Below are positions 1 to 64,000 of a stretch of 64,000 nt of DNA, piece by piece (position 1 is the first letter of the stretch; each line of letters begins with the position of its first letter). The notes beneath the pieces were generated by a model that saw only the letters and a list, made by a program, of their open reading frames with translations, was not told the DNA's origin and did not search any database. Position numbers and translations under genes: made by a program. This DNA is from Nitrososphaerales archaeon (GTDB taxonomy: Archaea; Thermoproteota; Nitrososphaeria; Nitrososphaerales; Gagatemarchaeaceae). The stretch spans positions 1 to 64,000 of the forward strand of contig JACWAI010000015.1 in assembly GCA_014874415.1 (NCBI GenBank), given 5' to 3'.

Positions 1-1
1 C

Positions 2-244
2 AACAGGAGCAACGCCCTCTGCTGCGGCGGAGGGGGAGGGGGGATGTATGTGGAATCGGAGGGGGAGCGGCCGAGCCACAGGAGGGTCTCACAGGCCGAG
101 GAGTCGGGCGCGTCGGTCATGGCAACGGCGTGCCCCTTCTGCGTGCTTAACTTCGAAGACGGGGTCAAGACGGTGGGTTCGAGCATCAAGATTAGGGACG
201 TGGCTGAAATCCTCGCGGGCCTGGTCGGAAACGGAGGGGCGTGA
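2..244 (+). CDS. C-terminal end of CCG-domain Fe-S oxidoreductase (HdrD/GlcF-like), partial
   Basis: The gene enters from the left edge in the frame starting at base 2 and stops at TGA 242-244. The visible 80 residues begin with NRSNALCCGGGGGGM, the glycine-rich second half of a CCG cysteine motif, followed by ATACPFCVLNFED, the usual last cysteine pair of this domain. CCG domains bind Fe-S clusters in heterodisulfide reductase HdrB/HdrD, glycolate oxidase GlcF and Etf-linked dehydrogenases. The etfA start is only 4 bases downstream, so the protein probably passes electrons between the flavoprotein and a quinone or disulfide-type acceptor. The N-terminal part and its exact family lie outside the window. 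Confidence 0.85.
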   Translation, partial: NRSNALCCGGGGGGMYVESEGERPSHRRVSQAEESGASVMATACPFCVLNFEDGVKTVGSSIKIRDVAEILAGLVGNGGA

Positions 245-248
245 TTCG

Positions 249-1241
249 ATGGTCAACACTGGCGGGGTCTTCGTCTTCATAGAACAGACCGACGGCGTCC
301 TCGAAGATGCTTCACTGGAAGTGCTCGGCAAGGGCAGGGAGATAGCCGACCGATTGGGGGTCACCGTTACCGCTGCCGTGCTTGGCGAGGGGGTCGGCGG
401 GCTGGCAGAACAGGTCGCCCATCGGGGGGCGCATGCGGTCCTCGCCGGAGACTCTCCGCTCCTGAAAGACTTCACGGCAGAGGCATACACCGACGTCGTG
501 GCCTCCATGGTGAAGACCCGCGACCCCGAAATGCTCCTCATAGGAGCGACCCACAATGGGACCGCCCTTGCTGGGATGCTGGCCATCCGACTGGGGACCG
601 GGCTGATGGCGCACGTCGTCGACCTTGAGATAGAGCAAGGCACAGGTATGCTTCTCGGATCGGTGCCAGGATTCGGTGGGAGCATAGTCGCGGTCTGCAA
701 GTGCAAGAAAGGGAGGCCCCAAATGGCGACGGTAAGACCAGGCGTGTTCACCGCCCCCGCGGCGACCGGGCAGGGGGGAGCCGTGGAGCCATTCGCCGTC
801 GGGCTGAAACCAGAGGACGTCAGGTGCCAGGTGATAGAGAGGACAGTCCAGCACGGAGCCAGCGTGAGCAAAGCTCAGCGCGTCGTGGTGGCCGGACTCG
901 GATGCAAGGACGACCTGTCGCTGCCGAAGAAGCTGGCAGATGTAGCGGGCTCGGCCTACGGCGTATCGAGGCCGCTGGCTGACAAAGGGATGGCGCCGAA
1001 GAACCTGGTGATTGGTTCGACAGGCTCGAGCCTGAACGCCAAGCTCGCGGTCGTGGTAGGCGTAAGCGGAGCCGCGCATTTCACATCCGGGCTCAGGAAC
1101 GTCGAAACTGTGGTGGCGATCAATTCTGACCCCAACGCGGAGATCTTCAAGCACGCCGACTACTGTGTTGTGGGGGACGCCAGGAAGATAGTCCCCAGGA
1201 TGATCTCGGAGCTCGAAGGCTCGGGGGGGACAGGCGCATGA
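249..1241 (+). CDS. etfA: Electron transfer flavoprotein alpha subunit
   Basis: This 330-residue protein has the two-part EtfA layout. The N-terminal Rossmann-like half contains LLIGATHNGTALAGMLA (about residues 97-113), the counterpart of the GATxxGR segment. The C-terminal FAD domain contains GSTGSSLNAKLAVVVGVSGA and NSDPNAEIFKHADYCVVGDA, close to the usual FAD-binding pattern with IxxDxxAPIF. EtfA and EtfB form a soluble heterodimer carrying electrons from acyl-CoA or other dehydrogenases. The ATG at 249 sits 4 bases after the upstream Fe-S gene, and the stop overlaps the etfB start by 4 bases (ATGA), so the three are co-translated. The order here is A before B. Confidence 0.93.
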   Translation: MVNTGGVFVFIEQTDGVLEDASLEVLGKGREIADRLGVTVTAAVLGEGVGGLAEQVAHRGAHAVLAGDSPLLKDFTAEAYTDVVASMVKTRDPEMLLIGATHNGTALAGMLAIRLGTGLMAHVVDLEIEQGTGMLLGSVPGFGGSIVAVCKCKKGRPQMATVRPGVFTAPAATGQGGAVEPFAVGLKPEDVRCQVIERTVQHGASVSKAQRVVVAGLGCKDDLSLPKKLADVAGSAYGVSRPLADKGMAPKNLVIGSTGSSLNAKLAVVVGVSGAAHFTSGLRNVETVVAINSDPNAEIFKHADYCVVGDARKIVPRMISELEGSGGTGA

Positions 1242-2014
1242 ACCTGATAGTATGCTTGAAGGTCACGCCAAAGATCGAACAGATCAAGTTTGACGAGCAG
1301 AAGAAGACTATCGTAAGGGAAGGGGTGGAGAACGAGATAAACGACGCCGACAAGAACGCCCTCGAAGCTGCGCTCAAGCTTAGAGACTCCCAGGGGGGCA
1401 AGGTCGTCGTGCTTTCCATGGGCCCTCCTTCGTTCGAGCCGTTCCTCAAGCTGGCGGTGGCCATGGGGGCGGACGACGCGGTGCTGCTCAGCGACAGAGG
1501 GTTCGGCGGCGCAGACACGTTCGCCACTTCGCGCGTCCTCGCTGCTGGAATCGAGAAGTTGAAACCCTTCGACGCCGTTTTCTGCGGCGAAGCCTCTTCG
1601 GACGGAAGCACCGAGCAGGTCCCTCCCAGCATCGCAGGATGGCTGGGCATCCCGCACGTCAGCTACGTCAGCGAAGTAGCAGTATCCGGAGACAAGCTGC
1701 GCGCGAAGAGAGAGATCACAGATGGGCACGAAGTGGTGGATGTCAGGCCCCCGGTGCTGGCCAGCGTCCAGCTGGGGTGCAATTCGCCGAGGTTCCCCGA
1801 CTTCAGGAGGAAGAGGTGGGCCGAGAAGGAGTTCAAGGTCAGGGTCATGAACATGCAGGACCTGGGCTTCGCTCCCGGCGACGTGGGCCTGGAGGGGTCG
1901 CGGACCGAAGTCACAGGGTTGAGCAGGATGCGCTCCCCCGAGAGGAAGAATGAGTTTGTCGAAGGCACTGAAGAGGAAGTCGCGAGGCGGCTTGTTCAAA
2001 TCGTCAAGGGATAG
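1238..2014 (+). CDS. etfB: Electron transfer flavoprotein beta subunit
   Basis: This 258-residue protein starts MNLIVCLKVTPKIEQIKFD, the canonical EtfB opening. It contains NEINDADKNALEAALKL, the conserved segment near the AMP/FAD site, and ADTFATSRVLAAGIEKL with FCGEASSDGSTEQVPPSIAGWLG, which correspond to the ADT and GxQAxDxxxxQVxPxLA motifs. The ATG at 1238 overlaps the etfA stop (ATGA), indicating translational coupling. The dimer should hold one FAD and shuttle electrons between a dehydrogenase and the adjacent CCG-domain Fe-S protein. Assignment by motif is strong; whether it is bifurcating cannot be told from this sequence. Confidence 0.93.
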   Translation: MNLIVCLKVTPKIEQIKFDEQKKTIVREGVENEINDADKNALEAALKLRDSQGGKVVVLSMGPPSFEPFLKLAVAMGADDAVLLSDRGFGGADTFATSRVLAAGIEKLKPFDAVFCGEASSDGSTEQVPPSIAGWLGIPHVSYVSEVAVSGDKLRAKREITDGHEVVDVRPPVLASVQLGCNSPRFPDFRRKRWAEKEFKVRVMNMQDLGFAPGDVGLEGSRTEVTGLSRMRSPERKNEFVEGTEEEVARRLVQIVKG

Positions 2015-2086
2015 GCTACCGTTTCGAATATTGTACGTCGCGCAACATAGCGAATCTTCAATAGTTTCTTCGGCACAATCCGCTCG

Positions 2087-2578
2087 ATGCGTATGGCCAG
2101 GAGTCCACGTTGGCCCTGCAGCACGTGCGCCTACTGGCAGTCATATCCGGAATGGAAAGAGGTCGGGACGTGTGACTACGCCTTGAGCCGCAATTACGGG
2201 CGGATGGCATTCGGAGGCGCCCAACCGTGCGAGTACTACGCCTCTTCCAGGGGAGCGTCTGCGTCAGGTCCTGGCGGGCGCCCAGGGACAGTCTGCGAGG
2301 CATGCCATTACTGGCTCCCGTTTGAACTGATGCATCATGTCGGCCAATGTGACAATCCGGATAGCAGGTACTTCAGGAGCCCCGCGTTCTCAGACAAGCC
2401 TGCAGAAGAGTGCTTCGCAGCGAGGTCCATTGAAGGACTAGAGTTCATGTGGTGCCAGAGCCACCGTCAGACCATATACGCGGCCGAGCTTCCTGACCAC
2501 AGAGGTTGCCAGATCTTCCCCAGTTCCGTCAGCCTCCCCGTCGAGGACGAAATGGAACTGACATTGGCCGGAGACTGA
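2087..2578 (+). CDS. Cysteine-rich protein with repeated CxxCxYW modules
   Basis: No known family is recognised. The 163 residues contain an internal repeat. Module 1 (about residues 10-50) runs CSTCAYW, then GTCDYALSRNYGR, then CEYY. Module 2 (about 73-116) runs CEACHYW, then GQCDNPDSRYFRSPAF, then ECF. A shorter third copy (about 125-147) keeps MWCQSHRQ and HRGCQIF. Four spaced cysteines per module suggest small zinc or Fe-S knuckles. ATG 2087 is the first in-frame start (ATG 2093 is an alternative). The gene stands alone between etfB and another Cys-rich small gene. Function is unknown; a metal-dependent nucleic-acid or protein-binding role is only a guess. Confidence 0.7.
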   Translation: MRMARSPRWPCSTCAYWQSYPEWKEVGTCDYALSRNYGRMAFGGAQPCEYYASSRGASASGPGGRPGTVCEACHYWLPFELMHHVGQCDNPDSRYFRSPAFSDKPAEECFAARSIEGLEFMWCQSHRQTIYAAELPDHRGCQIFPSSVSLPVEDEMELTLAGD

Positions 2579-2757
2579 ACGCGGAGCCGGCTGTTCCTGG
2601 GCATAGCCCGGCAGGATTCTTCAGGGAACGCTTCCCGGTTCACCGATATCGTTTCCGCGAAAGAAACCCGTTTGCGGAATGGGGATTCAGAAGGGTTTTC
2701 GATAATATTCGGTCTAAATCTTGATACCCCATCCCGCGCTCTAGTAATCGATTGGCG

Positions 2758-3045
2758 ATGGCAGATAAAATGTTCGTCGGTCCCGCGAGACATCCAGAGC
2801 AAGCACAGCCGAGAGCAGTGCATGAAAGCCCCAATCCGGAAGGATGCGCGAAGCATTGCCATTACCCCACCATTAGAACTGGGAGATATTCGGCCGGGAG
2901 CGAGGTCGTGCAGGGGTGCAGCTGCATGGAGCGCAGGGCAGACTGCGACTTCGAGTGGGGTGCCGATGGCAGAGGCTTCTGCAGGAACTGCCACCACAGC
3001 AGCAGCCTAACCGTCAAGGCATCAGACTGCAGGCTGGATTTCTAG
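2758..3045 (+). CDS. Small cysteine/histidine-rich hypothetical protein
   Basis: The 95-residue frame from ATG 2758 (TTG 2752 also possible) carries metal-ligand-like spacing in its second half: GCAKHCHY, GCSCMERRADCDFEW, FCRNCHH and a final DCRLDF. The N-terminal third is featureless. It follows the repeat Cys-rich gene on the same strand by about 180 bases and may be a distant relative, but I see no alignable motif. An overlapping 112-residue frame (2672-3010) lacks patterned cysteines and is less likely. The case rests on the cysteine pattern alone, so the gene is plausible rather than certain. Confidence 0.5.
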   Translation: MADKMFVGPARHPEQAQPRAVHESPNPEGCAKHCHYPTIRTGRYSAGSEVVQGCSCMERRADCDFEWGADGRGFCRNCHHSSSLTVKASDCRLDF

Positions 3046-3312
3046 CGCCCTGCTGAGCCCAAAAAACCAGAGCGTTGCGAATGTCACCAGACTGGTCTGT
3101 CTAAGTGGACACCAGGGCAGTGGCGAGCCCCTAAAGGCCCGGCTCGAGAGGACACACGGGCGCATCTATAGGTTAATCAGTCGAACATCGGGCCGCCCGA
3201 TGACACCGCTGCAACAAGGGATGAGAAGAAAACGGACAAAATCAGAGAGCTAGACAGGAGGCACGGCGTCTTCAAGGCTGCCCTTTTCGGAATCGCAGGC
3301 ATAGTTGGCTTC

Positions 3313-3711
3313 TTGGTCGCCGAGGGTATAATCGTGGTCGGCATGTACCTCGCCTACGGGAACACGAGCGTCCCAAGCAGCTATTCGTCTTCGCCGACCC
3401 TGTTGGGCATAGATGTGCTCGCCTTCCTGGTAGGCGTCACCGTGGGCTTCGCCGTGAACGAGAGGACAACGGTCAGGAAGATCGTCGCCAGGGAGGAGAC
3501 GGGAATCAGGGCGGTTCTCCTTAGACTCGCGAAGTATCAGGGAGTGTACGTCGTCGGTAATGCCATGACGATTGGGATTCAGTTCCTGTTGCTTGCCTCC
3601 TTCGCCCTTTCTCCTGCGGCAGGAGTCGTAATCGGGGCGATTGCGGCCTATCCGGTGAGCTACTTCATTTCGATGCGGGTGGTGTGGAAGCCGCGCGGGA
3701 CCCAGATCTAG
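3313..3711 (+). CDS. GtrA-like four-helix membrane protein, 5' end uncertain
   Basis: From TTG 3313 the frame gives 132 residues with hydrophobic helices near 1-15, 32-48, 75-95 and 98-118, and it ends YPVSYFISMRVVWKP. That ending resembles the NFxxxRxWVF close of GtrA-family proteins, which help move polyprenol-linked sugars across membranes. Coding character continues upstream in the same frame (DRRHGVFKAALFGIAGIVGF) to a stop at 3169-3171, with no ATG, GTG or TTG. A TATA-like element (3164-3171) and ATG 3200 lie in another frame. The true start may be ATG 3200 with a one-base error in the A-rich run at 3228-3232. GtrA assignment is tentative. Confidence 0.6.
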   Translation: MVAEGIIVVGMYLAYGNTSVPSSYSSSPTLLGIDVLAFLVGVTVGFAVNERTTVRKIVAREETGIRAVLLRLAKYQGVYVVGNAMTIGIQFLLLASFALSPAAGVVIGAIAAYPVSYFISMRVVWKPRGTQI

Positions 3712-3775
3712 CAGATCCCTGCTCTTGCCTTTGGCCCTTGAGGGAGGACTGTTTCAGAAGAATATCCCGCGATGG

Positions 3776-3783
3776 CTATATAG
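3776..3783 (+). promoter_or_regulatory. TATA box of the C2H2 microprotein gene
   Basis: The sequence ctatatag lies 22-29 bases before ATG 3805. That is the spacing expected for an archaeal TATA box feeding a leaderless or nearly leaderless transcript. No Shine-Dalgarno sequence is visible before the ATG. Confidence 0.6.
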
Positions 3784-3804
3784 GCCGCCGTCGGTTTTGC
3801 GTTT

Positions 3805-3924
3805 ATGAAATGGTTCGGAAGAAAAGAATACACGTGCGCAACCTGTGGGGCCAAATTCGACTCCCAGGACAAGCTCTCTGAGCACGGAAAGGCTCACGCC
3901 TCTCCGATGACGGTCACTCAATAG
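3805..3924 (+). CDS. 39-residue single C2H2 zinc-finger protein
   Basis: The frame from ATG 3805 to TAG 3922-3924 encodes a basic 39-residue protein. It contains YTCATCGAKFDSQDKLSEHG followed by KAH, which is a C-x2-C-x12-H-x3-H finger. The hydrophobic F and L fall in the usual core positions of a classical C2H2 finger. Single-finger proteins of this size are known in archaea and usually bind nucleic acid or protein. A good TATA box precedes the ATG. The gene stands alone between the GtrA-like and PEP-mutase-family genes. The domain is clear; the target is unknown. Confidence 0.8.
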   Translation: MKWFGRKEYTCATCGAKFDSQDKLSEHGKAHASPMTVTQ

Positions 3925-4011
3925 CAAAGTCTGCCTCCTTCAGAAAAAGTTTAGGACTCCCAGAGGGAACTCCGCAGGAGTGGGCATTCCACACTTGAGG
4001 GAGCTGCCCCG

Positions 4012-4860
4012 ATGAATTCGCAGGCGGACAAGGCCGAAGCGTTCCGCCGGCTTCACGACAGGAGGAACGTGCTCGTCCTGCCCAACGCCTGGGACGTTCC
4101 GAGCGCCCGGGTCTTCGAAGACGAAGGGTTTCCAGCGGTAGCCACGTCGAGCGCTGGCATGATGGTGTCCCTGGGATACCCTGACGGAGAGGAAATCCCG
4201 ACGGAAGAATTCGTCTCGGCCGTCAAGAGGATTGCAAGAGCCCTCGCCGTCCCTCTAAGCGCCGACGTCGTGGGAGGGTTCGGGGACTCGCCGCAGGGGG
4301 TGGCAAGGAGCGTGAAATCGGTAATATCGGCAGGAGCCGTCGGGATCAACATTGAAGATTTCGTACACATAACCAAGAAGCTCCTCCCGGTCGATAAGCA
4401 GGCGAACAGGTTGAAGGCCCTTGTAAGGCTGCGCAAGTCATTGAAAGTCCCCTTCGTCATCAACGCGCGGACCGATGCACTGAGGTTCGGTGCTGGGGAC
4501 GACGAAGCGAAGCTGGACGACGCCGTCCGCAGGGCCGAGGCCTACAGGGACTTGGGAGCGGACTGCGTGTATCCAATGGGACTGACCGACCCGGCGCTCA
4601 TCTCAAGGTTTGTGAAGGCGCTTGATTTCCCCGTGAACGTCATGGTAAGAAAGGGGCTCCCTCCTGTAGCGGAGCTGAAGCGCCTTGGCGTCGCCCGGGT
4701 GAGCTTCGGGCCGAGCGCATCCTACGCTGCCATGGGGCTGCTGAAGCGCGCGGCCAAGGAGGTACGGGAGAAGGGCACCTACGGAGCATTGCTGGAGGGC
4801 GCGATAGACTTCGACGAGCTGAACTCCCTCGCTGTCCCCAGGAAAGTCCGCCCGGACTAG
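4012..4860 (+). CDS. Isocitrate lyase / PEP mutase superfamily protein
   Basis: This 282-residue TIM-barrel enzyme shows superfamily marks: LVLPNAWDVPSARVFEDEGF at the start, SADVVGGFGD (the Mg-binding Asp strand), GINIED, and VINARTDALRFG. Members cleave or form C-C or C-P bonds in 2-oxo or phosphono acids (methylisocitrate lyase, oxaloacetate decarboxylase, carboxy-PEP mutase). The KKCGH catalytic-cysteine loop of true isocitrate lyases is absent, so isocitrate is unlikely to be the substrate. The gene resembles the oxaloacetate-decarboxylase-like branch. It converges with the CNNM gene, overlapping it by 4 bases. The exact reaction cannot be fixed from sequence. Confidence 0.85.
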   Translation: MNSQADKAEAFRRLHDRRNVLVLPNAWDVPSARVFEDEGFPAVATSSAGMMVSLGYPDGEEIPTEEFVSAVKRIARALAVPLSADVVGGFGDSPQGVARSVKSVISAGAVGINIEDFVHITKKLLPVDKQANRLKALVRLRKSLKVPFVINARTDALRFGAGDDEAKLDDAVRRAEAYRDLGADCVYPMGLTDPALISRFVKALDFPVNVMVRKGLPPVAELKRLGVARVSFGPSASYAAMGLLKRAAKEVREKGTYGALLEGAIDFDELNSLAVPRKVRPD

Positions 4861-5831
4861 ACCTTCACGCCAAGCAGCCGCTCGAGGATGTCTGACAGGG
4901 TGATCATTCCGATCATCTTGTCTCCGTCGAACACGAAGGCGATCGTGGCGCCCGCATCCTGCATCTTCTCGATCACGGTCGGAAGGCCGTCGTCCGCGAG
5001 GACTTGGGCGGGCTGAATCATATAATCATGGATGGGAAAATCGATGTGGTCCCTCGAGACGGCGCGCGAGATGGTCCGAGACGTCACCGCGCCGATGTAC
5101 ATCTTCCTCTTGGCGTCATAGACGGGCATGCGAAGGTGGTTCGTCTGCCCCATCGTCTTCAGGGCGTCGAAGACCGTGGCGTCGCTGTCGATGGACACGA
5201 TTTCCTCAAGCGGGGTGAGGACGCTGGCCGCGTTGTTCTTCGAAGAAGCGAGCTGGGTCCTGAGGAGCCGTCCCGCGTCGGGCTCGATGTGACCGGCCTT
5301 TTCGAGCATGGTTACGACATCCTCGAACTCGGCCGCCAGGTCGACCTCCTTGTATCCTGGTTTCCCCACCAGTCTTACGGACAGGCTGCGCGCGATGTTG
5401 GTCAGGGGGAGGGTGACCGGCGCAAGGCCGGACATTATCACTTTGGTGGAGGGCGCCAGGATGATCGACATCCTAAGCGCGTTCTCTATCCCTATGGCCT
5501 TCGGGAGGAGGTAGAGGAGGGTCATGATCACGAACGAGCCTCCCACGGCGCTGTAGACCCACCCGATGGGACCGAAGTAGTCCGACAGTATCAGCCCGAT
5601 GGTGGTTGCGAGGACCACATTCGAGATGGTGTCTACGAATGTCGTGACGCTCACGAGCCTCGTCTTCTCGCTGACTATCGCAAGAGCCGTGAGAGCCCTT
5701 GCCGATCCGCCACCGATCGACGAGCTGAGAGAGAAGGGCCTCAGGGTGAGGTAGGTGGCTTCGACCAATGACGACCAGAAGGAGATGAAGATGGCAACGA
5801 AGAGAGATGCGTACACCAGCGCTGAAACCAA
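4857..5831 (-). CDS. CNNM-type (DUF21) membrane protein with CBS pair
   Basis: The 324-residue protein begins with about three to four hydrophobic segments (residues 1-150) matching a CNNM/DUF21 transmembrane domain, including the glycine- and serine-rich SLSSSIGGGSARALTAL stretch. After a linker rich in E and D come two CBS motifs: LTPLEEIVSIDSDATVFDAL with MPVYD, and IQPAQVLADDGLPTVIEKM with DKMIGMITLSDILERL. CBS pairs bind adenine nucleotides, and CNNM/CorC proteins move Mg2+ or Na+ or regulate such transport. TTG 5831 is the start. The pyrH gene lies 31 bases upstream on the same strand, so the two may be co-transcribed. Confidence 0.85.
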   Translation of the reverse strand: MVSALVYASLFVAIFISFWSSLVEATYLTLRPFSLSSSIGGGSARALTALAIVSEKTRLVSVTTFVDTISNVVLATTIGLILSDYFGPIGWVYSAVGGSFVIMTLLYLLPKAIGIENALRMSIILAPSTKVIMSGLAPVTLPLTNIARSLSVRLVGKPGYKEVDLAAEFEDVVTMLEKAGHIEPDAGRLLRTQLASSKNNAASVLTPLEEIVSIDSDATVFDALKTMGQTNHLRMPVYDAKRKMYIGAVTSRTISRAVSRDHIDFPIHDYMIQPAQVLADDGLPTVIEKMQDAGATIAFVFDGDKMIGMITLSDILERLLGVKV

Positions 5832-5862
5832 TTCTGGTTGCCCTTCACTCCCAACCTTCAGC

Positions 5863-6558
5863 TCAGCTGACGACCGTGCCTATCTTCTCGCCATGAATCG
5901 CCTTGACGACCCCCTTGGCGTCGGATCCGTTCAGCACCACCAGTTTCACCCGCGACTCGACGAGTTGGTCGACGGCAACCGGATCGATGATGCTGTGTAT
6001 CCCCGGTCTGTGGGAGCCGCCGAGTATCTGCTTCATCTTCTCGTAGGTGAGCTTGTCGAACTTCTTCGCCTTCTTGTTAGTCCTTGGATCTTCCGTGTAA
6101 ATCCCGTTCTGGTCGGATGCTTTCACCAGGACATCAGCCCTCCACTTCTGGGCGACGATGGCCGCGACCGTGTCCGTTGTTATCCCCGGCTTGAGGCCTC
6201 CCATCACGGCAACCCTGTTTCTCGCGAGCCGCTGCAGCATGCCGTCGATGGAGGTCGGGACGCTGCTCACGCCTCCAAGCTTCATCGCCACCAGGCGGGC
6301 GTTCAGCCTGGACGCGTGTATGGCAACGGTGTCCTGCTGATAGGATGAAAGACCCATCTCAGAAGCAGACTTGATGTACTCGCGGGAGACCTGGCCGCCG
6401 CCAACCACGACGCCAATCGAGTGTCCCTCGTAATTCAGGTCGGAAATGACGTCCGCATAGGCTATGACCACCTTGGCTGAAGGAGGCGAACCCAGCACCG
6501 ATCCCCCGATTCGTAGAACAGCCTTCAAATTTGCAATTCCTCGCTTGGGCCCGCTCAT
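5863..6558 (-). CDS. pyrH: Uridylate kinase, archaeal type
   Basis: The 231-residue protein belongs to the amino-acid-kinase fold. It has LRIGGSVLGSP near the N-terminus, VVVGGGQVSREYI (glycine loop, about residues 46-58), and VLVKASDQNGIYTEDPRTNK (about 143-162), the typical UMP kinase nucleotide region. It phosphorylates UMP to UDP in pyrimidine synthesis. Length matches archaeal PyrH (about 220-230). ATG 6558 is preceded, on the minus strand, by a tataaaacc element overlapping the divergent aRF1 promoter region. The CNNM-CBS gene follows. Confidence 0.93.
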   Translation of the reverse strand: MSGPKRGIANLKAVLRIGGSVLGSPPSAKVVIAYADVISDLNYEGHSIGVVVGGGQVSREYIKSASEMGLSSYQQDTVAIHASRLNARLVAMKLGGVSSVPTSIDGMLQRLARNRVAVMGGLKPGITTDTVAAIVAQKWRADVLVKASDQNGIYTEDPRTNKKAKKFDKLTYEKMKQILGGSHRPGIHSIIDPVAVDQLVESRVKLVVLNGSDAKGVVKAIHGEKIGTVVS

Positions 6559-6665
6559 GGAGTAATAGGTTTTATAAATGGGTGAGGAAGATTTTCAGTA
6601 TTCCAATGCCTGCTGCCTCGACGGCCGCACCTGTTTCTCCGTCCTGACGTAGGGGTAGCTCTGCA

Positions 6666-9497
6666 ATGTCGAAGACAGATTCTGTCAGGTTGTACAAGGT
6701 AAGGAAGCTCATCTCAGAGCTGGGCACCAAGGAAGGGAGGGGTACCGAGCTCGTCTCCCTGTACATACCTCCCAAGAAGGCCATCCACGAGGCGATTGCC
6801 AACCTTCGGGAGGAGTGGGGAACGGCCGGGAACATAAAATCTGACACCACCAGGAACCACGTCCAGGACGCCCTCACCAAGACGATGCAGAGGCTCAAGC
6901 TGTACAGGACGGCCCCCGACACGGGACTGGTGATTTTCGCCGGGGCCCTGCCGACGAACGGGCCAGGAAGCGAAGTGGTGAACGTATACGAGATCGTTCC
7001 ACCGAAACCTGTGACTCAGTACCTCTATCAGTGCGACAATCACTGGCACGTCGAATGGCTCAGGGACATGCTGAGGGAGGAGAAGGTCTTCGGGTTGCTT
7101 TCCATCGATTCTAGCGATGTCGGAATGGGGATCCTGACCGGGGACAGGCTCGAGATCGTAGACGTGCTGACATCGGGCATATCCGGAAAAACTCGCAAAG
7201 GAGGACAGTGCGTAAGCGCCGACACCCTAGTGCAACTCGAAGATGGCAGATTGGTTCCCATATCTCGGGTCGCGCCGAGAAGCAGAATCGCAAGCTACAA
7301 CTTTGTCAACTATTCTCATGGACTGTACGAATGCACCGACACTTTCGTCCGCATCCCGAAGGATTACTGCGTCGTAGAAACGACCAGGCCCAAACTCAGG
7401 ATTTCAGCCACCGGCGAGCACAGGTTCTTCACCATTTCGCCCTCGGGAGAAGCCTCCACCATACAAGCTTCCGACATCCATCCCGGTGACAAGGTGCTCA
7501 TCTCCCGCAGGATGCGGGAACCCGCTGTCCCATCGTTCTCCACCATGTTCCATGCGACCTACAGGTACTTGGTGACTCCTGAGGGAAGGGCCCTCCTGAA
7601 GAAAATCAGGACAGAGAGAAGGATTTCGCAGAAGAAAGCCGCCAAGGCTGCTAGCCTCCATCAGACCGAGGTCTCTCAGTTGGAGAGAGGGGAAAGAGAC
7701 CTGAGAGTGGAAAAGCTCAGGGCTGTCGTCCAATGCTTGTACGGCGACTTCGATGAATTCACGACCAGGTACGTGAAAGTCACTAGGTCTCTCCCGGAAT
7801 ATTTCTCCCCCGACCTGCTTCAACTGATGGGATACATCGCGGGAGATGCCAACGCAGACGTTAACCGCCTCAACCTCTATGAAGAAAGGAGAGAGGTAGC
7901 CGAAGCGTATGCGCACCTGGCAAAGTCGGCTTTGAATCTAGAATACGTCCCGATAAAGAAGGTCAGCCCTGAGAAGCGCAAGAATTCATTCGCAAAGAAA
8001 CCGTATCTTGAGACATGGATATATTGTAAAGAGTTCGTCGATGCGTTGAAGGAGCTCTATCCTGGGCTCGTATCGACGGGACCAAGGGAGATTCCAGAGC
8101 AGATACACCGCCTGGATAACGCCCACCTTGCCAGATTCCTGAGAGGGCTCTTCGATGCCGAAGCCAATGCCCGCAGGGGAAGGAGAATATCAATCGCGAT
8201 GAAACCTGGTCTTCTGATTCGGCAGCTGCAGCTGCTCCTGCTCAGATTTGGCATTGTTTCATCCTATGATACGTATGTGAACAGGTATGGCACGTTGATG
8301 CACAGGCTCGACATAAGCGACTATGATTCATTGGTGGCGTTCCGTAACAGCATTGGTTTCACGGCAGCCGACAAGGCTAGACGGCTTGAGAAAGGAATCG
8401 GGGGACGACGGCCCCAGAGCTACCATACCGTTCCAGTAGTGGGTTCATGGGTGGACAAGACCGCCAAGGAACTCGGAATCAGGAGGAGGCAGTTCGAAGG
8501 AATCACGAACTTTTTCCATGATCAGAGAGGGATCAGCGACCGGATCTTTGAGAGGGTCATCGGCACTTTTCAAGGAGTACTTGCTGATGAACGGGTCACC
8601 TCGAACCCTTCCAACGAGAGGGTTCAGCTGCTGGAAGAGACGGTGACCAAGCTGAAGCAGATACAGCAGAGCGAGCTCATCTTGGTGACAGTGAAAAAGA
8701 CCCGGCGCGTAAGAAATTCCAGAAAGGAAAAGTTCGTCGATCTCGAGCTCCCGTCAACCCGAAGCTTCGTAGGAGGAGGGTTCGTCCTTCACAACAGTGC
8801 CAGGCGATATGAGCGCGGTAGGGAGATGGAGCTGACCTACTACTTCCACAGGGTCGGGGAGCACGCGACGCGGGTCTTCATCGACAGCAACAAGGTGACC
8901 GGGATGATAGTCGGGGGGCCGGGACCGACCAAGGACGAATTCCTGAAGGGCGGCTACCTGCACTACGAGCTGCAGAAGAAGGTCCTCGCCGTCCTGGACT
9001 TGGGCTATTCAGGAAGGGAAGGGGTGAGAGAGCTCGTCGAAAAGGCGGGGGACATATTGAAGGATGTCCGCCTGGTGGAGGAAAAGCGCCTGGTCCAGAA
9101 GTTCCTTGGGGAGGTCAACAGGCAGGGCGGGCTCGCGGTCTACGGGCTCCCCAGGGTCATCGAAGCGCTCGGGAAGGCGAGCACCGACGTGGTCCTTGTT
9201 TCGGACGACCTGGACATGGTCCGCATCGACGCCGACTGCAAGAAATGCGGGACTGTGAAGTCTGATACGGTCGCTGCCTCGAAGAAGATCCAGGAGCGGC
9301 AGGAGATGACGTCCACCCCATGCGCCAAGTGCGGAGCGACCGACTACGACGTGGTGGAGAGAGATCTGGTGGACGTGCTCGAGGAGATGGCCTTCCAGGT
9401 CGGCTCGAAGGTCGAGGTGATATCTTCCGGGACTGAGGAGGGGAACATGTTCAAGAGCTTCGGCGGTGTCGGGGCGATCCTCAGATACAGAGCCTAG
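6666..9497 (+). CDS. prf1: Peptide chain release factor aRF1 interrupted by an intein
   Basis: The frame is 943 residues, of which 529 are an intein. The exteins (residues 1-181 and 711-943) join into a 414-residue aRF1 of normal length. Domain 1 holds the stop-codon motifs GNIKS (about 55-59) and YQCDNHW (121-127). The GGQ peptidyl-hydrolysis motif is at 179-181, immediately before the intein, and the second extein resumes SARRYERGREM. A C-terminal zinc-type pair, CKKCG and CAKCG, sits in domain 3. aRF1 recognises all three stop codons and releases the nascent chain, so splicing must occur to make a working factor. It is divergent from pyrH and starts at ATG 6666. Confidence 0.95.
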   Translation: MSKTDSVRLYKVRKLISELGTKEGRGTELVSLYIPPKKAIHEAIANLREEWGTAGNIKSDTTRNHVQDALTKTMQRLKLYRTAPDTGLVIFAGALPTNGPGSEVVNVYEIVPPKPVTQYLYQCDNHWHVEWLRDMLREEKVFGLLSIDSSDVGMGILTGDRLEIVDVLTSGISGKTRKGGQCVSADTLVQLEDGRLVPISRVAPRSRIASYNFVNYSHGLYECTDTFVRIPKDYCVVETTRPKLRISATGEHRFFTISPSGEASTIQASDIHPGDKVLISRRMREPAVPSFSTMFHATYRYLVTPEGRALLKKIRTERRISQKKAAKAASLHQTEVSQLERGERDLRVEKLRAVVQCLYGDFDEFTTRYVKVTRSLPEYFSPDLLQLMGYIAGDANADVNRLNLYEERREVAEAYAHLAKSALNLEYVPIKKVSPEKRKNSFAKKPYLETWIYCKEFVDALKELYPGLVSTGPREIPEQIHRLDNAHLARFLRGLFDAEANARRGRRISIAMKPGLLIRQLQLLLLRFGIVSSYDTYVNRYGTLMHRLDISDYDSLVAFRNSIGFTAADKARRLEKGIGGRRPQSYHTVPVVGSWVDKTAKELGIRRRQFEGITNFFHDQRGISDRIFERVIGTFQGVLADERVTSNPSNERVQLLEETVTKLKQIQQSELILVTVKKTRRVRNSRKEKFVDLELPSTRSFVGGGFVLHNSARRYERGREMELTYYFHRVGEHATRVFIDSNKVTGMIVGGPGPTKDEFLKGGYLHYELQKKVLAVLDLGYSGREGVRELVEKAGDILKDVRLVEEKRLVQKFLGEVNRQGGLAVYGLPRVIEALGKASTDVVLVSDDLDMVRIDADCKKCGTVKSDTVAASKKIQERQEMTSTPCAKCGATDYDVVERDLVDVLEEMAFQVGSKVEVISSGTEEGNMFKSFGGVGAILRYRA
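7209..8795 (+). other. Intein with LAGLIDADG endonuclease inside aRF1
   Basis: The intein begins CVSADTLVQLEDGRLVPI (Cys1, block A) directly after KGGQ. It contains SATGEHRFFT (block B, TxxH-like) and ends FVGGGFVLHN before Ser711. Cys1, a final His-Asn and a Ser +1 residue are the standard splicing residues. Two dodecapeptide motifs, LMGYIAGDA (about residue 387) and LRGLFDAEA (about 492), mark a LAGLIDADG homing endonuclease; both keep an acidic residue at the catalytic place (D and E). Between block B and the first motif is a helix-turn-helix of XRE type (about residues 315-345, KKAAKAASLHQTEVSQLERG). All elements look intact, so both splicing and homing may be active. Confidence 0.93.
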
Positions 9498-10534
9498 GAC
9501 GCGGTAACAACCTGGGTTGCAAGCGTCTCTGAACCCATGAGGACCACGTCGTATTGCGACCCGGTGGAGACCCCCCGCTTTCCTAGGAGGCTCGTGATGG
9601 TACCCCTGAAGGTGAAAGAGTGTAACGCGCCAGCCGCCAGGGAGAATCCTGCGGACCCGAGGTAGGAGTTGATTTCCCCGGGCGTCCCGTTGACAAGCCT
9701 CATCGAGCCGTCGGGGAGCAGCAAGAAGAAGATGGAGTTCGACATGGAGCCTCCCATCACCCCCGATTCTCCGCCCTTGGTAGCCGGAGTCAGTATGACC
9801 ATCCTGATGATCGCGGGGTCAGTCCCGGTGTTCGCCGCCGAGAAGGAGAAGGTCCCTGACGACAGCATGAGCCCTGAAACAGTCAGGTTGTCGGAGGGGC
9901 GCTGCTTGAAGGTCTGGAACCAGCTGTGCCCCTGAAGCGAGTAGTTGTTGCCGACCTCCCTCATCGAGGGGCTTACCTCGTCCGAGGGGACCTGGAGAGC
10001 CCTGGCTCCGGCGGCCATCGTGAAACTGGGATCGGTCTGGTTGCCGAGGTTCAGGACCGTCGGCTGGATGTCGATCAGGGCCGCCGCAGGGACTGACGAG
10101 TCTACCTTCACGCCGCCGACGATGGAGGCTGTTAGTTTGCCGGAAGCGACGTCGGCGGTGTAGTTGGCGCCCATATATTCGACGACTACCTTCGTGATGT
10201 TGAACCTGACCATGTTGTAGGTTAGAGACGGGACATTCCCGCTGGAGATCGTCTGGCTGGAGTTAACAAGCTTCAGCGTGTCTATCGTCCCGCCCCCTGC
10301 GAAGGAGACCCAGCCTGAATCGCTGAATCCCGAAGCGTGGACTGCGATGCTCGAGTAGGTCACGTACACGGCAGAGACACCACTTGGAACAGACGGAGGG
10401 TCTGTGAGCAGGACCGAAAGGATCCCCGAGGAAGTGGTGCTCAGGAGGCCCAGGGCCGACCCCGAGAAGATCACAACTCCGGCCAAAGCCAGGCCAGCTA
10501 CCCCGTAGGCAGCCGCCCTCGTCCGGAGCTTCAA
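9494..10534 (-). CDS. Secreted DUF4382-type protein
   Basis: From TTG 10534 the protein is 346 residues and opens MKLRTRAAAYGVAGLALAGV, a basic start followed by a hydrophobic signal or anchor helix. The next region (about residues 35-190) has LLTDPPSVPSGVSAVYVTYS, a W-containing strand and ALIDIQPTVLNL, which match the pattern of DUF4382, a beta-rich domain of secreted archaeal and bacterial proteins. The C-terminal part (about 200-346) is another beta-rich segment. Several N-x-S/T sites fit an exported glycoprotein. A longer upstream frame has no sensible signal, so the TTG is preferred. It converges with prf1, the stops nearly touching. Confidence 0.75.
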   Translation of the reverse strand: MKLRTRAAAYGVAGLALAGVVIFSGSALGLLSTTSSGILSVLLTDPPSVPSGVSAVYVTYSSIAVHASGFSDSGWVSFAGGGTIDTLKLVNSSQTISSGNVPSLTYNMVRFNITKVVVEYMGANYTADVASGKLTASIVGGVKVDSSVPAAALIDIQPTVLNLGNQTDPSFTMAAGARALQVPSDEVSPSMREVGNNYSLQGHSWFQTFKQRPSDNLTVSGLMLSSGTFSFSAANTGTDPAIIRMVILTPATKGGESGVMGGSMSNSIFFLLLPDGSMRLVNGTPGEINSYLGSAGFSLAAGALHSFTFRGTITSLLGKRGVSTGSQYDVVLMGSETLATQVVTAS

Positions 10535-10636
10535 CCGCTGGTCGCCCGACCGTTCATGTGAGAAGTGCCCCGCGTGGGCGTTATCAACCAATGTTTTTGA
10601 ACGTGGGGCCGGGTGGACGGGCGAGTAGGACTCTTT

Positions 10637-11134
10637 GTGAGCGAACCCCCTAAACAGCAACCGCAGCCTCCTCCCAAGCCTCCCCCGACCGAGAAGCGGA
10701 CGCAAGGCATGGTCGATGCGGAGTTGAAAGGGAACACCCTCCGGGTGTACGTTTACGCCCTCAAGAAGCGCAAGGTAGGGGTCAGGGAGGTCCAGAGGGC
10801 TCTTCTCATGTCGAACCCTTCCCTCGCCCAGTACCATCTCAACAAGCTGAAGGACCTAGGGCTCGTTTCAGAGGACAACGGCGAGTACGAGGTGGTGGGG
10901 GAAGTGAAGGTCGACGTGATGAGAGACTTCCTCCGGCTGGGGACGCTCATAGTGCCGAGGTTCATATTCTACGCCGCCGTATTCACTGTGTTCGCGGTCT
11001 ACCTCGCATATGTGGGTTATCCATATTACAGCATCGTCCCAGTGGTAGAGTGGTTCTCGGTCGCGCTTGCAGCAGCGGCGGCGGCGTTCTGGTACGAAGC
11101 GGTGAGAGCGTGGCGCTCCGCCCCCTCCCCCTGA
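10637..11134 (+). CDS. Membrane-anchored winged-helix protein
   Basis: From GTG 10637 (GTG 10613 possible) the protein is 165 residues. A proline- and glutamine-rich N-terminus (PPKQQPQPPPKPPP) leads to a winged-helix segment, about residues 30-90: TLRVYVYALKKRKVGVREVQ, then PSLAQYHLNKLKDLGLV. Two transmembrane helices follow (about 102-125 and 130-150). This wHTH-plus-two-helix layout is common in archaeal membrane regulators. It is divergent from the DUF4382 gene, with about 100 bases between the starts, so it may regulate it; that link is only positional. Confidence 0.75.
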   Translation: MSEPPKQQPQPPPKPPPTEKRTQGMVDAELKGNTLRVYVYALKKRKVGVREVQRALLMSNPSLAQYHLNKLKDLGLVSEDNGEYEVVGEVKVDVMRDFLRLGTLIVPRFIFYAAVFTVFAVYLAYVGYPYYSIVPVVEWFSVALAAAAAAFWYEAVRAWRSAPSP

Positions 11135-11203
11135 CAGGCCCCACACGCACAACTGTTTTTATTCGATGGCGATCCCATCCCCCAATGTTCTTTTGGGCTA
11201 TCT

Positions 11204-11611
11204 TCATGGTCCATGTGAATGACCTGCCGCCTCGGACAGCGCCTTCTCTATGTAGGCGGTGTGCAGCCTCTCGTGGTCGACGAAGCGCCTCAGGACCTTC
11301 CGGGCCGTCCACAGGTTGCAGACGGGGGAGGGGTCGTGGTGCGGCTGGAAGATCCGTGTCCGCTGCTCCTTGGTCAGCCTCTTCAGCTCCTTTTCGGCCA
11401 GCCTCCTCGTGTATTGGAGGAGGTCGAAGGGGTCCCTCGGGAAGTCCGCGGGGAGGACTATGTCGAGCCTGGTGACGTACCACCACTCGACGCTGGCGAT
11501 GTGACTGAGACAGTCCCCGATGGTCCTTGGCCCTCCTTTCGGCTTCCTGAGGAGGGCTTTGCTGTCCAGGCTCTCGCATAGCTCCAGGAGGTCCCTTCGG
11601 GAATGATTCAT
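11204..11611 (-). CDS. DinB-superfamily domain, downstream part of an interrupted HicB-DinB gene
   Basis: From ATG 11611 the 135 residues hold the DinB four-helix fold: DLLELCESLDSKALLRKP, then DCLSHIASVEWWYVTRLD with the first metal His, and DHERLHTAYIEKAL with the other two His (HxxxH). DinB-like proteins bind a divalent metal and act as thiol-dependent enzymes. The same frame continues upstream past ATG 11611 as TEVLPVTTQDVKRTLRL to a single TAG at 11663-11665, beyond which the HicB-like frame runs on. HicB-DinB fusions with this linker exist, so this is probably one gene split by one amber codon. Confidence 0.75.
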   Translation of the reverse strand: MNHSRRDLLELCESLDSKALLRKPKGGPRTIGDCLSHIASVEWWYVTRLDIVLPADFPRDPFDLLQYTRRLAEKELKRLTKEQRTRIFQPHHDPSPVCNLWTARKVLRRFVDHERLHTAYIEKALSEAAGHSHGP

Positions 11612-11662
11612 CAGACGGAGGGTTCTCTTGACGTCCTGGGTGGTGACGGGGAGGACCTCTGT

Positions 11663-11917
11663 CTAGAAGAGCGGCTCGGGCTTGCCGGCTTCGACAGGGT
11701 TGTAGGTGACCCGCAGCACCTCGGCAGGCTCGACCTTGATGGAAGAGGGGATGGCGACGGATTCCCCATGGCGCTTCGCCCAGACATACCACCTGGACGC
11801 CGCAGATCTAGCCTTGGCCAGCGCGCTTCGTTCGTCCCTGCCGAAGACCCAGCAGCCTGGAAGCTCTGGGATGAAGGCGCCGGTGCCACCCTCTCCGACC
11901 TCCAGGCAGGCTTTCAC
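11663..11917 (-). CDS. HicB-like domain, upstream part of the interrupted HicB-DinB gene
   Basis: The 84-residue frame has HicB character: MKACLEVGEGG, GAFIPELPGCWVFGRDERSA, then helix ALAKARSAASRWYVWAKRHG. The HicB_like fold is an RNase-H-like antitoxin-derived domain, but no HicA toxin frame is adjacent. It ends at TAG 11663, 51 bases before the DinB ATG and in the same frame, with no other stop between. That arrangement points to a fused HicB-DinB protein rather than a toxin-antitoxin pair. If expressed separately the two parts would still be complete domains. A PIWI-like remnant begins on the opposite strand just upstream of the ATG. Confidence 0.7.
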   Translation of the reverse strand: MKACLEVGEGGTGAFIPELPGCWVFGRDERSALAKARSAASRWYVWAKRHGESVAIPSSIKVEPAEVLRVTYNPVEAGKPEPLF

Positions 11918-11949
11918 GTGCCAGTTCAGCTTGCGGCGTTATAGAAATC

Positions 11950-12219
11950 TTCCAGAAACACCCCCACGGCCTATGCGGTTGCTCAGTGTTCTTGATTGTA
12001 CTACCTTGCGAGGACCATCTGAAGGTCGGACTACTCACACTAAGGCAGTCTGACAGCGTCGCCCAGGACATCCTGGGTCTGACTAAACTGAACTATAACG
12101 AGTGCAAGTATGGGGACGCGAGCCCTGTTACCATCGGGTTCTCAGACGCGGTGGGCGAGATTCTAGTTTCGAACCCCAAGATAAAGAACCCCGACACGAG
12201 GTTCCGCTACTACATCTGA
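11950..12219 (+). pseudogene. PIWI-domain C-terminal remnant (Argonaute-like)
   Basis: The plus frame ending TGA 12217-12219 reads SVAQDILGLTKLNYNECKYG, then SPVTIGFSDAVGEIL, and closes DTRFRYYI. This is the pattern of the last part of a PIWI domain (a LTKxNxN segment, PVTLxxxxxVGEIL, and an aromatic-rich C-terminus ending in I). Only about 85-90 residues remain; the catalytic aspartates of a full Argonaute would lie upstream and are absent, because the HicB-like gene occupies that DNA. A GTG at 11986 could start a 77-residue piece. I take it as the stump of a lost prokaryotic Argonaute gene; the family call is from pattern memory. Confidence 0.55.
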
Positions 12220-12234
12220 CTGACAGGCGCCTGT

Positions 12235-12254
12235 GGCGGGGTATCATACCCGCC
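12235..12254. repeat. GC-rich hairpin after the PIWI remnant
   Basis: GGCGGG (12235-12240) and CCCGCC (12249-12254) form a 6-bp stem around an 8-base loop. It lies 15 bases after the PIWI-remnant stop and just before three short repeats. It could be a terminator or part of a recombination site. Confidence 0.5.
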
Positions 12255-12291
12255 CACCCAAGGCGCATCATACCCCGCGTTGCATCATACC
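12241..12291. repeat. Three short direct repeats (G[T/C]ATCATACC)
   Basis: The ten-base unit occurs at 12241-12250 (GTATCATACC), 12265-12274 and 12282-12291 (both GCATCATACC). They sit between the PIWI remnant and the tRNA 3' fragment at one border of the putative integrated element. Possible roles are iterons or integrase arm sites; neither is shown. Confidence 0.6.
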
Positions 12292-12303
12292 TGAAAGCAT
12301 AAG

Positions 12304-12350
12304 TGCGGTGGCCGGGAATTGAACCTGGGTTGCTTGCCGAGCACTCCGGA
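12304..12350 (-). other. 3' fragment of a class II tRNA (possible att site)
   Basis: On the minus strand, TGCTCGGCAAGCA can fold as a variable arm. It is followed by CCAGG-TTCAATT-CCCGG (T arm with one A-C mismatch), then CCACCGC and A73 at 12304. The long variable arm and A73 suggest tRNA-Leu, or less likely tRNA-Ser. The matching 5' acceptor GCGGTGG is not found upstream, so this is a fragment, as left by integration into a tRNA gene or by decay. It begins immediately after the stop of the primase-like gene. Confidence 0.5.
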
Positions 12351-12361
12351 AAGAATGCTGG

Positions 12362-13363
12362 TTACCCGGTGCTCTTCCCACGGTTCGATTTGGGTTCTTC
12401 TGTGGTCAGCGAGAGAACCTCCTTTGGCAATAAAGCGTAGAGGTCAGGGTGTTCGACCTTCAGTTTGCTTAGTGTTGGAGGCATGAGGCCAAGCCGCCTC
12501 GCCCGGCGCACGTTGTAGGCGATGAATCGCCTCATACCGGAGTCCACGTTTCCACCGGCCGAAACATAGCTTTGAATCAGTTCGACTGCCTCATCGTCTG
12601 GTAGCATCCTAACCCCCGTACTCCATGGACTCAGGATGAGCCAAACTAGCCGGTGCCGACCATCGGTCACAGCAGGGTGCTTCAAGAGCTCTTCTATGTA
12701 CTGATATCCTTTGGTAGTTTTGGGCTTGGGTGCAGGAGCATACTGAATCACAGCCATCTTCACCCCAAGCAACTGCTTGGGCAGAGGTGCTTTCCGCAGG
12801 TTCCTGATTCCCTCCGCTATCGCGGCCAGCGAGCAGTCACCAAAAAAGTCGTTGAGCAGGTTGTCGCTCATCTGGATGACCCCCCGGTCGAGCTCCTGCC
12901 GTGCCAGCTTCCACGTCGGATTCTTGGCGAGGTTGTACTTCGAGACGAGTGAGAGATAGCCCTCGAAGGTTATTGTGTAGCTCGCCCGGCCGTCGTCCGT
13001 GTTGATTATCTGGAATGCGGCGCCGAAGCACTCCGTGAAGACGGTGACCTTGTTCCCAGGTTTCTCTTCCTTAAAGAAGATTTTCGCTCGCTCCGCCTCC
13101 TTCTTGGAGAACTTTGAGGCGAGGACAGGATCCTGGCTGGCCACAAGTGCTCCGGCAAAGAAGGTCGTGATGTCTTGGTCGGAGTTGTCTGGTTCATACT
13201 TTGATCTCCCGAGGGAATTCAACAACCTGCTTTCGGTCTGCGCGAGGCCTTCCTTGCTCGCGAGCGCCTCTTCGAGAGTTATCGATTCGAAGAATCTCCT
13301 TGACCGTGGGGCAAAGGGGTACCTCAGCTCGAGGTCAGAAGAGAGTGACGCATGGCGAGACAA
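12362..13363 (-). CDS. Primase large-subunit-like protein with PriX-like C-terminus
   Basis: The first half of this 333-residue protein resembles the PriL N-terminal domain: LRYPFAPRSRRFF near the start, then FFAGALVASQDPVLASKF and KKEAERAKIFF, the helical EA-rich stretch of archaeal PriL. The last 100 residues (HRLVWLILSPWSTGVRM, then MRRFIAYNVRRARRLGL and MPPTLSKLKVEHPDLYALLP) resemble PriX and related cluster-free versions of the PriL C-terminal domain. The four Fe-S cysteines of ordinary PriL are missing (two scattered Cys only). It would assist primer synthesis by a catalytic subunit not present here. A tRNA fragment abuts the stop. The domain calls are from pattern recognition; the nearest alternative is an unrelated replication accessory protein. 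Confidence 0.6.
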   Translation of the reverse strand: MSRHASLSSDLELRYPFAPRSRRFFESITLEEALASKEGLAQTESRLLNSLGRSKYEPDNSDQDITTFFAGALVASQDPVLASKFSKKEAERAKIFFKEEKPGNKVTVFTECFGAAFQIINTDDGRASYTITFEGYLSLVSKYNLAKNPTWKLARQELDRGVIQMSDNLLNDFFGDCSLAAIAEGIRNLRKAPLPKQLLGVKMAVIQYAPAPKPKTTKGYQYIEELLKHPAVTDGRHRLVWLILSPWSTGVRMLPDDEAVELIQSYVSAGGNVDSGMRRFIAYNVRRARRLGLMPPTLSKLKVEHPDLYALLPKEVLSLTTEEPKSNRGKSTG

Positions 13364-13473
13364 CTTCCTGTAACAGGGCCCCCTCGCCCTTTAAGGGTCT
13401 TGTTATGTTTCCTTGTCCGTTGATATGAGGTATGTTGAACAACCAGAAGCTTGACAGGAATATGAAAGCCTTC

Positions 13474-13483
13474 AACTATAAGT
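13474..13483 (+). promoter_or_regulatory. TATA box of the YchF-type GTPase gene
   Basis: The sequence aactataagt lies about 45-54 bases before ATG 13528, allowing a leader of about 20 bases. A purine-rich agggggcac is near the start and could act as a weak ribosome site. Confidence 0.45.
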
Positions 13484-13527
13484 AGAACAGCGTCCGGAAG
13501 AACTAATCGACAGGGGGCACATGGCAA

Positions 13528-14742
13528 ATGATAAAGTTAGGAATTGTGGGCAAGACAAACGCAGGTAAGACTACACTCTTTAATTCGATGACACTACTTT
13601 CAGGAGAAGTAAGCACGCGCGCGTTCACTACGGTGCGGGCCGAGGCCGGCGTGGCCAGCGTCGTGACCCCATGTGTGCATAAGGAGTTTGGAGTAAAGGA
13701 CAACCCGGTAAATTCGAAGTGCGAAGATGGTTGGAGGTTCATCCCCATTGAGGTGACCGACTTGCCGGGACTGATTAAAGGGGCGGCGGCGGGGAAGGGG
13801 CTGGGGAATCAGTTCCTAAGTGTCGCTGCACAATCTGATGCGCTACTGCATGTCGTCGATGCGTCTGGGAGTGTCGACAAGGACGGGAAGATTTCGGAAC
13901 CGGGGACTGGTGACCCTTTCGCTGACTATTCAGACACCGAGCTCGAATTGGCGCTCTGGTACACCCGATTGCTCAGATCCAACCAGCCAAAGATTTCGAA
14001 ACTCTCTAAGATGCCTGGTCATGGTATCCCGAGTGCGGTGGAAGAGGTCTTGCAAGGCATAGGTGTCAGGAAAGAGCATGTGATTGCAGCCATTGATGAT
14101 ACGATGTTGAAGGACAAGGAGTTCGATTCTTGGTCCGATAAAGAACTACAAGCCTTTGCGTGGTCTTTGCGAGAGTACTCGAAGCCTACGCTTCTTATCG
14201 CAAACAAGATGGATCTCCCATATGCCGCCGAAAACTTTCAGCGGCTCCGCGAGAAACTCCCAGGTCTCGCAGTCATTCCCACCAGTGGCGAGGCCGAGCT
14301 AACCCTTAGGCGGGCCGAGGCCAAGGGCCTAATCAAATACGTCCCAGGTGAGGAAAGATTCGATATACTCAGACCTCAGGACTTGAACGAAGCGCAGAAG
14401 AGCGCCCTTGCCTATATAAGGCGCAAGGTCTTCGGAGAATATCTGCGAACAGGAGTGCAACACTCGCTGAATTCTGTTGTTTTCCGCCTTTTAAAAAACG
14501 ATGCCGTATATGCCGTGAGTGACCCACAGAAACTTACGGATAGCCATGGACGGGTTCTCCCTGACGTTTACCTTCTGCCAAACGGATCGACAGTAGAAGA
14601 TCTGGCTGCCCATATCCATACCGACCTAGCGAAAGGCCTTCTGTACGCAGTTGACGCCAGGACTGGGCTACACCTTCCGACGAACTACGTGCTCAGGGAC
14701 CGAGACGTGTTATCGATAGTTTCGGCAGGGCACAAAGACTAG
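13528..14742 (+). CDS. YchF/Obg-family GTPase, archaeal type, with TGS domain
   Basis: The 404-residue protein has G1 GKTNAGKTT (residues 8-16), a switch region with RAFTTVRAEAG, G3 DLPG, and G4 NKMD (about 227-230). It ends in a TGS domain (LPDVYLLPNGSTVEDLAAHI). Archaeal YchF-type proteins of this length keep NKxD, unlike bacterial YchF, and are thought to act on the ribosome. ATG 13528 lies within MIKLGIVGK, the expected opening. Codon use looks more A/T-tolerant than in flanking chromosomal genes, in line with its place inside the putative element. It converges with the orphan gene, overlapping by 4 bases. Confidence 0.85.
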   Translation: MIKLGIVGKTNAGKTTLFNSMTLLSGEVSTRAFTTVRAEAGVASVVTPCVHKEFGVKDNPVNSKCEDGWRFIPIEVTDLPGLIKGAAAGKGLGNQFLSVAAQSDALLHVVDASGSVDKDGKISEPGTGDPFADYSDTELELALWYTRLLRSNQPKISKLSKMPGHGIPSAVEEVLQGIGVRKEHVIAAIDDTMLKDKEFDSWSDKELQAFAWSLREYSKPTLLIANKMDLPYAAENFQRLREKLPGLAVIPTSGEAELTLRRAEAKGLIKYVPGEERFDILRPQDLNEAQKSALAYIRRKVFGEYLRTGVQHSLNSVVFRLLKNDAVYAVSDPQKLTDSHGRVLPDVYLLPNGSTVEDLAAHIHTDLAKGLLYAVDARTGLHLPTNYVLRDRDVLSIVSAGHKD

Positions 14743-15890
14743 TAAGTATTCCAAACGTTATGCCCTATGTTCTCTGGAGCGGCCTCTTTTACGTAGAAAT
14801 TCAAGCTAGTCTTTCTCACGTCCCACTCCAAAGTGCCAACATAAGCGGTTTTCACAGTTTCCTCCTTATAGGTAGGCCACTTCTTCAAGTCATCAAGTGC
14901 TTGCCTTCGGCAATTGAAATAGGCTTGATACGCGTCTGTACTCCACCTGAATTCGAAATATCCAAGTTCGCCCGTTGATTTTGATCGTTGCACGCTGTCG
15001 GGGCCCCTCTTCGTGGATTCGTGAGTTCTCCATGCTTTGTCAAATGGATGGTATTCCACCTCCTTCCATTGACCCAAAGCAGTCAGTAAGTGCCGTTGAA
15101 TCTCTTCGGAGATATCACCCTTCTCGCACCTTGCGTCAAATGGACCACTTGCCCCTTTGAGTCTCAATCTTACGAAATCTTGGAGCTCAGGGGAAACCCG
15201 GAAGATGTATGAATCGCCGGGATACTCCGGAGTTGATAGAAGTTTCAACTCATCGCGGAACCGATTGATATCGAACTTTTCCGTTCTAAACCGAAACGTT
15301 GGTGTCTTATACGGACCCATCCTATACGAGATGTCAATGCCAGAGTCGCCTGCGGTAAGGCTAAGGACTGGCCATTTCTGCAAGAAACTCATTCGAGTGT
15401 GTTCTCCATCGAACCAAAAGTAAACCATCTTTCCCGTTTGCTCCAAGCTCGCTCTAAGACAGACTTGGAGTTTGTTGGTACTCAGCCGTGGATTTTCAAG
15501 TTGCACTTCCCTCTTGTCAACCTTCATTGAAAGTTTGTCTTGATCAAGCCCGAGATGGACGTTCTCTAAGTTCTTGGGTTGATGGCCGTTGAATTTCTGA
15601 GTGAAATCGTATATTGTCTGACGTTTGACATATTGAACTTCCATGATATCGCCGAATTTGGCTCCTAGGCCCTTGACCAATATCATGCACACGTTGTAAC
15701 TTGGTTTGTGAGTTTCAAACCGCAGAGTTGTATAGCACTTGACTTCGCGCTGTTCCTTACTTGAGAGATTTCTGACCCCAATCTCCACCACAGGGTTCTT
15801 TTCTTGTCTGACTTGTGGATTGTCGTACCCCATTGATTCGAGGTAATGCCGATAGATTCGAAATGCCGGCCCTTGATGAGTCTTGGTCAC
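14739..15890 (-). CDS. Orphan protein at the end of the HerA-type operon
   Basis: I do not recognise this 383-residue protein. It is charged, has no transmembrane segment and alternates predicted strands and helices, with several aromatic stretches (MVYFWFDGEHTRMSFLQKWP, YFEFRWSTDAYQAYFN). The two parts separated near residue 200 look like separate beta-rich domains. GTG 15890 is the called start; the frame stays open further upstream without an ATG, GTG or TTG. It is the last gene of the minus-strand block and converges with the GTPase gene. Base composition is more AT-rich than the chromosome around it. Confidence 0.7.
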   Translation of the reverse strand: MTKTHQGPAFRIYRHYLESMGYDNPQVRQEKNPVVEIGVRNLSSKEQREVKCYTTLRFETHKPSYNVCMILVKGLGAKFGDIMEVQYVKRQTIYDFTQKFNGHQPKNLENVHLGLDQDKLSMKVDKREVQLENPRLSTNKLQVCLRASLEQTGKMVYFWFDGEHTRMSFLQKWPVLSLTAGDSGIDISYRMGPYKTPTFRFRTEKFDINRFRDELKLLSTPEYPGDSYIFRVSPELQDFVRLRLKGASGPFDARCEKGDISEEIQRHLLTALGQWKEVEYHPFDKAWRTHESTKRGPDSVQRSKSTGELGYFEFRWSTDAYQAYFNCRRQALDDLKKWPTYKEETVKTAYVGTLEWDVRKTSLNFYVKEAAPENIGHNVWNTY

Positions 15891-15943
15891 GCGGAGGCAT
15901 CGTTTGTCTGTGACATGGTCAATAGTGATGCCATAACGCGTCC

Positions 15944-17401
15944 CTAATCGTAGTTTGTCACGAAAGATTGGCCGACACGTAAGTAGATACTCGGACGGGT
16001 CGCATGATTCTCTGTTTGAGAGAACCGGTTCCAGGTTCCACCTACACCCTCGATTCTGTAGTGAATCTCGTAAGTCTTTCCAATCTCTAGCCTTGTTCCG
16101 GTCAACTCCTCAAATTGGGATTTTCGTATCAAGAAGTAAGTTCCCCTGGATTCCCACTTTCCAGCCAGAACTATTGGGACAGCTTTGGGTTCGTCGATAT
16201 TCCCAATAATTTTACTCTCGTATGGGTTGTAACGTGTGTAAACTTCATTCCTAGCTGTTTGGCTGTACCCAGTTCCCTTTGGATCGCTTGAACCGGGGGC
16301 CGCACCAGGAATCTCAGGAATTCCCGGCTTTGGATTCAAATCTTGTATTGCAGAGCCAAACTCCTCCTGTTGCTTCGTCTTTAGCGAGTCATTCGAATGA
16401 GGTTCGTTCGAAGGCTGAAGTTTCTGTCGAAGCTCATTGTCAGGACTGTCCAAATCTCTTTGTCCTCGAATAGGAAACCCCTTCGAATTACCACCAGTGG
16501 TCTGGTCGGCTTTTGGAGGATTGTCAAGGTTGGGCTTTTCTTCTGGAGATATTGGAAGTTGCTTCTTAGAACTTGGTTTGTCAGGTTGAGAAACCTTCGG
16601 ATCTTCGGCGCTGGAGAAAGTAACCTGCTTATCCAAAGCCTTTGATCCATTATTCGCCTTGGGCTGATAACTACCAATGTCAATGGACTTCGGTTCGTCG
16701 TTGGCTGGCGAGTCCGCAGCTTGCTGAGAATCAAGATTGATAGAATCTTTCTGATTATCATGTGGCTGCCCGTTCGTCCGAGCAGAATTCTGTCTCTTCA
16801 TAGGATCTGTCTCGGTGGGAGTTGGAGCACTGGGGTCTGTATCATTCAGAATAGGTTTGTCTGGCTGGGAACCAATCCGGACGTTTGAACCAACTGGGTT
16901 GGCTGGACGGCCCGCTGAATCGTTCGTTCCGTCAGTCGAGTCTGAGTCATTGCCCTTCTTGTCAACCGATGTCGATGAAGAGTCCGTGGCCGTGGAGTCT
17001 GTGTTCTGCCGAGGATTTGGACCGGCGGATTCCCGCGCTGAGTCGTCTAGTTCCCTCTCGCCCAATCCCTTTGGAACCCGCCTTTCTTGAGAAGGGACTT
17101 CGGCATCCGCCCCAGAGCTGGTTTGGCTCACCTCAGATGAACCTGTGCCCCCCTCATCTTCGGCATACTTCTCCCTCAGGTCTTTCGCATAGGCCTCGAA
17201 CTCATCTTGTCCGATCTCTCCCTCTGCTTTGGGCGTTTCCGCCGCCGCGCCGGGACTAGCATTTTGTTCAGGGATGCCCCGGTCGGGTTCGTCGGAACCT
17301 GCTGACTCCTTCTGTTTTCTCTCTAGTTCTTCTGCATAGCTTGCGAATGGGTCCTTCTCCGGATTCTCGCGCCCTTCGCCCCGCTCACCCTCGCCTGGCA
17401 T
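15944..17401 (-). CDS. Long disordered protein with a small C-terminal domain
   Basis: Of 485 residues, about 360 are low-complexity and rich in S, D, P, N, K, Q and E, with no predicted fold. The N-terminus has two related short helices, KDPFASYAEELERKQ (about 16-30) and QDEFEAYAKDLREKYA (about 67-82), sharing a [DE]xFxxYAxxLxxK pattern. They look like paired docking motifs. The last 100 residues are ordered and beta-rich (VPIVLAGKWESRGTYFLIRK, GKTYEIHYRIEGVGGTWNRF). It overlaps the HerA-type gene by 17 bases, so it is co-translated with it and probably a partner or tether. Function unknown. Confidence 0.7.
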   Translation of the reverse strand: MPGEGERGEGRENPEKDPFASYAEELERKQKESAGSDEPDRGIPEQNASPGAAAETPKAEGEIGQDEFEAYAKDLREKYAEDEGGTGSSEVSQTSSGADAEVPSQERRVPKGLGERELDDSARESAGPNPRQNTDSTATDSSSTSVDKKGNDSDSTDGTNDSAGRPANPVGSNVRIGSQPDKPILNDTDPSAPTPTETDPMKRQNSARTNGQPHDNQKDSINLDSQQAADSPANDEPKSIDIGSYQPKANNGSKALDKQVTFSSAEDPKVSQPDKPSSKKQLPISPEEKPNLDNPPKADQTTGGNSKGFPIRGQRDLDSPDNELRQKLQPSNEPHSNDSLKTKQQEEFGSAIQDLNPKPGIPEIPGAAPGSSDPKGTGYSQTARNEVYTRYNPYESKIIGNIDEPKAVPIVLAGKWESRGTYFLIRKSQFEELTGTRLEIGKTYEIHYRIEGVGGTWNRFSQTENHATRPSIYLRVGQSFVTNYD

Positions 17402-18554
17402 CCCTGCCTGCCCTCGCCATGTATGTCATCACCTCTCTCGGAAACCGCTCCCTGTCTTGCTCGTCGAATGGAAGATAGAACTCGGTTCCCATCTGCACTA
17501 ACTTAGCGACCGTCTCGTTGAACTCGTACTCATCTGAAGCTACACCAAGCGCGGCCTTGGTGACCAAGTCGAGAATCTTGTCAGGCCTGTGACTGGTGAG
17601 AACCTCCTCGTATCCCTCCTTGAATCTGGCTCTGAACCACTCGTCGTCCACGATTTCCTGGAGCCTGTCCCTCACCGTAGAGACGGGCGCCCTAGGGAGT
17701 GGGTTCTTCAGGTAGAACTCGGCCATCAGCCTCTTCACCGACTCGTCGTCCATCTCTCCGAGCGCCAATCCCATCTCTAGTGGCTTGTTAGGGACAGACA
17801 CCTTGATTGGGAGCGGATGCCTTTGGACATGGACCACCGCTTCTCCCGGCTTCAAAGCCTCCAGGGCCTCCGACTGCTCCTCGGTCATCCCCATCGATCC
17901 AGCCAGGATCTTTCTGTCGTCTTCGGCCGGCACCTGGTGGACGATTTTGGTGGCCGTGTTCTTGATGGCGTCGGGCAGTATCTTTGTCGGAATCTGCTCG
18001 ACGACGACCAACCCCTCGCCGTAGGCCCGAACCTCGGCGAGCATGTTCGCGAAGTGCTCCACCATCACCTTCCTCGAGTCGGCGCCCTCCGGATCCCCCT
18101 TGCTTGTCGAGATATTGGGGAGGAGCCTGTGCGCCTCCTCGATGAGCGTCACATGCCTGAGGCTCTTAGATTGCCCCTTCGCCTCGAGGTATTCGGCTAG
18201 GTTAGATAGCAGCAGGGCTGCGACGAATGCCTTCTCCTCGGGGTGAGAGATGCCCTTCAGTTCCATGACCGTCGGGCGTCGGAGGATTGTCTCAAGAGGC
18301 GTCGAAGCGGTCGTGTTGAAGAGGTCCCCCTCCTTGCCAAGTTCGAGGTTGTCAATCCTCACCCTCATGGCGGACTCGATGTTCATCGTGACGTTTGGCT
18401 CGTAGCCCAGCTTCCGCGCGACCATTTCGGATGTCCGGCGGAAATCAGCCAGGGTTATCGGCTTCCCCCGCTTGTCGCTCTTCAGGTCCCAGCCGCAGGA
18501 CTTGTACGTCTCGACGAGCACCTGCTTGATGACGTAGGGGAGAGGAGCGTACAT
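17385..18554 (-). CDS. HerA/FtsK-type ATPase, C-terminal part after a frameshift
   Basis: This 389-residue frame continues the upstream ATPase reading. Before its first ATG the same frame reads PPGVSIKTHLDALEAAWNSS, which joins the N-terminal part at NIFEP once one C is restored. It carries the Walker B region HVTLIEEAHRLLPN, a sensor-like VVVEQIPTKILPDAIKN, and LEALKPGEAVVHVQRHPLP, a late beta-hairpin typical of HerA/VirB4-like DUF87 ATPases. The rest is helical. Without the N-terminal P-loop it cannot hydrolyse ATP. The two frames together would give about 805 residues, longer than repair-type HerA (about 500). Confidence 0.8.
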   Translation of the reverse strand: MYAPLPYVIKQVLVETYKSCGWDLKSDKRGKPITLADFRRTSEMVARKLGYEPNVTMNIESAMRVRIDNLELGKEGDLFNTTASTPLETILRRPTVMELKGISHPEEKAFVAALLLSNLAEYLEAKGQSKSLRHVTLIEEAHRLLPNISTSKGDPEGADSRKVMVEHFANMLAEVRAYGEGLVVVEQIPTKILPDAIKNTATKIVHQVPAEDDRKILAGSMGMTEEQSEALEALKPGEAVVHVQRHPLPIKVSVPNKPLEMGLALGEMDDESVKRLMAEFYLKNPLPRAPVSTVRDRLQEIVDDEWFRARFKEGYEEVLTSHRPDKILDLVTKAALGVASDEYEFNETVAKLVQMGTEFYLPFDEQDRERFPREVMTYMARAGRDARRG

Positions 18555-19798
18555 CGTGAAACTGGAATTCCAGGCGGCCTCAAGCGCGTCGAGGTGAGTC
18601 TTGATGCTGACCCCCGGCGGGGTTCGAAGATGTTCAACCTGAATGGTGCCGTGTCCTCTCCAGGAGTGAACACCTGCAGGCTCTTGACGTGGGAAGCGAG
18701 GCTCCTGTACTCCTTCTTTACCGGCTCAATCACAAGGAATGGGACGCCCAGGTCGTATAACTGCAGGAGCAGATTGAATGCCGACGTGGTCTTACCTGAG
18801 CCCGTCCTCCCCATCAGGTAGAGGTGCGTGACCAGGTCATTGAGAGGAAGCTTCACCCAGTGACCGCTCTTGCCTGATTGGAGCATCACTTCCCCGAGGG
18901 TGATGTCTCCTTCCAGTGGTGGAGGAAGCTCGAACTCCACTGCGGGGGCCACCTCCACTCCCATGGCCATCTGCGGAATCCATACGAAAGATGCTGCCTC
19001 GGATGGTAGGATAATCGAGGGTTTTCCACGAGGCAGGAGATCTTGAAACGGCCGCCTTTGACCAGTAATTTTCAGCTCTCCTGCCTTCCTGTGGCTCGAC
19101 AGACTCGAACGGGCCACTCCCGCCGCCAAGGTTGCTACTCTGAGGGCATCTTCTTGGGTCGTGCCCCGTCCTGTGATGTAGACCCAGGCATCGACCGCCT
19201 GTGAGGAAGAGTGCCTCTCAACCCTCTTGGCGGCCTCCTCCGACTCGATTTGGAAGAAGTGGTCTTGGATTGATGTTGTGTTCTGCTCGCCCGCAAAGGA
19301 TGAGATACTCTGCTGTTGACCTGCCTTCTTGGCCAGCGCGCGCTGCCTCCTGCGTGCAATTAGACCGGAGATGGGATTGCCTCTGTGCTCCCGGAAGACA
19401 ACGGCATAGTCTCCCTCGTAGCCGTTCTCGATGAAGTACCTGGCCAGTGGCTCAAGCGGGTTCGGGGATGGCTCGGGCGCGCCAGTCAAAAGTATGGACG
19501 CTCGTGGCGCTACGTTGACGGCTAACGTTACAGGAGTTGGCAGGGTTTCTGGAAGATACGTCTTCGCAACAGAGAGTAGTTGATATTCGATGGACGAAAT
19601 GCTGTCCTTCCCACGGGCCAAGAGGATGATTCGTCCCCTTCGCTCTCTGAAGCTCATCCTGAACTCGGTCGTCAGCTTCATCGAAACAAGCGCACGGGCG
19701 AACCTCTGGAACTTGATGGCCTCTTCTTGGAGGATTTTCTCTTCGTACTTCGCCCTGATCTCCTTTGTGGGGGTCAGCCGCAGCTCAATCGCGGCCAC
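18482..19798 (-). CDS. HerA/FtsK-type ATPase, N-terminal part with P-loop, frameshifted
   Basis: Residues 1-300 form a long N-terminal region ahead of the ATPase core. The core starts with ITLGEVMLQSGKSGHWVKLP and the Walker A LMGRTGSGKTT (about 328-338). The true reading ends at RLNIFEP; the remaining residues (rich in R, S, T, P) are out-of-frame. On the minus strand the run CCCC at 18619-18622 needs one more C to rejoin the downstream frame. Membrane-associated HerA/VirB4-type ATPases pump DNA; two membrane proteins are encoded just upstream. The stop of the preceding membrane gene lies 17 bases before this start. Confidence 0.85.
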   Translation of the reverse strand: MAAIELRLTPTKEIRAKYEEKILQEEAIKFQRFARALVSMKLTTEFRMSFRERRGRIILLARGKDSISSIEYQLLSVAKTYLPETLPTPVTLAVNVAPRASILLTGAPEPSPNPLEPLARYFIENGYEGDYAVVFREHRGNPISGLIARRRQRALAKKAGQQQSISSFAGEQNTTSIQDHFFQIESEEAAKRVERHSSSQAVDAWVYITGRGTTQEDALRVATLAAGVARSSLSSHRKAGELKITGQRRPFQDLLPRGKPSIILPSEAASFVWIPQMAMGVEVAPAVEFELPPPLEGDITLGEVMLQSGKSGHWVKLPLNDLVTHLYLMGRTGSGKTTSAFNLLLQLYDLGVPFLVIEPVKKEYRSLASHVKSLQVFTPGEDTAPFRLNIFEPRRGSASRLTSTRLRPPGIPVSRCTLLSPTSSSRCSSRRTSPAAGT

Positions 19799-19815
19799 AG
19801 CCTGTCGCCTATCAG

Positions 19816-20319
19816 CTAGATGAGGCAGGAGTGAAGGTGGAGTGAAGGTGCCTGAAGTATCACTCCGACCAGTTTCTCTGCGAGACCTAGGAAAGTCCCA
19901 GGGGAAAGCAAGACCAGAGACAACAGACTTGCCACACCGAGGACCACGAGAGGTTCACCCGACGAATGGACGGTTGGAGCCGTCTGGACCGTGGCCGCCG
20001 CCGTCGCGCCTACATAGATGAGAGCTGCCGCCCCGAAGGTCACCAGGAGACTCTTGGCGTGCTTCGAAAGAAGGCGGAGCCACGGTCCACTCTTTCCGAA
20101 TATGGACAGCAAAGCAGGCGTCGTGAAGACCATTAAGACGGCCGTTGCTGAGGAGACTTGGAGGAGATTGCCCCCCGCTAGATTGTAGATACTGGGCGCG
20201 TCCGGTTCTAGCCCGATGCGCTGCACCAAAGTGTTCGCGGCTACCAAGAGGGCTGCAAGGAGGATGTAGCTGACGATTAGGACCAGGGCAATCGCCACCA
20301 ATTTGCCTACTACTCCCAT
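19816..20319 (-). CDS. Integral membrane protein of the HerA-type operon
   Basis: The 167-residue protein has about four hydrophobic helices (residues 5-30, 50-72, 88-112 and 122-152) and few charged residues. No family is recognised. It lies 6 bases downstream of the other membrane protein gene and 17 bases upstream of the HerA-type ATPase, so it is most likely a membrane subunit that anchors or forms a channel for the ATPase complex (inference from position). ATG 20319 opens MGVVGKLVAIALVLIVSYIL. Confidence 0.7.
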   Translation of the reverse strand: MGVVGKLVAIALVLIVSYILLAALLVAANTLVQRIGLEPDAPSIYNLAGGNLLQVSSATAVLMVFTTPALLSIFGKSGPWLRLLSKHAKSLLVTFGAAALIYVGATAAATVQTAPTVHSSGEPLVVLGVASLLSLVLLSPGTFLGLAEKLVGVILQAPSLHLHSCLI

Positions 20320-20325
20320 GCCCAG

Positions 20326-21369
20326 TCACTCGTAAATTATTGTGACAGCTTGTAGCTGAGCCCTGCTGAGCTCGACCGAAGGAGTGCCTAGGGACGCGAC
20401 GAGGAGTACCTGGCCTTGGCCTTCTGTCTGGGTAAGCCGCTGGCCCAGTGTTTCTCCTTCGGTCGCTGCCATGCTGCTCAGGAAGGCGGTGTACCTGTCA
20501 GGGTGAGGAGCGCCAATCTTCTGAAGCGTCTCGTGCAAGAACTCTTTGAGGGTGAGCATGCCTTGGGATTTCCCTCCAATTCGAGGAAGGACGGAGATGG
20601 GCCTCTGGGTCCCGTCAGGCCTGTTATAGAGCTCGAATGAATTCACGAAACCATGTTGTGCCTCGACGGCTGCGGCTCCGTAATCGGAGGCCGAGATTAG
20701 CTGGTGTAGGTCCTCGGTGCGGGGTACTATCCTGGCAGATTGCAGATTGGTGACGGCGGCAACTTCAGCGCCGTCAAGTGGCAGAAGGTATACGCCGAGG
20801 GGGACGAGCGCCCGGGCAGCGGACCGTATCCGCCTCATGAGCTTGTCTTCCGCGCCGCCTCGACCGAAGGAATTCGCTGAGAAGACAAGGAAGATCCGTG
20901 GAGCCGGGCTGGAGACCAGCAGAATCCTCTCGCCGACGCCCGACAGCGCGCCTTCGATGTCTCGTGTCGAGACCTTGGCCTCGGCTACTGCACCCCAATG
21001 AAACGGGTCAAGCCGAGAACAGAGTAGTATCGAGTTCTCTACTGGCGTTGATAGTGCAGATACGTGAGTCGAAAGCCTGTGCCTGAACAACAGCGTCATT
21101 CCCGCTAGGAAGAAAACTACTGGGGAGAAAGTGCCCCCGGAGAAGAATGCCACCAAGCTAAGTAGAATTAGAATGGAACCGACTATGTTCAGCCAGAATC
21201 CGGTTCCTCTCTTCGACGGCCCATCACGACGATCAAATCTTCCGCGTTTTCCTCCTAGTAGAGACGGCAGGAAAAGGTACGCGAGGATAGGGACGGCGAC
21301 TATCCAAGCCCCGACACCCGCCATGAGTAAGGCGAAAAGGAAGAGGCCAGCCTTCATCATCCAGCCCAT
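20326..21369 (-). CDS. Membrane-anchored protein with cytosolic domain, HerA-type operon
   Basis: The 347 residues begin with two hydrophobic pairs (about 5-38 and 58-92) separated by a basic loop (GGKRGRFDRRDGPSKRG). The remaining 250 residues form a soluble alpha/beta domain with strands such as RILLVSSPAPRIFLVFSANS and VLLVASLGTPSVELSRAQL. No catalytic motif is recognised. The ATG overlaps the stop of the RecA-like gene by one base. An inner-membrane platform for a DNA-translocating ATPase is a fair guess. The C-terminal domain could be a nuclease or binding module too divergent to call by eye. Confidence 0.7.
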   Translation of the reverse strand: MGWMMKAGLFLFALLMAGVGAWIVAVPILAYLFLPSLLGGKRGRFDRRDGPSKRGTGFWLNIVGSILILLSLVAFFSGGTFSPVVFFLAGMTLLFRHRLSTHVSALSTPVENSILLCSRLDPFHWGAVAEAKVSTRDIEGALSGVGERILLVSSPAPRIFLVFSANSFGRGGAEDKLMRRIRSAARALVPLGVYLLPLDGAEVAAVTNLQSARIVPRTEDLHQLISASDYGAAAVEAQHGFVNSFELYNRPDGTQRPISVLPRIGGKSQGMLTLKEFLHETLQKIGAPHPDRYTAFLSSMAATEGETLGQRLTQTEGQGQVLLVASLGTPSVELSRAQLQAVTIIYE

Positions 21370-22397
21370 CAGTGGAACCCTTCCTCATCGAGACCAGCGT
21401 AGCCGAACGTCGAGTAGTCCGCCATGGCGGGGTGCCTCTGGACCCAGAGGGCCCTGCCCCGGTTCTCGTCCTTCACCTTCGCCTCGGGGTTTACGGGCAC
21501 AGGATGGTCGTCCTTGCTCCTCTTCGCGTCCACCTTCGTCAGCTCGAAGCTGAACTTCGCGTCGTGGCCCAGTATGATGCCTCCGTAGGGTGTCATGTTC
21601 CAGGCGTGTATGGGCTCGATGGAGAGATGGCTCGTCGTCAGGACGGCGAGGCCGAACTGGATGCACAGCCTCTGGGCATGAGATAGCAGCATGGCCAGGC
21701 TCGAGCTCCTCGCAGGGAGGTCCTGGGTGTTCGGGAACATCGCCTTCAGCGGGGCGGAAAGGGAATCGTAGACCAGCAGCTTGGCCTTGGTCTGCTCGAT
21801 GATGTGGTAGAGGCCCGACTCATAGACCGGGGTGGACTTCAGCCTCAGCTCCACCCTAGGGTTGTCGGACCTCTCGGATACGTGGATTTCGGAGTCTACG
21901 CCGTGGAGCTTCAGCAGCTCTATGATGTCAGGCATCTGTACAATCAGGACCGTCGGCTCGCTCGGTGAATCGATCTGGATGTCGAACTCTGGCGAGAGTA
22001 TGTCGACGACCGACGAGATGTGGCTCTGAGTGTACATCACGCCCGCCTTGTCCAATGTGCTGGTCAGCAGGGTGACGAGCTCGCTTCGAGAAACGCCCTT
22101 CTTTCGCGAAACGGGCCGAGGAACTCTCTCGAGCTTCACTTCCTTCACCGGGATGTCCTTGCCGAAGCGCTTGTTCATCCCAGGTAGGCGATACTCCACC
22201 AGGTAACTCATGTAGGACTGCTCTGTGTCGAGGATCAGGGCGGTCCTCCCTGCGGCGACCGTCGCACAGGCGGCTTGGAAGCAAAGTATGCTCTTGCCCA
22301 GCGCCTTCGCTCCGAATACCTGGCTGATGGTACCAGTCGGCAGACCGCCGCCGGTCAGTGCGTCGAGCGCCGAGCACTGTGTGGGGAGTTTCTCCAT
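21369..22397 (-). CDS. RecA/RadA-superfamily ATPase with an inserted domain
   Basis: The 342-residue protein opens CSALDALTGGGLPTGTISQV, the RadA/KaiC-like entry, with Walker A GAKALGKS (about residues 29-36) and Walker B KLLVYDSLSAP (about 207-217). SHAQRLCIQFGLAVLTTSHL is the helix and strand usually carrying the sensor segment. Between the two Walker regions is an insertion of roughly 100 residues (about 80-180) not present in RadA. The N-terminal HhH domain of true RadA is missing. It abuts the degenerate HerA-like gene upstream without a gap. It may power or load the translocase; a strand-exchange role is possible. Confidence 0.75.
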   Translation of the reverse strand: MEKLPTQCSALDALTGGGLPTGTISQVFGAKALGKSILCFQAACATVAAGRTALILDTEQSYMSYLVEYRLPGMNKRFGKDIPVKEVKLERVPRPVSRKKGVSRSELVTLLTSTLDKAGVMYTQSHISSVVDILSPEFDIQIDSPSEPTVLIVQMPDIIELLKLHGVDSEIHVSERSDNPRVELRLKSTPVYESGLYHIIEQTKAKLLVYDSLSAPLKAMFPNTQDLPARSSSLAMLLSHAQRLCIQFGLAVLTTSHLSIEPIHAWNMTPYGGIILGHDAKFSFELTKVDAKRSKDDHPVPVNPEAKVKDENRGRALWVQRHPAMADYSTFGYAGLDEEGFH

Positions 22398-23675
22398 CTA
22401 TCTCAAGCTCCTGAGCAGACTGTAGCCCTTCTCGGTCAGACGGAAGGTCTGGAGCGGGCTGTCGGTCTTGACATCTTTGCCAATGACGATTAGACAGGCA
22501 TCGGCCTGGAGCTTGTCGATGGTCTTCTGGACCTCTTCGGCAGGATCTTCTCCCGAGAGGAAGCCGACCACTGATCCCCTTGTGGCGTTGTCATAGCTCG
22601 CAAAGGTTTCGAGTATCCTCTTCACGAGTCCGGCGTCGCTCTTCTTCGGCTGGGGCTCCGGCACAGGCTTGGGTTCCGGCTGAGCCACAATCCTGGGGAT
22701 GAAGACTTCCTCGTACCCTCTGGCCGAGTCCTGGAGCACGAACATGTTGGGAGTCAGCAGTAGTGTCGAGAGAACGGAACCCGCTCTGCCGATGTGCTGA
22801 GGGTGGTAGAGCCCGCCGACAGACGACTTCCCGCCGGAGACTTCGTTGGAGAGAGCGCTGGAAAGGATTCTGACAGGAGAGGTGTCGAGGATATGGTGGT
22901 CGAGGCCGTATCCCACCTCGGCAACGAAGACTCTGGACATCTCGGCAGTCAAGAGATTGGTAAGGAGCCTGTTGGTGTGGCGGGTCAGGGGGAGGTTTGA
23001 GAAGACGCGGTTGGCCTCGTTCACTATCATGACGTCAGGGAGTTCTCCTCCGGAGGCCCCTATCGCCAGTACCTTTGCCAGGAGGAGCATCACTGCGACC
23101 TCGGCGGCCTGGTGAGACTCGGCCTCGCCGAATGAGGCCACGCAGCTATGGGCCATCATCTCTTTCACGACTCCAGTCTCGCCCGCTAGATTGAGCGACC
23201 GGAGCGCCCCCAATTTGCCTTTCAGTTCGTCTGCCGTGTGCCCCCTGAATTCGCCAGTGGCGGTCAGCCTGTCGCTGAGGGAAGCCGGGCTGGCGAGGCC
23301 CTGCTCCAGACCGATGTACTGGATGGCCGAGTTTAGGAACCCCTCCTGCTCGAAGTTGAGATTAAGGGACATGGTATAGGCGGAGGCTGCCAGTTCTGCG
23401 TGAAGCGACGCTCTCTCCTCCATCAATTGGGAATCATACAGAAAGTAACCCAGACTCTTGACATCAAAGCTGCCATAGAGCTTGTGGGCCATTCTTCCAG
23501 TGAAGTCGAGGACGAGGGTCCTCAATCCAGAGTCGTTGCAGGCTACCGCGAGCACTGCAGCAAGCCCGTCGGCTCCGGCTCCCAGGATGTTTATCCCCGG
23601 AAGAATCTCGTCGGCCTTAAGATAGAACCTGCCGCCAGTTCGGCAGTGGCCGAACCAGATTGGTTTCGGTTGCAT
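22398..23675 (-). CDS. Degenerate HerA-like NTPase with winged helix
   Basis: Residues 30-330 follow the HerA layout, but the P-loop reads ILGAGADGLAAVLAVAC, with no lysine or Ser/Thr at the GK[ST] position. The Walker B-like strand is VMIVNEANRVFSNLP, matching HerA IEEAHRLLP but with N for the first E. The last 80 residues, after a PEPKPVPEPQPK linker, form a winged helix (GLVKRILETFASYDNATRGS, FRLTEKGYSLLRSL). This suggests a non-hydrolysing paralog that may complete a hetero-oligomer with the active HerA-type subunit and bind DNA. It is the first gene of the minus-strand block; GTG or ATG starts nearby are less suited than ATG 23675. Confidence 0.65.
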   Translation of the reverse strand: MQPKPIWFGHCRTGGRFYLKADEILPGINILGAGADGLAAVLAVACNDSGLRTLVLDFTGRMAHKLYGSFDVKSLGYFLYDSQLMEERASLHAELAASAYTMSLNLNFEQEGFLNSAIQYIGLEQGLASPASLSDRLTATGEFRGHTADELKGKLGALRSLNLAGETGVVKEMMAHSCVASFGEAESHQAAEVAVMLLLAKVLAIGASGGELPDVMIVNEANRVFSNLPLTRHTNRLLTNLLTAEMSRVFVAEVGYGLDHHILDTSPVRILSSALSNEVSGGKSSVGGLYHPQHIGRAGSVLSTLLLTPNMFVLQDSARGYEEVFIPRIVAQPEPKPVPEPQPKKSDAGLVKRILETFASYDNATRGSVVGFLSGEDPAEEVQKTIDKLQADACLIVIGKDVKTDSPLQTFRLTEKGYSLLRSLR

Positions 23676-23759
23676 GCACGAAGAGGAGGCATCTGTCTTA
23701 AATTGGATTGCTTACAAGTTGGACATCCAAATTGGACATGCAAAATGTGAACAATGCTT

Positions 23760-24023
23760 TTAGGCGAGATCAGGCCGGAAAAGGCCTTGAAGACGGGTCA
23801 GGTCATCGAGAGTCTTGAGACCTTTCTGGGTGATTGCCAAGAACTCCTGACCTTCCTCCCTTCGCCTTGTCAAAAGCTCGTCCCCCTCTAGGAGTGCGAA
23901 GTACTGTACCGCCTTCTGATAGTGCACGTTCGCGGCCTGCGCGACCCTGGTCGGGGGCATGGCGCGGTCCCTGAGAGATGCGAGTATGTCCATGTAGGCG
24001 AGCGCCCTCGTCCGGTACTTCAA
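23760..24023 (-). CDS. Winged-helix transcription regulator
   Basis: From TTG 24023 the 87 residues read MKYRTRALAYMDILASLRD, then HYQKAVQYFALLEGDELL and EFLAITQKGLKTLDDL, a compact archaeal winged helix. The opening is like the MKYRSRxxIxxxIL start of a wHTH family common in Thaumarchaeota, which supports the TTG over upstream ATGs. It is divergent from the small membrane protein at 24115 and upstream of the HerA-type block, so it may control the element. Confidence 0.75.
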   Translation of the reverse strand: MKYRTRALAYMDILASLRDRAMPPTRVAQAANVHYQKAVQYFALLEGDELLTRRREEGQEFLAITQKGLKTLDDLTRLQGLFRPDLA

Positions 24024-24080
24024 CCGATGCCAGGCGAGGTTGACCTCTAATAAGCTGTGAAAGTGACCAATTGTCAGCAA

Positions 24081-24090
24081 GGGTTTTATT
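24081..24090 (+). promoter_or_regulatory. TATA box of the 24115 gene
   Basis: The sequence gggttttatt lies 25-34 bases before ATG 24115, the spacing of an archaeal TATA box with a leaderless start. It sits in the divergent region shared with the wHTH gene. Confidence 0.5.
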
Positions 24091-24114
24091 CGAACCGGCA
24101 TGTGTTGGAGTGCA

Positions 24115-24507
24115 ATGAGCGAGGACGAGCGTTCTCCTGCTGTGTCGAGCCTGGAGGTCGAAGAAGAGTTCATGCAACACGTTGAGGCCGGGGGGAACAA
24201 GATTAGGACCCTGGCGATTGTCAGCTTTGCCGTTGCCTTCCTCTTGGTCGCCTCCTACATCATAGAGCTGCTTCTGCCTCTTACTTCGAGCACTAAGGTG
24301 GTGGAGGTAAACCTCGCCGACCCCTCCCTGATGGCCTTAGAGGTGTTTCTCATCCTGCTCGGCATGGCTTGGCTGTACCTTGGCTTCCGTGAGTACCAAT
24401 TCACCACCCGTCTGAGAAAGCAGGTCAAGGAGGTAAGAATGCTACAGCGAGAGGTACTGAAGAAGGCGGGTTTCACTGATGAAGAGTTGAACGGACGCCT
24501 AGAATAG
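24115..24507 (+). CDS. Small two-helix membrane protein with coiled tail
   Basis: From ATG 24115 the protein is 130 residues: an acidic soluble start (MSEDERSPAVSSLEVEEEF), transmembrane helices at about 33-56 and 73-92, then a charged helical tail (RLRKQVKEVRMLQREVLKKA). No family is recognised. It is divergent from the wHTH gene and at the right side of the putative element. A TATA box precedes the ATG. Confidence 0.65.
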   Translation: MSEDERSPAVSSLEVEEEFMQHVEAGGNKIRTLAIVSFAVAFLLVASYIIELLLPLTSSTKVVEVNLADPSLMALEVFLILLGMAWLYLGFREYQFTTRLRKQVKEVRMLQREVLKKAGFTDEELNGRLE

Positions 24508-24596
24508 CGAAGACTCGTTACCCTATCATCGTGTGCCCGTTGGTGTCTTCATACCTCTCGGGGCTCTCCCTGGCGTAGGAGTACCAGTCGAGCGCC

Positions 24597-24755
24597 ATGA
24601 GACGCTTCGTCGAATACAACGTTCGAAGAGCGCGACGTAACGGGCTACTCCCACCCACCTTCTCGAAGCTAAAGTCCGACCATCCTGACATCTACTGGCT
24701 GCTCCCGAAGGAGGTCTTGGATGGAGAGACGGCGAAGGGGAAGGGTCCCTCGTAA
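24597..24755 (+). pseudogene. Remnant of a second primase C-terminus (PriX-like)
   Basis: From ATG 24597 the frame reads MRRFVEYNVRRARRNGL, LPPTFSKLKSDHPDIYWLLP and KEVLDGETAKGKGPS. It corresponds to the last 50 residues of the 12362-13363 protein (MRRFIAYNVRRARRLGL and so on), with clear divergence at DNA level. Similarity begins a few codons upstream (YQSSA) and nothing before that matches, so only the tail survives. It lies on the opposite strand to the intact copy, at the other end of the putative element. It marks a lost second primase-type gene rather than a recent duplication. Confidence 0.75.
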
Positions 24756-24824
24756 CAATCCCTTGTACGCCCGTTCGAAACCGATGGATTATCTCAGCCC
24801 CGCCCGTCTCGAAATTGAAAGAAA

Positions 24825-25103
24825 ATGGTGTCTACCATACTACTGGCCGCGCTCGGCGGAGTGGCTGCGACGGCAACCACCGCTGTAGCTACGGGTGACG
24901 CCTCTGCGGCGGTCAACGCCGCCCACACGGTGCCCCCAGGTCTCCACGTGGCACTGTCGCATGTGCCTAGCACGTCTCATGCCTTTGACGTGTTGAAGGA
25001 GCACCTATCGCTCTACGCGGGTGCCGGATCGGCGGGCACCGCTGCCACGGGGGGAACGGCCGCTGCCCTAAAGCACGGCCTGCACCTCGGGCTTGGGAAG
25101 TGA
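24825..25103 (+). CDS. Small Ala/Gly-rich exported-looking hypothetical protein
   Basis: The 92-residue frame starts MVSTILLAALGGVAATATTA, a hydrophobic signal-like helix, and continues with Ala, Gly, Thr and His (THAFD-like patches and a final LKHGLHLGLG). No motif is recognised. It lies between the primase remnant and an aldo/keto reductase. Low-complexity composition in GC-rich DNA makes a chance frame possible. Confidence 0.45.
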   Translation: MVSTILLAALGGVAATATTAVATGDASAAVNAAHTVPPGLHVALSHVPSTSHAFDVLKEHLSLYAGAGSAGTAATGGTAAALKHGLHLGLGK

Positions 25104-25116
25104 CCAAGCCCCACCG

Positions 25117-25125
25117 TTTTTTATT
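25117..25125 (+). promoter_or_regulatory. TATA box of the 25151 aldo/keto reductase gene
   Basis: The A/T run ttttttatt lies 26-34 bases before ATG 25151, standing out in GC-rich DNA. Spacing fits a leaderless archaeal transcript. Confidence 0.55.
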
Positions 25126-25150
25126 GGCATTCTAGCGCGCACTGACTTCG

Positions 25151-25975
25151 ATGCGGCTCAAGGAGTTCGCCAAGACGGGGCGCAAGGTGTCCGAAATCGG
25201 CATGGGAACATACTACGACCCATTCTGGATAATGACAGCGTTCGCTGGATGGAGGCGGGGAGGGGCTGCCAAAATCAATGCAATCAACATGGGACTTGGC
25301 TCCGGGATTACATTGGTAGACACCGCTGAAGTCTACCGCTCTGAACCGCTGGTGGCAAAGGCCATGGCCGGCAGGAAGAGGGATGAGATATTCCTCGCGA
25401 CCAAGGTGTGGCCGAACCATCTCCACAGGGACGCGCTCGTAAAGGCGTTCGACCACAGCCTGGGCAGGCTGCAAACATCTTACATCGACCTGTACCAGGT
25501 GCACTGGCCCAACCCGAGGGTCCCGATCCGGGAGACCATGGCGGCCATGGAGGAGCTGGTGGGGCAGGGGAAGCTGCGGCACGTCGGGGTGAGCAACTTC
25601 AACCTTAGACAGCTACAGGAGGCGCAGTCGGCTCTTCCCAAGTCAGAGTTGAGCTCGGTCCAGCTGGACTACAGCCTGATCAACAGGAGCGTGGAAAGGG
25701 AGATACTCCCCTATTGCGACAGAGAGAAGGTCGCGCTGCTCGCTTACTACCCCCTCGGGCACGGGAAGCTCCCCTCTGACCACAGGCTCGAACCGCTGAG
25801 CTCGAGTCGTGGGAAGACCAAGGCACAGGCGGCACTTCAATGGCTCGCGGGGAAGCCCGGCGTCTTCCCCATCCCAAGAGCTTCGACTGCAAACCACGTG
25901 CGGGAGAACGCCCAGGCGAGTGATTGGGACCTCTCCGACCAAGAAAGAGGACAACTCGACCTTCAGTTCCCCTAA
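25151..25975 (+). CDS. Aldo/keto reductase
   Basis: The 274-residue protein has the NADPH-dependent TIM-barrel family marks. DTAEVYRSEPLVAKAM carries the catalytic Asp and Tyr, LATKVWP the Lys, and YQVHWPNP the His. GVSNFN and a late IPRAST segment bind the nucleotide phosphate. It reduces aldehydes or ketones; the substrate cannot be read from sequence. It begins at ATG 25151 under its own TATA box and stands alone. A second reductase at 29999-30802 is close in sequence (both have YIDLYQVHWPxPxVPI) and is probably a paralog. Confidence 0.9.
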   Translation: MRLKEFAKTGRKVSEIGMGTYYDPFWIMTAFAGWRRGGAAKINAINMGLGSGITLVDTAEVYRSEPLVAKAMAGRKRDEIFLATKVWPNHLHRDALVKAFDHSLGRLQTSYIDLYQVHWPNPRVPIRETMAAMEELVGQGKLRHVGVSNFNLRQLQEAQSALPKSELSSVQLDYSLINRSVEREILPYCDREKVALLAYYPLGHGKLPSDHRLEPLSSSRGKTKAQAALQWLAGKPGVFPIPRASTANHVRENAQASDWDLSDQERGQLDLQFP

Positions 25976-26069
25976 TCGCTTAAATCGGCTCGAAGGAGAG
26001 CGCGCCCAGGCGGGTGAGTGACCTCGACCCGATCCGCCATACAAATCCCGGTGTTGGGGGAGTCAAATA

Positions 26070-26564
26070 GTGAGAAGAACCGCGGAGATATCGCTCGCAG
26101 CCGTATATGCCGCCATGTATGTCGCGCTCATCGCCATCTTCCCTTACCTTTCCTTCCTTCAGGTTAACGTCAGGGTCGCCAACGTCCTGAAGGGGATGGT
26201 CAAGTTCTGGCCTATAGGGACGCTTCTAGGGAATCTGGTGGCGGTCGTTGTCGGGAACTACCTGTTCTCGCCTTTGGGCCTCCTTGACGTTGTGCTCTCG
26301 CCCGTCGTCTCTACCGGTCTACTGGCTGTCGCTTACTTGGTGGGGAAAAAGTCGTTCTTCGTCGGCCTGATCATCAACGCGATAGGGCTAGGAGCCTACC
26401 TTTCATGGCTGCTGTCAGCCCTCGTCCCTGGACTGACGTTCCTCGGCCTCCTGCCACTGCTCCTGGCCGGGGTGGCCATAAGCGATGTCGCGCTGCCGTA
26501 CACTTTGTATCGATCGCTCGCCAAGCTTAAGATTGCACAGAGGAGGCTTGGAGGCCCAAGTTGA
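26070..26564 (+). CDS. queT: QueT-family transporter (queuosine/archaeosine precursor)
   Basis: The 164-residue protein is almost entirely hydrophobic, with about five to six helices. It contains VNVRVANVLKGMVKFWPIGTLLGNLVAVV (in parts VNVRVANVLKGMV and WPIGTLLGNL) and SDVALPYTLY, the conserved parts of QueT-type ECF substrate subunits. QueT is thought to import deazapurine precursors. The downstream gene is queC and the start TTG of queC overlaps this stop, so both serve archaeosine formation. GTG 26070 follows a purine-rich ggggga. No ECF ATPase genes are adjacent. Confidence 0.8.
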   Translation: MRRTAEISLAAVYAAMYVALIAIFPYLSFLQVNVRVANVLKGMVKFWPIGTLLGNLVAVVVGNYLFSPLGLLDVVLSPVVSTGLLAVAYLVGKKSFFVGLIINAIGLGAYLSWLLSALVPGLTFLGLLPLLLAGVAISDVALPYTLYRSLAKLKIAQRRLGGPS

Positions 26565-27361
26565 GTCCGGAGAGGAGCGCAGTCAGTATGATTTCCGGCG
26601 GAGTGGACTCGGTCACCACCACCTACTACGTCAGCAAGAAGCTAAGACCGAAGAGCCAGCTTCTGATATTCTGCAACTACAAGCAGAGGACCTACGACTA
26701 CGAGGAGTTCTGCATCAAGCAGATTTCGAAGGAGCTCGGCCTTCCTCTGAAGATCATAGACCTGAAGTGGCTCGGAGACATAAGCACCTCCGTCCTGACC
26801 CACCCTGAGAAGGAAATCACCGAGACGAAGGAGGCGGACCTCTGGGACCCGGACAAGGCGCGGCAGAGGATTCTAAAGTGGTGGGACCCGTGCCGTAACG
26901 CCATCCTTCTCCTGGTGGGGCTTTCTCATGCGGAGTCGTTCTACATCTCCAAGGGGGAGCGTTACGACGTGTACATCGGCATCCGAAGGGAGACACCGGT
27001 GGCCATGAAAGACAACACCCCTGAGTTCCTTGAGGAAATGAACCGGGCCGCAGAGCAGGCGACCCATCATGGGGGGTACAAGCTGCTTGCCCCTCTGATT
27101 ACCTACGACAAGGATAAGGTAGTCGAGCTAGGCGAGAAGCTGGGGGTCCCCTGGGAATACACCTACAGCTGTTATGCGGGGTATGGCTTCAGGACAGTAA
27201 AAGGAAGGAAACTCCCAGTTCATTGCGGCTACTGCTCGAATGACAAGAGACGAGCGCTTGCATTCAAGATGGCAGGCGTAAAAGACCCGAGCTTATATTC
27301 AAAGCCTCCACTAGACGATATAGAGTACGCGAAGCAAAGTGGGGTCTACTTCCAGAAGTAG
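26561..27361 (+). CDS. queC: 7-cyano-7-deazaguanine synthase
   Basis: This 266-residue ATP-pyrophosphatase has SGGVDSVTTTYY (residues 11-22) as PP-loop. Near the C-terminus it has YSCYAGYG, HCGYCSNDKRRALAF and AGVKDPS, whose cysteines form the QueC zinc site. QueC turns carboxy-deazaguanine into preQ0 with ATP and ammonia, the step before insertion into tRNA as archaeosine. TTG 26561 overlaps the queT stop (TTGA), which couples translation. The insert region around KWWDPCRNAILLLVG is longer than in bacterial QueC. Adjacent queT supports the pathway call. Confidence 0.85.
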   Translation: MSPERSAVSMISGGVDSVTTTYYVSKKLRPKSQLLIFCNYKQRTYDYEEFCIKQISKELGLPLKIIDLKWLGDISTSVLTHPEKEITETKEADLWDPDKARQRILKWWDPCRNAILLLVGLSHAESFYISKGERYDVYIGIRRETPVAMKDNTPEFLEEMNRAAEQATHHGGYKLLAPLITYDKDKVVELGEKLGVPWEYTYSCYAGYGFRTVKGRKLPVHCGYCSNDKRRALAFKMAGVKDPSLYSKPPLDDIEYAKQSGVYFQK

Positions 27362-27428
27362 AGACCCCTCATCTACGCCCGGCAAGGTGCCGAAAGATAG
27401 GCCAAAACCATCGAAAACCCCTCTTAGA

Positions 27429-27438
27429 CTAATATACC
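27429..27438 (+). promoter_or_regulatory. TATA box of valS
   Basis: The sequence ctaatatacc lies 26-35 bases before TTG 27464, the usual archaeal spacing, and supports the TTG as the valS start. Confidence 0.55.
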
Positions 27439-27463
27439 GTCTCATGGGACAGCCTGCATTCGT

Positions 27464-29806
27464 TTGCAGACACAGTTTTCAGCGAAGCTTGAAGCGACTT
27501 CTTGGGACCCCAAGCTGGAGGCTGAGATGAGGCAGACATGGGAGTATGAGAGAAGAATGTTCGAATTCAAGCCGTCAAACAGCAAAAATCGTAACTTCGT
27601 GATCGACACCCCTCCTCCCTACCCCTCAGGGAAGCCCTGGCACCCCGGCGCCCTCACGCAGTACACCCAGATTGACATGACCGCCCGGGCCGCGAGGATG
27701 AGAGGGTTGAACGTCCTCTACCCCATAGGCATAGACAGGAACGGCCTCCCGGTGGAGATTTTCGCCGAGCGCAAGTACAGGGTCCAGATGAGGAAGACCC
27801 CCCGAGAGGAGTTCATCAACCTGTGCAAACACGCCCTCGACGACCTGGAGGCGTACATGGTCGGCCTCCTCAAGACATTGGGGATATCCGGAGACTACTA
27901 CAACAAGTACAGGACCGACTCGGAAGACTACAGGAAGCTCACCCAGTGGTCCTTCATCGAGCTCTGGAAGAAGGGGCTAATCTATCTTGCGAACAGGCCG
28001 AACAACTACTGCGTCGACTGCAACACTACTATCGCAGACGCTGAAATCGAGTACGAGGAGCTCCCCACGTTCCTTGTGACGAATACGTTCAAGTTGAAGG
28101 ACAGCAAGGCAGAGCTCCCGGTGGCCACGACAAGGCCCGAACTTCTGGCCGCCTGCCAGATGTTGGTGGTCAACCCATCGGACACCAGGTACCGGAAGCA
28201 CATCGGCAAGATTGCGGTCGTGCCGATCTACAACAGGGAGGTGCCCATAAGGGGGCACAAGAGCGTCGACCCCAAGTTCGGGAGCGGCGTCGTGATGGTG
28301 TGCAGCTACGGTGACTACAACGACGTCATGCTGTTCAGGGAGTTCAAGCTCAAGGAGGTCGTGGCGGTGGACATGGACGGAAAGATGACCGCCGTCGCGG
28401 GAAAGTATGCAGGCGTGGCGATAAAGGACGCCAGGTCGCAGATCATCCAGGACCTGCAAGAGCTGGGGATCGCGACGAAGGTGGAACAGATCCAGCACAG
28501 GACGCCGCTCTGCGAGAGGAGCCACACCCCCATCGAGATAATCCCCATGGAGGAGTACTACCTCAAGCAGCTGGACTTCAAGCCCGCCGTCAAAAAAATC
28601 GCCAAGAAGATAGAGTTCCACCCGGCGATGCACCGCCAGATCCTCCTCGACTGGATTGACGTCCTCACCACCGACTATCCTATCTCGAGGCGCAGGTACT
28701 ATTCGACCGAGATACCCGTCTGGTATTGCAGCAAGTGCAACACCCCCCACCTCCCCAAGCCGGGGGTCTACTACAGACCATGGCGGGACGAGGCGCCGTT
28801 CAAGAAGTGCAAGAAGTGCGGGAACACCAGGTTCATCGGCGAGACCAGGACGTTCGACACCTGGATGGACTCGAGCCTCTCCCCGCTTTACATCTCGAAG
28901 TACATGAAGGGTGACAAGTTCCACGGCCTCACCTACCCAGCCACGGTCAGGATGCAGGGCAAAGACATCGTGAGGACTTGGCTGTACTACACGCTGCTCA
29001 AGTGCTACCAGCTAACAGGGAAACAGCCGTTCAAGCACGCTTGGATCGGGGGGTTGGGACAGGACGCCCAGGGGAGGGCGATGAGGAAGAGCCTCGGCAA
29101 CTTCGTCGACCCGGAGCCGATACTGGTCCGGTTCGGGGCTGACGCTTTCAGGTTCTGGGGCGCGTCGGAAGCGGGACTCGGATATGACTTTCGGTTCAGC
29201 GAGGAGAGGATAGCGGGGGCAGGGAAGTTCCTGACAAAGCTCTGGAACACCTGCAGGTTCATCAGCTCCTTCCCCGTCCCGGAGAAGGCGGAGCTCACTT
29301 GGACGGACAAGTGGATGCTCAATGAGCTCGGGAAGCTGACCCAGGATTGCGTCGAGGCATATGAGCGGTTCGACGTGTTCACGGTGGCCACGAAGGTACG
29401 GGAGTTCCTGTGGAACGTCTTCGCCTCCAACTACCTGGAGATGGCGAAGGGGAGGGCCTACGGAGACGGCGTGACAAAGGAAGAGCAGGAGGCAGCGTGG
29501 TACACGCTGCACACCGTCGTGAAGAGCATGCTGTTGCTGCTCGCCCCGATCGTCCCGTACATGACCGACCACGCGTGGAGGAAGCTTTACGGCACCCAGA
29601 GCATACATCTGCAGGCATTCCCCAAGCCGGAAAGGTTCGAAGTGAGCGAGAAGGTGAGCCAGAGCATCATAGAGTTCAACGCCCAGGTATGGAAGAGCAA
29701 GAGGGACAAGGGACTCGCGCTGAAGGACTCGATCAGCACAAGGATACCCCCGAACCTGAAGCAGTTCGAGAAGGACTTGGTCCGGATGCACCACATCAAG
29801 AAGTAG
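27464..29806 (+). CDS. valS: Valyl-tRNA synthetase, archaeal type
   Basis: The 780-residue class Ia synthetase opens with TTG. FVIDTPPPYPSGKPWHPGAL (about residues 46-65) carries the HIGH motif as HPGA. GIDRNGLPVEIFAERKY, an editing domain with ATTRPELLAACQMLVVNPSD (about 215-235), and RTWLYYTLLKCY all match archaeal ValRS. KMSKS is present as AMRKSLGN. Zinc-type pairs (YCVDC, YCSKC, CKKCGN) are in place. It charges tRNA-Val with valine and edits threonine. Length fits the archaeal form, which lacks the long C-terminal coiled coil of bacterial ValRS. A TATA box at 27429 supports the TTG. Confidence 0.92.
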   Translation: MQTQFSAKLEATSWDPKLEAEMRQTWEYERRMFEFKPSNSKNRNFVIDTPPPYPSGKPWHPGALTQYTQIDMTARAARMRGLNVLYPIGIDRNGLPVEIFAERKYRVQMRKTPREEFINLCKHALDDLEAYMVGLLKTLGISGDYYNKYRTDSEDYRKLTQWSFIELWKKGLIYLANRPNNYCVDCNTTIADAEIEYEELPTFLVTNTFKLKDSKAELPVATTRPELLAACQMLVVNPSDTRYRKHIGKIAVVPIYNREVPIRGHKSVDPKFGSGVVMVCSYGDYNDVMLFREFKLKEVVAVDMDGKMTAVAGKYAGVAIKDARSQIIQDLQELGIATKVEQIQHRTPLCERSHTPIEIIPMEEYYLKQLDFKPAVKKIAKKIEFHPAMHRQILLDWIDVLTTDYPISRRRYYSTEIPVWYCSKCNTPHLPKPGVYYRPWRDEAPFKKCKKCGNTRFIGETRTFDTWMDSSLSPLYISKYMKGDKFHGLTYPATVRMQGKDIVRTWLYYTLLKCYQLTGKQPFKHAWIGGLGQDAQGRAMRKSLGNFVDPEPILVRFGADAFRFWGASEAGLGYDFRFSEERIAGAGKFLTKLWNTCRFISSFPVPEKAELTWTDKWMLNELGKLTQDCVEAYERFDVFTVATKVREFLWNVFASNYLEMAKGRAYGDGVTKEEQEAAWYTLHTVVKSMLLLLAPIVPYMTDHAWRKLYGTQSIHLQAFPKPERFEVSEKVSQSIIEFNAQVWKSKRDKGLALKDSISTRIPPNLKQFEKDLVRMHHIKK

Positions 29807-29844
29807 TTCGTCTAACGTAGAAGCCGCAGCCGTTGATTGTCTCA

Positions 29845-29854
29845 TTTTATATAG
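29845..29854 (+). promoter_or_regulatory. TATA box of the zinc-ribbon microprotein gene
   Basis: The sequence ttttatatag lies 25-34 bases before TTG 29879. A Shine-Dalgarno GGAGGT (29870-29875) sits 3 bases before the TTG, unusual among the mostly leaderless genes here. Confidence 0.6.
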
Positions 29855-29878
29855 CCGAGGTCTCTCATTGGAGGTAAG

Positions 29879-29998
29879 TTGCAAGTTCTTGTCCCCAACC
29901 GGTGCATATGGTGCAACGACGAGCTCAATCTGAATGACAGCCTAGAGATGGCCTACCAGTGCTGCTCGCGTTGCTTACACCCGCTTCCGACGGAGTAG
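29879..29998 (+). CDS. 39-residue zinc-ribbon microprotein
   Basis: From TTG 29879 to TAG 29996-29998, the frame encodes MQVLVPNRCIWCNDELNLND followed by SLEMAYQCCSRCLHPLP and TE. Two CxxC knuckles (CIWC and CSRC) separated by about 18 residues form a short zinc ribbon. A TATA box and a good GGAGGT site support expression. The stop abuts that of the convergent aldo/keto reductase. Too small to assign; similar ribbons occur in archaeal nucleic-acid-binding microproteins. Confidence 0.7.
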   Translation: MQVLVPNRCIWCNDELNLNDSLEMAYQCCSRCLHPLPTE

Positions 29999-30802
29999 CT
30001 AGGCCGCCGAGATTTCTTCGTACTCCGCCGCGTCGAACCTGACAGACACCGAAGCCGCGTTCTCCTCTAGATGACCGACGTCCACAGATTTGGGGATGGC
30101 CACGACCTGTTCATGCCGTGTGACCCAGTTGAGCATGGCCTGGGCGGGGGTCAATTGATACTTCTGAAGGATCGCCTTCGGGATAGAATGTGAGATGTTC
30201 CCCCTCGCGAGGGGGCTGTAGGCGATCAGGGTGACCTTCTCCCTGGCGCAAAAGGGGAGGATCTCCGACTCTGCGTAGCGGTTGGCCAGCGAGTATTCCA
30301 CCTGGTTCGAAACTATTTCGTTCTTCGACAGAGCCGCCCTGGCGTCCTCTGTCTCTTTGACGCTGAAGTTGCTCACCCCGATGTACCTGATCGCGCCTTC
30401 GTCGACGAGCTCCTCCATGGCCGACATCGTCTCCTTGATGGGGACGTTCGGGTCGGGCCAGTGCACCTGGTAGAGGTCGATGTATGAGGTCTGAAGTCTT
30501 CGCAGGCTCGCTCTGCAGGACTTCGCTACGTCGTCGTGGTGGAGGTTCCCTGGAGCCACCTTCGAGGCGATGAAGACGTCTTTCCTGACATCTTTGATTG
30601 CCTCCCCCACGACCTCTTCCGAACGCCCGGACGCGTACATCTCCGCCGTGTCGATGTGGTTGATGCCGAGTTCAATCCCTCTCCTGAGGGCCCGCACCTG
30701 ACCTTCCCTTTCGTCGGAGCTGCGGTACGACCCTATCCTCCAGGCGCCCATCCCTATGGTGGATATCTTCTCATTCGTCCGACCGAGCTGGCGGAATTCC
30801 AC
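29999..30802 (-). CDS. Aldo/keto reductase
   Basis: From GTG 30802 the protein is 267 residues and opens MEFRQLGRTNEKISTIGMGA, the usual first strand. IDTAEMYASGRSEEVVGEAI carries Asp and Tyr, ASKVAPGN the Lys, and YQVHWPDPNV the His. GVSNFS and IPKSVDVGHLEEN complete the NADP site. The long upstream extension of the frame is not supported by the family and overlaps the divergent tRNA-Thr region, so the GTG is chosen. It is related to the 25151 gene. Substrate unknown. Confidence 0.9.
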   Translation of the reverse strand: MEFRQLGRTNEKISTIGMGAWRIGSYRSSDEREGQVRALRRGIELGINHIDTAEMYASGRSEEVVGEAIKDVRKDVFIASKVAPGNLHHDDVAKSCRASLRRLQTSYIDLYQVHWPDPNVPIKETMSAMEELVDEGAIRYIGVSNFSVKETEDARAALSKNEIVSNQVEYSLANRYAESEILPFCAREKVTLIAYSPLARGNISHSIPKAILQKYQLTPAQAMLNWVTRHEQVVAIPKSVDVGHLEENAASVSVRFDAAEYEEISAA

Positions 30803-30883
30803 AGTGGACCGCCCGATTCGCCTGGCTTTAGAATTATCATGCAAGAAAGGGACATAAAGCTTGCCCGGAGCGAGCAGCGGCGT

Positions 30884-30990
30884 GCCACGGTAGCTCAGCC
30901 TGGTTAGAGCACCTGCCTTGTATGTCATACAAGGAAAGCAGGGGGTCGCGAGATCGAATTGCAGCCTGCACGAAAGTCTCGCCCGTGGCT
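30884..30990 (+). tRNA. tRNA-Thr(UGU) with two introns
   Basis: Acceptor GCCACGG (30884-30890) pairs CCGTGGC (30983-30989), with U73. D arm GCTC-AGCCTGGTTA-GAGC. The anticodon stem CCTGC/GCAGG encloses C-T-TGT-A, giving anticodon UGU. The loop is too long, implying a 14-base intron at 37/38 (30923-30936). The T stem GCGAG/CTCGC encloses ATCGAA plus T around an 18-base insert (30959-30976), best read as an intron at 59/60. Removal leaves a standard 75-base tRNA. The T loop begins A rather than U54. U73 agrees with archaeal threonine identity. Confidence 0.85.
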
Positions 30991-31003
30991 CTCTTCTCAC
31001 ATT

Positions 31004-31360
31004 CTAGCTTTTCTTTAGCACGTTGAAGACGTCGCGGACGGTAGCCGCGAGGTAGGGGCCGTACTCCTCGTCGCTGAACTCTATGACGTCGACCTTCCCT
31101 GTCTTGACCGCGATCTTGTAGCTTAGTAGATGGTAGCAAATCTCTTCCCGTCCGCCGAGGACGCGGAAGAAGAAGTTGCTGCAAGAACAGTAGGGCCTCT
31201 CAGGGTCGACGAACTCGTCCCCGAGCCGGCCGACGACAGTTATCACCGTTCTCCCGCTGGGGAGAAACCTGGTCTCCTTCACGCCCCCCGCCAGGACGGC
31301 GTCGATCGCCCTATCTAATTTCGCGCCATATTTCTCGAACTCCGAAGCCTTCGCCTTCAT
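31004..31360 (-). CDS. SWIM zinc-finger protein (Sws1-like)
   Basis: The 118 residues hold a SWIM motif, YCSCSNFFFRVLGG then EEICYHLLSYK, that is CxC-x-C-x-H. It is preceded by RTVITVVGRLGDEFVDPERP, the beta strands usual before SWIM fingers. Archaeal SWIM proteins of this size are related to eukaryotic Sws1/SWS1, which partners RAD51 paralogs in recombination. The gene is 25 bases downstream of the Y-family polymerase gene and on the same strand, suggesting a shared repair or tolerance role. No RadA paralog is adjacent; one lies at 50-51 kb. Confidence 0.85.
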   Translation of the reverse strand: MKAKASEFEKYGAKLDRAIDAVLAGGVKETRFLPSGRTVITVVGRLGDEFVDPERPYCSCSNFFFRVLGGREEICYHLLSYKIAVKTGKVDVIEFSDEEYGPYLAATVRDVFNVLKKS

Positions 31361-31385
31361 CGCGTCTCTCTCTTCGCTCGTCTTC

Positions 31386-32531
31386 TCACCGGGCCGGACG
31401 GATGAAATCAGACAGCGAGCTCTGGCTCTCGACGTCAGCCAGGCCTGAAACGCGGACCCCGACCCTCCTGAAGTCCTTGCTGACGGACCTGCTCAGCTCC
31501 TGGAAGAGAACCAGTGTTGTCTCATTCAGGGTTACACTGTCGTTGATCGGAGTCTCAAACGTCTTGCTCTTCGTCTTGGTCGACAGGTCCGTGAGGATGC
31601 CTATGGCGCTGACTGTCCTGAACGATTTTCCAGCCGATGCCAACTTGTCATGGATGTATCCGATCCCCTCGGAAAGCTGCTCGAAGGCCTCGTGAGGATC
31701 TCTTGTGTTCCGTTTCAGCGTAACGATCCGGCTGAATTGCGTCGGCCCGAGGCCTGCCTTGACAGGGTCTTCGTCTGTCCCCCTGGCCGCGGCCGTTAGA
31801 TAGGCGGCGAACTTCTTCCCGAAGTGCTTCTCGAGCTCGGATGGTGGAGCTCCTGCGAGCTCGCCCACCTTCCTGACTCCCATCTCTTCGAGGGCAGATG
31901 AAGTCTTTGGCCCCACACCGTAGAGTTTGTTCGCCGGAAGGGGGTCGAGGAAGGCTTTCGTATCTTCTGGGAGGATTACCATGAGCCCGTTGGGTTTCGA
32001 CAAATCAGACCCGAGCTTCGCGACGACCTTGCTCCTCCCCAGCCCGACTGAGCAGGTCAGACTTTCGCTCTCTAAGACCGAGCGCTTGATTGACTCGGCT
32101 GTTTTCCTGCCTTTCGCGTAATCACCGCCGGTAGAAGACGTCAGGTCGAAGAAGGCTTCGTCGATCCCCGTCGGCTCGAGGACATCGACCTGGCGTTCGA
32201 GCGCCTCCATTATCCTAGCGGAAACGGCTTCGTACTTCTCGTGGTCCATCCTGATCACCGCAGGGTCCCTCCCTTCGAGCTTCTTCTTGGCAAGGACTAT
32301 GGGCATCCCCGAGTGAACTCCGAGGTCTCTGGCCCTGTAGTTGGCCGTGCCCACGACCCCGCTGTCCTCGGTCCTCCTTGAGAAGACGCAGACGATAAGC
32401 GGCCTTCCCTTTAGCGAAGGGTCTTCCACCTCCTCTACTTGGGCGTAGAAGTAGTCGAGGTCGATGTGGCCGATGACCCGGGGCAATGTTTCCGTCCTCT
32501 GCGCTCTCGGCTTAAGGCGTTTTGGAGGCAA
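31386..32531 (-). CDS. dinB: DNA polymerase IV, Y-family (Dpo4-type)
   Basis: The 381-residue protein has HIDLDYFYAQVEEVEDPSL (first catalytic Asp), the fingers region VVGTANYRARDLGV, and PTGIDEAFFDLT (Asp-Glu catalytic pair). It also has a helix-hairpin-helix (LPANKLYGVGPKTSSALEEM), a little-finger domain, and a C-terminal QSSLSDFIR that matches a PCNA-interacting box. It copies damaged templates. TTG 32531 overlaps the methyltransferase 3' end by 20 bases, so the two are co-transcribed. The SWIM protein gene follows by 25 bases. Confidence 0.93.
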   Translation of the reverse strand: MPPKRLKPRAQRTETLPRVIGHIDLDYFYAQVEEVEDPSLKGRPLIVCVFSRRTEDSGVVGTANYRARDLGVHSGMPIVLAKKKLEGRDPAVIRMDHEKYEAVSARIMEALERQVDVLEPTGIDEAFFDLTSSTGGDYAKGRKTAESIKRSVLESESLTCSVGLGRSKVVAKLGSDLSKPNGLMVILPEDTKAFLDPLPANKLYGVGPKTSSALEEMGVRKVGELAGAPPSELEKHFGKKFAAYLTAAARGTDEDPVKAGLGPTQFSRIVTLKRNTRDPHEAFEQLSEGIGYIHDKLASAGKSFRTVSAIGILTDLSTKTKSKTFETPINDSVTLNETTLVLFQELSRSVSKDFRRVGVRVSGLADVESQSSLSDFIRPAR

Positions 32532-33279
32532 CCAGGACGATCCTCGATTTCGTCCAGCCCATGATGGTTCCGTCTTTGAATTCCGCCTTTAGCAGGTGTC
32601 TTACCCGGTCCGGAGCCGAACGCCATGCCAGGCTAATCGACTCCTCCTCCCGTCCTCCGGGCTCGACGGGATAGAGCCACTTCTCGAGAGCCACGGGCTC
32701 GTCGAGGACTTCGGCAGAAACGAGGCGGAGCCCTGCGCGAGACAGCATCGCCTTCCAGGCGCTCGGAGTGAAAGCCTCTGCGTGGCTTCCATCACGCAAC
32801 CTCTCGATCTTGTTCGAAAAATCCTCCGCGCCTTCGGGGGGCGACATGTCCACTACCCCCAGTCGACCTGACTGCCTCAAGACCCTCTTTGCTTCCAGCA
32901 GGAACTTCGGCACATCTGTGAAGTGGTGCGTCGCCCGCCTGGAGGTGACGATGTCGAAGGAAGAATTGGCGTAGTTGATCTTCATGGCGTCTCCCAGCTC
33001 GAATCGGACGTTCACGGCGCCTTCGTTCTGCGCCAGCTTTCTGGCCTGCCAGAGCATCTCATCTGTCACGTCGATGCCGATGACATGCCCCACCAGCTTG
33101 GAAAGGGCGACGGCGGTGAACCCGGTTCCGGTGGCCACGTCCAATGCCACTTCGCTCTTTTTGGGCTTCAGGGCTTTCATGAGAGCCGTGAGGTCTAATC
33201 CATGAGCGTGGCTTTGGCTCTTTGAATAGTCACTTGCATGCCTGCCGAAGAACCCCTCGACTGGTTTCTTCTGTTCCAA
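32512..33279 (-). CDS. SAM-dependent methyltransferase, class I (UbiE-like)
   Basis: The 255-residue protein has motif I VALDVATGTGFTAVALSKL, an acidic GIDVTDEML ending strand 2, FELGDAMKINYANSSFDIV (motifs II/III) and VLRQSGRLGVVDMSPPEG. This is the class I Rossmann methyltransferase set closest to UbiE/COQ5-type C-methylases. The acceptor is unknown. TTG 33279 is supported by a minus-strand TATA-like gataatatc about 25-35 bases upstream. It is the first gene of the methyltransferase-dinB-SWIM group. Confidence 0.88.
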   Translation of the reverse strand: MEQKKPVEGFFGRHASDYSKSQSHAHGLDLTALMKALKPKKSEVALDVATGTGFTAVALSKLVGHVIGIDVTDEMLWQARKLAQNEGAVNVRFELGDAMKINYANSSFDIVTSRRATHHFTDVPKFLLEAKRVLRQSGRLGVVDMSPPEGAEDFSNKIERLRDGSHAEAFTPSAWKAMLSRAGLRLVSAEVLDEPVALEKWLYPVEPGGREEESISLAWRSAPDRVRHLLKAEFKDGTIMGWTKSRIVLVASKTP

Positions 33280-33370
33280 ACCCTCCGGGATGGCTTTGCC
33301 ATGGGATATTATCGGTTGTGGGCTGCTCTCGCGCTATTCCTTCATGCGGCGGGCCGAAGATGGCCGGTGA

Positions 33371-33562
33371 TCAGGCCGCGCCTGTCTGACCTGTGGTCTT
33401 TCCCGAAGGTTTGTCCTTCCAGAAAAGTCCGAGCACGAGGAGCACTATTCCTATTCCCATCAGCACCGCATAGCTGGTTCCGTAACCTCTCACCGCCCCA
33501 AGGCTCAGCCCGAGGAGGAAGATCACGGCGCCCCCAGCGAGGAACCTTGGTTTCAATCTCAA
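33371..33562 (-). CDS. Small two-helix membrane protein
   Basis: The 63 residues comprise two transmembrane helices (about 9-25 and 29-47) joined by a short GAVRGYGTS loop and a basic tail (WKDKPSGKTTGQTG). It stands alone. No family is recognised; hydrophobic pattern and a clean start and stop are the support. Confidence 0.6.
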   Translation of the reverse strand: MRLKPRFLAGGAVIFLLGLSLGAVRGYGTSYAVLMGIGIVLLVLGLFWKDKPSGKTTGQTGAA

Positions 33563-33688
33563 TGTGTTCGCTTCCCTCCTTTAGATCCTACTTCCATCTC
33601 GTGAGTATCGCTTCCCTCTGGAAAGTCGCCTGGACGACGTAAAGAATCAGCAAACATAGGAACGCCAAAATTTGTACGCGCCGAACCT

Positions 33689-33697
33689 CTTATATTT
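33689..33697 (+). promoter_or_regulatory. TATA box of the 33720 gene
   Basis: The sequence cttatattt lies 23-31 bases before ATG 33720; spacing fits a leaderless archaeal transcript. Confidence 0.55.
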
Positions 33698-33719
33698 CCT
33701 ATGACGCCTTCGAAGCCCC

Positions 33720-33998
33720 ATGGGAAAATCTAGGTTCGAGGTGGGAGAGGCGGAGAAGCACTCGCTTACGGTTGACTGGGACATGGTCATGAAGAGGATC
33801 CTCATCGAAGTCGATGACCAGAAGATTGCCGACGAATTCCACTACTCGCCTGGCGCGAAGAAGTTCGCGTTCGATGTCGGGAGTCAAGAGGTCCACAAAG
33901 TCGAAGTCGGCGTCGGGATGATGCGCTGGGTCTTTGGGAGAAAAATCAGCGTGCTCGTGGATGGCAGGCCGGCACAGAGCCCTAGCGCCGGTAAATAG
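33720..33998 (+). CDS. Small beta-rich protein upstream of an ABC exporter
   Basis: The 92 residues alternate short strands: KSRFEVGEAEKHSLTVDWD, KRILIEVDDQKIADEF, KKFAFDVGSQEVHKVEVGVG and KISVLVDGRPA. This looks like a single beta-sandwich without signal or membrane helix. I do not recognise the family. It precedes the ABC transporter genes by 33 bases on the same strand, so co-transcription is likely, but its relation to transport is unknown. Confidence 0.7.
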   Translation: MGKSRFEVGEAEKHSLTVDWDMVMKRILIEVDDQKIADEFHYSPGAKKFAFDVGSQEVHKVEVGVGMMRWVFGRKISVLVDGRPAQSPSAGK

Positions 33999-34031
33999 GG
34001 CAGGGCACTTGTCATCGGGTGATGCCGCAAG

Positions 34032-34976
34032 ATGATTGAAACTGAAAGTCTCACGAAGAGATTCGGCGGCCTCACAGCCGTTGACAACCTGACTCTCAAA
34101 GTCAACGATGGGGAGGTCTTCGGCTTCCTGGGACCCAACGGCGCGGGCAAGACTACCACAGTCAGGATGCTCAGCTGCCTGATATCCAAGACCAGCGGAG
34201 AGGCAAGGATTGCTGGGTACGAGGTGGGCAAAGAGGCGGATTCTCTGAGTATAAGGAAGCTCATCGGCTTCGTGCCTGACAACGTGGGCCTCTACGACGA
34301 CCTGAGCGCCTATGACAACCTGGACTTTTACGGCAAGCTCTACGACTGCGCAGAGGCCCAGAGGAAGGAGAACATCCAGCGATTCCTTACTATGCTCGGG
34401 CTTTGGGAGAAGAGGGACGTCATGGCGGGAACCTTCTCCAAAGGGATGAAGCAGAAGCTCGCCATCGCGCGCGCCCTCATACACGAGCCAAAGCTCCTCT
34501 TCATGGACGAGCCGACGGCCAACTTGGACCCGGAGTCCGCCAAGACGGTCAGAGACTTCATCCTCGAGCTGAAGAAAGAGGAGAGGACCATCTTCCTCAA
34601 CACCCACAATCTGGACGAGGCCCAGAGGATATGCGATAGAATTGGGATCTTGAGAACCAAGCTCATCGCGACGGGCACTCCGCAGGAACTCGAGAAGGCG
34701 CTCAGCAGCGGGGGAGGCACCAGGAAGACAGTCGTGTTGCTTCAGGAGCAAGCGACGGACGCGATTCTGGCGGGAGTGAGAAAGCTCCCCGCTGTGGGAA
34801 GCGTCACAGCTGAAGGGAACAAGCTAGAGGTGGCGTTGGGCGACCCTGAGAAGCAGAACGCTGCTGTTGTCGAGGCGATCGTCAAGGCCGGGGGGCACAT
34901 CCAGTCTATGACTATAGTCGGCGCCTCGCTTGAAGACGTCTACTTGAAGCTGGTGAAGGAAGGAGGGGGAAGTTAG
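34032..34976 (+). CDS. ABC transporter ATP-binding protein (DrrA-like)
   Basis: The 314-residue protein has Walker A GPNGAGKTT (about residues 36-44), a signature loop FSKGMKQKLAIARAL, Walker B LLFMDEPTANLDPESA and switch LNTHNLDEAQ. The C-terminal third is the accessory segment seen in DrrA-type exporters. It powers the ABC-2 permease encoded 5 bases downstream. The signature reads FSKGMKQ in place of LSGGQ, common in this subgroup. Substrate unknown; drug, lipid or peptide export are the usual roles. Confidence 0.93.
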   Translation: MIETESLTKRFGGLTAVDNLTLKVNDGEVFGFLGPNGAGKTTTVRMLSCLISKTSGEARIAGYEVGKEADSLSIRKLIGFVPDNVGLYDDLSAYDNLDFYGKLYDCAEAQRKENIQRFLTMLGLWEKRDVMAGTFSKGMKQKLAIARALIHEPKLLFMDEPTANLDPESAKTVRDFILELKKEERTIFLNTHNLDEAQRICDRIGILRTKLIATGTPQELEKALSSGGGTRKTVVLLQEQATDAILAGVRKLPAVGSVTAEGNKLEVALGDPEKQNAAVVEAIVKAGGHIQSMTIVGASLEDVYLKLVKEGGGS

Positions 34977-34981
34977 GGACC

Positions 34982-35731
34982 GTGCGGCTCTCCAAGTCCC
35001 GGATCATAGCTGCAAAAGACTTCAAGACTTTCCGCAAGAAGAAGAACATCATCTATTCGTTGGTCGTCGTTCCAATTCTAATCGCCGTCCTCATCCCCGG
35101 AGTTATAGGGTACGTCGCGCTGAGCGCAAAGAACACCAGCCGCATGTCCCCTGCCGAACTGGTGGTCCTGCTGCCTGCGTTCCTCTTCTTCTACGTAATC
35201 CTGGGCTCGTATCTCTCTACTCCGATAGCGTCGTACACCATCGCCGGCGAAAAAGTCGAGAAGAGCCTCGAGCCGCTGCTTGCGACGCCCACGACCGACA
35301 GCGAGATTCTCCTCGGGAAGGGGATAGCCGCCTTCTTTCCGCCGCTGGCCGCGGTACTGGGAGGATCCGCGCTCTTCATGCTTCTCATGAATCTGGCCAC
35401 CAAGGGCAAGCTTGGCTACTACTACTTCCCAGACTGGAATTCAGCCATCGTTATACTCTTGCTTCTTCCGCTCGCGTTGTTGATGAGCGTACAGATGAAC
35501 GTAATCATCTCATCGAGGGTGACCGACATCAGGTCTGGACAGCAACTCGGGGGGCTGACAATCTTACCGTTTGCGGGGCTGTATGTCGCCGGGGAGCTGA
35601 ACTTGATCAACCTCGGAGACACCAGCAACCTGCTGATAATCGCGGGAGCCTTGGTCGTGGTAGACGTGCTGCTCTTCTTCGTCTCGAGAGCGACATTCCG
35701 CAGAGAGGAGATACTCACGAAGTGGAAGTAG
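34982..35731 (+). CDS. ABC-2 type permease
   Basis: The 249 residues from GTG 34982 form about six transmembrane helices (about 25-47, 62-82, 113-140, 153-180, 192-210 and 220-240). The amphipathic KSRIIAAKDFKTFRKKKNII at the start and an EKSLEPLLATPTTDSEILLGK loop are typical of ABC-2 exporters, in which the EKxxxxxLxxTP segment contacts the ATPase. It pairs with the ATP-binding protein just upstream. Confidence 0.88.
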   Translation: MRLSKSRIIAAKDFKTFRKKKNIIYSLVVVPILIAVLIPGVIGYVALSAKNTSRMSPAELVVLLPAFLFFYVILGSYLSTPIASYTIAGEKVEKSLEPLLATPTTDSEILLGKGIAAFFPPLAAVLGGSALFMLLMNLATKGKLGYYYFPDWNSAIVILLLLPLALLMSVQMNVIISSRVTDIRSGQQLGGLTILPFAGLYVAGELNLINLGDTSNLLIIAGALVVVDVLLFFVSRATFRREEILTKWK

Positions 35732-35906
35732 GCGCCTCAACTTCAAAGCCGGCTTCGACTCTTGAGGCTGCCCTCAGAATCGGTCTAGATGAAATACGGC
35801 AACGCTACTCCAGCTCCTCTATCTCAAGTGTTGCCTTGGACTTCCTTTCGGAGCGAAGACCGTCTTTACCGAGCCGAAAAGTCGGAGAGGGCAGCGTGAA
35901 AGTAAC

Positions 35907-35982
35907 TGGGGTCGGCCGGATTTGAACCAGCGATCTTCAGCGCCCGAGGCTGAAAGCCTAGACCAGACTAGCCGACGACCCC
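35907..35982 (-). tRNA. tRNA-Pro(CGG)
   Basis: On the minus strand GGGGTCG pairs CGACCCC with A73. The anticodon stem TCAGC/GCTGA encloses C-T-CGG-G-C, giving CGG. The T loop is TTCAAAT. The D stem GGCT/GGCT pairs with two G-U. Total 76 bases with no intron. Confidence 0.9.
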
Positions 35983-36071
35983 TGTTTCGCCGCTCCCTGG
36001 TCCTCTGTTTATATGCTATCGGAGAACGCAAGGCCGGTCAATAAATAGCTCCATGGAACTTTCACTTGGAC

Positions 36072-36308
36072 ATGTCTGCGACATGTTGCCCCGTGGAGAT
36101 GTGTGGCGGCCCGGATTGCCTGCAGCTCACCGAAAGGGAATCTCAGGTGTGCATGACCATCTGCAACAGCTCAGAGCCGGTGGCCTTCTCAACCCTGAAG
36201 AAGACGCTCGGCTACCATCAAGAAGTGGTCTCCAGGATACTGAGGCGCCTGGTCAATCATGGGGCTGTGGAAAAGGTAAGAGGCAAGTACCGTCGGGTTA
36301 GTCAATAA
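36072..36308 (+). CDS. Cys-motif winged-helix regulator
   Basis: From ATG 36072 (TTG 36066 possible) the 78 residues begin MSATCCPVEMCGGPDC, a cluster of four Cys, then a winged helix: LTERESQVCMTICNSSEPVA, YHQEVVSRILRRLVNHG and a KVRGKYRRV wing. The cysteine patch could bind a metal or sense redox state. TATA-like caataaatag (36038-36047) lies about 25-35 bases before the start. A standalone regulator; target unknown. Confidence 0.75.
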   Translation: MSATCCPVEMCGGPDCLQLTERESQVCMTICNSSEPVAFSTLKKTLGYHQEVVSRILRRLVNHGAVEKVRGKYRRVSQ

Positions 36309-36347
36309 TTACCTAGAAAGTTACCACTCTGGATAGAGGTGAACCAT

Positions 36348-36398
36348 TTGGCGTGTTTCTGCTGCGGAGGCTGCTGCGGCGGATGCTGCGGCACCTAG
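36348..36398 (+). CDS. 16-residue Cys/Gly-repeat peptide
   Basis: TTG 36348 to TAG 36396-36398 reads MACFCCGGCCGGCCGT, three CC pairs separated by GG. A Shine-Dalgarno-like gaggtg (36336-36341) is 6 bases before the TTG. This small size is below normal gene-calling limits. Seven cysteines in 16 residues look metallothionein-like. It lies between a Cys-motif regulator and alba. Expression is unproven; a repeated tgctgcgg triplet pattern by chance is the alternative. Confidence 0.4.
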   Translation: MACFCCGGCCGGCCGT

Positions 36399-36458
36399 GG
36401 TCAGAGCGAAGACAAAAACGAGCATTTATAGGCCAAGTGAGGGGCCTGAGACCCACTC

Positions 36459-36743
36459 ATGTCTGAAGAGAGAAAAACCGTCATCGTCGGTCAGAGCAAG
36501 CCCCTTCTGAACTATGTAACGGCGTGCATCACCATGTTCAATGGCGGGGCACGTCAGGTCGTCCTCAGGGCCAGGGGGGAAGCAATCAACATGTCCGTTG
36601 AAGTGGCTCAGGTGCTCAGGAAGCGCTTCATGAGCAACGTCCAGATCTCCAACATCACCATCGACGGTGAGAACGTCACTTCAAGAGATGGCAGGCAGCT
36701 CAACCTGCCAGTGCTCGAGATAGAGCTCTCTGTCCCAGTATAG
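36459..36743 (+). CDS. alba: Alba chromatin protein
   Basis: The 94 residues contain IVGQSKPLLNYVTACITMFN and VVLRARGEAINMSVEVAQVL, the conserved Alba (Sac10b) core, with a basic start (MSEERKTV) and a final beta strand NLPVLEIELSVPV. Alba dimers coat DNA and RNA; the Lys of KPL contacts nucleic acid and is acetylated in Sulfolobus. ATG 36459 is preceded by a TATA-like tttata (about 36425-36430). It stands alone. Confidence 0.93.
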   Translation: MSEERKTVIVGQSKPLLNYVTACITMFNGGARQVVLRARGEAINMSVEVAQVLRKRFMSNVQISNITIDGENVTSRDGRQLNLPVLEIELSVPV

Positions 36744-36893
36744 CGTCAGTTTCAGGGTGCAAACGGCCGGTTTCGTCCCAAATTCGGGCAAAGGATTTTA
36801 GCCCCACAGCTGTGGCGATGCTCGGTTCTCACGAAAACCAGAAAGTTCGCCAAGGTCGTAGGGAAGCTGCCGGGCACGAAGGCATCCGCCGTC

Positions 36894-38183
36894 GTGACGA
36901 GGACTGCCAAGTATATCTCACCCTCGATTTCGCGTTTCTACCCTCTAGTAGTGGAATCCGCCCATGGATCTCTGGTGAAGGATGTCGATGGGAACCAGTT
37001 CATCGACTTCGCCGCAGGGATAGCGGTGCTGAGCACTGGCTCTACCCATCCGAAGGTGGTCCAGGCGATCAAGAGCCAGGCGGAGAGGTTCGTCCACTTC
37101 TCATACACCGACTTCTACTACGACAACCTGGTCGAGCTCTCGGAGAAGCTTCTCCCCATGATCCCAGGAGACTTTCAGAAGATGGTCTACTATGGCAACA
37201 GCGGAGCAGAAGCCATAGAGGCTGCAATGAAGTTGACCAGGAACTATACCAAGCGCCCCATATGGCTGGCCCACTCCGGAGCGTTTCACGGGAGGACGAT
37301 GGGGGCTCTGACGCTCACAGCCAGCAAGCCGATGCAGCGCAAGGATGCCTTGCCTCTGGTCCCTGACGCGGTCCACTTTCCCTTCCCCTACTGCTACAGG
37401 TGCCCCTGGAAGCAGACCTTCCCCGAGTGCGACTACTATTGCGTGGATTACTTCAAGGAGCAGTATCTTGAGAAGTTCGTGCCCGTAGACGACGTCGCGG
37501 CATACTTCTTCGAGCCCATACAGGGAGAGGGCGGCTATGTGCCCGCCCCGCCCGAATACTTCAAGAAGATGGAGTTCCTGCGAAAGTCAGGGGTCCTCTT
37601 CGTCTCCGACGAGATTCAGACGGGGGTCGGAAGGACAGGGAAGTTCCTGGGCGTCGAGCATTATGGAGTCGTGCCCGACGTCGTGACCATAGCGAAGGGG
37701 ATCGCCTCGGGCCTGCCGTTGAGCGCGACCATTGCGAGGGCCGAGGTCATGGAAAGCTGGAAGCCCGGTCAGCACGCTTCGACGTTCGGCGCGAACCCTG
37801 TGGCCGTCGAGGCGAGCCTCGCCACGCTGGATGTCATCAAGTCCGAGCATGTAATGCAGAACGTGAGGAGTGTGGGAGGAAAGGCGAAGAAGAGGCTTCT
37901 CGAGATGAAGGAGAAGTACGAGATCATAGGAGACGTGAGGGGGATGGGGCTTTTCCTCGGTGTGGAGATCGTAAAGGACAAGCGGAGCAAGGCAAGAGGG
38001 GAAGAGGAGGCGAGGCAGGTGATGGACTACTGCTTCCACCACGGCCTCCTTGTGATCATCGCCGGCAGGAACACCCTCCGGGTCATACCACCGCTCAACA
38101 TCACCGAAGAAGAAATGGACGAGGGATTGGACATACTGGAAGAGGGCGTATCCGCCGTGAACTCGGCGACCGTCAAAGCCTAG
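36894..38183 (+). CDS. Class III PLP aminotransferase (GabT/ArgD-like), 5' end uncertain
   Basis: The 429 residues show fold-type I class III marks: DVDGNQFIDFAAGIAVLSTG, YGNSGAEAIEAAMKLTRNY, AHSGAFHGRTMGALTLT, FVSDEIQTGVGRTG and TIAKGIASGLPLSATIA with the PLP lysine. CYRCPWKQTFPECDYYC is a Cys-rich insert seen in archaeal members. It transaminates omega-amino acids such as 4-aminobutyrate or acetylornithine; the exact substrate is open. GTG 36894 is the first in-frame start, but KFAKVVGKLPGTKASAV in the same frame upstream belongs to the family. ATG 36818 lies in another frame, so one base may be wrong in the AAAA at 36833-36836. Confidence 0.88.
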   Translation: MTRTAKYISPSISRFYPLVVESAHGSLVKDVDGNQFIDFAAGIAVLSTGSTHPKVVQAIKSQAERFVHFSYTDFYYDNLVELSEKLLPMIPGDFQKMVYYGNSGAEAIEAAMKLTRNYTKRPIWLAHSGAFHGRTMGALTLTASKPMQRKDALPLVPDAVHFPFPYCYRCPWKQTFPECDYYCVDYFKEQYLEKFVPVDDVAAYFFEPIQGEGGYVPAPPEYFKKMEFLRKSGVLFVSDEIQTGVGRTGKFLGVEHYGVVPDVVTIAKGIASGLPLSATIARAEVMESWKPGQHASTFGANPVAVEASLATLDVIKSEHVMQNVRSVGGKAKKRLLEMKEKYEIIGDVRGMGLFLGVEIVKDKRSKARGEEEARQVMDYCFHHGLLVIIAGRNTLRVIPPLNITEEEMDEGLDILEEGVSAVNSATVKA

Positions 38184-38186
38184 GGC

Positions 38187-39587
38187 ATGTACGACTTCGA
38201 AACCCTGATCGGAGAACTCCTCCAGCAGAAGCCCGGACTGGGCAGAGACGAAGTGCTGCGCCGGATAGAGGATAAGAAGCGGACGGTGGGAGCAGGCTAC
38301 CTTACAGACCAGGGGGCGCTCTTCCTGGTCGCCGGAGAGTTGGGGGTGTCCCTCCGCAAAGAGGACTCGTCTGCTGACCTGACGATCAAGGACCTGTACA
38401 TCGGGGCGAACGACGTCACCGTGGTCGCGAGGGTCCTGGCAGTCTATCCGGTGGCCACATACAACAAGAAGGATGGCGGAAAGGGAAAGTATCAGAGGCT
38501 CTCCCTTTTCGACGCCAAGAACACGGTCAGGCTTACCGTGTGGGAGGAGAGCCTGGAACAGGTCGAGAAGCTGGGGCTGAAGGTAGACACCCTGGTAAGA
38601 GTGGCCGACGCCTATGTGAAACAGGGGCTCGACGGCAAGCCCAACCTCAACCTCGGCAAGAGAGGGAGGCTGGAAGTCGTGGACGACGAGAAGGCCTCGT
38701 CGAAACTCCCGCCGATTTCGACAGTGGTTCAGAAGATCCCCAACTTGACCAAGGAGGAGCAGTTCGTCGCCCTGGAGGGCGTTGTAGTTTCCGAGCCGAG
38801 GTACAGCGAATTCGTTAGGTCTGACGGGTCGGAGGGCTCGCTCTACCAGTTCGGGATGGGTCGAGAGGGCGGAAAAGAAGCGCGGATCGTCATCTGGAGC
38901 CCGACCGCGCGCCCCGAGCTCAAGCGGGGCCAGAAGGTGAGGATCACGAACGTAAGATCGAGGCGTTCGAACAACGGGGATTTCGAAGTCCATGGCGATG
39001 CGGGGAGCGCCATAATCGCTGATTCGGCGAAGGCAGAAAGGCTGGTCCTAAGGGTAGCGGCGACAAGCTCCAGCCAGTCGGCGAAGGTCGTCCTGGGCGT
39101 TGGAAAAGACAGGAAGGTGAGGTTCATCGAAGTTGGCAAGGGGGTGAAGGAACCTTCCCAGGATGAGGTAGTCGGCGTGACCCCGGATGAAGCGACAGAA
39201 GGGAGACTGTACTGCAGGAGCCCGAACTCGGTGCAGCCGGCCGACGAGACGTTGCCTGGTCTCGGCGAACTCGCTCTGAAGCTCCAGGAAGTGAAAGAGG
39301 AAGACGCCCAGATCATGGTCGAGGTCATAGCCCTTTCCCACGGAAGCGTCGACGACGTCCACCTGAGAGACGGGACGACGGTGAAGAAGGGGGAACTGGT
39401 GGTGGGAGATGATACTGGTGAGATGAAGCTCGTCGCCTGGAGAGACCTTTCGGGGAGAGTTTCAGGCATCCAGCCCGGCGAGAGGCTCAGGATAGTAGGC
39501 GTGGCTTCCAAGTCCATGAAGATGGGCGCCTGGATTCTGCAGCTTTCAAACTTCAGCGTCGTCGAAAGGCTGAGGGGACGCGGCTAG
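38187..39587 (+). CDS. Replication factor A-like multi-OB-fold protein
   Basis: The 466 residues form an N-terminal helical region (about 1-65) and several OB folds: LTIKDLYIGANDVTVVARVL (about 64-170), VALEGVVVSEPRYSEF (about 195-285), and a last one with KGELVVGDDTGEMKLVAWRD (about 390-465). OB repeats with TxxxxLxVWxE-type patterns mark archaeal RPA, which coats single-stranded DNA. No Cys4 zinc finger is visible. The start is 3 bases after the aminotransferase stop. The stop overlaps the stop of a minus-strand microprotein gene. Confidence 0.82.
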   Translation: MYDFETLIGELLQQKPGLGRDEVLRRIEDKKRTVGAGYLTDQGALFLVAGELGVSLRKEDSSADLTIKDLYIGANDVTVVARVLAVYPVATYNKKDGGKGKYQRLSLFDAKNTVRLTVWEESLEQVEKLGLKVDTLVRVADAYVKQGLDGKPNLNLGKRGRLEVVDDEKASSKLPPISTVVQKIPNLTKEEQFVALEGVVVSEPRYSEFVRSDGSEGSLYQFGMGREGGKEARIVIWSPTARPELKRGQKVRITNVRSRRSNNGDFEVHGDAGSAIIADSAKAERLVLRVAATSSSQSAKVVLGVGKDRKVRFIEVGKGVKEPSQDEVVGVTPDEATEGRLYCRSPNSVQPADETLPGLGELALKLQEVKEEDAQIMVEVIALSHGSVDDVHLRDGTTVKKGELVVGDDTGEMKLVAWRDLSGRVSGIQPGERLRIVGVASKSMKMGAWILQLSNFSVVERLRGRG

Positions 39588-39715
39588 GCCTTCGAGCGCC
39601 TCAGCATCTCATACTCGTATACGAAAACTATCACCAAGCCCACGACAAAAAGCGCAATCATGGTCGTGCTGAGGAAGTTGTAGTAGCCGTTGATGTTGAG
39701 GAATGGGATGTGCAT
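39584..39715 (-). CDS. 43-residue single-helix membrane protein
   Basis: From ATG 39715 to TAG 39584-39586, the frame encodes MHIPFLNINGYYNFLSTTMI, then ALFVVGLVIVFVYEYEMLRR and SKA. One transmembrane helix (about 15-33) is followed by a short acidic-to-basic tail. A minus-strand TATA-like gcttaaaat lies about 25-35 bases before the ATG. Its stop overlaps the RPA stop on the other strand. Too small to assign; small helix proteins of this type can be subunits of membrane complexes. Confidence 0.65.
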   Translation of the reverse strand: MHIPFLNINGYYNFLSTTMIALFVVGLVIVFVYEYEMLRRSKA

Positions 39716-39836
39716 TTCAGCGGCCGCGAAGTTGGCGTCTCATTTTAAGCGTTGCTAGCGCTCCGCGATGAGGAGGAGGTTTGTCTCATCTTTCATGGTG
39801 AGTCTTTTAATCCCAAGTTTCGACCGTGCGCCCAGT

Positions 39837-39984
39837 GCCGAGGTGGCCTAGCCTAGTTATGGCACCAGGCTACACCCGACAGGGTGAAACTCATAATCCT
39901 GGGCTGGGACGAGAGATCTGGGGAGCCCCATGCGGGATGTTCCGAGGGGCCCAGAGGTCGGGGGCGCGAATCCCCCCCTCGGCA
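39837..39984 (+). tRNA. Elongator tRNA-Met(CAU) with two introns
   Basis: Acceptor GCCGAGG (39837-39843) pairs CCTCGGC (39977-39983), A73. The anticodon loop CTCATAA (39890-39896) gives CAU, and stem TCCTG pairs with CAGG plus A. The 148-base span needs about 72 bases removed. The best reading is an intron of about 19 bases (about 39870-39888) at 30/31 and one of about 53 bases (about 39902-39954) at the 43/44-45 region; exact edges are not certain. The T stem GGGGG/CCCCC encloses CGCGAAT, lacking U54-U55, and there is one base too many before the anticodon stem. It may be degraded, or the introns may be placed slightly differently. Confidence 0.7.
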
Positions 39985-40023
39985 CCATCGAGCTATGTTA
40001 GCCGGCCTCGACGTTGAGGAGAG

Positions 40024-40111
40024 AGCCACGGGTGGGATTCGGACCCACGACATCCACCTCTTTGGGTTAGCGCATACCAAGGTGGCGCTCTAGCCACTGA
40101 GCCACCGTGGC
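40024..40111 (-). tRNA. tRNA-Thr(GGU) with one intron
   Basis: On the minus strand GCCACGG pairs CCGTGGC with U73. D arm GCTC-AGTGGCTA-GAGC. The anticodon stem CCACC/GGTGG encloses T-T-GGT-A, then 15 bases (40060-40074), then A38. The intron is at the canonical 37/38 place; removal gives a 73-base tRNA. The T loop is TCCGAAT. U73 and GGU give threonine, the second threonine tRNA in the window. Confidence 0.9.
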
Positions 40112-40189
40112 ACTCTGGTCGGCACCGACCGAATTGGATTCTTAACCTTTGAAGTTCAGAATTCGCAGAATGCGGTAGGCAACCTCCGC

Positions 40190-41407
40190 CTAGCCTTGGA
40201 TTATCCCGCCACCTGCTACCACTGTGGTCGTAGCTGAAGCAGTAGAGTTATCCTCGAATGTGGCTATGAATATGAGGACATAGACGTCGCCCTTTGCCAC
40301 AGGTGGATTGGTGAAACCGCCTTTGTACCACTCGACGAACTGAGTGTACGTAGAGTCGTTCCATCGTTGGACGCCCTGATCAGTGCCGTTGACGATGAGT
40401 TGCAGGCTCTTCAGAGGCGCTGGTCCATCGAAGTAGATGAAGCCGTTGAGATACGGACTGGGATATCCGCAATTTGAAGAGCAGAGGCCGAATCCTTGCA
40501 GGCTGATCCCCCTCACGCTGAAGTATGCGAAGGTAGTCTGGTTCCAGAGGTCCTTTACTTCGACGGTGTACGGCATCGCTTGGAATTGGCTGAAGTAGTC
40601 GTTGTAGAGCGCCTTCAGTCCGCGAGTTATCGTGTCGTTCGAGGTCGAGTCGATCCCGACGTAGGTTCCGTTGGCGGGAAGCGTCCAGTAACCACCCAGC
40701 GCCGAACCTCCTCCGCATGAATATGTCAGGTGGGTCGAGCTACCGTATGTGCTTGTGGTGCCGTCATAGATCTCCGTCCCGCTTATCACCTCATAGGTTG
40801 TAGTGCTGCACCCGCCGGTGAAGGTGTTGAGCTGCATCTTCAGAGTTTGTGGCTTGAAGTCGCTGCTGTACGAGGAGTTGGCGGATAGGACGGCCGTATC
40901 GCTCTGAGGCAGGAACTCGACGTTCTGGACGTAGGATTGGAAGTAGTAGGGGTTCGGGCATGAAATCCTCACTGGAGGAGCGAGTATCACAGGTTGGCCT
41001 GCCTCCGAGATGTTCGACGAAGTGTAGTGCCCTTCGAAGAGGGCGAATCCGAAGATGCCGCCAACCTGGCTGAGCCCGCAGATGTAGTCGCTCCTGTCCC
41101 AGCTGTCTATGGTAGCATAGGCCGAGGGGTTCACCTGAAGGGAAACGTTCTGAGCGAGCGTGTTGGCGAGCGACACCCCCACTTGGAGGGACTCGCTTCT
41201 TGATACCCCCGTAGCATTCATCGTAATCTCAAATCGAAGCCCCTGCGAAGAGATGGGTGAGTATAAGGTGGTCAGATTCTCGCCAGAGGACGAATTTTGG
41301 TTCGCAGGGCGTGGCACTAATGAGACGAACGCGAACCCGGCAGCCACTATGAGAGCGATGATGACGAAGGTGACCATTGCTCCAATCGCCGGCCGAGGAC
41401 CGCGCAC
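40190..41407 (-). CDS. Membrane-anchored surface protein
   Basis: The 405-residue protein opens MRGPRPAIGAMVTFVIIALI followed by VAAGFAFV, an N-terminal helix preceded by a basic RGxxxAIG like archaeal pilin or archaellin leaders. The remainder is a beta-rich, S/T/N/G/Y-rich ectodomain with many N-x-S/T sites and scattered cysteines (DYICGL, CGLCSSNCGYP-like patches). This is the make-up of archaeal surface or pilin-like proteins. No further domain is recognised. GTG 41407 is the start. It lies between tRNA genes and a TnpB element. Confidence 0.75.
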   Translation of the reverse strand: MRGPRPAIGAMVTFVIIALIVAAGFAFVSLVPRPANQNSSSGENLTTLYSPISSQGLRFEITMNATGVSRSESLQVGVSLANTLAQNVSLQVNPSAYATIDSWDRSDYICGLSQVGGIFGFALFEGHYTSSNISEAGQPVILAPPVRISCPNPYYFQSYVQNVEFLPQSDTAVLSANSSYSSDFKPQTLKMQLNTFTGGCSTTTYEVISGTEIYDGTTSTYGSSTHLTYSCGGGSALGGYWTLPANGTYVGIDSTSNDTITRGLKALYNDYFSQFQAMPYTVEVKDLWNQTTFAYFSVRGISLQGFGLCSSNCGYPSPYLNGFIYFDGPAPLKSLQLIVNGTDQGVQRWNDSTYTQFVEWYKGGFTNPPVAKGDVYVLIFIATFEDNSTASATTTVVAGGGIIQG

Positions 41408-41504
41408 GTGTACGTTGTAGCAAAAGAGAGCCTATAATTCTACCTGCAAGAACACTGGTGATTCCAGAGTTGCTCTCTAAGTTCGATTCTCTTGTGACAT
41501 CCTC

Positions 41505-42701
41505 CTACCCCTGAAGAGATAGGCTTCTCGCTTCACTGCTCGGGCTTACCCATTCCCTGAGGGAGGGCAGAGGTCCTTGCTCTGCGGGTGACGAGCCCCT
41601 GTCCGGGGCCGGGCTTCTTTGGATGCCAAGCCTTTTGATGAGGAGGGCAGAGTTGACGTCCCTCTGGATCTCGATGCCGCACCTAGGACACTTGTGCTCC
41701 CTCTCTGCCAGGTCCTTGGGAACCCATTGGAGGCAGTTGTGGCAGAACTGGGTGGTGCCCCAGGGGTCGACGAAGATTGTGTGCTTGCCGAGTAATTCTG
41801 CCTTGAAGATGGCCTTGCGAGCGAAGTTGCCCCAAGAGGCATCCGATATGGATTTGGCGAGGGAGTGGTTGCGGAGCATCCCTGCGACGTTCAGCTTCTC
41901 CAGTACGAGGACGTCGTTCTTCATGAAGACTTGATGGACCAGCTTGTTCTGGAAGTCTTCCCTCTGCCTTCGCACGTGCAGGTGGAGCCTGGCGAGCTCG
42001 CGCCCGAGTTCGAGGCGACGCTTCGAGCCCTTGTGCTTCCTTGAGAAGTGATGTTGGATGCGAGCAATCTTGGTCTCCGACAACCCAAGGAACTTGGGGT
42101 ACTCGATCGACGTCGAGTCGTCTAAGGCCACGAACTTCTCGAGTCCCACGTCGGCGCCTCTTATCCTGTTTGCAGATATCTCAGCGATGGGTCTCTTGGC
42201 TGGTACCTCACGCTCGGTGATGAAGATTGCGTGCCATTCGCCGTCGCCTTCGCGCTTGATCGTGAGGCGCTTCACCTTTCCCAGCAGAGGGCGGTGGACG
42301 AAGATGCGGACGTAGCCGAGACCGGACAGGAGGAGTCCCCTTTCTGGATTCAGCCTGAACCCCGACTGCGGATACGTCAGCGAGTTGTACCTGTGGGGCT
42401 TCTTCCATTTCGGGATCCTCGCCCTCCCTTCGAAGAAGTTCCTGAACGACCTGTGGATCCTGTCACCGACGTTCTGGACGACCTGGCTGTGTATTTCTTG
42501 GAGTTGCGCATTGTGTTTCCGAGCATCCAGAGCCAGAGCCCTGAACGTTGTCTTTGATGTCGACTTTTTCTCTTCCCTGTATCTCCTCATCTCCTCGGCC
42601 TTCAAGTCGTTATAGAGGTTGCAAAGTGAGAGCAGGGAGCGATTGAGCCGCTTCTCCTGTTCTGGTTTGGGGTAGAGTCTGTACTTGAAGGCAGAGAGCA
42701 T
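41505..42701 (-). CDS. tnpB: TnpB RNA-guided nuclease (IS605 OrfB)
   Basis: The 398 residues contain all parts of an active TnpB. The N-terminal wedge-like domain opens MLSAFKYRLYPKPEQEKRLN. RuvC Asp is in GADVGLEKFVALDD (about residue 184), Glu in LVLEKLNVAGM (about 270), a zinc ribbon in FCHNCLQW and HKCPRCG (about 320-340), and the third Asp in IQRDVNSALLI (about 348). The tail GIQRSPAPDRGSSP to the end is low-complexity and overlaps the presumed omega-RNA. TnpB cuts DNA next to a short TAM with a guide from the right flank. Confidence 0.92.
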   Translation of the reverse strand: MLSAFKYRLYPKPEQEKRLNRSLLSLCNLYNDLKAEEMRRYREEKKSTSKTTFRALALDARKHNAQLQEIHSQVVQNVGDRIHRSFRNFFEGRARIPKWKKPHRYNSLTYPQSGFRLNPERGLLLSGLGYVRIFVHRPLLGKVKRLTIKREGDGEWHAIFITEREVPAKRPIAEISANRIRGADVGLEKFVALDDSTSIEYPKFLGLSETKIARIQHHFSRKHKGSKRRLELGRELARLHLHVRRQREDFQNKLVHQVFMKNDVLVLEKLNVAGMLRNHSLAKSISDASWGNFARKAIFKAELLGKHTIFVDPWGTTQFCHNCLQWVPKDLAEREHKCPRCGIEIQRDVNSALLIKRLGIQRSPAPDRGSSPAEQGPLPSLREWVSPSSEARSLSLQG

Positions 42702-42752
42702 GCTATGATTAAGAGCGATTCTAAATATTTAACGACCACTGCTCGGTTTCAT

Positions 42753-42773
42753 CCCACCCGCAAACGGGGTGGG
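42753..42773. repeat. Left-end hairpin of the TnpB element
   Basis: CCCACCC (42753-42759) and GGGTGGG (42767-42773) form a perfect 7-bp stem around GCAAACG. Subterminal hairpins of this kind are recognised by the HUH transposase TnpA of IS200/IS605 elements. It lies 52 bases upstream of the tnpB start. Confidence 0.65.
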
Positions 42774-42820
42774 TTTTCCCGCTCACTCTTATAACGCTCT
42801 GGATGGTCAGGAGCCCCTGC

Positions 42821-43546
42821 TTGAGCGAACAGTCTTCTGAAATCATCCTTGCACAGGAACAGGGCGTGACGATGCGGGACGCAGGGCGAAAGAAGGAGAT
42901 CGAGGCAGAATTTGGTTTCGATGAAACCGAAGGAACCCTAGTCCTCACCAACAGGAGGTTGGTCTTCGTGTGCACCAATGAGAAGGAGGAGGACATGCCT
43001 GGAGAGAACCTTTTGGACCCCACCAGTAGGATAAGCCTCGTATACTCTGACGTCGAAGACATGAATGAAATACCTCAGGAGCCCCCGAACGTCTTCGTCC
43101 CCATCGCGTCCATTTCATTGGTGGAAGGGCACAAAGAAGGGATTGGGAGGCCCAGCCTGGAGATCGCCTGGTCAGACGCCGGAGGCAAGCATGGTGTAGT
43201 CTTCACTCAGGAGTTGAAGAAACATGGCGGGAAGAACTTGAACGATTGGGCCCGGACGATAGAGAACATCAGGGAGGGAAAGCAGAAGCTCGTTGCCATT
43301 CCGCCGACTCCATCCTCTGACACCCTCGAAGGGAAGATTGTGCATGTTCTTTCAGACATGCAAGAGAAGGGCGTCTTTGCTATCGAGGAGGCTATGGAGA
43401 GCGAGTTCAAGGTAGAGCTGGACCCAGACCAGGTACAGGCGGCCTGCGACAAGCTCGCATCTCAGGGGTTGCTCAGAAGGTACCCGGATGCCTCTGGAGA
43501 TGTGTTCTACAGGAAGGCTTCGGCTCTGGGCGAAGACAGTCTTTGA
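42821..43546 (+). CDS. PH/GRAM-like domain protein with winged helix
   Basis: From TTG 42821 (ATG 42803 also possible but upstream of the expected transcript start) the protein is 241 residues. The first 150 look like a PH-like beta barrel with GTLVLTNRRLVFVCTNE, the GRAM/bPH signature. The last 70 form a winged helix (EGKIVHVLSDMQEKGVFAIE, QVQAACDKLASQGLLRRYPD). A TATA-like cttataac (42786-42793) lies at the edge of the TnpB element, so its promoter borders the insertion. Function unknown. Confidence 0.7.
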   Translation: MSEQSSEIILAQEQGVTMRDAGRKKEIEAEFGFDETEGTLVLTNRRLVFVCTNEKEEDMPGENLLDPTSRISLVYSDVEDMNEIPQEPPNVFVPIASISLVEGHKEGIGRPSLEIAWSDAGGKHGVVFTQELKKHGGKNLNDWARTIENIREGKQKLVAIPPTPSSDTLEGKIVHVLSDMQEKGVFAIEEAMESEFKVELDPDQVQAACDKLASQGLLRRYPDASGDVFYRKASALGEDSL

Positions 43547-43578
43547 AGTGGGTCCTGGGGCTCTAACGGTGGATCCCG

Positions 43579-43938
43579 TTACCTGCCGGACAGAATCATC
43601 TGAGTAGCCGTCCCTCGCGCCACGTCCTTTCCTTCGTCGTTCTTCAGGACGGACTCGACCATCGCGATTTTCGTTCCCCTATGGACTACGTTGGCCTCGG
43701 CTGAGATTTCGCCTTTGATGACAGGGCGTAGGAAGTTCATTTTCAGCTCAAGCGTGGTGAACGACTCCCCATCCTTCAGCGTGCTCATCACGGCGATTCC
43801 CATCGTTGCGTCTGCGAGATCGGTCATGATCCCTCCGTGAAGCGTTCCCATCGGATTGTGGAATCTCTGGTCCACCGTCAGACTGACCTTGGCTTTTCCT
43901 TCCCCGATGCTGACAAGTTTCATCCCGAGCGTTGTCAT
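43579..43938 (-). CDS. PaaI-type hotdog thioesterase
   Basis: The 119 residues have NPMGTLHGGIMTDLADATMG, the catalytic HGGxxxxLxD region of PaaI/YbgC-like thioesterases, and ELKMNFLRPVIKGEISAEA, the next strand set. These enzymes hydrolyse acyl-CoA thioesters. ATG 43938 gives a short N-terminus, normal for the family. Likely substrate is an aryl- or short-chain acyl-CoA; no operon context helps. Confidence 0.85.
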   Translation of the reverse strand: MTTLGMKLVSIGEGKAKVSLTVDQRFHNPMGTLHGGIMTDLADATMGIAVMSTLKDGESFTTLELKMNFLRPVIKGEISAEANVVHRGTKIAMVESVLKNDEGKDVARGTATQMILSGR

Positions 43939-44125
43939 GATTGGAGGGGGGCCGCCTTCCCTTGCTTGATCTCTTTGATCCTATCTCCGAGAGAATCCAA
44001 TGGTTGATGCTCACACTTCAGTGTGGGAACATAAAGTTGTCTCGGCATGAGCCATGTTGTTCGCACCACTAGAACACCCGTTCTGGGCTCTAGGCTAAAC
44101 TCGGCGCCATTTCCTAGGGTGGACT

Positions 44126-46108
44126 ATGCGAGTTGCTGGCGCACAATCTGCATTGCGGGGTGAAGCGGGAGTGTTTGTGGTCGCAATCATCGGCGTCGCT
44201 GCCTTGGTCGCTGTTTTCGCGTTCGTCCCGCCGGCGACGCAGTCGATCGTTTCAACAGGAGGCTCGACGCCCAAGACCGCCCTGCAGGGTCTGAAATCCT
44301 TCCAGAGCTACTCTCAACTTCAGGATTACATGTCGGCGAACGCCAAGAGCGCCCAGCAGTACAATATGTGGGGCGTCGGGTTCGGTGGCTGGGGACCGGT
44401 GGTGCCTGGCGCCCTCGGGGCGGTGACCTTCACCGCCGAGGCGACCATGACCGAGTCGTCCGCGACGGAATCTTCAATCGGCAATTTGCCCTCCTACACC
44501 GGGACCAACAACCAAGTCCAGGGCGTCGACGAGCTCGACAGGGTGAAGACAGACGGCACCCACCTGTTCGTTGCGACCCAGGATTCGGTGGCACTCATCG
44601 ACGCATACCCGCCCAACTCGACCTCCATTCTTTCGAGCCTGTCTTTCCCCAGCCACCAGATGCTGGGACTCGAGGCTGCAGCTAACCGGCTGATGGTCTT
44701 GGTTCAGACGAACTCAGGAACAGGAGGCGTTGGGCTCCTCCTCTACGACACGACGAATCTGGCTTCGCCAGTCTTGATGCAGAACGTGACGATTCCAGGA
44801 AACTTCGTGGGTGCGAGGATGGCGGACGGCTACCTGTACGCCATCGTACAACAGCCCTCGTACACGTTCAACGGCCAGGGCAACGCGACGGCGGCCATGC
44901 CCGTGGCGGGCCAAGGCGGGGTCGAAACGGAGCTGTCTCCAACTTCGGTATTCTACACTAACAACACCGCCCAAATCAACTTCTACACGATGATTTCGAG
45001 TGTCAGCATATCAACTGGGAAGGAGAGCGTCATTTCTGTGCTCACGGGGCCTTCAGCAACGATCTATGTCTCAACGTCTAACATCTACGTGGCGTACGCT
45101 AACTATCTCGACCTTTACGACGTCGACGGGATTCCTGGGAACGCATGGAGCGGCGGGGTGATATCCGCGCAGATGGTGGCCCAGTCGCAGAACAGCACTA
45201 TCTTGCGCGCTTCTTACGCCAATGGGACGGTCACGGCTGCCAAGGCGGGAATAGTCCCGGGGACGGTCTTGAACCAGTTCTCCATGGACGAGTACAACGG
45301 TTACTTCAGGATAGCAACCAGCCGCTTCGCCACGATCAACGGAGCGTCCACCACCAGCGATGATGTCTATGTGCTCGACCAGAACATGAAGCAGGTCTCG
45401 TCTCTGCAGAACATAGCGCCAGGCGAGAACATCTACGCTGTCAGGTTCTCAGGAGATACCGGTTATGTGGTCACATACCAGCAGGTCGACCCGCTATTCG
45501 TCATATCGTTCAAGGACATCGCCAAGCCAGTGATACTGAGCGCCCTGAAGGTCACCGGGTACTCCGACTATCTGCACCCGCTCGGGGACGGTTACCTGCT
45601 CGGCATAGGAAAGGAGACAGTCTCGGCCTCGTCCGGCAATTACAGCTACTACCTTGGACTGAAGATTTCGCTCTTCAAAGTGTCCGACAACGGGACGTCC
45701 GCCCAGGTTGCAAAGCTCGATATCGGAGACAGGGGGACGGACTCTCCGGTCCTCAGCGACCATCTGGCATTCACATACGACCCGACGAAGAACATCACGG
45801 TCATACCCCTGACCCTCTTTCAAGTGAGCGGAAACTCTACCTATAACGGGGGCATCCTGGCTGACGGCAACCCGGTGTGGCAGGGAGTTTATGTCATCAA
45901 GTGGAGCCCGACCGGGCTCACGGTGGTGGGAAATGTGTCACAATATCCCGCGGGCCAGAATTACGGGGACTACCCAAACGGCAGCCTTTCAATCGACCGG
46001 AGCGTGATAATCGGGGACTACCTCTACACCATATCGCAAGGCGAAGTGATGGTGAGTAGCATGAGCGGTTCGTTCCCTACCGTCGCTACCGTGAATCTCC
46101 CTCCGTGA
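44126..46108 (+). CDS. Secreted beta-propeller protein (PF09826-like)
   Basis: The 660 residues start with a basic, then hydrophobic segment (about 13-35) acting as signal or anchor. The hallmark GTNNQVQGVDELDRVKTDGT with LFVAT follows (about 135-155), the opening of secreted proteins with a C-terminal beta-propeller. Repeated strands such as IYAVRFSGDTGYVVTYQQVD, ending with DYLYTISQGEVMV, form blades. Many N-x-S/T sites fit an exported glycoprotein. It converges with an aldo/keto reductase, with 2 bases between stops. Confidence 0.85.
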   Translation: MRVAGAQSALRGEAGVFVVAIIGVAALVAVFAFVPPATQSIVSTGGSTPKTALQGLKSFQSYSQLQDYMSANAKSAQQYNMWGVGFGGWGPVVPGALGAVTFTAEATMTESSATESSIGNLPSYTGTNNQVQGVDELDRVKTDGTHLFVATQDSVALIDAYPPNSTSILSSLSFPSHQMLGLEAAANRLMVLVQTNSGTGGVGLLLYDTTNLASPVLMQNVTIPGNFVGARMADGYLYAIVQQPSYTFNGQGNATAAMPVAGQGGVETELSPTSVFYTNNTAQINFYTMISSVSISTGKESVISVLTGPSATIYVSTSNIYVAYANYLDLYDVDGIPGNAWSGGVISAQMVAQSQNSTILRASYANGTVTAAKAGIVPGTVLNQFSMDEYNGYFRIATSRFATINGASTTSDDVYVLDQNMKQVSSLQNIAPGENIYAVRFSGDTGYVVTYQQVDPLFVISFKDIAKPVILSALKVTGYSDYLHPLGDGYLLGIGKETVSASSGNYSYYLGLKISLFKVSDNGTSAQVAKLDIGDRGTDSPVLSDHLAFTYDPTKNITVIPLTLFQVSGNSTYNGGILADGNPVWQGVYVIKWSPTGLTVVGNVSQYPAGQNYGDYPNGSLSIDRSVIIGDYLYTISQGEVMVSSMSGSFPTVATVNLPP

Positions 46109-46110
46109 GC

Positions 46111-47094
46111 TCACTCGTGCCCTAACACTGGATGCGGGCGGTAAGGCTCCTCGAGGCGTTCCATGTCTGCTGGCTTCACCTTGATGTCAACCGCTTCGAC
46201 CAGCTCCTCCAGCTGCTCGACCTTTGTCGGGCCGATAATGGGTGAGGCTACGTCCTTCTTGGTGATGAGCCAGGCGAGAGCGAGCTGGGCTGGGGTGACT
46301 CCCTTGTCCCCGGCGGTCTCCTGTAGTCGCTCGACGATGTCGAAGTCCTCTGGGTGGAAGTAACGCCCCTTCAGATACCTGTCCTTCCTGTATCGGACGT
46401 TCGAAGGCTTGGATCTGCGCTTGTATTTGCCCGTCAGGAAGCCCCTGCCGAGTGGACTCCATGGGAGGAGCGGTATCCCCTCATCCCTGCATAGCGGTAT
46501 CATCTCCCTCTCCTCTTCCCTGTATGCGAGGTTGTAGTGGTTCTGCATCGTCTTGAAGCGCTCCAGGCCCAGCTTCTCGCTGGCGTGGAGTGCTTTGGCG
46601 AACTGCCACGCCCACATGCTCGAACCTCCCAGGTGGTCGACGACCCCATCCTGCCTGACCGCCTCCGTAAGCGTCCTGAGGACCTGCTCGATGGGGGTCT
46701 CGTAGTCCCACCTGTGTATCTGGTACAGGTCTATCCTGTCTGTTCCGAGGTTGGCCAGCGACCTCTTCAGGTTACGCCTGATGTGCTTCTTCCCCAGGCC
46801 CCTTTCGTCCGGGCCGTCTCCTGTGGGGAGGCCAACCTTGGTGGCGAGGACGATCTGGTCCCTCCTTCCTTTCAATGCCTTCCCGACGATCTGCTCGGAT
46901 CTGCCGTTCGAATAGACGTCTGCCGTGTCGAAGAAGTTGATTCCCAAGTCTACTGCCCTGTCGATTATCTTCTTCGAGTCGTCATATCCCACGGTCCATT
47001 CGAAGCCGGGAGCGTCAGACCCGCCGAAGCTCATGCAGCCTATGCAAAGTCTCGAGACCTTCAGGCCCGTGCTCCCCAGAGTTGTGTATCTCAT
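46111..47094 (-). CDS. Aldo/keto reductase (YajO/Tas-like)
   Basis: The 327-residue protein opens MRYTTLGSTGLKVSRLCIGC and has FFDTADVYSNGRSEQIVGKA (Asp, Tyr), LATKVGLPTG (Lys), DLYQIHRWDYETP (His) and PIIGPTKVEQLEE (nucleotide site). The longer loops and the HRWD motif place it in the 320-residue group with YajO/Tas, apart from the two shorter reductases earlier in the window. Substrate unknown. It is divergent from the PPOX-type gene at 47168. Confidence 0.9.
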   Translation of the reverse strand: MRYTTLGSTGLKVSRLCIGCMSFGGSDAPGFEWTVGYDDSKKIIDRAVDLGINFFDTADVYSNGRSEQIVGKALKGRRDQIVLATKVGLPTGDGPDERGLGKKHIRRNLKRSLANLGTDRIDLYQIHRWDYETPIEQVLRTLTEAVRQDGVVDHLGGSSMWAWQFAKALHASEKLGLERFKTMQNHYNLAYREEEREMIPLCRDEGIPLLPWSPLGRGFLTGKYKRRSKPSNVRYRKDRYLKGRYFHPEDFDIVERLQETAGDKGVTPAQLALAWLITKKDVASPIIGPTKVEQLEELVEAVDIKVKPADMERLEEPYRPHPVLGHE

Positions 47095-47167
47095 AGAGCC
47101 GACGCGCCAGTTGCTTCGTTAAAGGGTTGGCGACACTCTTAATCCGAGGGACCTCCCGCATGGTTGC

Positions 47168-47554
47168 ATGGGAGTCCTGACCTCTAAGGAAATCAGCTTC
47201 CTGAAGGCCCATGAAGTCTGTAGGCTGGCTACCGCTTCTAAGGATGGCAAACCGCATGTAGTGCCTGTGATTTACGCCCTCGACGGGGAAAACGTCTTGA
47301 TCGCCATAGACTACGGCACCAAGAAGCTGGGGAACTTGAGGCAGAACAGGCAGGTGGCGCTGGTGGTAGACGACTACCGTCCCAATCACGCCGTCATGGT
47401 GGAAGGGGAGTGCGATATCTTCGAGAAGGGGAAGGAGTACCTCCGCCTGCTGAAGATCCTGTTCGACCGCTTCGAGATGTATAGGAAGCACCCTTGGGGG
47501 GAGGGCGAGTCGCCGATACTGAAGGTCAGACCGACCAAGGCCGTGATGTGGTAG
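47168..47554 (+). CDS. PPOX-family flavin/F420-binding split-barrel protein
   Basis: The 128 residues show the split barrel: CRLATASKDGKPHVVPVIYA, NVLIAIDYGTKKLGNLRQNR and QVALVVDDYRPNHAVMVEGE, the typical order of pyridoxamine-phosphate-oxidase-like proteins that bind FMN or F420. Small archaeal members often act as reductases or as heme- or F420-using proteins. The cofactor cannot be fixed by eye. ATG 47168 follows 73 bases after the divergent reductase start. Confidence 0.85.
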   Translation: MGVLTSKEISFLKAHEVCRLATASKDGKPHVVPVIYALDGENVLIAIDYGTKKLGNLRQNRQVALVVDDYRPNHAVMVEGECDIFEKGKEYLRLLKILFDRFEMYRKHPWGEGESPILKVRPTKAVMW

Positions 47555-47563
47555 CTTCCGCCG

Positions 47564-49816
47564 TCAGTCGAGCGTCCCGCTCCTGCTCGCCTCGTATGAC
47601 GACATGAGCCCTGCGGCGGTGCACCCCGAATCGAAGGGTTCGAGCACGGACGAGCAGGTCTCGGCCAGCAGCATGATGTAGCGCTCAGAATCGTACTTGG
47701 TTTCGTCTTTGATCATGTCGAGAGGCGCGACCCTCTTCGAGTCTTTCCCCTTGTAGTCGGTGATGACGTAACGTATCCCCTCGCCGGCGTGGAGGGTGGC
47801 GCCCTCCCCCACCAGCTGCTTTACCGCTGCGTGCTGCACGGTCATGGCAGTGTACTCTTCAGGGGCCTTCGAGAGGTTGGTGGTGAAGGCCAGCTCGGAG
47901 GCGGGCACTTCGTGGCACGCCAGCGCCTTGGCGTACCTGAGGAAGATCTCGATGCATTCGGGGACCTTCTGCTTCGCCTCCGCCACGGTGTCGGCCTGGG
48001 CCAGGACCCTCAGGATGTCCATCTGACATCTGGTGAACGCCAGCGGTGTGTCGTGTCTCCGTGCCTCTATCCCCCTGACCTTCAGCTCGCCGCTCTGGTA
48101 GGCCCCGAAGTACCTGTTGAGGACGGGGATCCCTGGTTCTACCTTGGAAGGAAGGAAGGCGACCCACTTGTAAATCCCTTCGAACGACATGGCAAAGCCC
48201 GTCTCCGCCTCGATTTCCGCCTTCAGCTCAAGGTAGTCCTCCCTGTCGGCTCCTTCCTTCTGGACCCAGAGGGAATCCACGATGCCGTGCATGACCTCGA
48301 AGCCTCTCCGCTCCGCAATCCTCGATGTGTCAAGGAGTATCTTCCTGTCCCAGGCGCACACTGCGATGTGGGCGTCGATGCGGCCGAACTTCGCGTTCGA
48401 GTAGCCGAGATATCCAAATGAACAAACCCCAATCCATTTGAGGGCGGCCTGCCTTTCGTTGTATTTGTCGTAGTCTGCGCCTTTCGCATCCATCTTCTTC
48501 TTGTATCCGAGCCTTTTCTCAACAATGATTTTGAGGGCCTGTGGGACTATTCCGGCTCTCTTCTTGCACACGTTCCAGCCGAGCTCGGGCACCCGGTTGT
48601 CAGAGTCTGGGCAGCATTGGCACCTGACGGTCTCGGCTGAGATGTTCTTTCTGTACATTATGCTGGGGTAGAGCGCGGAATAGTCTAACTCCCCGACGTT
48701 CTCATGCACCCCCACCTTCGGCTCGAAGATGAAGCCGCCTCTGTCGGCCATCAGCAACTCGTTCCTGTCCTTGAAGTGCTCTACCAGAGTCGGCTTCCAG
48801 GGGACGAGCAGGCCTATCTTCGACGCATGGTAGAACTGGAGGCTTGAGAGGGCTTTGCCTATACTGGCCCTGCTACAGGTTTGCAGGGGCATCCTACATA
48901 TCCTGCTCAACTCGAAGAGCCCTTCGAAACCCGCTTCGAAGTAGGTGAAGGATGTGTTGGTGTCTATGTGTATCCTGCCATAGAGCTTCATGGCCGAGGG
49001 TTTGTAGTGGACTCTCCCGTAGCTGAAGTAGGAGGTACCTCCCTTGGAGGGGAGCTTCATGATGGTGCCGTCCCTGTCGAAGGTCAGCCTGCCAGCTACG
49101 CCGGTGGCCTCGGCGCGCTTGATGAGGTAGGGGAAGAGGAAGGTGTCACCGTCGCGGGTCAGGATGAAGTCAGGGTCCGCGTCTTGGATTGCTCTCACCA
49201 GTCCGAGCAGCTTGTCCGCCTCGCTTCGGCCGTCGATTGTAATGGTCTCGTCGTCGCCCTTGAGCGTGATTGAATCTATCCTGTCGGTGAAATGTGCCAG
49301 CTTGCCTTCCTTCACCACCTCCACGTCGAGCTTGACCTTTCTCAGATTCGGGAGGATGTAGTCGTAGTCCTGGACGTCGTCCTTGAGTTCCCACTTCAGC
49401 CTGCCACCGTCCTGCTCCACTTCGCAGCGGGCGAGGGGGAAGAGGTCGTGCTCGTAGAGGTAGCTCTGGCCGGGAGGCACGTCGGCGTTGTAGAGCCTGA
49501 ACGTCCCGAAGGGGCCGAGGCGCTCTATCCTGCCCGCCACCTGCTGGGTCTTCTTGGCGTCCTTGAGCTTCGCCTCGACGACTTCGGATTCGCCAGTGTC
49601 TGTGACCCTTTCGCGCTTCTGGACGGCCCTGGTCCAGACGAAGTCGTTGCGGAGCGCCTGCAGTGGGACCTCGAAGTCTGACTTGGTGTCCGTCCCTATG
49701 TATATCGACGGGGACCAGCGGTCGACCAGCCGCACGGCCTCGCCGTTCTCGAGCTTGAGCCAGACGACCATCTCTCCCGGGTTGCCCGGATAGAGATCAA
49801 GTATCCAGCCGCGCAT
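47564..49816 (-). CDS. Divergent family B DNA polymerase
   Basis: The 750 residues match family B. Exo I-like KVKLDVEVV (about 165-173) keeps D and E. Exo II-like RDGDTFLFPYL has L where the usual Asp sits. Motif A is ELDYSALYPSIM (about 375-386); motif B is QAALKWIGVCSFGYLGYSN, without the usual Asn. Motif C reads HGIVDSLWV (about 508-516) in place of YGDTDS, keeping only the second Asp. CQCCPDSD suggests a zinc knuckle. It is the last gene of an overlapping four-gene operon with a RadA-like protein, so an accessory or translesion role is likely. The catalytic Asp of motif A and one of motif C remain, so some activity is possible. Confidence 0.85.
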   Translation of the reverse strand: MRGWILDLYPGNPGEMVVWLKLENGEAVRLVDRWSPSIYIGTDTKSDFEVPLQALRNDFVWTRAVQKRERVTDTGESEVVEAKLKDAKKTQQVAGRIERLGPFGTFRLYNADVPPGQSYLYEHDLFPLARCEVEQDGGRLKWELKDDVQDYDYILPNLRKVKLDVEVVKEGKLAHFTDRIDSITLKGDDETITIDGRSEADKLLGLVRAIQDADPDFILTRDGDTFLFPYLIKRAEATGVAGRLTFDRDGTIMKLPSKGGTSYFSYGRVHYKPSAMKLYGRIHIDTNTSFTYFEAGFEGLFELSRICRMPLQTCSRASIGKALSSLQFYHASKIGLLVPWKPTLVEHFKDRNELLMADRGGFIFEPKVGVHENVGELDYSALYPSIMYRKNISAETVRCQCCPDSDNRVPELGWNVCKKRAGIVPQALKIIVEKRLGYKKKMDAKGADYDKYNERQAALKWIGVCSFGYLGYSNAKFGRIDAHIAVCAWDRKILLDTSRIAERRGFEVMHGIVDSLWVQKEGADREDYLELKAEIEAETGFAMSFEGIYKWVAFLPSKVEPGIPVLNRYFGAYQSGELKVRGIEARRHDTPLAFTRCQMDILRVLAQADTVAEAKQKVPECIEIFLRYAKALACHEVPASELAFTTNLSKAPEEYTAMTVQHAAVKQLVGEGATLHAGEGIRYVITDYKGKDSKRVAPLDMIKDETKYDSERYIMLLAETCSSVLEPFDSGCTAAGLMSSYEASRSGTLD

Positions 49817-50063
49817 CAGCCTCAGCCTTCAGCTTCTCGACTTCCGACGCCAGCCAGACTATCGTCTTGTGCTGCATCAGGAGGATGCTCATGAAGAGGG
49901 CTTCGGTCGGGAACGGTGAGTCTCTGGCCTGAATCGCGGGAAAATACTCGTAGCAGAGCCTCAGCATCTCCTTGAAGAGTGCTCTGTCCTCGGCCCTGAG
50001 GGCGTCGGCGAAGCGCTGCCAGCTGTCGAGCTCCTCTATGATCTCGCCGTCTGAAAGGGTCAA
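49797..50063 (-). CDS. Small helical protein B of the PolB-RadA-like operon
   Basis: From TTG 50063 the protein is 88 residues, all helical: LDSWQRFADALRAEDRALFK, EMLRLCYEYFPAI, TEALFMSILLMQHKTIVWLA. It is a paralog of its upstream neighbour: both have WxxFxxALxxEDRxLFxEML and a second helix with MxI. The TTG overlaps the neighbour stop (TTGA), and its end overlaps the polB start by 20 bases. The pair may form a heterodimer that links the RadA-like protein with the polymerase (inference). No known family recognised. Confidence 0.75.
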   Translation of the reverse strand: MTLSDGEIIEELDSWQRFADALRAEDRALFKEMLRLCYEYFPAIQARDSPFPTEALFMSILLMQHKTIVWLASEVEKLKAEADARLDT

Positions 50064-50329
50064 CCGTTCCCCTCCCTGGGCTTGGCTCCGGAAGCTGCCC
50101 CGACGGCCCGCATCAGCATCCGGTAGTGGTGGAAGATTATCGCCATGGTCATCCCTTCGAACTTCGACGTCCTGATGGCAGCGGAAGAAGCCGAGGTGTA
50201 CAATCTCGCAGAGCCGAGCATCTCGTCGAAGAGCGTTCTGTCCTCCCGAGGCAGCGCCTTCCTGAACGACCGCCACTCGACGGCCTCCTGGGCCTCGGCA
50301 ATCCTGAACGAAGGGATGGTCCGGCCCAT
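50060..50329 (-). CDS. Small helical protein A of the PolB-RadA-like operon
   Basis: This 89-residue protein reads MGRTIPSFRIAEAQEAVEWR, SFRKALPREDRTLFDEML, then FEGMTMAIIFHHYRMLMRAV and a short Gly/Lys tail. It shares the WxxFxxALxxEDRxLFxEML core with the following gene. ATG 50329 overlaps the last base of the RadA-like gene, and its stop overlaps the TTG of the next gene. The tight coupling argues for a complex with fixed stoichiometry. Not recognised as any named family. Confidence 0.75.
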   Translation of the reverse strand: MGRTIPSFRIAEAQEAVEWRSFRKALPREDRTLFDEMLGSARLYTSASSAAIRTSKFEGMTMAIIFHHYRMLMRAVGAASGAKPREGNG

Positions 50330-51267
50330 CAGCGAACCGCCCTCCCCTTGGCAGCACTGAGCAGCTGAGCCAGCCTGAAAGTGGTCTCTCTCGGGAGTCT
50401 GTTCCTGTGCTTGAGGAGCTCCGCCCTGATCCTGTCCTTTTCTGAGGACAGATGGACGATGGCGTCGGCCCAGGGAGTGATGATGTCATCATATTTGCTC
50501 GGCAGAGCCTGGGTAGCGACCACCAGGGCGTGTTTCTTCACCCTCTCGATGCCCTCCTCTACAGCTCCCAGCACGCGCCTCGCTTCCCTTTCTTCCAGCT
50601 CTGGCTCGTTGAAGGTGCCGAGGATGTCACAGATTATGACGAGCCTGGTCCCGTAATCCTCGACGGCCCTGACGAGATGCTCCGAAACGAGGGCGGCGAG
50701 TTGATAGAACGTGAAGACGCGGCAGGAGGCGACGTGCCTCATCGCCGCCGCGGGTTTGATGCCCCTCTGCTTCGCGAAAGACGAGAAGAGGTATGGGTCT
50801 GAGCGGTTGCCTCCGTCGATGAAGAGGGCAGCTGAATCGAGGCCGCCTGCCTCGATTGGAAGCTGCGCCCTGAACGCGGCCAGCTCGGCCACCCCCGGCG
50901 ACGCCTCTCCACTGATCATGATCAGCCGTCCTTCGGAGAGCGGCCTCAGCAGGGAGTCGAGTTTGGGGAAGCCGAGAGAGAAGTGAGGGATCGACGAGGC
51001 CTGCCGGTACAGCGCCTCCTGCGCCGGCGGAGCGTCGCTCTGAAAGACGTCGGACCAGTCATCGGGCACCGGTGCTAGCCTGCATTCGATGCTCCCTGCG
51101 AGCGGGCGGCCGCAGCCTGCGCAGCGCTCGCTGAGCGACGGGATGGTCGTGCTGGCGGGCCTCAGGTCACGCCTGACCTGGATGACGCAGTCACATATTG
51201 AACAGTAGTAGACGAACCGCTCCCTGCCGTTCTCCACCTGCTCGTAGAGGTAGTGTAACCTGGCCAA
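50329..51267 (-). CDS. RadA/RecA-like protein lacking the P-loop lysine, with zinc ribbon
   Basis: From TTG 51267 the 312 residues begin with a zinc ribbon (YYCSICDCVI and CAGCGRPLAG, about residues 20-55), then a RecA-type core opening FSLGFPKLDSLLRPLSEGRL. Walker A is degenerate, ISGEASPGVAE (about 117-127), without GK[ST]. Walker B-like RLVIICDILGTFNEPELEE remains. HALVVATQALPSKYDDIITP corresponds to the L2 and sensor region. Such inactivated RecA paralogs serve as adaptors, as ImuA does for bacterial mutagenic polymerases. It leads the operon whose last gene is the divergent polB. Confidence 0.75.
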   Translation of the reverse strand: MARLHYLYEQVENGRERFVYYCSICDCVIQVRRDLRPASTTIPSLSERCAGCGRPLAGSIECRLAPVPDDWSDVFQSDAPPAQEALYRQASSIPHFSLGFPKLDSLLRPLSEGRLIMISGEASPGVAELAAFRAQLPIEAGGLDSAALFIDGGNRSDPYLFSSFAKQRGIKPAAAMRHVASCRVFTFYQLAALVSEHLVRAVEDYGTRLVIICDILGTFNEPELEEREARRVLGAVEEGIERVKKHALVVATQALPSKYDDIITPWADAIVHLSSEKDRIRAELLKHRNRLPRETTFRLAQLLSAAKGRAVR

Positions 51268-51364
51268 TGTGGCGGCATGAAATCCGGCGGGAATTTAACG
51301 CCGGGGCGCGTTGTGACTCTTTGGGAAAGAGAGACCTCGGCGAAAGTGATTAGATGGTTCAATG

Positions 51365-51372
51365 TTCTTAAG
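51365..51372 (+). promoter_or_regulatory. TATA-like element of tRNA-Leu
   Basis: The sequence ttcttaag lies 27-34 bases before the mature 5' end at 51399, the expected place of an archaeal tRNA promoter TATA element. Confidence 0.45.
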
Positions 51373-51398
51373 CCGAAGGTGGGGGTCGCGGGGACGAC

Positions 51399-51483
51399 GC
51401 GGGGGTCGCCCAGCCTGGTCAACGGCGTGAGGCTCAGGACCTCATCCCTTAGGGGTTCGAGGGTTCGAATCCCTCCCCCCGCA
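51399..51483 (+). tRNA. tRNA-Leu(CAG)
   Basis: Acceptor GCGGGGG (51399-51405) pairs CCCCCGC (51476-51482) with A73. The anticodon stem TGAGG/CCTCA encloses C-T-CAG-G-A, giving CAG. A long variable arm (about 51444-51458) marks a class II tRNA. The T loop is TTCGAAT. Total 85 bases without an intron. Confidence 0.93.
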
Positions 51484-51615
51484 CTGAACCCCCAGGCATG
51501 AGGGTCCCTTGAAATGCGAGAGAGCACTTTCCGAGGACGTTCCGCAGTCTCATTCCTTAATTACGGGCCAGTCCTGATGTTACAAAGCGGAATAGGAGAT
51601 ACAATCAAGTGTTCG

Positions 51616-52224
51616 GTGGAAAGGACAAACAAGGTGAAGGTCGCAATCGCCCAGGCCTCCCCCGTCTTTCTCGATAGAGACAAGACCCTCGCAAAGGCAC
51701 GCAATCTCGCCACCAAAGCGGCGTCAAGTGGCGCACAGATGCTTGTCTTTCCTGAAGCTTGGGTCTCTGGCTTTCCCTATTGGATTCCAACCGCAGTAGG
51801 GTCTGGTGACAGCTCCCAGTGGGGAAAGATAATCGCAATGATGCAGGACAGCTCTCTAAGCGTCTTGGGCGAAGAGACTCAGATTCTTTGTGACATTGCC
51901 AGGTCGAACAAGCTTTCGCTCGTCGTTGGATGCAACGAGCTCAGTGAAATTCCTGGATCGAGGACCATGTACAACACCCTGCTGTTCATCAGCCCCGAAA
52001 AGGGAGTGCTCGGTGGGCACAGAAAACTGATGCCGACCTATGAGGGACGCCTTGTCTGGGGGATGGGGGATGGGAGCGACTTGAAGGTGTACGATACAGA
52101 CCTTGGCCGCCTAGGCGGATTGATTTGCTGGGAGAATCACATGGCTTGCGCGAGCCGCGATGGTAATGAAAGGCGAGGAATTCCACGTAGCCGTCTGGCC
52201 TGGGACTTGGGACCATCTGTCTGA
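51616..52224 (+). CDS. Nitrilase-superfamily protein, N-terminal part before a frameshift
   Basis: From GTG 51616 (earlier in-frame starts exist) the frame reads KVKVAIAQASPVFLDRDKTL, LVFPEAWVSGFPYW with the catalytic Glu, GGHRKLMPTYEGR with Lys, and GGLICWENHM with Cys. The triad of a C-N hydrolase (nitrilase or cyanide hydratase branch) is complete. After ENHM the frame leaves the family; the next segment (LARAAMVMKGEEFHVAVWPG) continues in another frame. About 195 residues are meaningful. Either the gene is broken or the assembly carries a small indel near 52141-52146. Confidence 0.8.
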   Translation: MERTNKVKVAIAQASPVFLDRDKTLAKARNLATKAASSGAQMLVFPEAWVSGFPYWIPTAVGSGDSSQWGKIIAMMQDSSLSVLGEETQILCDIARSNKLSLVVGCNELSEIPGSRTMYNTLLFISPEKGVLGGHRKLMPTYEGRLVWGMGDGSDLKVYDTDLGRLGGLICWENHMACASRDGNERRGIPRSRLAWDLGPSV

Positions 52225-52747
52225 CAAGCAGGGAGCGCCCGACCTAACGGGGGCGACATGCGACCTCTTCCCAGCGATTCGGGAGCACGCTTTCGAGGCG
52301 GGCTGTTTCGTCATCAGCGCCTCGGGGTTCATGGAACGCGCCGATGTGCCTGAGGGCACACCTTTCAGGAATCAAATGAACTTGGACTGGGCCTGCGGAG
52401 GGAGCGTCGTAGTAGACCCCACAGGCAACTACTTGACCCCGCCCGTCATCGGGAAAGAAGAAGTGATTTATGCCGAGTGCGAAGCCGACTCGATAAAGGT
52501 CGCGAAATCACTGTTCGATGCACTCGGGCACTACGCAAGATTCGACGTAGCGCGGCTGGAGCTGCGCGAAGAGCCTTGGACCCCGTTCGCCAACTCCAAG
52601 GTCCATCTCACTTCGTCAGAACTGAGAAGATTGGGGGAGAAATATGGCGTCAGTCCGGACAAACTTGAGAAAATATACTCGGAACTTGCCGGAGAATCTG
52701 GCGTCGACTCCGGAAGTATGAAGCGGCCCCAATCGAAATCGGGCTAG
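52160..52747 (+). CDS. Nitrilase-superfamily protein, C-terminal part after a frameshift
   Basis: This 195-residue frame starts at ATG 52160, but similarity continues a few codons before it as LARAA. It has GEEFHVAVWPGTWDHLSD, CDLFPAIREHAFEAGCFVIS, GGSVVVDPTGNY and YAECEADSIKVAKSLFD, the second half of the nitrilase alpha-beta-beta-alpha fold with the H-bonding dimer tail. It carries no catalytic residue itself and belongs to the frame at 51616. Together they give about 375 residues, near the length of nitrilases. Confidence 0.8.
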   Translation: MVMKGEEFHVAVWPGTWDHLSDKQGAPDLTGATCDLFPAIREHAFEAGCFVISASGFMERADVPEGTPFRNQMNLDWACGGSVVVDPTGNYLTPPVIGKEEVIYAECEADSIKVAKSLFDALGHYARFDVARLELREEPWTPFANSKVHLTSSELRRLGEKYGVSPDKLEKIYSELAGESGVDSGSMKRPQSKSG

Positions 52748-52874
52748 AGTTCGGCCCCTACGCCCGGTGGATTCGAACCTAAAGCTGGCTGCGCTCCCCT
52801 GCATCAGAGGATGATTATTCGAAAGAATTGTTGTCTAAACTTAAAACGGATGTCATGCTTCGACAGAAGCAGGC

Positions 52875-53672
52875 TTGGAAGAGGCGTTTCCGAAGGAGAT
52901 AATGGGGTACCACTTCAATCCGAAGGAGAAAGTCTACGTCGGGTCGGTCGTCCTGAGGAACTTCCCGGGAGCACTCGCCGGCGTAGCGACTATCCTCAGC
53001 AAGGAGGGGATCAACCTGATTTCTTCAGAATCTGCCAATATCGAAGGGACGAAGACAAGCGCGTGGGGATTCTTTGCAGAGGCTGAGAAGCCGGTCGACC
53101 TGGGGAAGCTCAAGCAATTGATCGAAGGTTCCGGTTTCGCCTTGAAAGTCGACCTAGTCGAAGGGGCCGAGGACGACGCAGTCATCGTCGACAGATACCA
53201 TTACCCACTGAGGCTCAACACAGGACAGCAGGCGATGGTTTTCAGACGTGGAGACATCGTCGATATGTTCAACAGGATAAGGAAGATCTTCGGTTCGGGA
53301 GCTAACCTCATCATCTACGAGATGGGCGTGGCGACAGGGGAAAGCGACGCGAAGGCGCTCGCGGATTCCGTCGGACAGGACACGGTTGAGAAGTATCTTG
53401 TGGACCTCGTCTACCTTTACGCCGCCGAGGGTTGGGGATGGCCTGAGGTGGTTGACCTGACTCTCGAGCCGCTGCGGGCCAAAATCAGATTCGAAGACAG
53501 CTTCGAATGTACTAACACCAAGTCGCCGGCGCCGAACGGTCACTTCGTCCGCGGCCACCTTACGGGATTGGCTGCAGCGATTTTCCAAAAGAAAATCACC
53601 TGTGTGGAGACGATGTGCGCCGCCAAAGGCGACCCGTACTGCGAATACACTGCTGAGGAAGTCGCTGGGTAG
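52875..53672 (+). CDS. ACT domain - V4R domain protein
   Basis: The 265 residues start with an ACT-like domain (about 15-95): VYVGSVVLRNFPGALAGVAT and ILSKEGINLISSESANIEG, the small-molecule-binding pattern. The C-terminal 130 residues are a V4R (4-vinyl reductase-like) domain ending VETMCAAKGDPYCEYTAEEV, with cysteines placed as in V4R metal sites. V4R modules bind small molecules or metals in regulators. TTG 52875 is the called start; ATG 52902 is possible. Probably a ligand-responsive sensor; the effector is unknown. Confidence 0.78.
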   Translation: MEEAFPKEIMGYHFNPKEKVYVGSVVLRNFPGALAGVATILSKEGINLISSESANIEGTKTSAWGFFAEAEKPVDLGKLKQLIEGSGFALKVDLVEGAEDDAVIVDRYHYPLRLNTGQQAMVFRRGDIVDMFNRIRKIFGSGANLIIYEMGVATGESDAKALADSVGQDTVEKYLVDLVYLYAAEGWGWPEVVDLTLEPLRAKIRFEDSFECTNTKSPAPNGHFVRGHLTGLAAAIFQKKITCVETMCAAKGDPYCEYTAEEVAG

Positions 53673-53678
53673 GAGCGC

Positions 53679-53834
53679 TTAGCCCGCGAATGGGCTGGGG
53701 CTGTTGTCGACCTCTCTGATTTCACCGGGGGTGACCTCTCTGTTACAGACCTCACAGTAGAGTGGCCTGCCTCCCATTCTAATCAACTGGGAATTGCAGG
53801 CGGTGTGCACATAGATGGTCTCGACGGCCATCAT
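53679..53834 (-). CDS. 51-residue zinc-knuckle protein
   Basis: From ATG 53834 (a second ATG follows directly) to TAA 53679-53681, the frame encodes MMAVETIYVHTACNSQLIRM, GGRPLYCEVCNREVTPGEIR and EVDNSPSPFAG. CEVC plus H10 and C13 give a small zinc knuckle. A minus-strand TATA-like gcttttatcc lies about 25-35 bases upstream. It converges with the ACT-V4R gene. Function unknown. Confidence 0.7.
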   Translation of the reverse strand: MMAVETIYVHTACNSQLIRMGGRPLYCEVCNREVTPGEIREVDNSPSPFAG

Positions 53835-53887
53835 TGTATGGTTGATATCGTTTCAGGATAAAAGCATAGAGAGTGATTCTACCGTAG

Positions 53888-54247
53888 TCAAGTTGCTTTC
53901 GGGGCAACGGCCGTGGGTGCTGGCGCAGGCTTCTGAGGAAGCGGCTGGCCCGTCATCACTGACATGGCGTTCTTGCCTGCCTCGCTGAGCTGATACCGCG
54001 CAGGATTTCCGAAATAGTCCACCTTGAACTCGATGAAGCCAAGAGACGTCAGCTGCCTGATCACCCAGAGGGTCGTCCATTCGGAGGTGTCGTTGATGGC
54101 GTCTTCGACTTCCGGATTGCTCATCCCTTCCTTGCTCTTCCCAATGGCCGTCAGAGCGGCCATCAGGTGCGGGGATTCAGCAACGTTTCTCAGCACTCTC
54201 CTCTGGCCTCTGGGTTCGGAGGGCCAGATCCAGAGTCCCTTGTTCAC
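53888..54247 (-). CDS. Winged-helix protein
   Basis: The 119 residues contain MAALTAIGKSKEGMSNPEVE, TLWVIRQLTSLGFIEFKVDY and ARYQLSEAGKNAMSVM, a PadR/MarR-like archaeal winged helix, followed by a proline- and alanine-rich tail (QPLPQKPAPAPTAVAPKAT). The first 25 residues (with WIWPSEPRGQRR) may be leader; an internal start near MAALTA is possible. Regulatory role likely; target unknown. Confidence 0.65.
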   Translation of the reverse strand: MNKGLWIWPSEPRGQRRVLRNVAESPHLMAALTAIGKSKEGMSNPEVEDAINDTSEWTTLWVIRQLTSLGFIEFKVDYFGNPARYQLSEAGKNAMSVMTGQPLPQKPAPAPTAVAPKAT

Positions 54248-54396
54248 AGATGAAGCCGATTACGGATGATTCATAAACATAAACCCAGGTCGAATACTAG
54301 GGAACTGTCTCTTAGTCGGTGGTAGTTCACGATGTTGTCAGTTGTTTTTAGTTTTGTCAGAGAAGTAAAGCGTCGAACCCTGTAACGCCGGCAACC

Positions 54397-54663
54397 ATGG
54401 AAGTGGTAACCGAATACGCTGACCAGAGGACAGAGCTCGAGGAGAAGATTAGGTCGCTCGAGGCTGAAAAAGCCTCGCTGCTGGCCGACGTCGCATCCCT
54501 GAAGGAGAAGATAGCCACCTTCGAGCTTGAGAAGTCTGCAAACGAGCTAGAAAGCGCGGTGCAGGCACTCAGGACTGAGAAGGCTGTGCTGGAAGAGAAG
54601 GCCGCATCCTACGAAGCCGAAGCAGGATACACTCTTCCGCCCGTTGGGACCGAAGGAATCTAG
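54397..54663 (+). CDS. Short coiled-coil protein
   Basis: The 88 residues are almost wholly a heptad coiled coil: RTELEEKIRSLEAEKASLLA, DVASLKEKIATFELEKSANE and ALRTEKAVLEEKAASYEAEA. A short PPVG tail follows. No family is recognised. It converges with the zinc-ribbon coiled-coil gene, which also has heptads, so the two might interact. Confidence 0.6.
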   Translation: MEVVTEYADQRTELEEKIRSLEAEKASLLADVASLKEKIATFELEKSANELESAVQALRTEKAVLEEKAASYEAEAGYTLPPVGTEGI

Positions 54664-54665
54664 GC

Positions 54666-55091
54666 TTAGCGGGGCCTGGAAGCCTTCTGCTCGAGTTCGC
54701 CCTTTTCTTTTCTAAGATAGCCGACGAACTCCTCTAACTCGGCCAGTTTCGCCTGCAGACGCCTCAGTTCGTTCTCCTTGGCCGCTTTGTCCATGGATGT
54801 CTCCAACTCCCTCTGCTGTTGGACCATCCCCTGAACCTTTGTGTTGAGTTCCTCGTTCCCCTTTTTGACGGAAGCGAGGTCGTCCTGGATGGACTTCAGC
54901 TGTTCTTCGGCGACTATGAGATACCTTTGCTTGCTGATCACTGTCGGGAACTTCGTCCCGCATTTCTCGCAGGTGTACATGCCTACCCTCCTTTCGGTCA
55001 TGCCCCGCTCTCCCTTGGCGGGCTCGACTATCACGTTGAAGGTCCGCGTTGGCATGGATTCCTTGTTCCCGCATTTCGGGCAGTTTGGCAA
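54666..55091 (-). CDS. Zinc-ribbon protein with coiled coil
   Basis: The 141 residues begin with a zinc ribbon, CPKCGNKES (about 4-12) and YTCEKCGTKFP (about 39-49). A coiled coil of about 85 residues follows: YLIVAEEQLKSIQDDLASVK, VQQQRELETSMDKAAKENEL and ELEEFVGYLRKEKGELEQK. Such proteins occur widely in archaea without known function; a role in nucleic-acid or protein-complex binding is usual. It starts at ATG 55091, with the UPF0147 gene 63 bases upstream on the same strand. Confidence 0.7.
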   Translation of the reverse strand: MPNCPKCGNKESMPTRTFNVIVEPAKGERGMTERRVGMYTCEKCGTKFPTVISKQRYLIVAEEQLKSIQDDLASVKKGNEELNTKVQGMVQQQRELETSMDKAAKENELRRLQAKLAELEEFVGYLRKEKGELEQKASRPR

Positions 55092-55154
55092 TCGCGGTTG
55101 CGCCGGCCCAGAACGTGTTAAACGTTTGCCCGGACCAGACTCGATTGTGACAAG

Positions 55155-55439
55155 TCACTGTTCTCTGATCGACTCTAACTCAGAGACGGCGGACCAGAGC
55201 GTCACTCTGGCGAATGATGGCATGTTCGGGTCCTGGGCCACCTCGTCGAGAAGGCTGATGGCGTTCGCCGCCCTCACCGCTACGCTCTGCTTCGCGTCCT
55301 GAAGCATGAGAACGGAGTCCTTGACTATCTTCCGTATGTTGCGCGGAGTGATGTTCGAGTCGGAGATCTGCTGAAGGCTGACCACTGCCTTGGCGAGCTT
55401 GGCGTCGTTCTCCTGTTGTTTCTTCAGTTTGGCGCTCAT
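55155..55439 (-). CDS. UPF0147 family protein
   Basis: The 94 residues are helical and match UPF0147: NITPRNIRKIVKDSVLMLQD, AVRAANAISLLDEVAQDPNM and PSFARVTLWSAVSELESI. The family is archaeal, conserved and uncharacterised. ATG 55439 lies about 58 bases from the divergent p27-like gene start. Confidence 0.88.
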   Translation of the reverse strand: MSAKLKKQQENDAKLAKAVVSLQQISDSNITPRNIRKIVKDSVLMLQDAKQSVAVRAANAISLLDEVAQDPNMPSFARVTLWSAVSELESIREQ

Positions 55440-55496
55440 GGAAAGGACTCTGGTTTCGGGAACGGCTTCGATTTGGTGGGATTAAGTGCTTTTCGA

Positions 55497-55871
55497 ATGC
55501 CTGCCGCATTTAATACGAGCGCGGCACCGGTCGGGGCGTTGAGCGGGGCTCCAAGAGATAAGATGAGGCTGGCAGCCGAGCTCGTGAGCAGGGGAGCGAC
55601 GATGCTGGCCGAGCCTTGCCCTCAAGACGGAGGTGTTCAGGTGAGGTATCGAGGGAAGGTGTACTGTACCAGCCATGACGATCTTTCCGCGGTGACCACG
55701 TCTGCAAACGTCTCCTACGACACGGTCGTGGCTCAGATGCGGGAGGTGCTTCTGTCGAGGCTCAACGAAACGACGGCGGCTTTGGGAACCGAGAAAGACC
55801 CATCTGAGCAGGAACGGCTCGTTACGCTAGCTGCGAAGTATTTCGAGCTCCTCCAGAAGCTACCGCAGTAG
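55497..55871 (+). CDS. Sjogren/scleroderma p27 autoantigen-like zinc protein
   Basis: From ATG 55497 the 124 residues contain RLAAELVSRGATMLAEPCPQ then DGGVQVRYRGKVYCTSHDDL, the Auto_anti-p27 pattern (a helix, then a zinc or metal loop with two Cys). The rest is helical (EQERLVTLAAKYFELLQKLP). Homologs are conserved in archaea and related to the eukaryotic autoantigen p27; function is not settled. It is divergent from UPF0147. Confidence 0.85.
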   Translation: MPAAFNTSAAPVGALSGAPRDKMRLAAELVSRGATMLAEPCPQDGGVQVRYRGKVYCTSHDDLSAVTTSANVSYDTVVAQMREVLLSRLNETTAALGTEKDPSEQERLVTLAAKYFELLQKLPQ

Positions 55872-55916
55872 TCTTCTCGAAATCGTTAAATCAGAATCTT
55901 TCCATTTTCCACGCTT

Positions 55917-56396
55917 GTGGTACTGAGGCTGGGCCAGAAGGCACCCGAGTTCTCGCTCCCCGACGCCGACCAGGAGATGCGGTCGCTGGGCGAATTCACC
56001 AAGGTTGGGCCGGTCGTCCTGGCATTCTTCCCTTTCGCATTCTCCGGTGTCTGCGACAAGGAGATGTGCATTTTCAGGGACGGATTCGGAGCGCTTCAGG
56101 AGGCGGGAGCCCAGCTAGTCGGCATCAGCGTCGACAGCTCCTACGCGTTGAAGGCCTTCGCGCAGACTTACAACCTCCAGTTCCCCCTCCTGAGTGATTT
56201 CAACAAGAAGGTGGTAAAGCTCTACGGCGTCTTGCAGAATCCCTGGGTGGGTCTGGGGTACAAGGGGGTGGCGAAACGCTCCGTCATGGTGATCGACCAG
56301 CGGGGGATGCTCAGGTACAGGTGGGTCACTGACGTGCCCACGGACGAGCCCCCCTATGCCGAGGTCATGAAAGCGGCACGGAAGCTCTCCAGCTAA
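55917..56396 (+). CDS. Peroxiredoxin (AhpC/TSA, AhpE-like)
   Basis: The 159 residues have the thioredoxin-like start LRLGQKAPEFSLPDADQEMR, the peroxidatic cysteine region FFPFAFSGVCDKEMCIFRD (about 37-55) and SVMVIDQRGMLRYRW. The usual T before C is replaced by V; two cysteines five residues apart are present. It reduces hydroperoxides. GTG 55917 gives the expected opening. No dedicated reductase is adjacent. Confidence 0.9.
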   Translation: MVLRLGQKAPEFSLPDADQEMRSLGEFTKVGPVVLAFFPFAFSGVCDKEMCIFRDGFGALQEAGAQLVGISVDSSYALKAFAQTYNLQFPLLSDFNKKVVKLYGVLQNPWVGLGYKGVAKRSVMVIDQRGMLRYRWVTDVPTDEPPYAEVMKAARKLSS

Positions 56397-56403
56397 GCTG
56401 CTA

Positions 56404-56414
56404 GTTTTTATACG
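56404..56414 (+). promoter_or_regulatory. TATA box of the IscA-like gene
   Basis: The sequence gtttttatacg lies 24-34 bases before TTG 56438, suiting a leaderless archaeal transcript and supporting the TTG start. Confidence 0.55.
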
Positions 56415-56437
56415 GGCGAGGCGGCATTTCACCCAGA

Positions 56438-56794
56438 TTGAGCCAGGGCACGGAGATCAAGCCGATAGTTCAGCTCACTGAGAAAGCGTCAGGGGAGCTG
56501 AAGCTATACCTCCAGAGGCAGGGGAAGCCCGATGCGGCGCTCAGGATTTTCGTGACGGCTGGAGGGTGCTCCGGACTGTCGTACGGGATGGTAGTGGACG
56601 AGAAGCTCTCAGATGATGATTATGTGATAAACGTGGATGGGGCCAAGGTGGTGGTCGACAGATCAAGCGCGCCTTTCATCGCGGGCTCGACCGTCGACTA
56701 CAGGTCGGAGAAGCTCATGGGCGGGGGTTTCGTTGTGAGCAACCCCAACGCAGTTTCTACCTGCGGCTGCGGCGAATCGTTCAAGACGGCATAG
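56438..56794 (+). CDS. Iron-sulfur cluster carrier, IscA/ErpA family
   Basis: The 118 residues have LRIFVTAGGCSGLSYGMVVD with the first conserved Cys, and close STCGCGESFKT with the CGC pair, the three cluster ligands of A-type carriers. VTAGGCSG is a diagnostic segment. It delivers [2Fe-2S] or [4Fe-4S] clusters to client proteins. It starts at TTG 56438 with a TATA box 24-34 bases upstream and stands alone before purD. Confidence 0.9.
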   Translation: MSQGTEIKPIVQLTEKASGELKLYLQRQGKPDAALRIFVTAGGCSGLSYGMVVDEKLSDDDYVINVDGAKVVVDRSSAPFIAGSTVDYRSEKLMGGGFVVSNPNAVSTCGCGESFKTA

Positions 56795-56874
56795 ACAGGG
56801 ATTGTTCCCGCGCTCAGAGCGAGAGACACACCCTACTGTGGCTCGGCCTGGCCGGCGATGAGAGGTAGGGTTGC

Positions 56875-58251
56875 ATGGATAGGGTAGGCATTCTCATAGT
56901 CTCCAAGTGTCTGAGCTCCTCCGCGATCATCGACGCCTTCTCCCGTAGTCAGAGGTACGCCTGCGACTTCTACGTCGTCGAAAAGCAGGCAAACCCCTTC
57001 AATCTGGCCAAGGCTAAGACGCACGCGGTCGTCCCAGACCTAGACCTGGGAGTGATAACGAGATTCGCGAAGAGATATGGCGATTCCATCGACTTCGGAA
57101 TCGCAGACACGGAAGATTTTGTGGTGAAGGGCGGAAGGGACTTGTTGGAGAGAAAGGCTGGAGTCAAGATCGTGTCAGTAACCAAACAATATGCAATTGA
57201 AGGGAGCAAGGCAGACCAGCGTTTGCTCTTCGACAGGATATCTCCCGAGTTCAACCCCTCCTTCAAGATCTTCGACCCTGTGGAATATGACGACGTGGGG
57301 AGGGCTGTCTCAGATCTCAGGGAATGGGCTGGGGACATCAGGTCGGTGGTCATCAAGCCCGACGCCCCTGCCAGAGGAGCAGGGGTAGGGGTCGGAGGGA
57401 GTGAATTCACGACGGAAGGCGAGATGGGGGCCTTCTTCCGCGGGGTCTTCGCGAAAGGGAAGGTGGTAGCGGAGGAGAAGGTCGAAGGAGAGGAGTCGAG
57501 TTTCCACGCATTCAGCGATGGAAGGCATTTCGTCCCTGCTCCCATGACAAGGGACTACAAGCGGGCACTCGATGGGGACGGGGGGAGGCTGACCGGCGGG
57601 ATGGGCAGCTTCAGGGACGCCAAGCCCTACCTTCCTTTCGTCGGAGACTCGGAGTGGGAGGCCGTCGTGCGGGCCGAGGGTTCTGCGTTCAGAAGATGGA
57701 AGGGGAGGGGGTCCAAACCTGGGCTCAGGGGGATTGTGCTCTACGACGCCCTTATGCACACCGGCAGGGGATTCAAGGTGCTCGAGAGGAACAGCAGGGG
57801 AGGGAACACCGAGCTCATCAATCTCCTGACCACGCTCGCCGATGACTTCGTAGACGTGTGTTTCAGGATCCTTGACGGCTCCCTGAAGGGGATTAGATTT
57901 AGGAAGGAGGCGTCGGTGGTGACCTGTGCCGTCCCTCCATCGTACCAATCAGGGGGTGGTAAGAACGCAGGCGAATTCGAGGTTGACATCACTAGAGCGA
58001 ACAAGCTCGTGGAGGAACACCCGGACCTGTATCGTATCTATCCCATGGACCTTCGCCTCGAGAATGGCCGGTCCGTGGCTGGGGCATCTCGTTCGGTCGC
58101 CGCCGTGGGGCTTGGAGAGGATATCGAGAGCGCGAGGGTGCGCTCTCTCAAGGCTGCGAAGTCGATAGTCGGACCGTTGAAGTGGAGGGGAGATATCGCG
58201 GGCAGGGCCGACCTGGTCAGAAGGGCAGCCCATATGGATGCCCTCAGATGA
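56875..58251 (+). CDS. purD: Phosphoribosylamine-glycine ligase
   Basis: The 458-residue ATP-grasp enzyme matches the archaeal, divergent PurD. It has SVVIKPDAPARGAGVGVGG (about 156-174) as the glycine-rich ATP loop, VAEEKVEGEESSFHAFSDG, MTRDYKRALDGDGGRLTGGM, and ERNSRGGNTELINLL near the metal site. PurD makes glycinamide ribonucleotide, step 2 of purine synthesis. The N-terminal domain (VGILIVSKCLSSSAIIDAFS) is unlike bacterial PurD. The other purine genes follow, though purH is on the opposite strand. Confidence 0.85.
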   Translation: MDRVGILIVSKCLSSSAIIDAFSRSQRYACDFYVVEKQANPFNLAKAKTHAVVPDLDLGVITRFAKRYGDSIDFGIADTEDFVVKGGRDLLERKAGVKIVSVTKQYAIEGSKADQRLLFDRISPEFNPSFKIFDPVEYDDVGRAVSDLREWAGDIRSVVIKPDAPARGAGVGVGGSEFTTEGEMGAFFRGVFAKGKVVAEEKVEGEESSFHAFSDGRHFVPAPMTRDYKRALDGDGGRLTGGMGSFRDAKPYLPFVGDSEWEAVVRAEGSAFRRWKGRGSKPGLRGIVLYDALMHTGRGFKVLERNSRGGNTELINLLTTLADDFVDVCFRILDGSLKGIRFRKEASVVTCAVPPSYQSGGGKNAGEFEVDITRANKLVEEHPDLYRIYPMDLRLENGRSVAGASRSVAAVGLGEDIESARVRSLKAAKSIVGPLKWRGDIAGRADLVRRAAHMDALR

Positions 58252-58261
58252 GAGAAGTGGG

Positions 58262-59866
58262 TTAGTGCTTGAATGCTCTGGTGTGGGTCATCATCATGGC
58301 CATTCCCAGGGCGTCCGCAGCCTTGACCACGTCGTCGTCTGCGACGGAACCACCCGGTTGGATGACAGCCGACACCCCAGCTGCCCCCATGATGTCGATG
58401 CTGTCCGTGAAAGGGAAGAAGCCGTCCGATGCGCAGATGGCGCCTTTCGCCCTAGATCCGGCGTTGTCGAGTGCTATCTTCACGGCGCCGCTCCTCTTGC
58501 GGAAGCTCCCCACGCCTAGGGTCCAGAACTTCCTCAGTTGTCCGTCGATGACGTCCCCCTCGGCTACCACGATGCCGTTTGATTGGACCCGGCGCACGAC
58601 TTCCCAGGCGGCGAGGAGTTTCAGGAGCTGAGCCGCGTCTGGCTTCCGGTCCGTCGGGACCGTCACCTTCCCCTTGTCCAATTTGACCCTGTAGTCGGTG
58701 GCCTCTTGCAGGAGGATGGCCCCTTCAACCACCTTCAGGTCATAAGGATAGTCAGGCCTCCTGGTGGTTTCAATCAACCGCATCTTCTTCTTCTGCTTAG
58801 AAACCAAGAGGCCTATCGCGTCCTTCGTGAAACTTGGTGCGATCAAGATTTCGGTGTAGACAGACCCGTCCCGCACCCCCTCGTTCTTTCCAATCAGCCT
58901 TGCAGCCTCGATGTCGATTTCTCTATTGGCGACCACTGTCCCTCCGAAATCGGCCTCCGGGTCGCAGGCATGGGCAAGCGCATACGCCTCCTGGACCGAC
59001 GGGGCGAAGGCGAACCCGCTAATCTGACCATGTTTCACAGTCGCCACCGCCGCCGAGGCCTCGAACCCTTCGATGATATCATAAGCGCTCCCGATGTCGA
59101 GGAAGTTGTTGAAAGAAAGCGCGTCCCCTGCGAGCTGTTTCCAGCTAGCCATGGTGCTCCAACCGCCGATGGAGTAGATCACTGCCTTGGCCTCGGGATT
59201 CTCGCCATATTTCGCATCCATGACCTTCTCTCCAGAAATCAGGAGCCTTTCTGGCAAGGTCCGCTCCCCACGGCTCAGCCGGCGTGATACCGCGATGTCA
59301 TACGATGCAGTCAACGAAAACGTCTTCCCTGCCAGGCGGCGCCTGAGTTCCAGGCTGGTCGCGCCTCCATGGCGCTTCATCTCCTCGATTACCACTGGAT
59401 AGTACTCGGGGGATGGCACGGCCGTTACTCGCTCGAAGTTCTTGGAGGCAGCCCTGACCATGGTCGGCCCGCCGATGTCGATGCTTTCGACCAGGGCTTC
59501 CTCGGTCGCGCCTTCGTTCAGCCTCTTCTCGAATGGATAGAAGTTGCATACGACCATGTCGATCGGCTTGACCCCCATCGCCTTGAGCTCTGCCATGTGC
59601 TCCTCCGTCGCCTTGGCCAGTATCGCGGCGTGGAGGGGAGCGTGGAGGGTCTTCACCCTTCCTGATACCGCCGACGGGAGATGCAGGTCGTCCTGCAGGC
59701 TCCGCGGGTCGAGCCCGACGTCTTTCAGCGCGGTGTAAGTGCCGCCGGTGGCAAGGATTTCGACCCCGAATTGTCGTAGTTCCTTCGTGAATTCTACGAG
59801 CCCTCCCTTGTCAGATACGCTGACAACTGCGGTCTTGATTCTAACGAAACCGGCCACTGATGTCAA
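58262..59866 (-). CDS. purH: Bifunctional AICAR transformylase / IMP cyclohydrolase
   Basis: The 534-residue protein has both PurH domains: the N-terminal IMP cyclohydrolase (TAVVSVSDKGGLVEFTKELR with GVEILATGGT, about 1-190), and the transformylase with DLKVVEGAILLQEATDYRVK and the closing FPFTDSIDIMGAAGVSAVIQ, PGGSVADDDVV and MTHTRAFKH. It performs the last two steps to IMP using 10-formyl-THF, so this organism relies on a folate-type donor here, unlike archaea using PurP. The stop is 11 bases from the convergent purD stop. Confidence 0.95.
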   Translation of the reverse strand: MTSVAGFVRIKTAVVSVSDKGGLVEFTKELRQFGVEILATGGTYTALKDVGLDPRSLQDDLHLPSAVSGRVKTLHAPLHAAILAKATEEHMAELKAMGVKPIDMVVCNFYPFEKRLNEGATEEALVESIDIGGPTMVRAASKNFERVTAVPSPEYYPVVIEEMKRHGGATSLELRRRLAGKTFSLTASYDIAVSRRLSRGERTLPERLLISGEKVMDAKYGENPEAKAVIYSIGGWSTMASWKQLAGDALSFNNFLDIGSAYDIIEGFEASAAVATVKHGQISGFAFAPSVQEAYALAHACDPEADFGGTVVANREIDIEAARLIGKNEGVRDGSVYTEILIAPSFTKDAIGLLVSKQKKKMRLIETTRRPDYPYDLKVVEGAILLQEATDYRVKLDKGKVTVPTDRKPDAAQLLKLLAAWEVVRRVQSNGIVVAEGDVIDGQLRKFWTLGVGSFRKRSGAVKIALDNAGSRAKGAICASDGFFPFTDSIDIMGAAGVSAVIQPGGSVADDDVVKAADALGMAMMMTHTRAFKH

Positions 59867-59979
59867 ACAGGCAGGCGCTACATTACCCGCTAATTAACAG
59901 AGCCTTGCGCCAAACAGGACTTTTTAGCACGGCAAGCACAATCCCGATTTAAATAGAGTTTGAGAACCGGACTGAAATT

Positions 59980-60240
59980 GTGTCAAAGGTCGGACTTTTC
60001 TCAGTCAAAGTCGTTGTCTCCAATGCCGAAGGCGCTTCAGACCCGGAAGGAGAGACGATCTATCGTGATCTCGTTTCGAAGTCGGGTTTCACCCAGGTCA
60101 AAGGAATCAGGAGCGGCAAGTTCCTCCGCATCTCTGTTGAAGCTCCCGACGCCAAGACCGCCAGAGAGCTCGTCGCCAAGATGTGCGACGACCTCCGTAT
60201 CTACAATCCTGCCGCCCACTCGCTCACGGTGGAAGTATGA
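59980..60240 (+). CDS. purS: FGAM synthase subunit PurS
   Basis: The 86 residues from GTG 59980 match PurS: GLFSVKVVVSNAEGASDPEG, ETIYRDLVSKSGFTQVKGIR, GKFLRISVEA. PurS bridges PurQ and PurL and helps pass ammonia in formylglycinamidine ribonucleotide synthesis. The stop overlaps the ATG of purQ (ATGA), tying the subunits in translation. Its promoter region (59900-59975) has gatttaaatag (about 59946-59956). Confidence 0.93.
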   Translation: MSKVGLFSVKVVVSNAEGASDPEGETIYRDLVSKSGFTQVKGIRSGKFLRISVEAPDAKTARELVAKMCDDLRIYNPAAHSLTVEV

Positions 60241-60932
60241 GGGTGGCTGTCGTCAGGTTCCCTGGGAGCAACTGCGACCTAGACGCGGTCCAGGCCATCA
60301 GGACTGTTCCGGGGATGAAAGCCGACCTGGTCTGGCATGAAGACCCAGCAATTTCTGGTTATGATGCCGCTGTGCTACCCGGAGGCTTCTCGTTCGGAGA
60401 TTATCTCAGGGCAGGGGCGATCGCGGCCAGAAGCCCTGCTCTCAGGCATGTCTCTAGGATGGCAGATGGCGGCGTCCCCGTGTTGGGCATCTGCAATGGC
60501 TTCCAGATTCTGGTCGAAGCCGGGCTCCTTCCCGGTGCCCTGCTCAAGAATACGACTCTGAAATTCGTATGTAAGTGGACGAACGTTCGAGTGGAAAACA
60601 CAAACACCCCCTTCACGCGTGCCTTCAAGGAAGGCCAAATCCTCCGAGTCCCAATCGCGCACAGCGAGGGAAGATACTATCTGCCGGAGAGAGACCTTCG
60701 GCGGCTGGAAGACGATGGAGGGGTAGCCTTCCGGTACTGCGATGAAAGAGGACGGGCGGTCGAATCGGCCAACCCGACCGGTACCTTGGGCAACATCGCC
60801 GGGGTGTGCAACGAGATGGGCAACGTTGTGGGCCTGATGCCCCACCCCGAGCGGGCCACGGAGAGCATCCTCAGTCCATCCGGGTCGTCCGACGGACGTC
60901 ACATCTTCGAATCACTCCTGAGGAATGATTAG
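60237..60932 (+). CDS. purQ: FGAM synthase glutaminase subunit PurQ
   Basis: The 231 residues from ATG 60237 are a class I glutaminase: VAVVRFPGSNCDLDAVQAIR at the start, PGGFSFGDYLRAGAIAA, nucleophile Cys in LGICNGFQILVEAG, and the His-Glu pair in GLMPHPERATES. It releases ammonia for PurL. It overlaps purS by 4 bases and purL by 8. Confidence 0.93.
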   Translation: MRVAVVRFPGSNCDLDAVQAIRTVPGMKADLVWHEDPAISGYDAAVLPGGFSFGDYLRAGAIAARSPALRHVSRMADGGVPVLGICNGFQILVEAGLLPGALLKNTTLKFVCKWTNVRVENTNTPFTRAFKEGQILRVPIAHSEGRYYLPERDLRRLEDDGGVAFRYCDERGRAVESANPTGTLGNIAGVCNEMGNVVGLMPHPERATESILSPSGSSDGRHIFESLLRND

Positions 60933-63126
60933 GATGATCTCGGGCGAGCTGAGACTTGGGCTGACCCCGCGGGAGATAGAGACAGTCAGGAAGGTCCTCG
61001 GGCGCGAGCCTAACGAGACCGAGTGGGCGATCATCGACGCCGAGTGGTCCGAGCACAGCTCGTACAAGTCGTCGAAAAAGATGCTGAAGCTCCTTCCGAC
61101 CACCGGTAGGCGTGTGCTTCTCGGGCCCGGCTACGACGCGGGGGTCGTCGACGTTGGAAACGGCTACGTCATCACGCTGCACATCGAAAGCCACAATCAT
61201 CCTTCTGCCGTCGACCCCTACGGTGGCGCCGCTACAGGCATCGGAGGGGTGCTGCGGGACATCCTGTCGATGGGGTCGAGGCCAGTCGCCCTCCTTGACA
61301 TGCTGAGGTTCGGAGACGTCGCTCGGAGCAACCACGCCAGGTGGCTCTTCACGAACGTCGTGCGGGGGATAGCCGACTACGGCAACTGCGTCGGGGTGCC
61401 GACCGTGGCCGGGGACGTAGAGTTCGACGAGAGCTTCGAAAGGAACTGCCTGGTCGACGTCGCCTGTGTTGGATTGGCCAGGAAGGAGAAGCTGATCCTC
61501 GGAGAATCGAAGAACCCTGGGGACGTGCTGGTGCTGATTGGTGGGAGCACAGGGAGGGACGGAGTCGGAGGGGCTTCGTTCGCGTCCAAGAACCTCACGG
61601 CAGGGTCGGAGACGGAGAGGTCTTCTGTCCAAGTCCCGGCTCCGTTCACGAAGAAGCTTCTCATCGATGCCATTCTCGAAGCTGCTGAGACCGGTCTCAT
61701 CGGTGGGATGAAGGACCTTGGCGGAGGCGGACTCTCTACCGCTCTCTCAGAGCTGGCTTCGAAGGGGGGGACGGGAGTAGACGTGGAGTTGACCAAGGTC
61801 AGGACGCGCCATAATGAGATGACCCCCGCGGAAATCATGACTTCGGAGTCACAGGAAAGGATGATTTTGGTGCTGGCCCCGCATGGTTCGGAACCCGTCC
61901 TCGAGATTCTCAAGAAGTACGACGTCCCCCATGACGTCATCGGTCGGGTCACGGCCGCAGGGAGCATGAAAGTCAGGGTAGATGGGAAGGTCGTCGCTGA
62001 CCTCCCGGTCGAGCTGGTGACAGGCGCCCCCCTCATCCCATGGGGGTCGAAGAAGCCGAATCTGGCTGGGCGCCAAGCCGCTGCCAGGCCCGCCGACCCC
62101 AAGATCGCCTCCTCGCTGCTCGCGCTTATGTCGTCTCCCAACATCGCCGATAGGAGCTGGGTCTATCGCCAGTACGACCACGAAGTGGGGACAAGGACGG
62201 TCGTCAAACCTGGCGACGGGGACGCTTCTCTGCTTCGCATGCCCAACGGCAGGATGCTCGCGGTCAAGGCTGATGGGAACAGCAAGCACAGCTCCCTCGA
62301 CCCGCGGAGCGGCGGTGCCGGATGTGTGGCGGAGGCGTGCCGGAACGTGGTCGCGGTGGGAGCGGAACCCATCGCCATGGTCGACCACCTGCAGTTCGGA
62401 GACCCCTCAGACCCCGAAGTCTACTGGTCTTTCCAGGAGTCGGTAGAAGGCATAGCCGACTATTGCAGTGAGCTGGGGTTGCCGGTCGTAGGCGGGAAGG
62501 TGAGTTTCTACAATGAAGACTCGTCGACGAAGGTCGCCATCAAGCCCTCTCCGATAGCGATGGTAGTGGGCTTGGACGACCGGATGATGCGCCCGATGTC
62601 CTGGTTCGCCGCGTCAGGAGAATCGATCTTCGCGATCGGCAGGACGAAGCCGGAGCTGGGCGGCTCGGAATACTTCGAGAGCGTACTCCGTTACGCCGGA
62701 GGTTCGGTGCCGAAGGCCGACCCGGCAGGAGACAAACGGCTCTATCGGGCAGTCTTGAAGTTGGTCAAATACGGCCTGGCCGCGGCAGTTCACGACTGTT
62801 CGAAGGGCGGTCTGGCGGTGGCGCTGGCCGAGATGTGCATCCCGTCCGCCGTGGGAGCCTCCATAGACCTGGCCCGGGTCCCTGCGGACACGCCCGACCC
62901 GGTGGACCTCCTTTTCTCGGAGTCGCATGGAAGATTCGTGCTTTCGTCTCGCGACAGGAAGGGGGTGGAGAAGATCCTGAAGGCTTCTGGGGTCCCATAT
63001 TCGATGGTGGGCAGGACTGAGGGGAAGATGCTTCAGTTCTCACGTGGAAGACGGCGCCTGGCAGCCGTCGGAGTGGGCAGACTCGCCAAGGCGTGGCGCG
63101 ACTCCCTGCCGGAGATGATGGACTGA
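60925..63126 (+). CDS. purL: FGAM synthase large subunit PurL
   Basis: The 733-residue synthetase has EWSEHSSYKSSKKMLKLLPT (about 34-53), ESHNHPSAVDPYGGAATGIG, MKDLGGGGLSTALSELASKG and, in the second half, DHLQFGDPSDPEVYWSFQES and HDCSKGGLAVALAEMCIP. Two AIRS-like halves are complete, the small PurL form (about 720-740) that works with PurS and PurQ. ATG 60925 overlaps the purQ stop; TGA overlaps the purF ATG (TGATG). Confidence 0.95.
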   Translation: MIRMISGELRLGLTPREIETVRKVLGREPNETEWAIIDAEWSEHSSYKSSKKMLKLLPTTGRRVLLGPGYDAGVVDVGNGYVITLHIESHNHPSAVDPYGGAATGIGGVLRDILSMGSRPVALLDMLRFGDVARSNHARWLFTNVVRGIADYGNCVGVPTVAGDVEFDESFERNCLVDVACVGLARKEKLILGESKNPGDVLVLIGGSTGRDGVGGASFASKNLTAGSETERSSVQVPAPFTKKLLIDAILEAAETGLIGGMKDLGGGGLSTALSELASKGGTGVDVELTKVRTRHNEMTPAEIMTSESQERMILVLAPHGSEPVLEILKKYDVPHDVIGRVTAAGSMKVRVDGKVVADLPVELVTGAPLIPWGSKKPNLAGRQAAARPADPKIASSLLALMSSPNIADRSWVYRQYDHEVGTRTVVKPGDGDASLLRMPNGRMLAVKADGNSKHSSLDPRSGGAGCVAEACRNVVAVGAEPIAMVDHLQFGDPSDPEVYWSFQESVEGIADYCSELGLPVVGGKVSFYNEDSSTKVAIKPSPIAMVVGLDDRMMRPMSWFAASGESIFAIGRTKPELGGSEYFESVLRYAGGSVPKADPAGDKRLYRAVLKLVKYGLAAAVHDCSKGGLAVALAEMCIPSAVGASIDLARVPADTPDPVDLLFSESHGRFVLSSRDRKGVEKILKASGVPYSMVGRTEGKMLQFSRGRRRLAAVGVGRLAKAWRDSLPEMMD

Positions 63127-64000
63127 TGGATGCGAAAGAGAAGTGTGGAGTCTTCGCTGCGCATTCGGCGTCGGGCAGGGACGTCCTCCCCAAGATCCTC
63201 GGCGGCCTCGAGGCCCTGCAGCACAGGGGACAGGAATCCTGGGGCGTCGCCGCCCATGGGAAGCCTGTGTTCAGGAAGATGGGCCTCGTGGTCAACTGGT
63301 CCGTTCACTCCAGAAGGCTCTCTTCTTACAAGAGCCCTTCGGGGATAGGCCATGTAAGATACTCGACGAAAGGCAGGTCGATCCTCGGCAACGCCCAGCC
63401 CATGGAAATCGGGTCGGAGTTCTGCATCGCGCACAATGGGAACCTTGTGAACGCCGAACAGCTCGCAACCCCGGTTGTGGGGGAGTTCGGGCAAACGTGT
63501 GAGACAGACACGCAGGCGGCCGGCTACCGGCTCCTTCACCATCTGAACGAGGGGAACGACATGTTCCAAGCGTTCCAGAAGCTGTCAGGTGAGATCGTAG
63601 GCGCGTATTGTTTCGCGATACTCGACAGGCGCGGCGAGGTCTTCGCGGTGAGAGACCCTCGCGGATACAGGCCCCTGAGCCTGGGCTGGCACGAGCCCTC
63701 CGAGACCTACATCGCCGCCTCTGAGAGCTGTGCGTTGGAGGCGGTCGACGCAAAGTTCGTGAGAGACATCGAACCCGGCGAGATGGTCAGGCTAGGCGGG
63801 CCGAACAGGACACTCGAGTCTTTCAGGTTCGCTCCCAAGATGGAACCAGCACACTGTTCCTTCGAGTACACATACTTCGCCCATCCCTCGTCCAGGATAA
63901 GCGGGGTGAGCGTCTACGAAGCGAGGAAGAATGTCGGCAGGATTCTCTCAAGGAAGATGAAGACGAAGGGAGACGTCGTAATCCCTGTCCCCGACTCCGC
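63126..64000 (+). CDS. purF: Amidophosphoribosyltransferase, N-terminal part (cut by the window end)
   Basis: From ATG 63126 the frame is open to the edge (291 residues). MDAKEKCGVFAAHS shows a short propeptide before Cys7, the Ntn nucleophile exposed by cleavage. EALQHRGQESWGVAAH, GHVRYSTKGRS, EFCIAHNGNLVNAEQL and ETDTQAAGYRLLHHLN follow the glutaminase domain, then FAVRDPRGYRPLSLG. The PRPP-binding half begins near the edge (EYTYFAHPSSRISGVSVYEA). It starts purine synthesis from PRPP and glutamine. Confidence 0.93.
   Translation, partial: MDAKEKCGVFAAHSASGRDVLPKILGGLEALQHRGQESWGVAAHGKPVFRKMGLVVNWSVHSRRLSSYKSPSGIGHVRYSTKGRSILGNAQPMEIGSEFCIAHNGNLVNAEQLATPVVGEFGQTCETDTQAAGYRLLHHLNEGNDMFQAFQKLSGEIVGAYCFAILDRRGEVFAVRDPRGYRPLSLGWHEPSETYIAASESCALEAVDAKFVRDIEPGEMVRLGGPNRTLESFRFAPKMEPAHCSFEYTYFAHPSSRISGVSVYEARKNVGRILSRKMKTKGDVVIPVPDS

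Follow-up and report, generated by a model that had tools for sequence, protein, structure and literature searches.

The window analysed here is a stretch of 64,000 nucleotides from a Nitrososphaerales archaeon, a soil or groundwater organism known from a 1.69 Mb MAG (G000) that is 91.6% complete. On its forward strand, positions 6666-9497 form a single stop-free open reading frame of 943 residues. The NCBIfam model for class-1 release factors of the aRF1/eRF1 type (TIGR03676, aRF1_eRF1) matches this precursor in two pieces (423 bits against a cut-off of 234.7; E 8e-127), and Pfam places eRF1_1 at residues 13-136 (E 2.7e-18), eRF1_2 at 710-800, and eRF1_3 at 804-942. All the features of a class-1 release factor are there: the three eRF1 domains, GNIKS, YQCDNHW, and GGQ. 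An earlier sequence-only reading had located an intein directly after the GGQ motif, from Cys182 to residue 710, with Ser711 next; these coordinates and residue numbers proved exact. Homology to aRF1 does not continue across residues 182-710: the alignment to the solved aRF1 4af1 ends just past GGQ and picks up again at SARR, and homology is confined to precursor residues 1-181 and 711-943, with the break exactly between GGQ181 and Ser711.

The N-extein (6666..7208, forward strand; aRF1 residues 1-181) ends with GGQ and holds domain 1, with the NIKS and YxCxxxF-type motifs, and the start of domain 2, as delimited by eRF1_1, TIGR03676, and alignment to 4af1 and yeast eRF1. The C-extein (8796..9497, forward strand; residues 182-414 of the spliced protein, plus the TAG stop codon) starts with SARRYERGREME and is covered by eRF1_2, eRF1_3, and TIGR03676 positions 174-402. 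Once the intein is removed from the precursor sequence, GGQ adjoins SARR, and the sum of the exteins agrees with the 414-residue product that had been predicted. A search of the 91.6% complete G000 for a second aRF1 gene returned just this aRF1 and a Pelota-like match. Two aRF1-like genes are carried by some other Nitrososphaerales (G741, G743, and G744, of the JOPF053 family). In the YxCxxxF motif of the window gene (YQCDNHW, 7026-7046) Trp replaces Phe, where the other genes compared have Phe or Tyr.

By its sequence, the insert (7209..8795, forward strand; 529 residues, Cys1-Asn529, corresponding to precursor Cys182-Asn710) belongs to the class-1 cis-splicing inteins and carries both a LAGLIDADG homing endonuclease and a helix-turn-helix (HTH) accessory domain, in the order Hint-N, HTH, endonuclease, Hint-C. 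It was delimited with a six-copy alignment and Intein_splicing (PF14890), the match to which is partial and scores 38.1 bits against a cut-off of 35.8; Intein_splicing, LAGLIDADG_3, and HTH_3 were each detected in all six complete copies of this intein. The following parts all lie on the forward strand. The Hint-N splicing region (7209..7562) contains block A with Cys1 and block B with T68-x-x-H71, as seen in the alignment and in profile matches to solved inteins; residues 49-107 of the family profile, spanning block B, match the TFIIB, CDC21, and PI-PkoII inteins. The HTH_3 domain, of the XRE/Cro-C1-like type (7596..7739; intein residues 130-177; E 2e-8), was absent from the first description of the insertion and was found here; profile residues 126-179 match the controller protein C.BclI (E 4.5e-10). 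The first LAGLIDADG motif, LLQLMGYIAGDAN (7815..7853), was placed by alignment and profile match and holds the catalytic Asp213, and the solved VMA intein of T. litoralis (7qsu) aligns with profile residues 192-244 (E 0.001). The LAGLIDADG_3 half (8127..8357; PF14528, E 2.2e-16) carries motif 2, FLRGLFDAEA, with the catalytic Glu318, and profile residues 271-402 match PI-PfuI 1dq3 (E 1.5e-9). The C-terminal splicing region (8676..8795; block F/G alignment) ends in FVLHN. AlphaFold models of the intein and of the precursor had pLDDT values of 48 and 40, too poor for fold searches, and the HTH was the only well-predicted part of the intein model (pLDDT 74-90).

The splicing residues had been described as intact, and C1, T68, H71, D511, H528, N529, and the +1 Ser are indeed invariant in the six complete copies aligned. 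The same description of the two LAGLIDADG motifs holds for the catalytic acids D213 and E318 and fails for the residue that follows each of them, which is Ala in the window copy (GDA, DAEA) and Gly in most relatives; D213 itself is conserved across the copies, except in JOPF053, where it is replaced by His. The block-F His is absent from all copies, which have TRSF, TSSF, or TGSF instead, and the GlmS inteins of the same archaea have ENF at this position. A block-F His is common among inteins, yet not universal, and is hence no defining trait. Because both this His and the Gly residues after the acids are missing, splicing of the window intein may be slow, or its endonuclease weak.

A search of aRF1 genes within this archaeal phylum, along the lines that the sequence-only reading had proposed, revealed the same intein at the identical base in six other Nitrososphaeria MAGs of at least four genera, making seven genomes in total. 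The carriers, named as Thaumarchaeota or Nitrososphaerales, are REEA66, NC_groundwater_720, TA_8, TA_13, TA_14, and JOPF053. Identity to the window intein is 73% in G331, 62% in G342, 58% in both G311 and G404, and 51% in JOPF053, while the copy in G375 consists of two contig halves. As JOPF053 belongs to a different family from the window genome, the element spans distant families. Its distribution is patchy at short range: within the genus of the window genome, two genomes are occupied, versus 14 with a full-length uninterrupted aRF1, and in a tree of mature aRF1 the empty G399 is the supported sister (97/91) of the occupied G331. Outside Nitrososphaeria, no aRF1 inteins were seen in a 398-genome sample of the phylum; the low-scoring cases examined there were truncations, frame breaks, or one diverged full-length gene. 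The closest relatives outside aRF1 are inteins of GlmS (up to 100 bits over profile positions 1-395). Viral relatives were found neither in IMG/VR by pattern scan nor in a phage collection by tblastn, and a viral origin was rejected.

Inteins also occupy a second site in aRF1, directly 5' of the Cys in the stop-codon-decoding YxCxxxF motif (YLYx^CDDH), in eight genomes: G311 (507 residues), G375 (239 residues), G404 and G370 (both partial), G043, G049, G055 (503 residues), and G743. The loci of these YxC inteins are L071:4444-5964(-), L073:4392-5108(+), L074, L075, L076, L077, L092, and L136. In G743, one aRF1-like copy has the intein and none is present in the matched part of the other. The YxC inteins begin with Cys, end with HN, are followed by Cys at +1, and give no HTH_3 match; the endonuclease has been deleted from those of G375 and G404. 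Three genomes (G311, G375, and G404) carry inteins at both sites, and the double-intein precursor frame of G311 is the longest, at 1456 residues. The nearest relatives of the YxC intein are the inteins of two ORFs on contig C76 of G000, which look like RNA polymerase subunits. Since the nearest relatives of the two elements differ (GlmS inteins for one, RNA-polymerase-like inteins for the other), the GGQ and YxC inteins most likely have separate origins.

Several lines of evidence bear on mobility. For six taxa, the topology of the intein tree matches that of the extein tree, a result compatible with either descent plus losses or exchange between close relatives. In most pairs dN is higher for the intein than for the extein; the G000-G331 pair, for example, has 0.17 and 0.10, respectively, with dS above 1. 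The aRF1 tail of G404 goes out of frame near its end, and extein numbers for this genome were left out. For the endonuclease alone, G311 and G404 are the only pair with a clearly unsaturated dS (dN 0.014, dS 0.060); between G000 and G331 dN is 0.16 with dS saturated, and other pairs have dN of 0.16-0.46 with dS saturated and not estimable. No accelerated change of the endonuclease was seen on the window branch (22 changes in G000 versus 26 in G331). The codon of the +1 Ser is AGY in six of six occupied genes versus six of 25 empty ones (hypergeometric probability about 0.001, ignoring relatedness), and in G331 it is AGC versus TCG in its three closest empty relatives; this bias hints at a short co-conversion or a constraint on the target site. 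Just the first few codons near the insertion are suggestive of co-conversion, and no long co-converted tract is visible, codon identity over 12 codons near the site not being clearly raised. Taken together, the intact, mutated, and deleted endonucleases of the aRF1 inteins fit a homing cycle. The patchy distribution and the conserved endonuclease speak indirectly for the suggestion that this may be an active homing intein; the element is probably mobile, and its essential host gene is single-copy in G000.

We therefore regard the class-1 intein that interrupts the catalytic loop of this single-copy aRF1 as very probably a mobile parasite exploiting a conserved site rather than a dedicated switch. 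From known intein chemistry, Cys182 would attack at Gln181, the N-extein would be transferred to Ser711, and Asn710 would then cyclise, releasing an aRF1 of 414 residues, its GGQ-SARR loop intact, and a free 529-residue endonuclease. The GGQ motif acts in the peptidyl-transferase centre during peptide release. Because of this function, a precursor with 529 residues beside Gln181, which would be unable to put GGQ into that centre, should not release peptides, and termination would need splicing. Such dependence of the cell would keep the splicing domain functional and make loss of the element hard, while the free endonuclease would recognise the GGQ-SARR coding sequence of empty alleles, into which the intein would be copied by homing. 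Besides the GGQ intein, G000 harbours about ten others (loci L126-L135), in MCM, PolB, TopoVI-A, RadA, SufB, aconitase, the beta subunit of 2-oxoacid:ferredoxin oxidoreductase, an AmmeMemoRadiSam radical SAM enzyme, and the RNA-polymerase-like ORFs. This number, together with the known tendency of inteins to insert at catalytic motifs, makes selfish insertion the default reading.

The absence of the block-F His and the draft state of the MAGs might suggest a broken, non-splicing pseudogene or an assembly error; the same junction in six other MAGs, however, largely refutes a chance or chimeric frame, and with the splicing residues invariant, dN below dS where estimable, and this aRF1 gene the only one found in G000, such an origin is hardly credible. 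An intein that is fixed and no longer mobile, passed down from an ancestor of these families by vertical descent with repeated losses, would account for the agreement of the two trees, the faster change of the intein than of the exteins, and the loss of the catalytic Asp in JOPF053. It would, however, require many precise losses inside one genus, and without recurrent homing one would hardly expect the other copies to retain the whole endonuclease with both acids, so that we consider this history unlikely.

The sequence-only reading had splicing control termination itself, a claim that goes beyond dependence on splicing. If splicing were conditional, the intein could act as a post-translational switch through which temperature, redox, or translation state sets the level of active aRF1, and the unspliced form, with domain 1 intact, might even occupy stop codons as a dominant-negative. 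GGQ is the one place where an unspliced aRF1 could bind stop codons without hydrolysis, two independent intein families lie at the two functional centres of the protein, and other inteins are reported to splice conditionally (review PMC5874633). Most close relatives nonetheless lack the intein, and inteins commonly insert at catalytic motifs, as with the VMA-b and MCM-a inteins in P-loops (PMC8966425, PMC10643990), so that the position needs no regulatory reason; a switch of this kind is very unlikely. A broader proposal, that some Nitrososphaeria gate termination by splicing, with two independent inteins at the decoding and catalytic centres, splicing rate setting active aRF1, and the unspliced precursor serving as a stop-codon-occupying inhibitor, is likewise highly improbable. 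The mobile-parasite interpretation accordingly remains the one we prefer.

A library of 5.39 million open-access papers yielded no account of an intein inside a class-1 release factor (aRF1, eRF1, GGQ), in line with the earlier suggestion that the GGQ insertion may not be a described site; both the GGQ and the YxC sites are apparently undescribed, while the kind of element is ordinary. A translation-termination factor thus joins the known intein hosts, apparently for the first time, and both insertion sites fall among the defining residues of class-1 release factors, those for stop-codon reading and for peptide release. In a cell whose sole release factor has to splice before it can terminate any protein, that factor included, one can ask directly whether intein splicing limits a core process, and the double-intein precursors are a chance to test how neighbouring inteins fold and splice.

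Among known inteins, the T. litoralis VMA-b intein and PI-TkoII share with the GGQ intein the Hint domain, the LAGLIDADG endonuclease, and an HTH accessory domain, and VMA-b, too, interrupts an essential gene at a catalytic motif (PMC8966425). They differ in host gene and site, and the HTH of the GGQ intein is clearly of the HTH_3/C.BclI type; its placing between Hint-N and the endonuclease is known here for the GGQ intein alone. The best profile relatives, the inteins in glucosamine-6-phosphate synthase (GlmS) of G331, G199, and G405 (loci L115, L116, and L117), come from the same archaeal genus and family, but have another host gene and site, and their similarity is far below that among GGQ copies. 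The YxC inteins share the host protein and also lie in an essential motif, but at a different site, and are unrelated. Like the doubly occupied aRF1 of G311, G375, and G404, the essential gene in the system of PMC10643990 holds two inteins; homing has been shown experimentally for that system, whereas the aRF1 pair is known from sequence alone.
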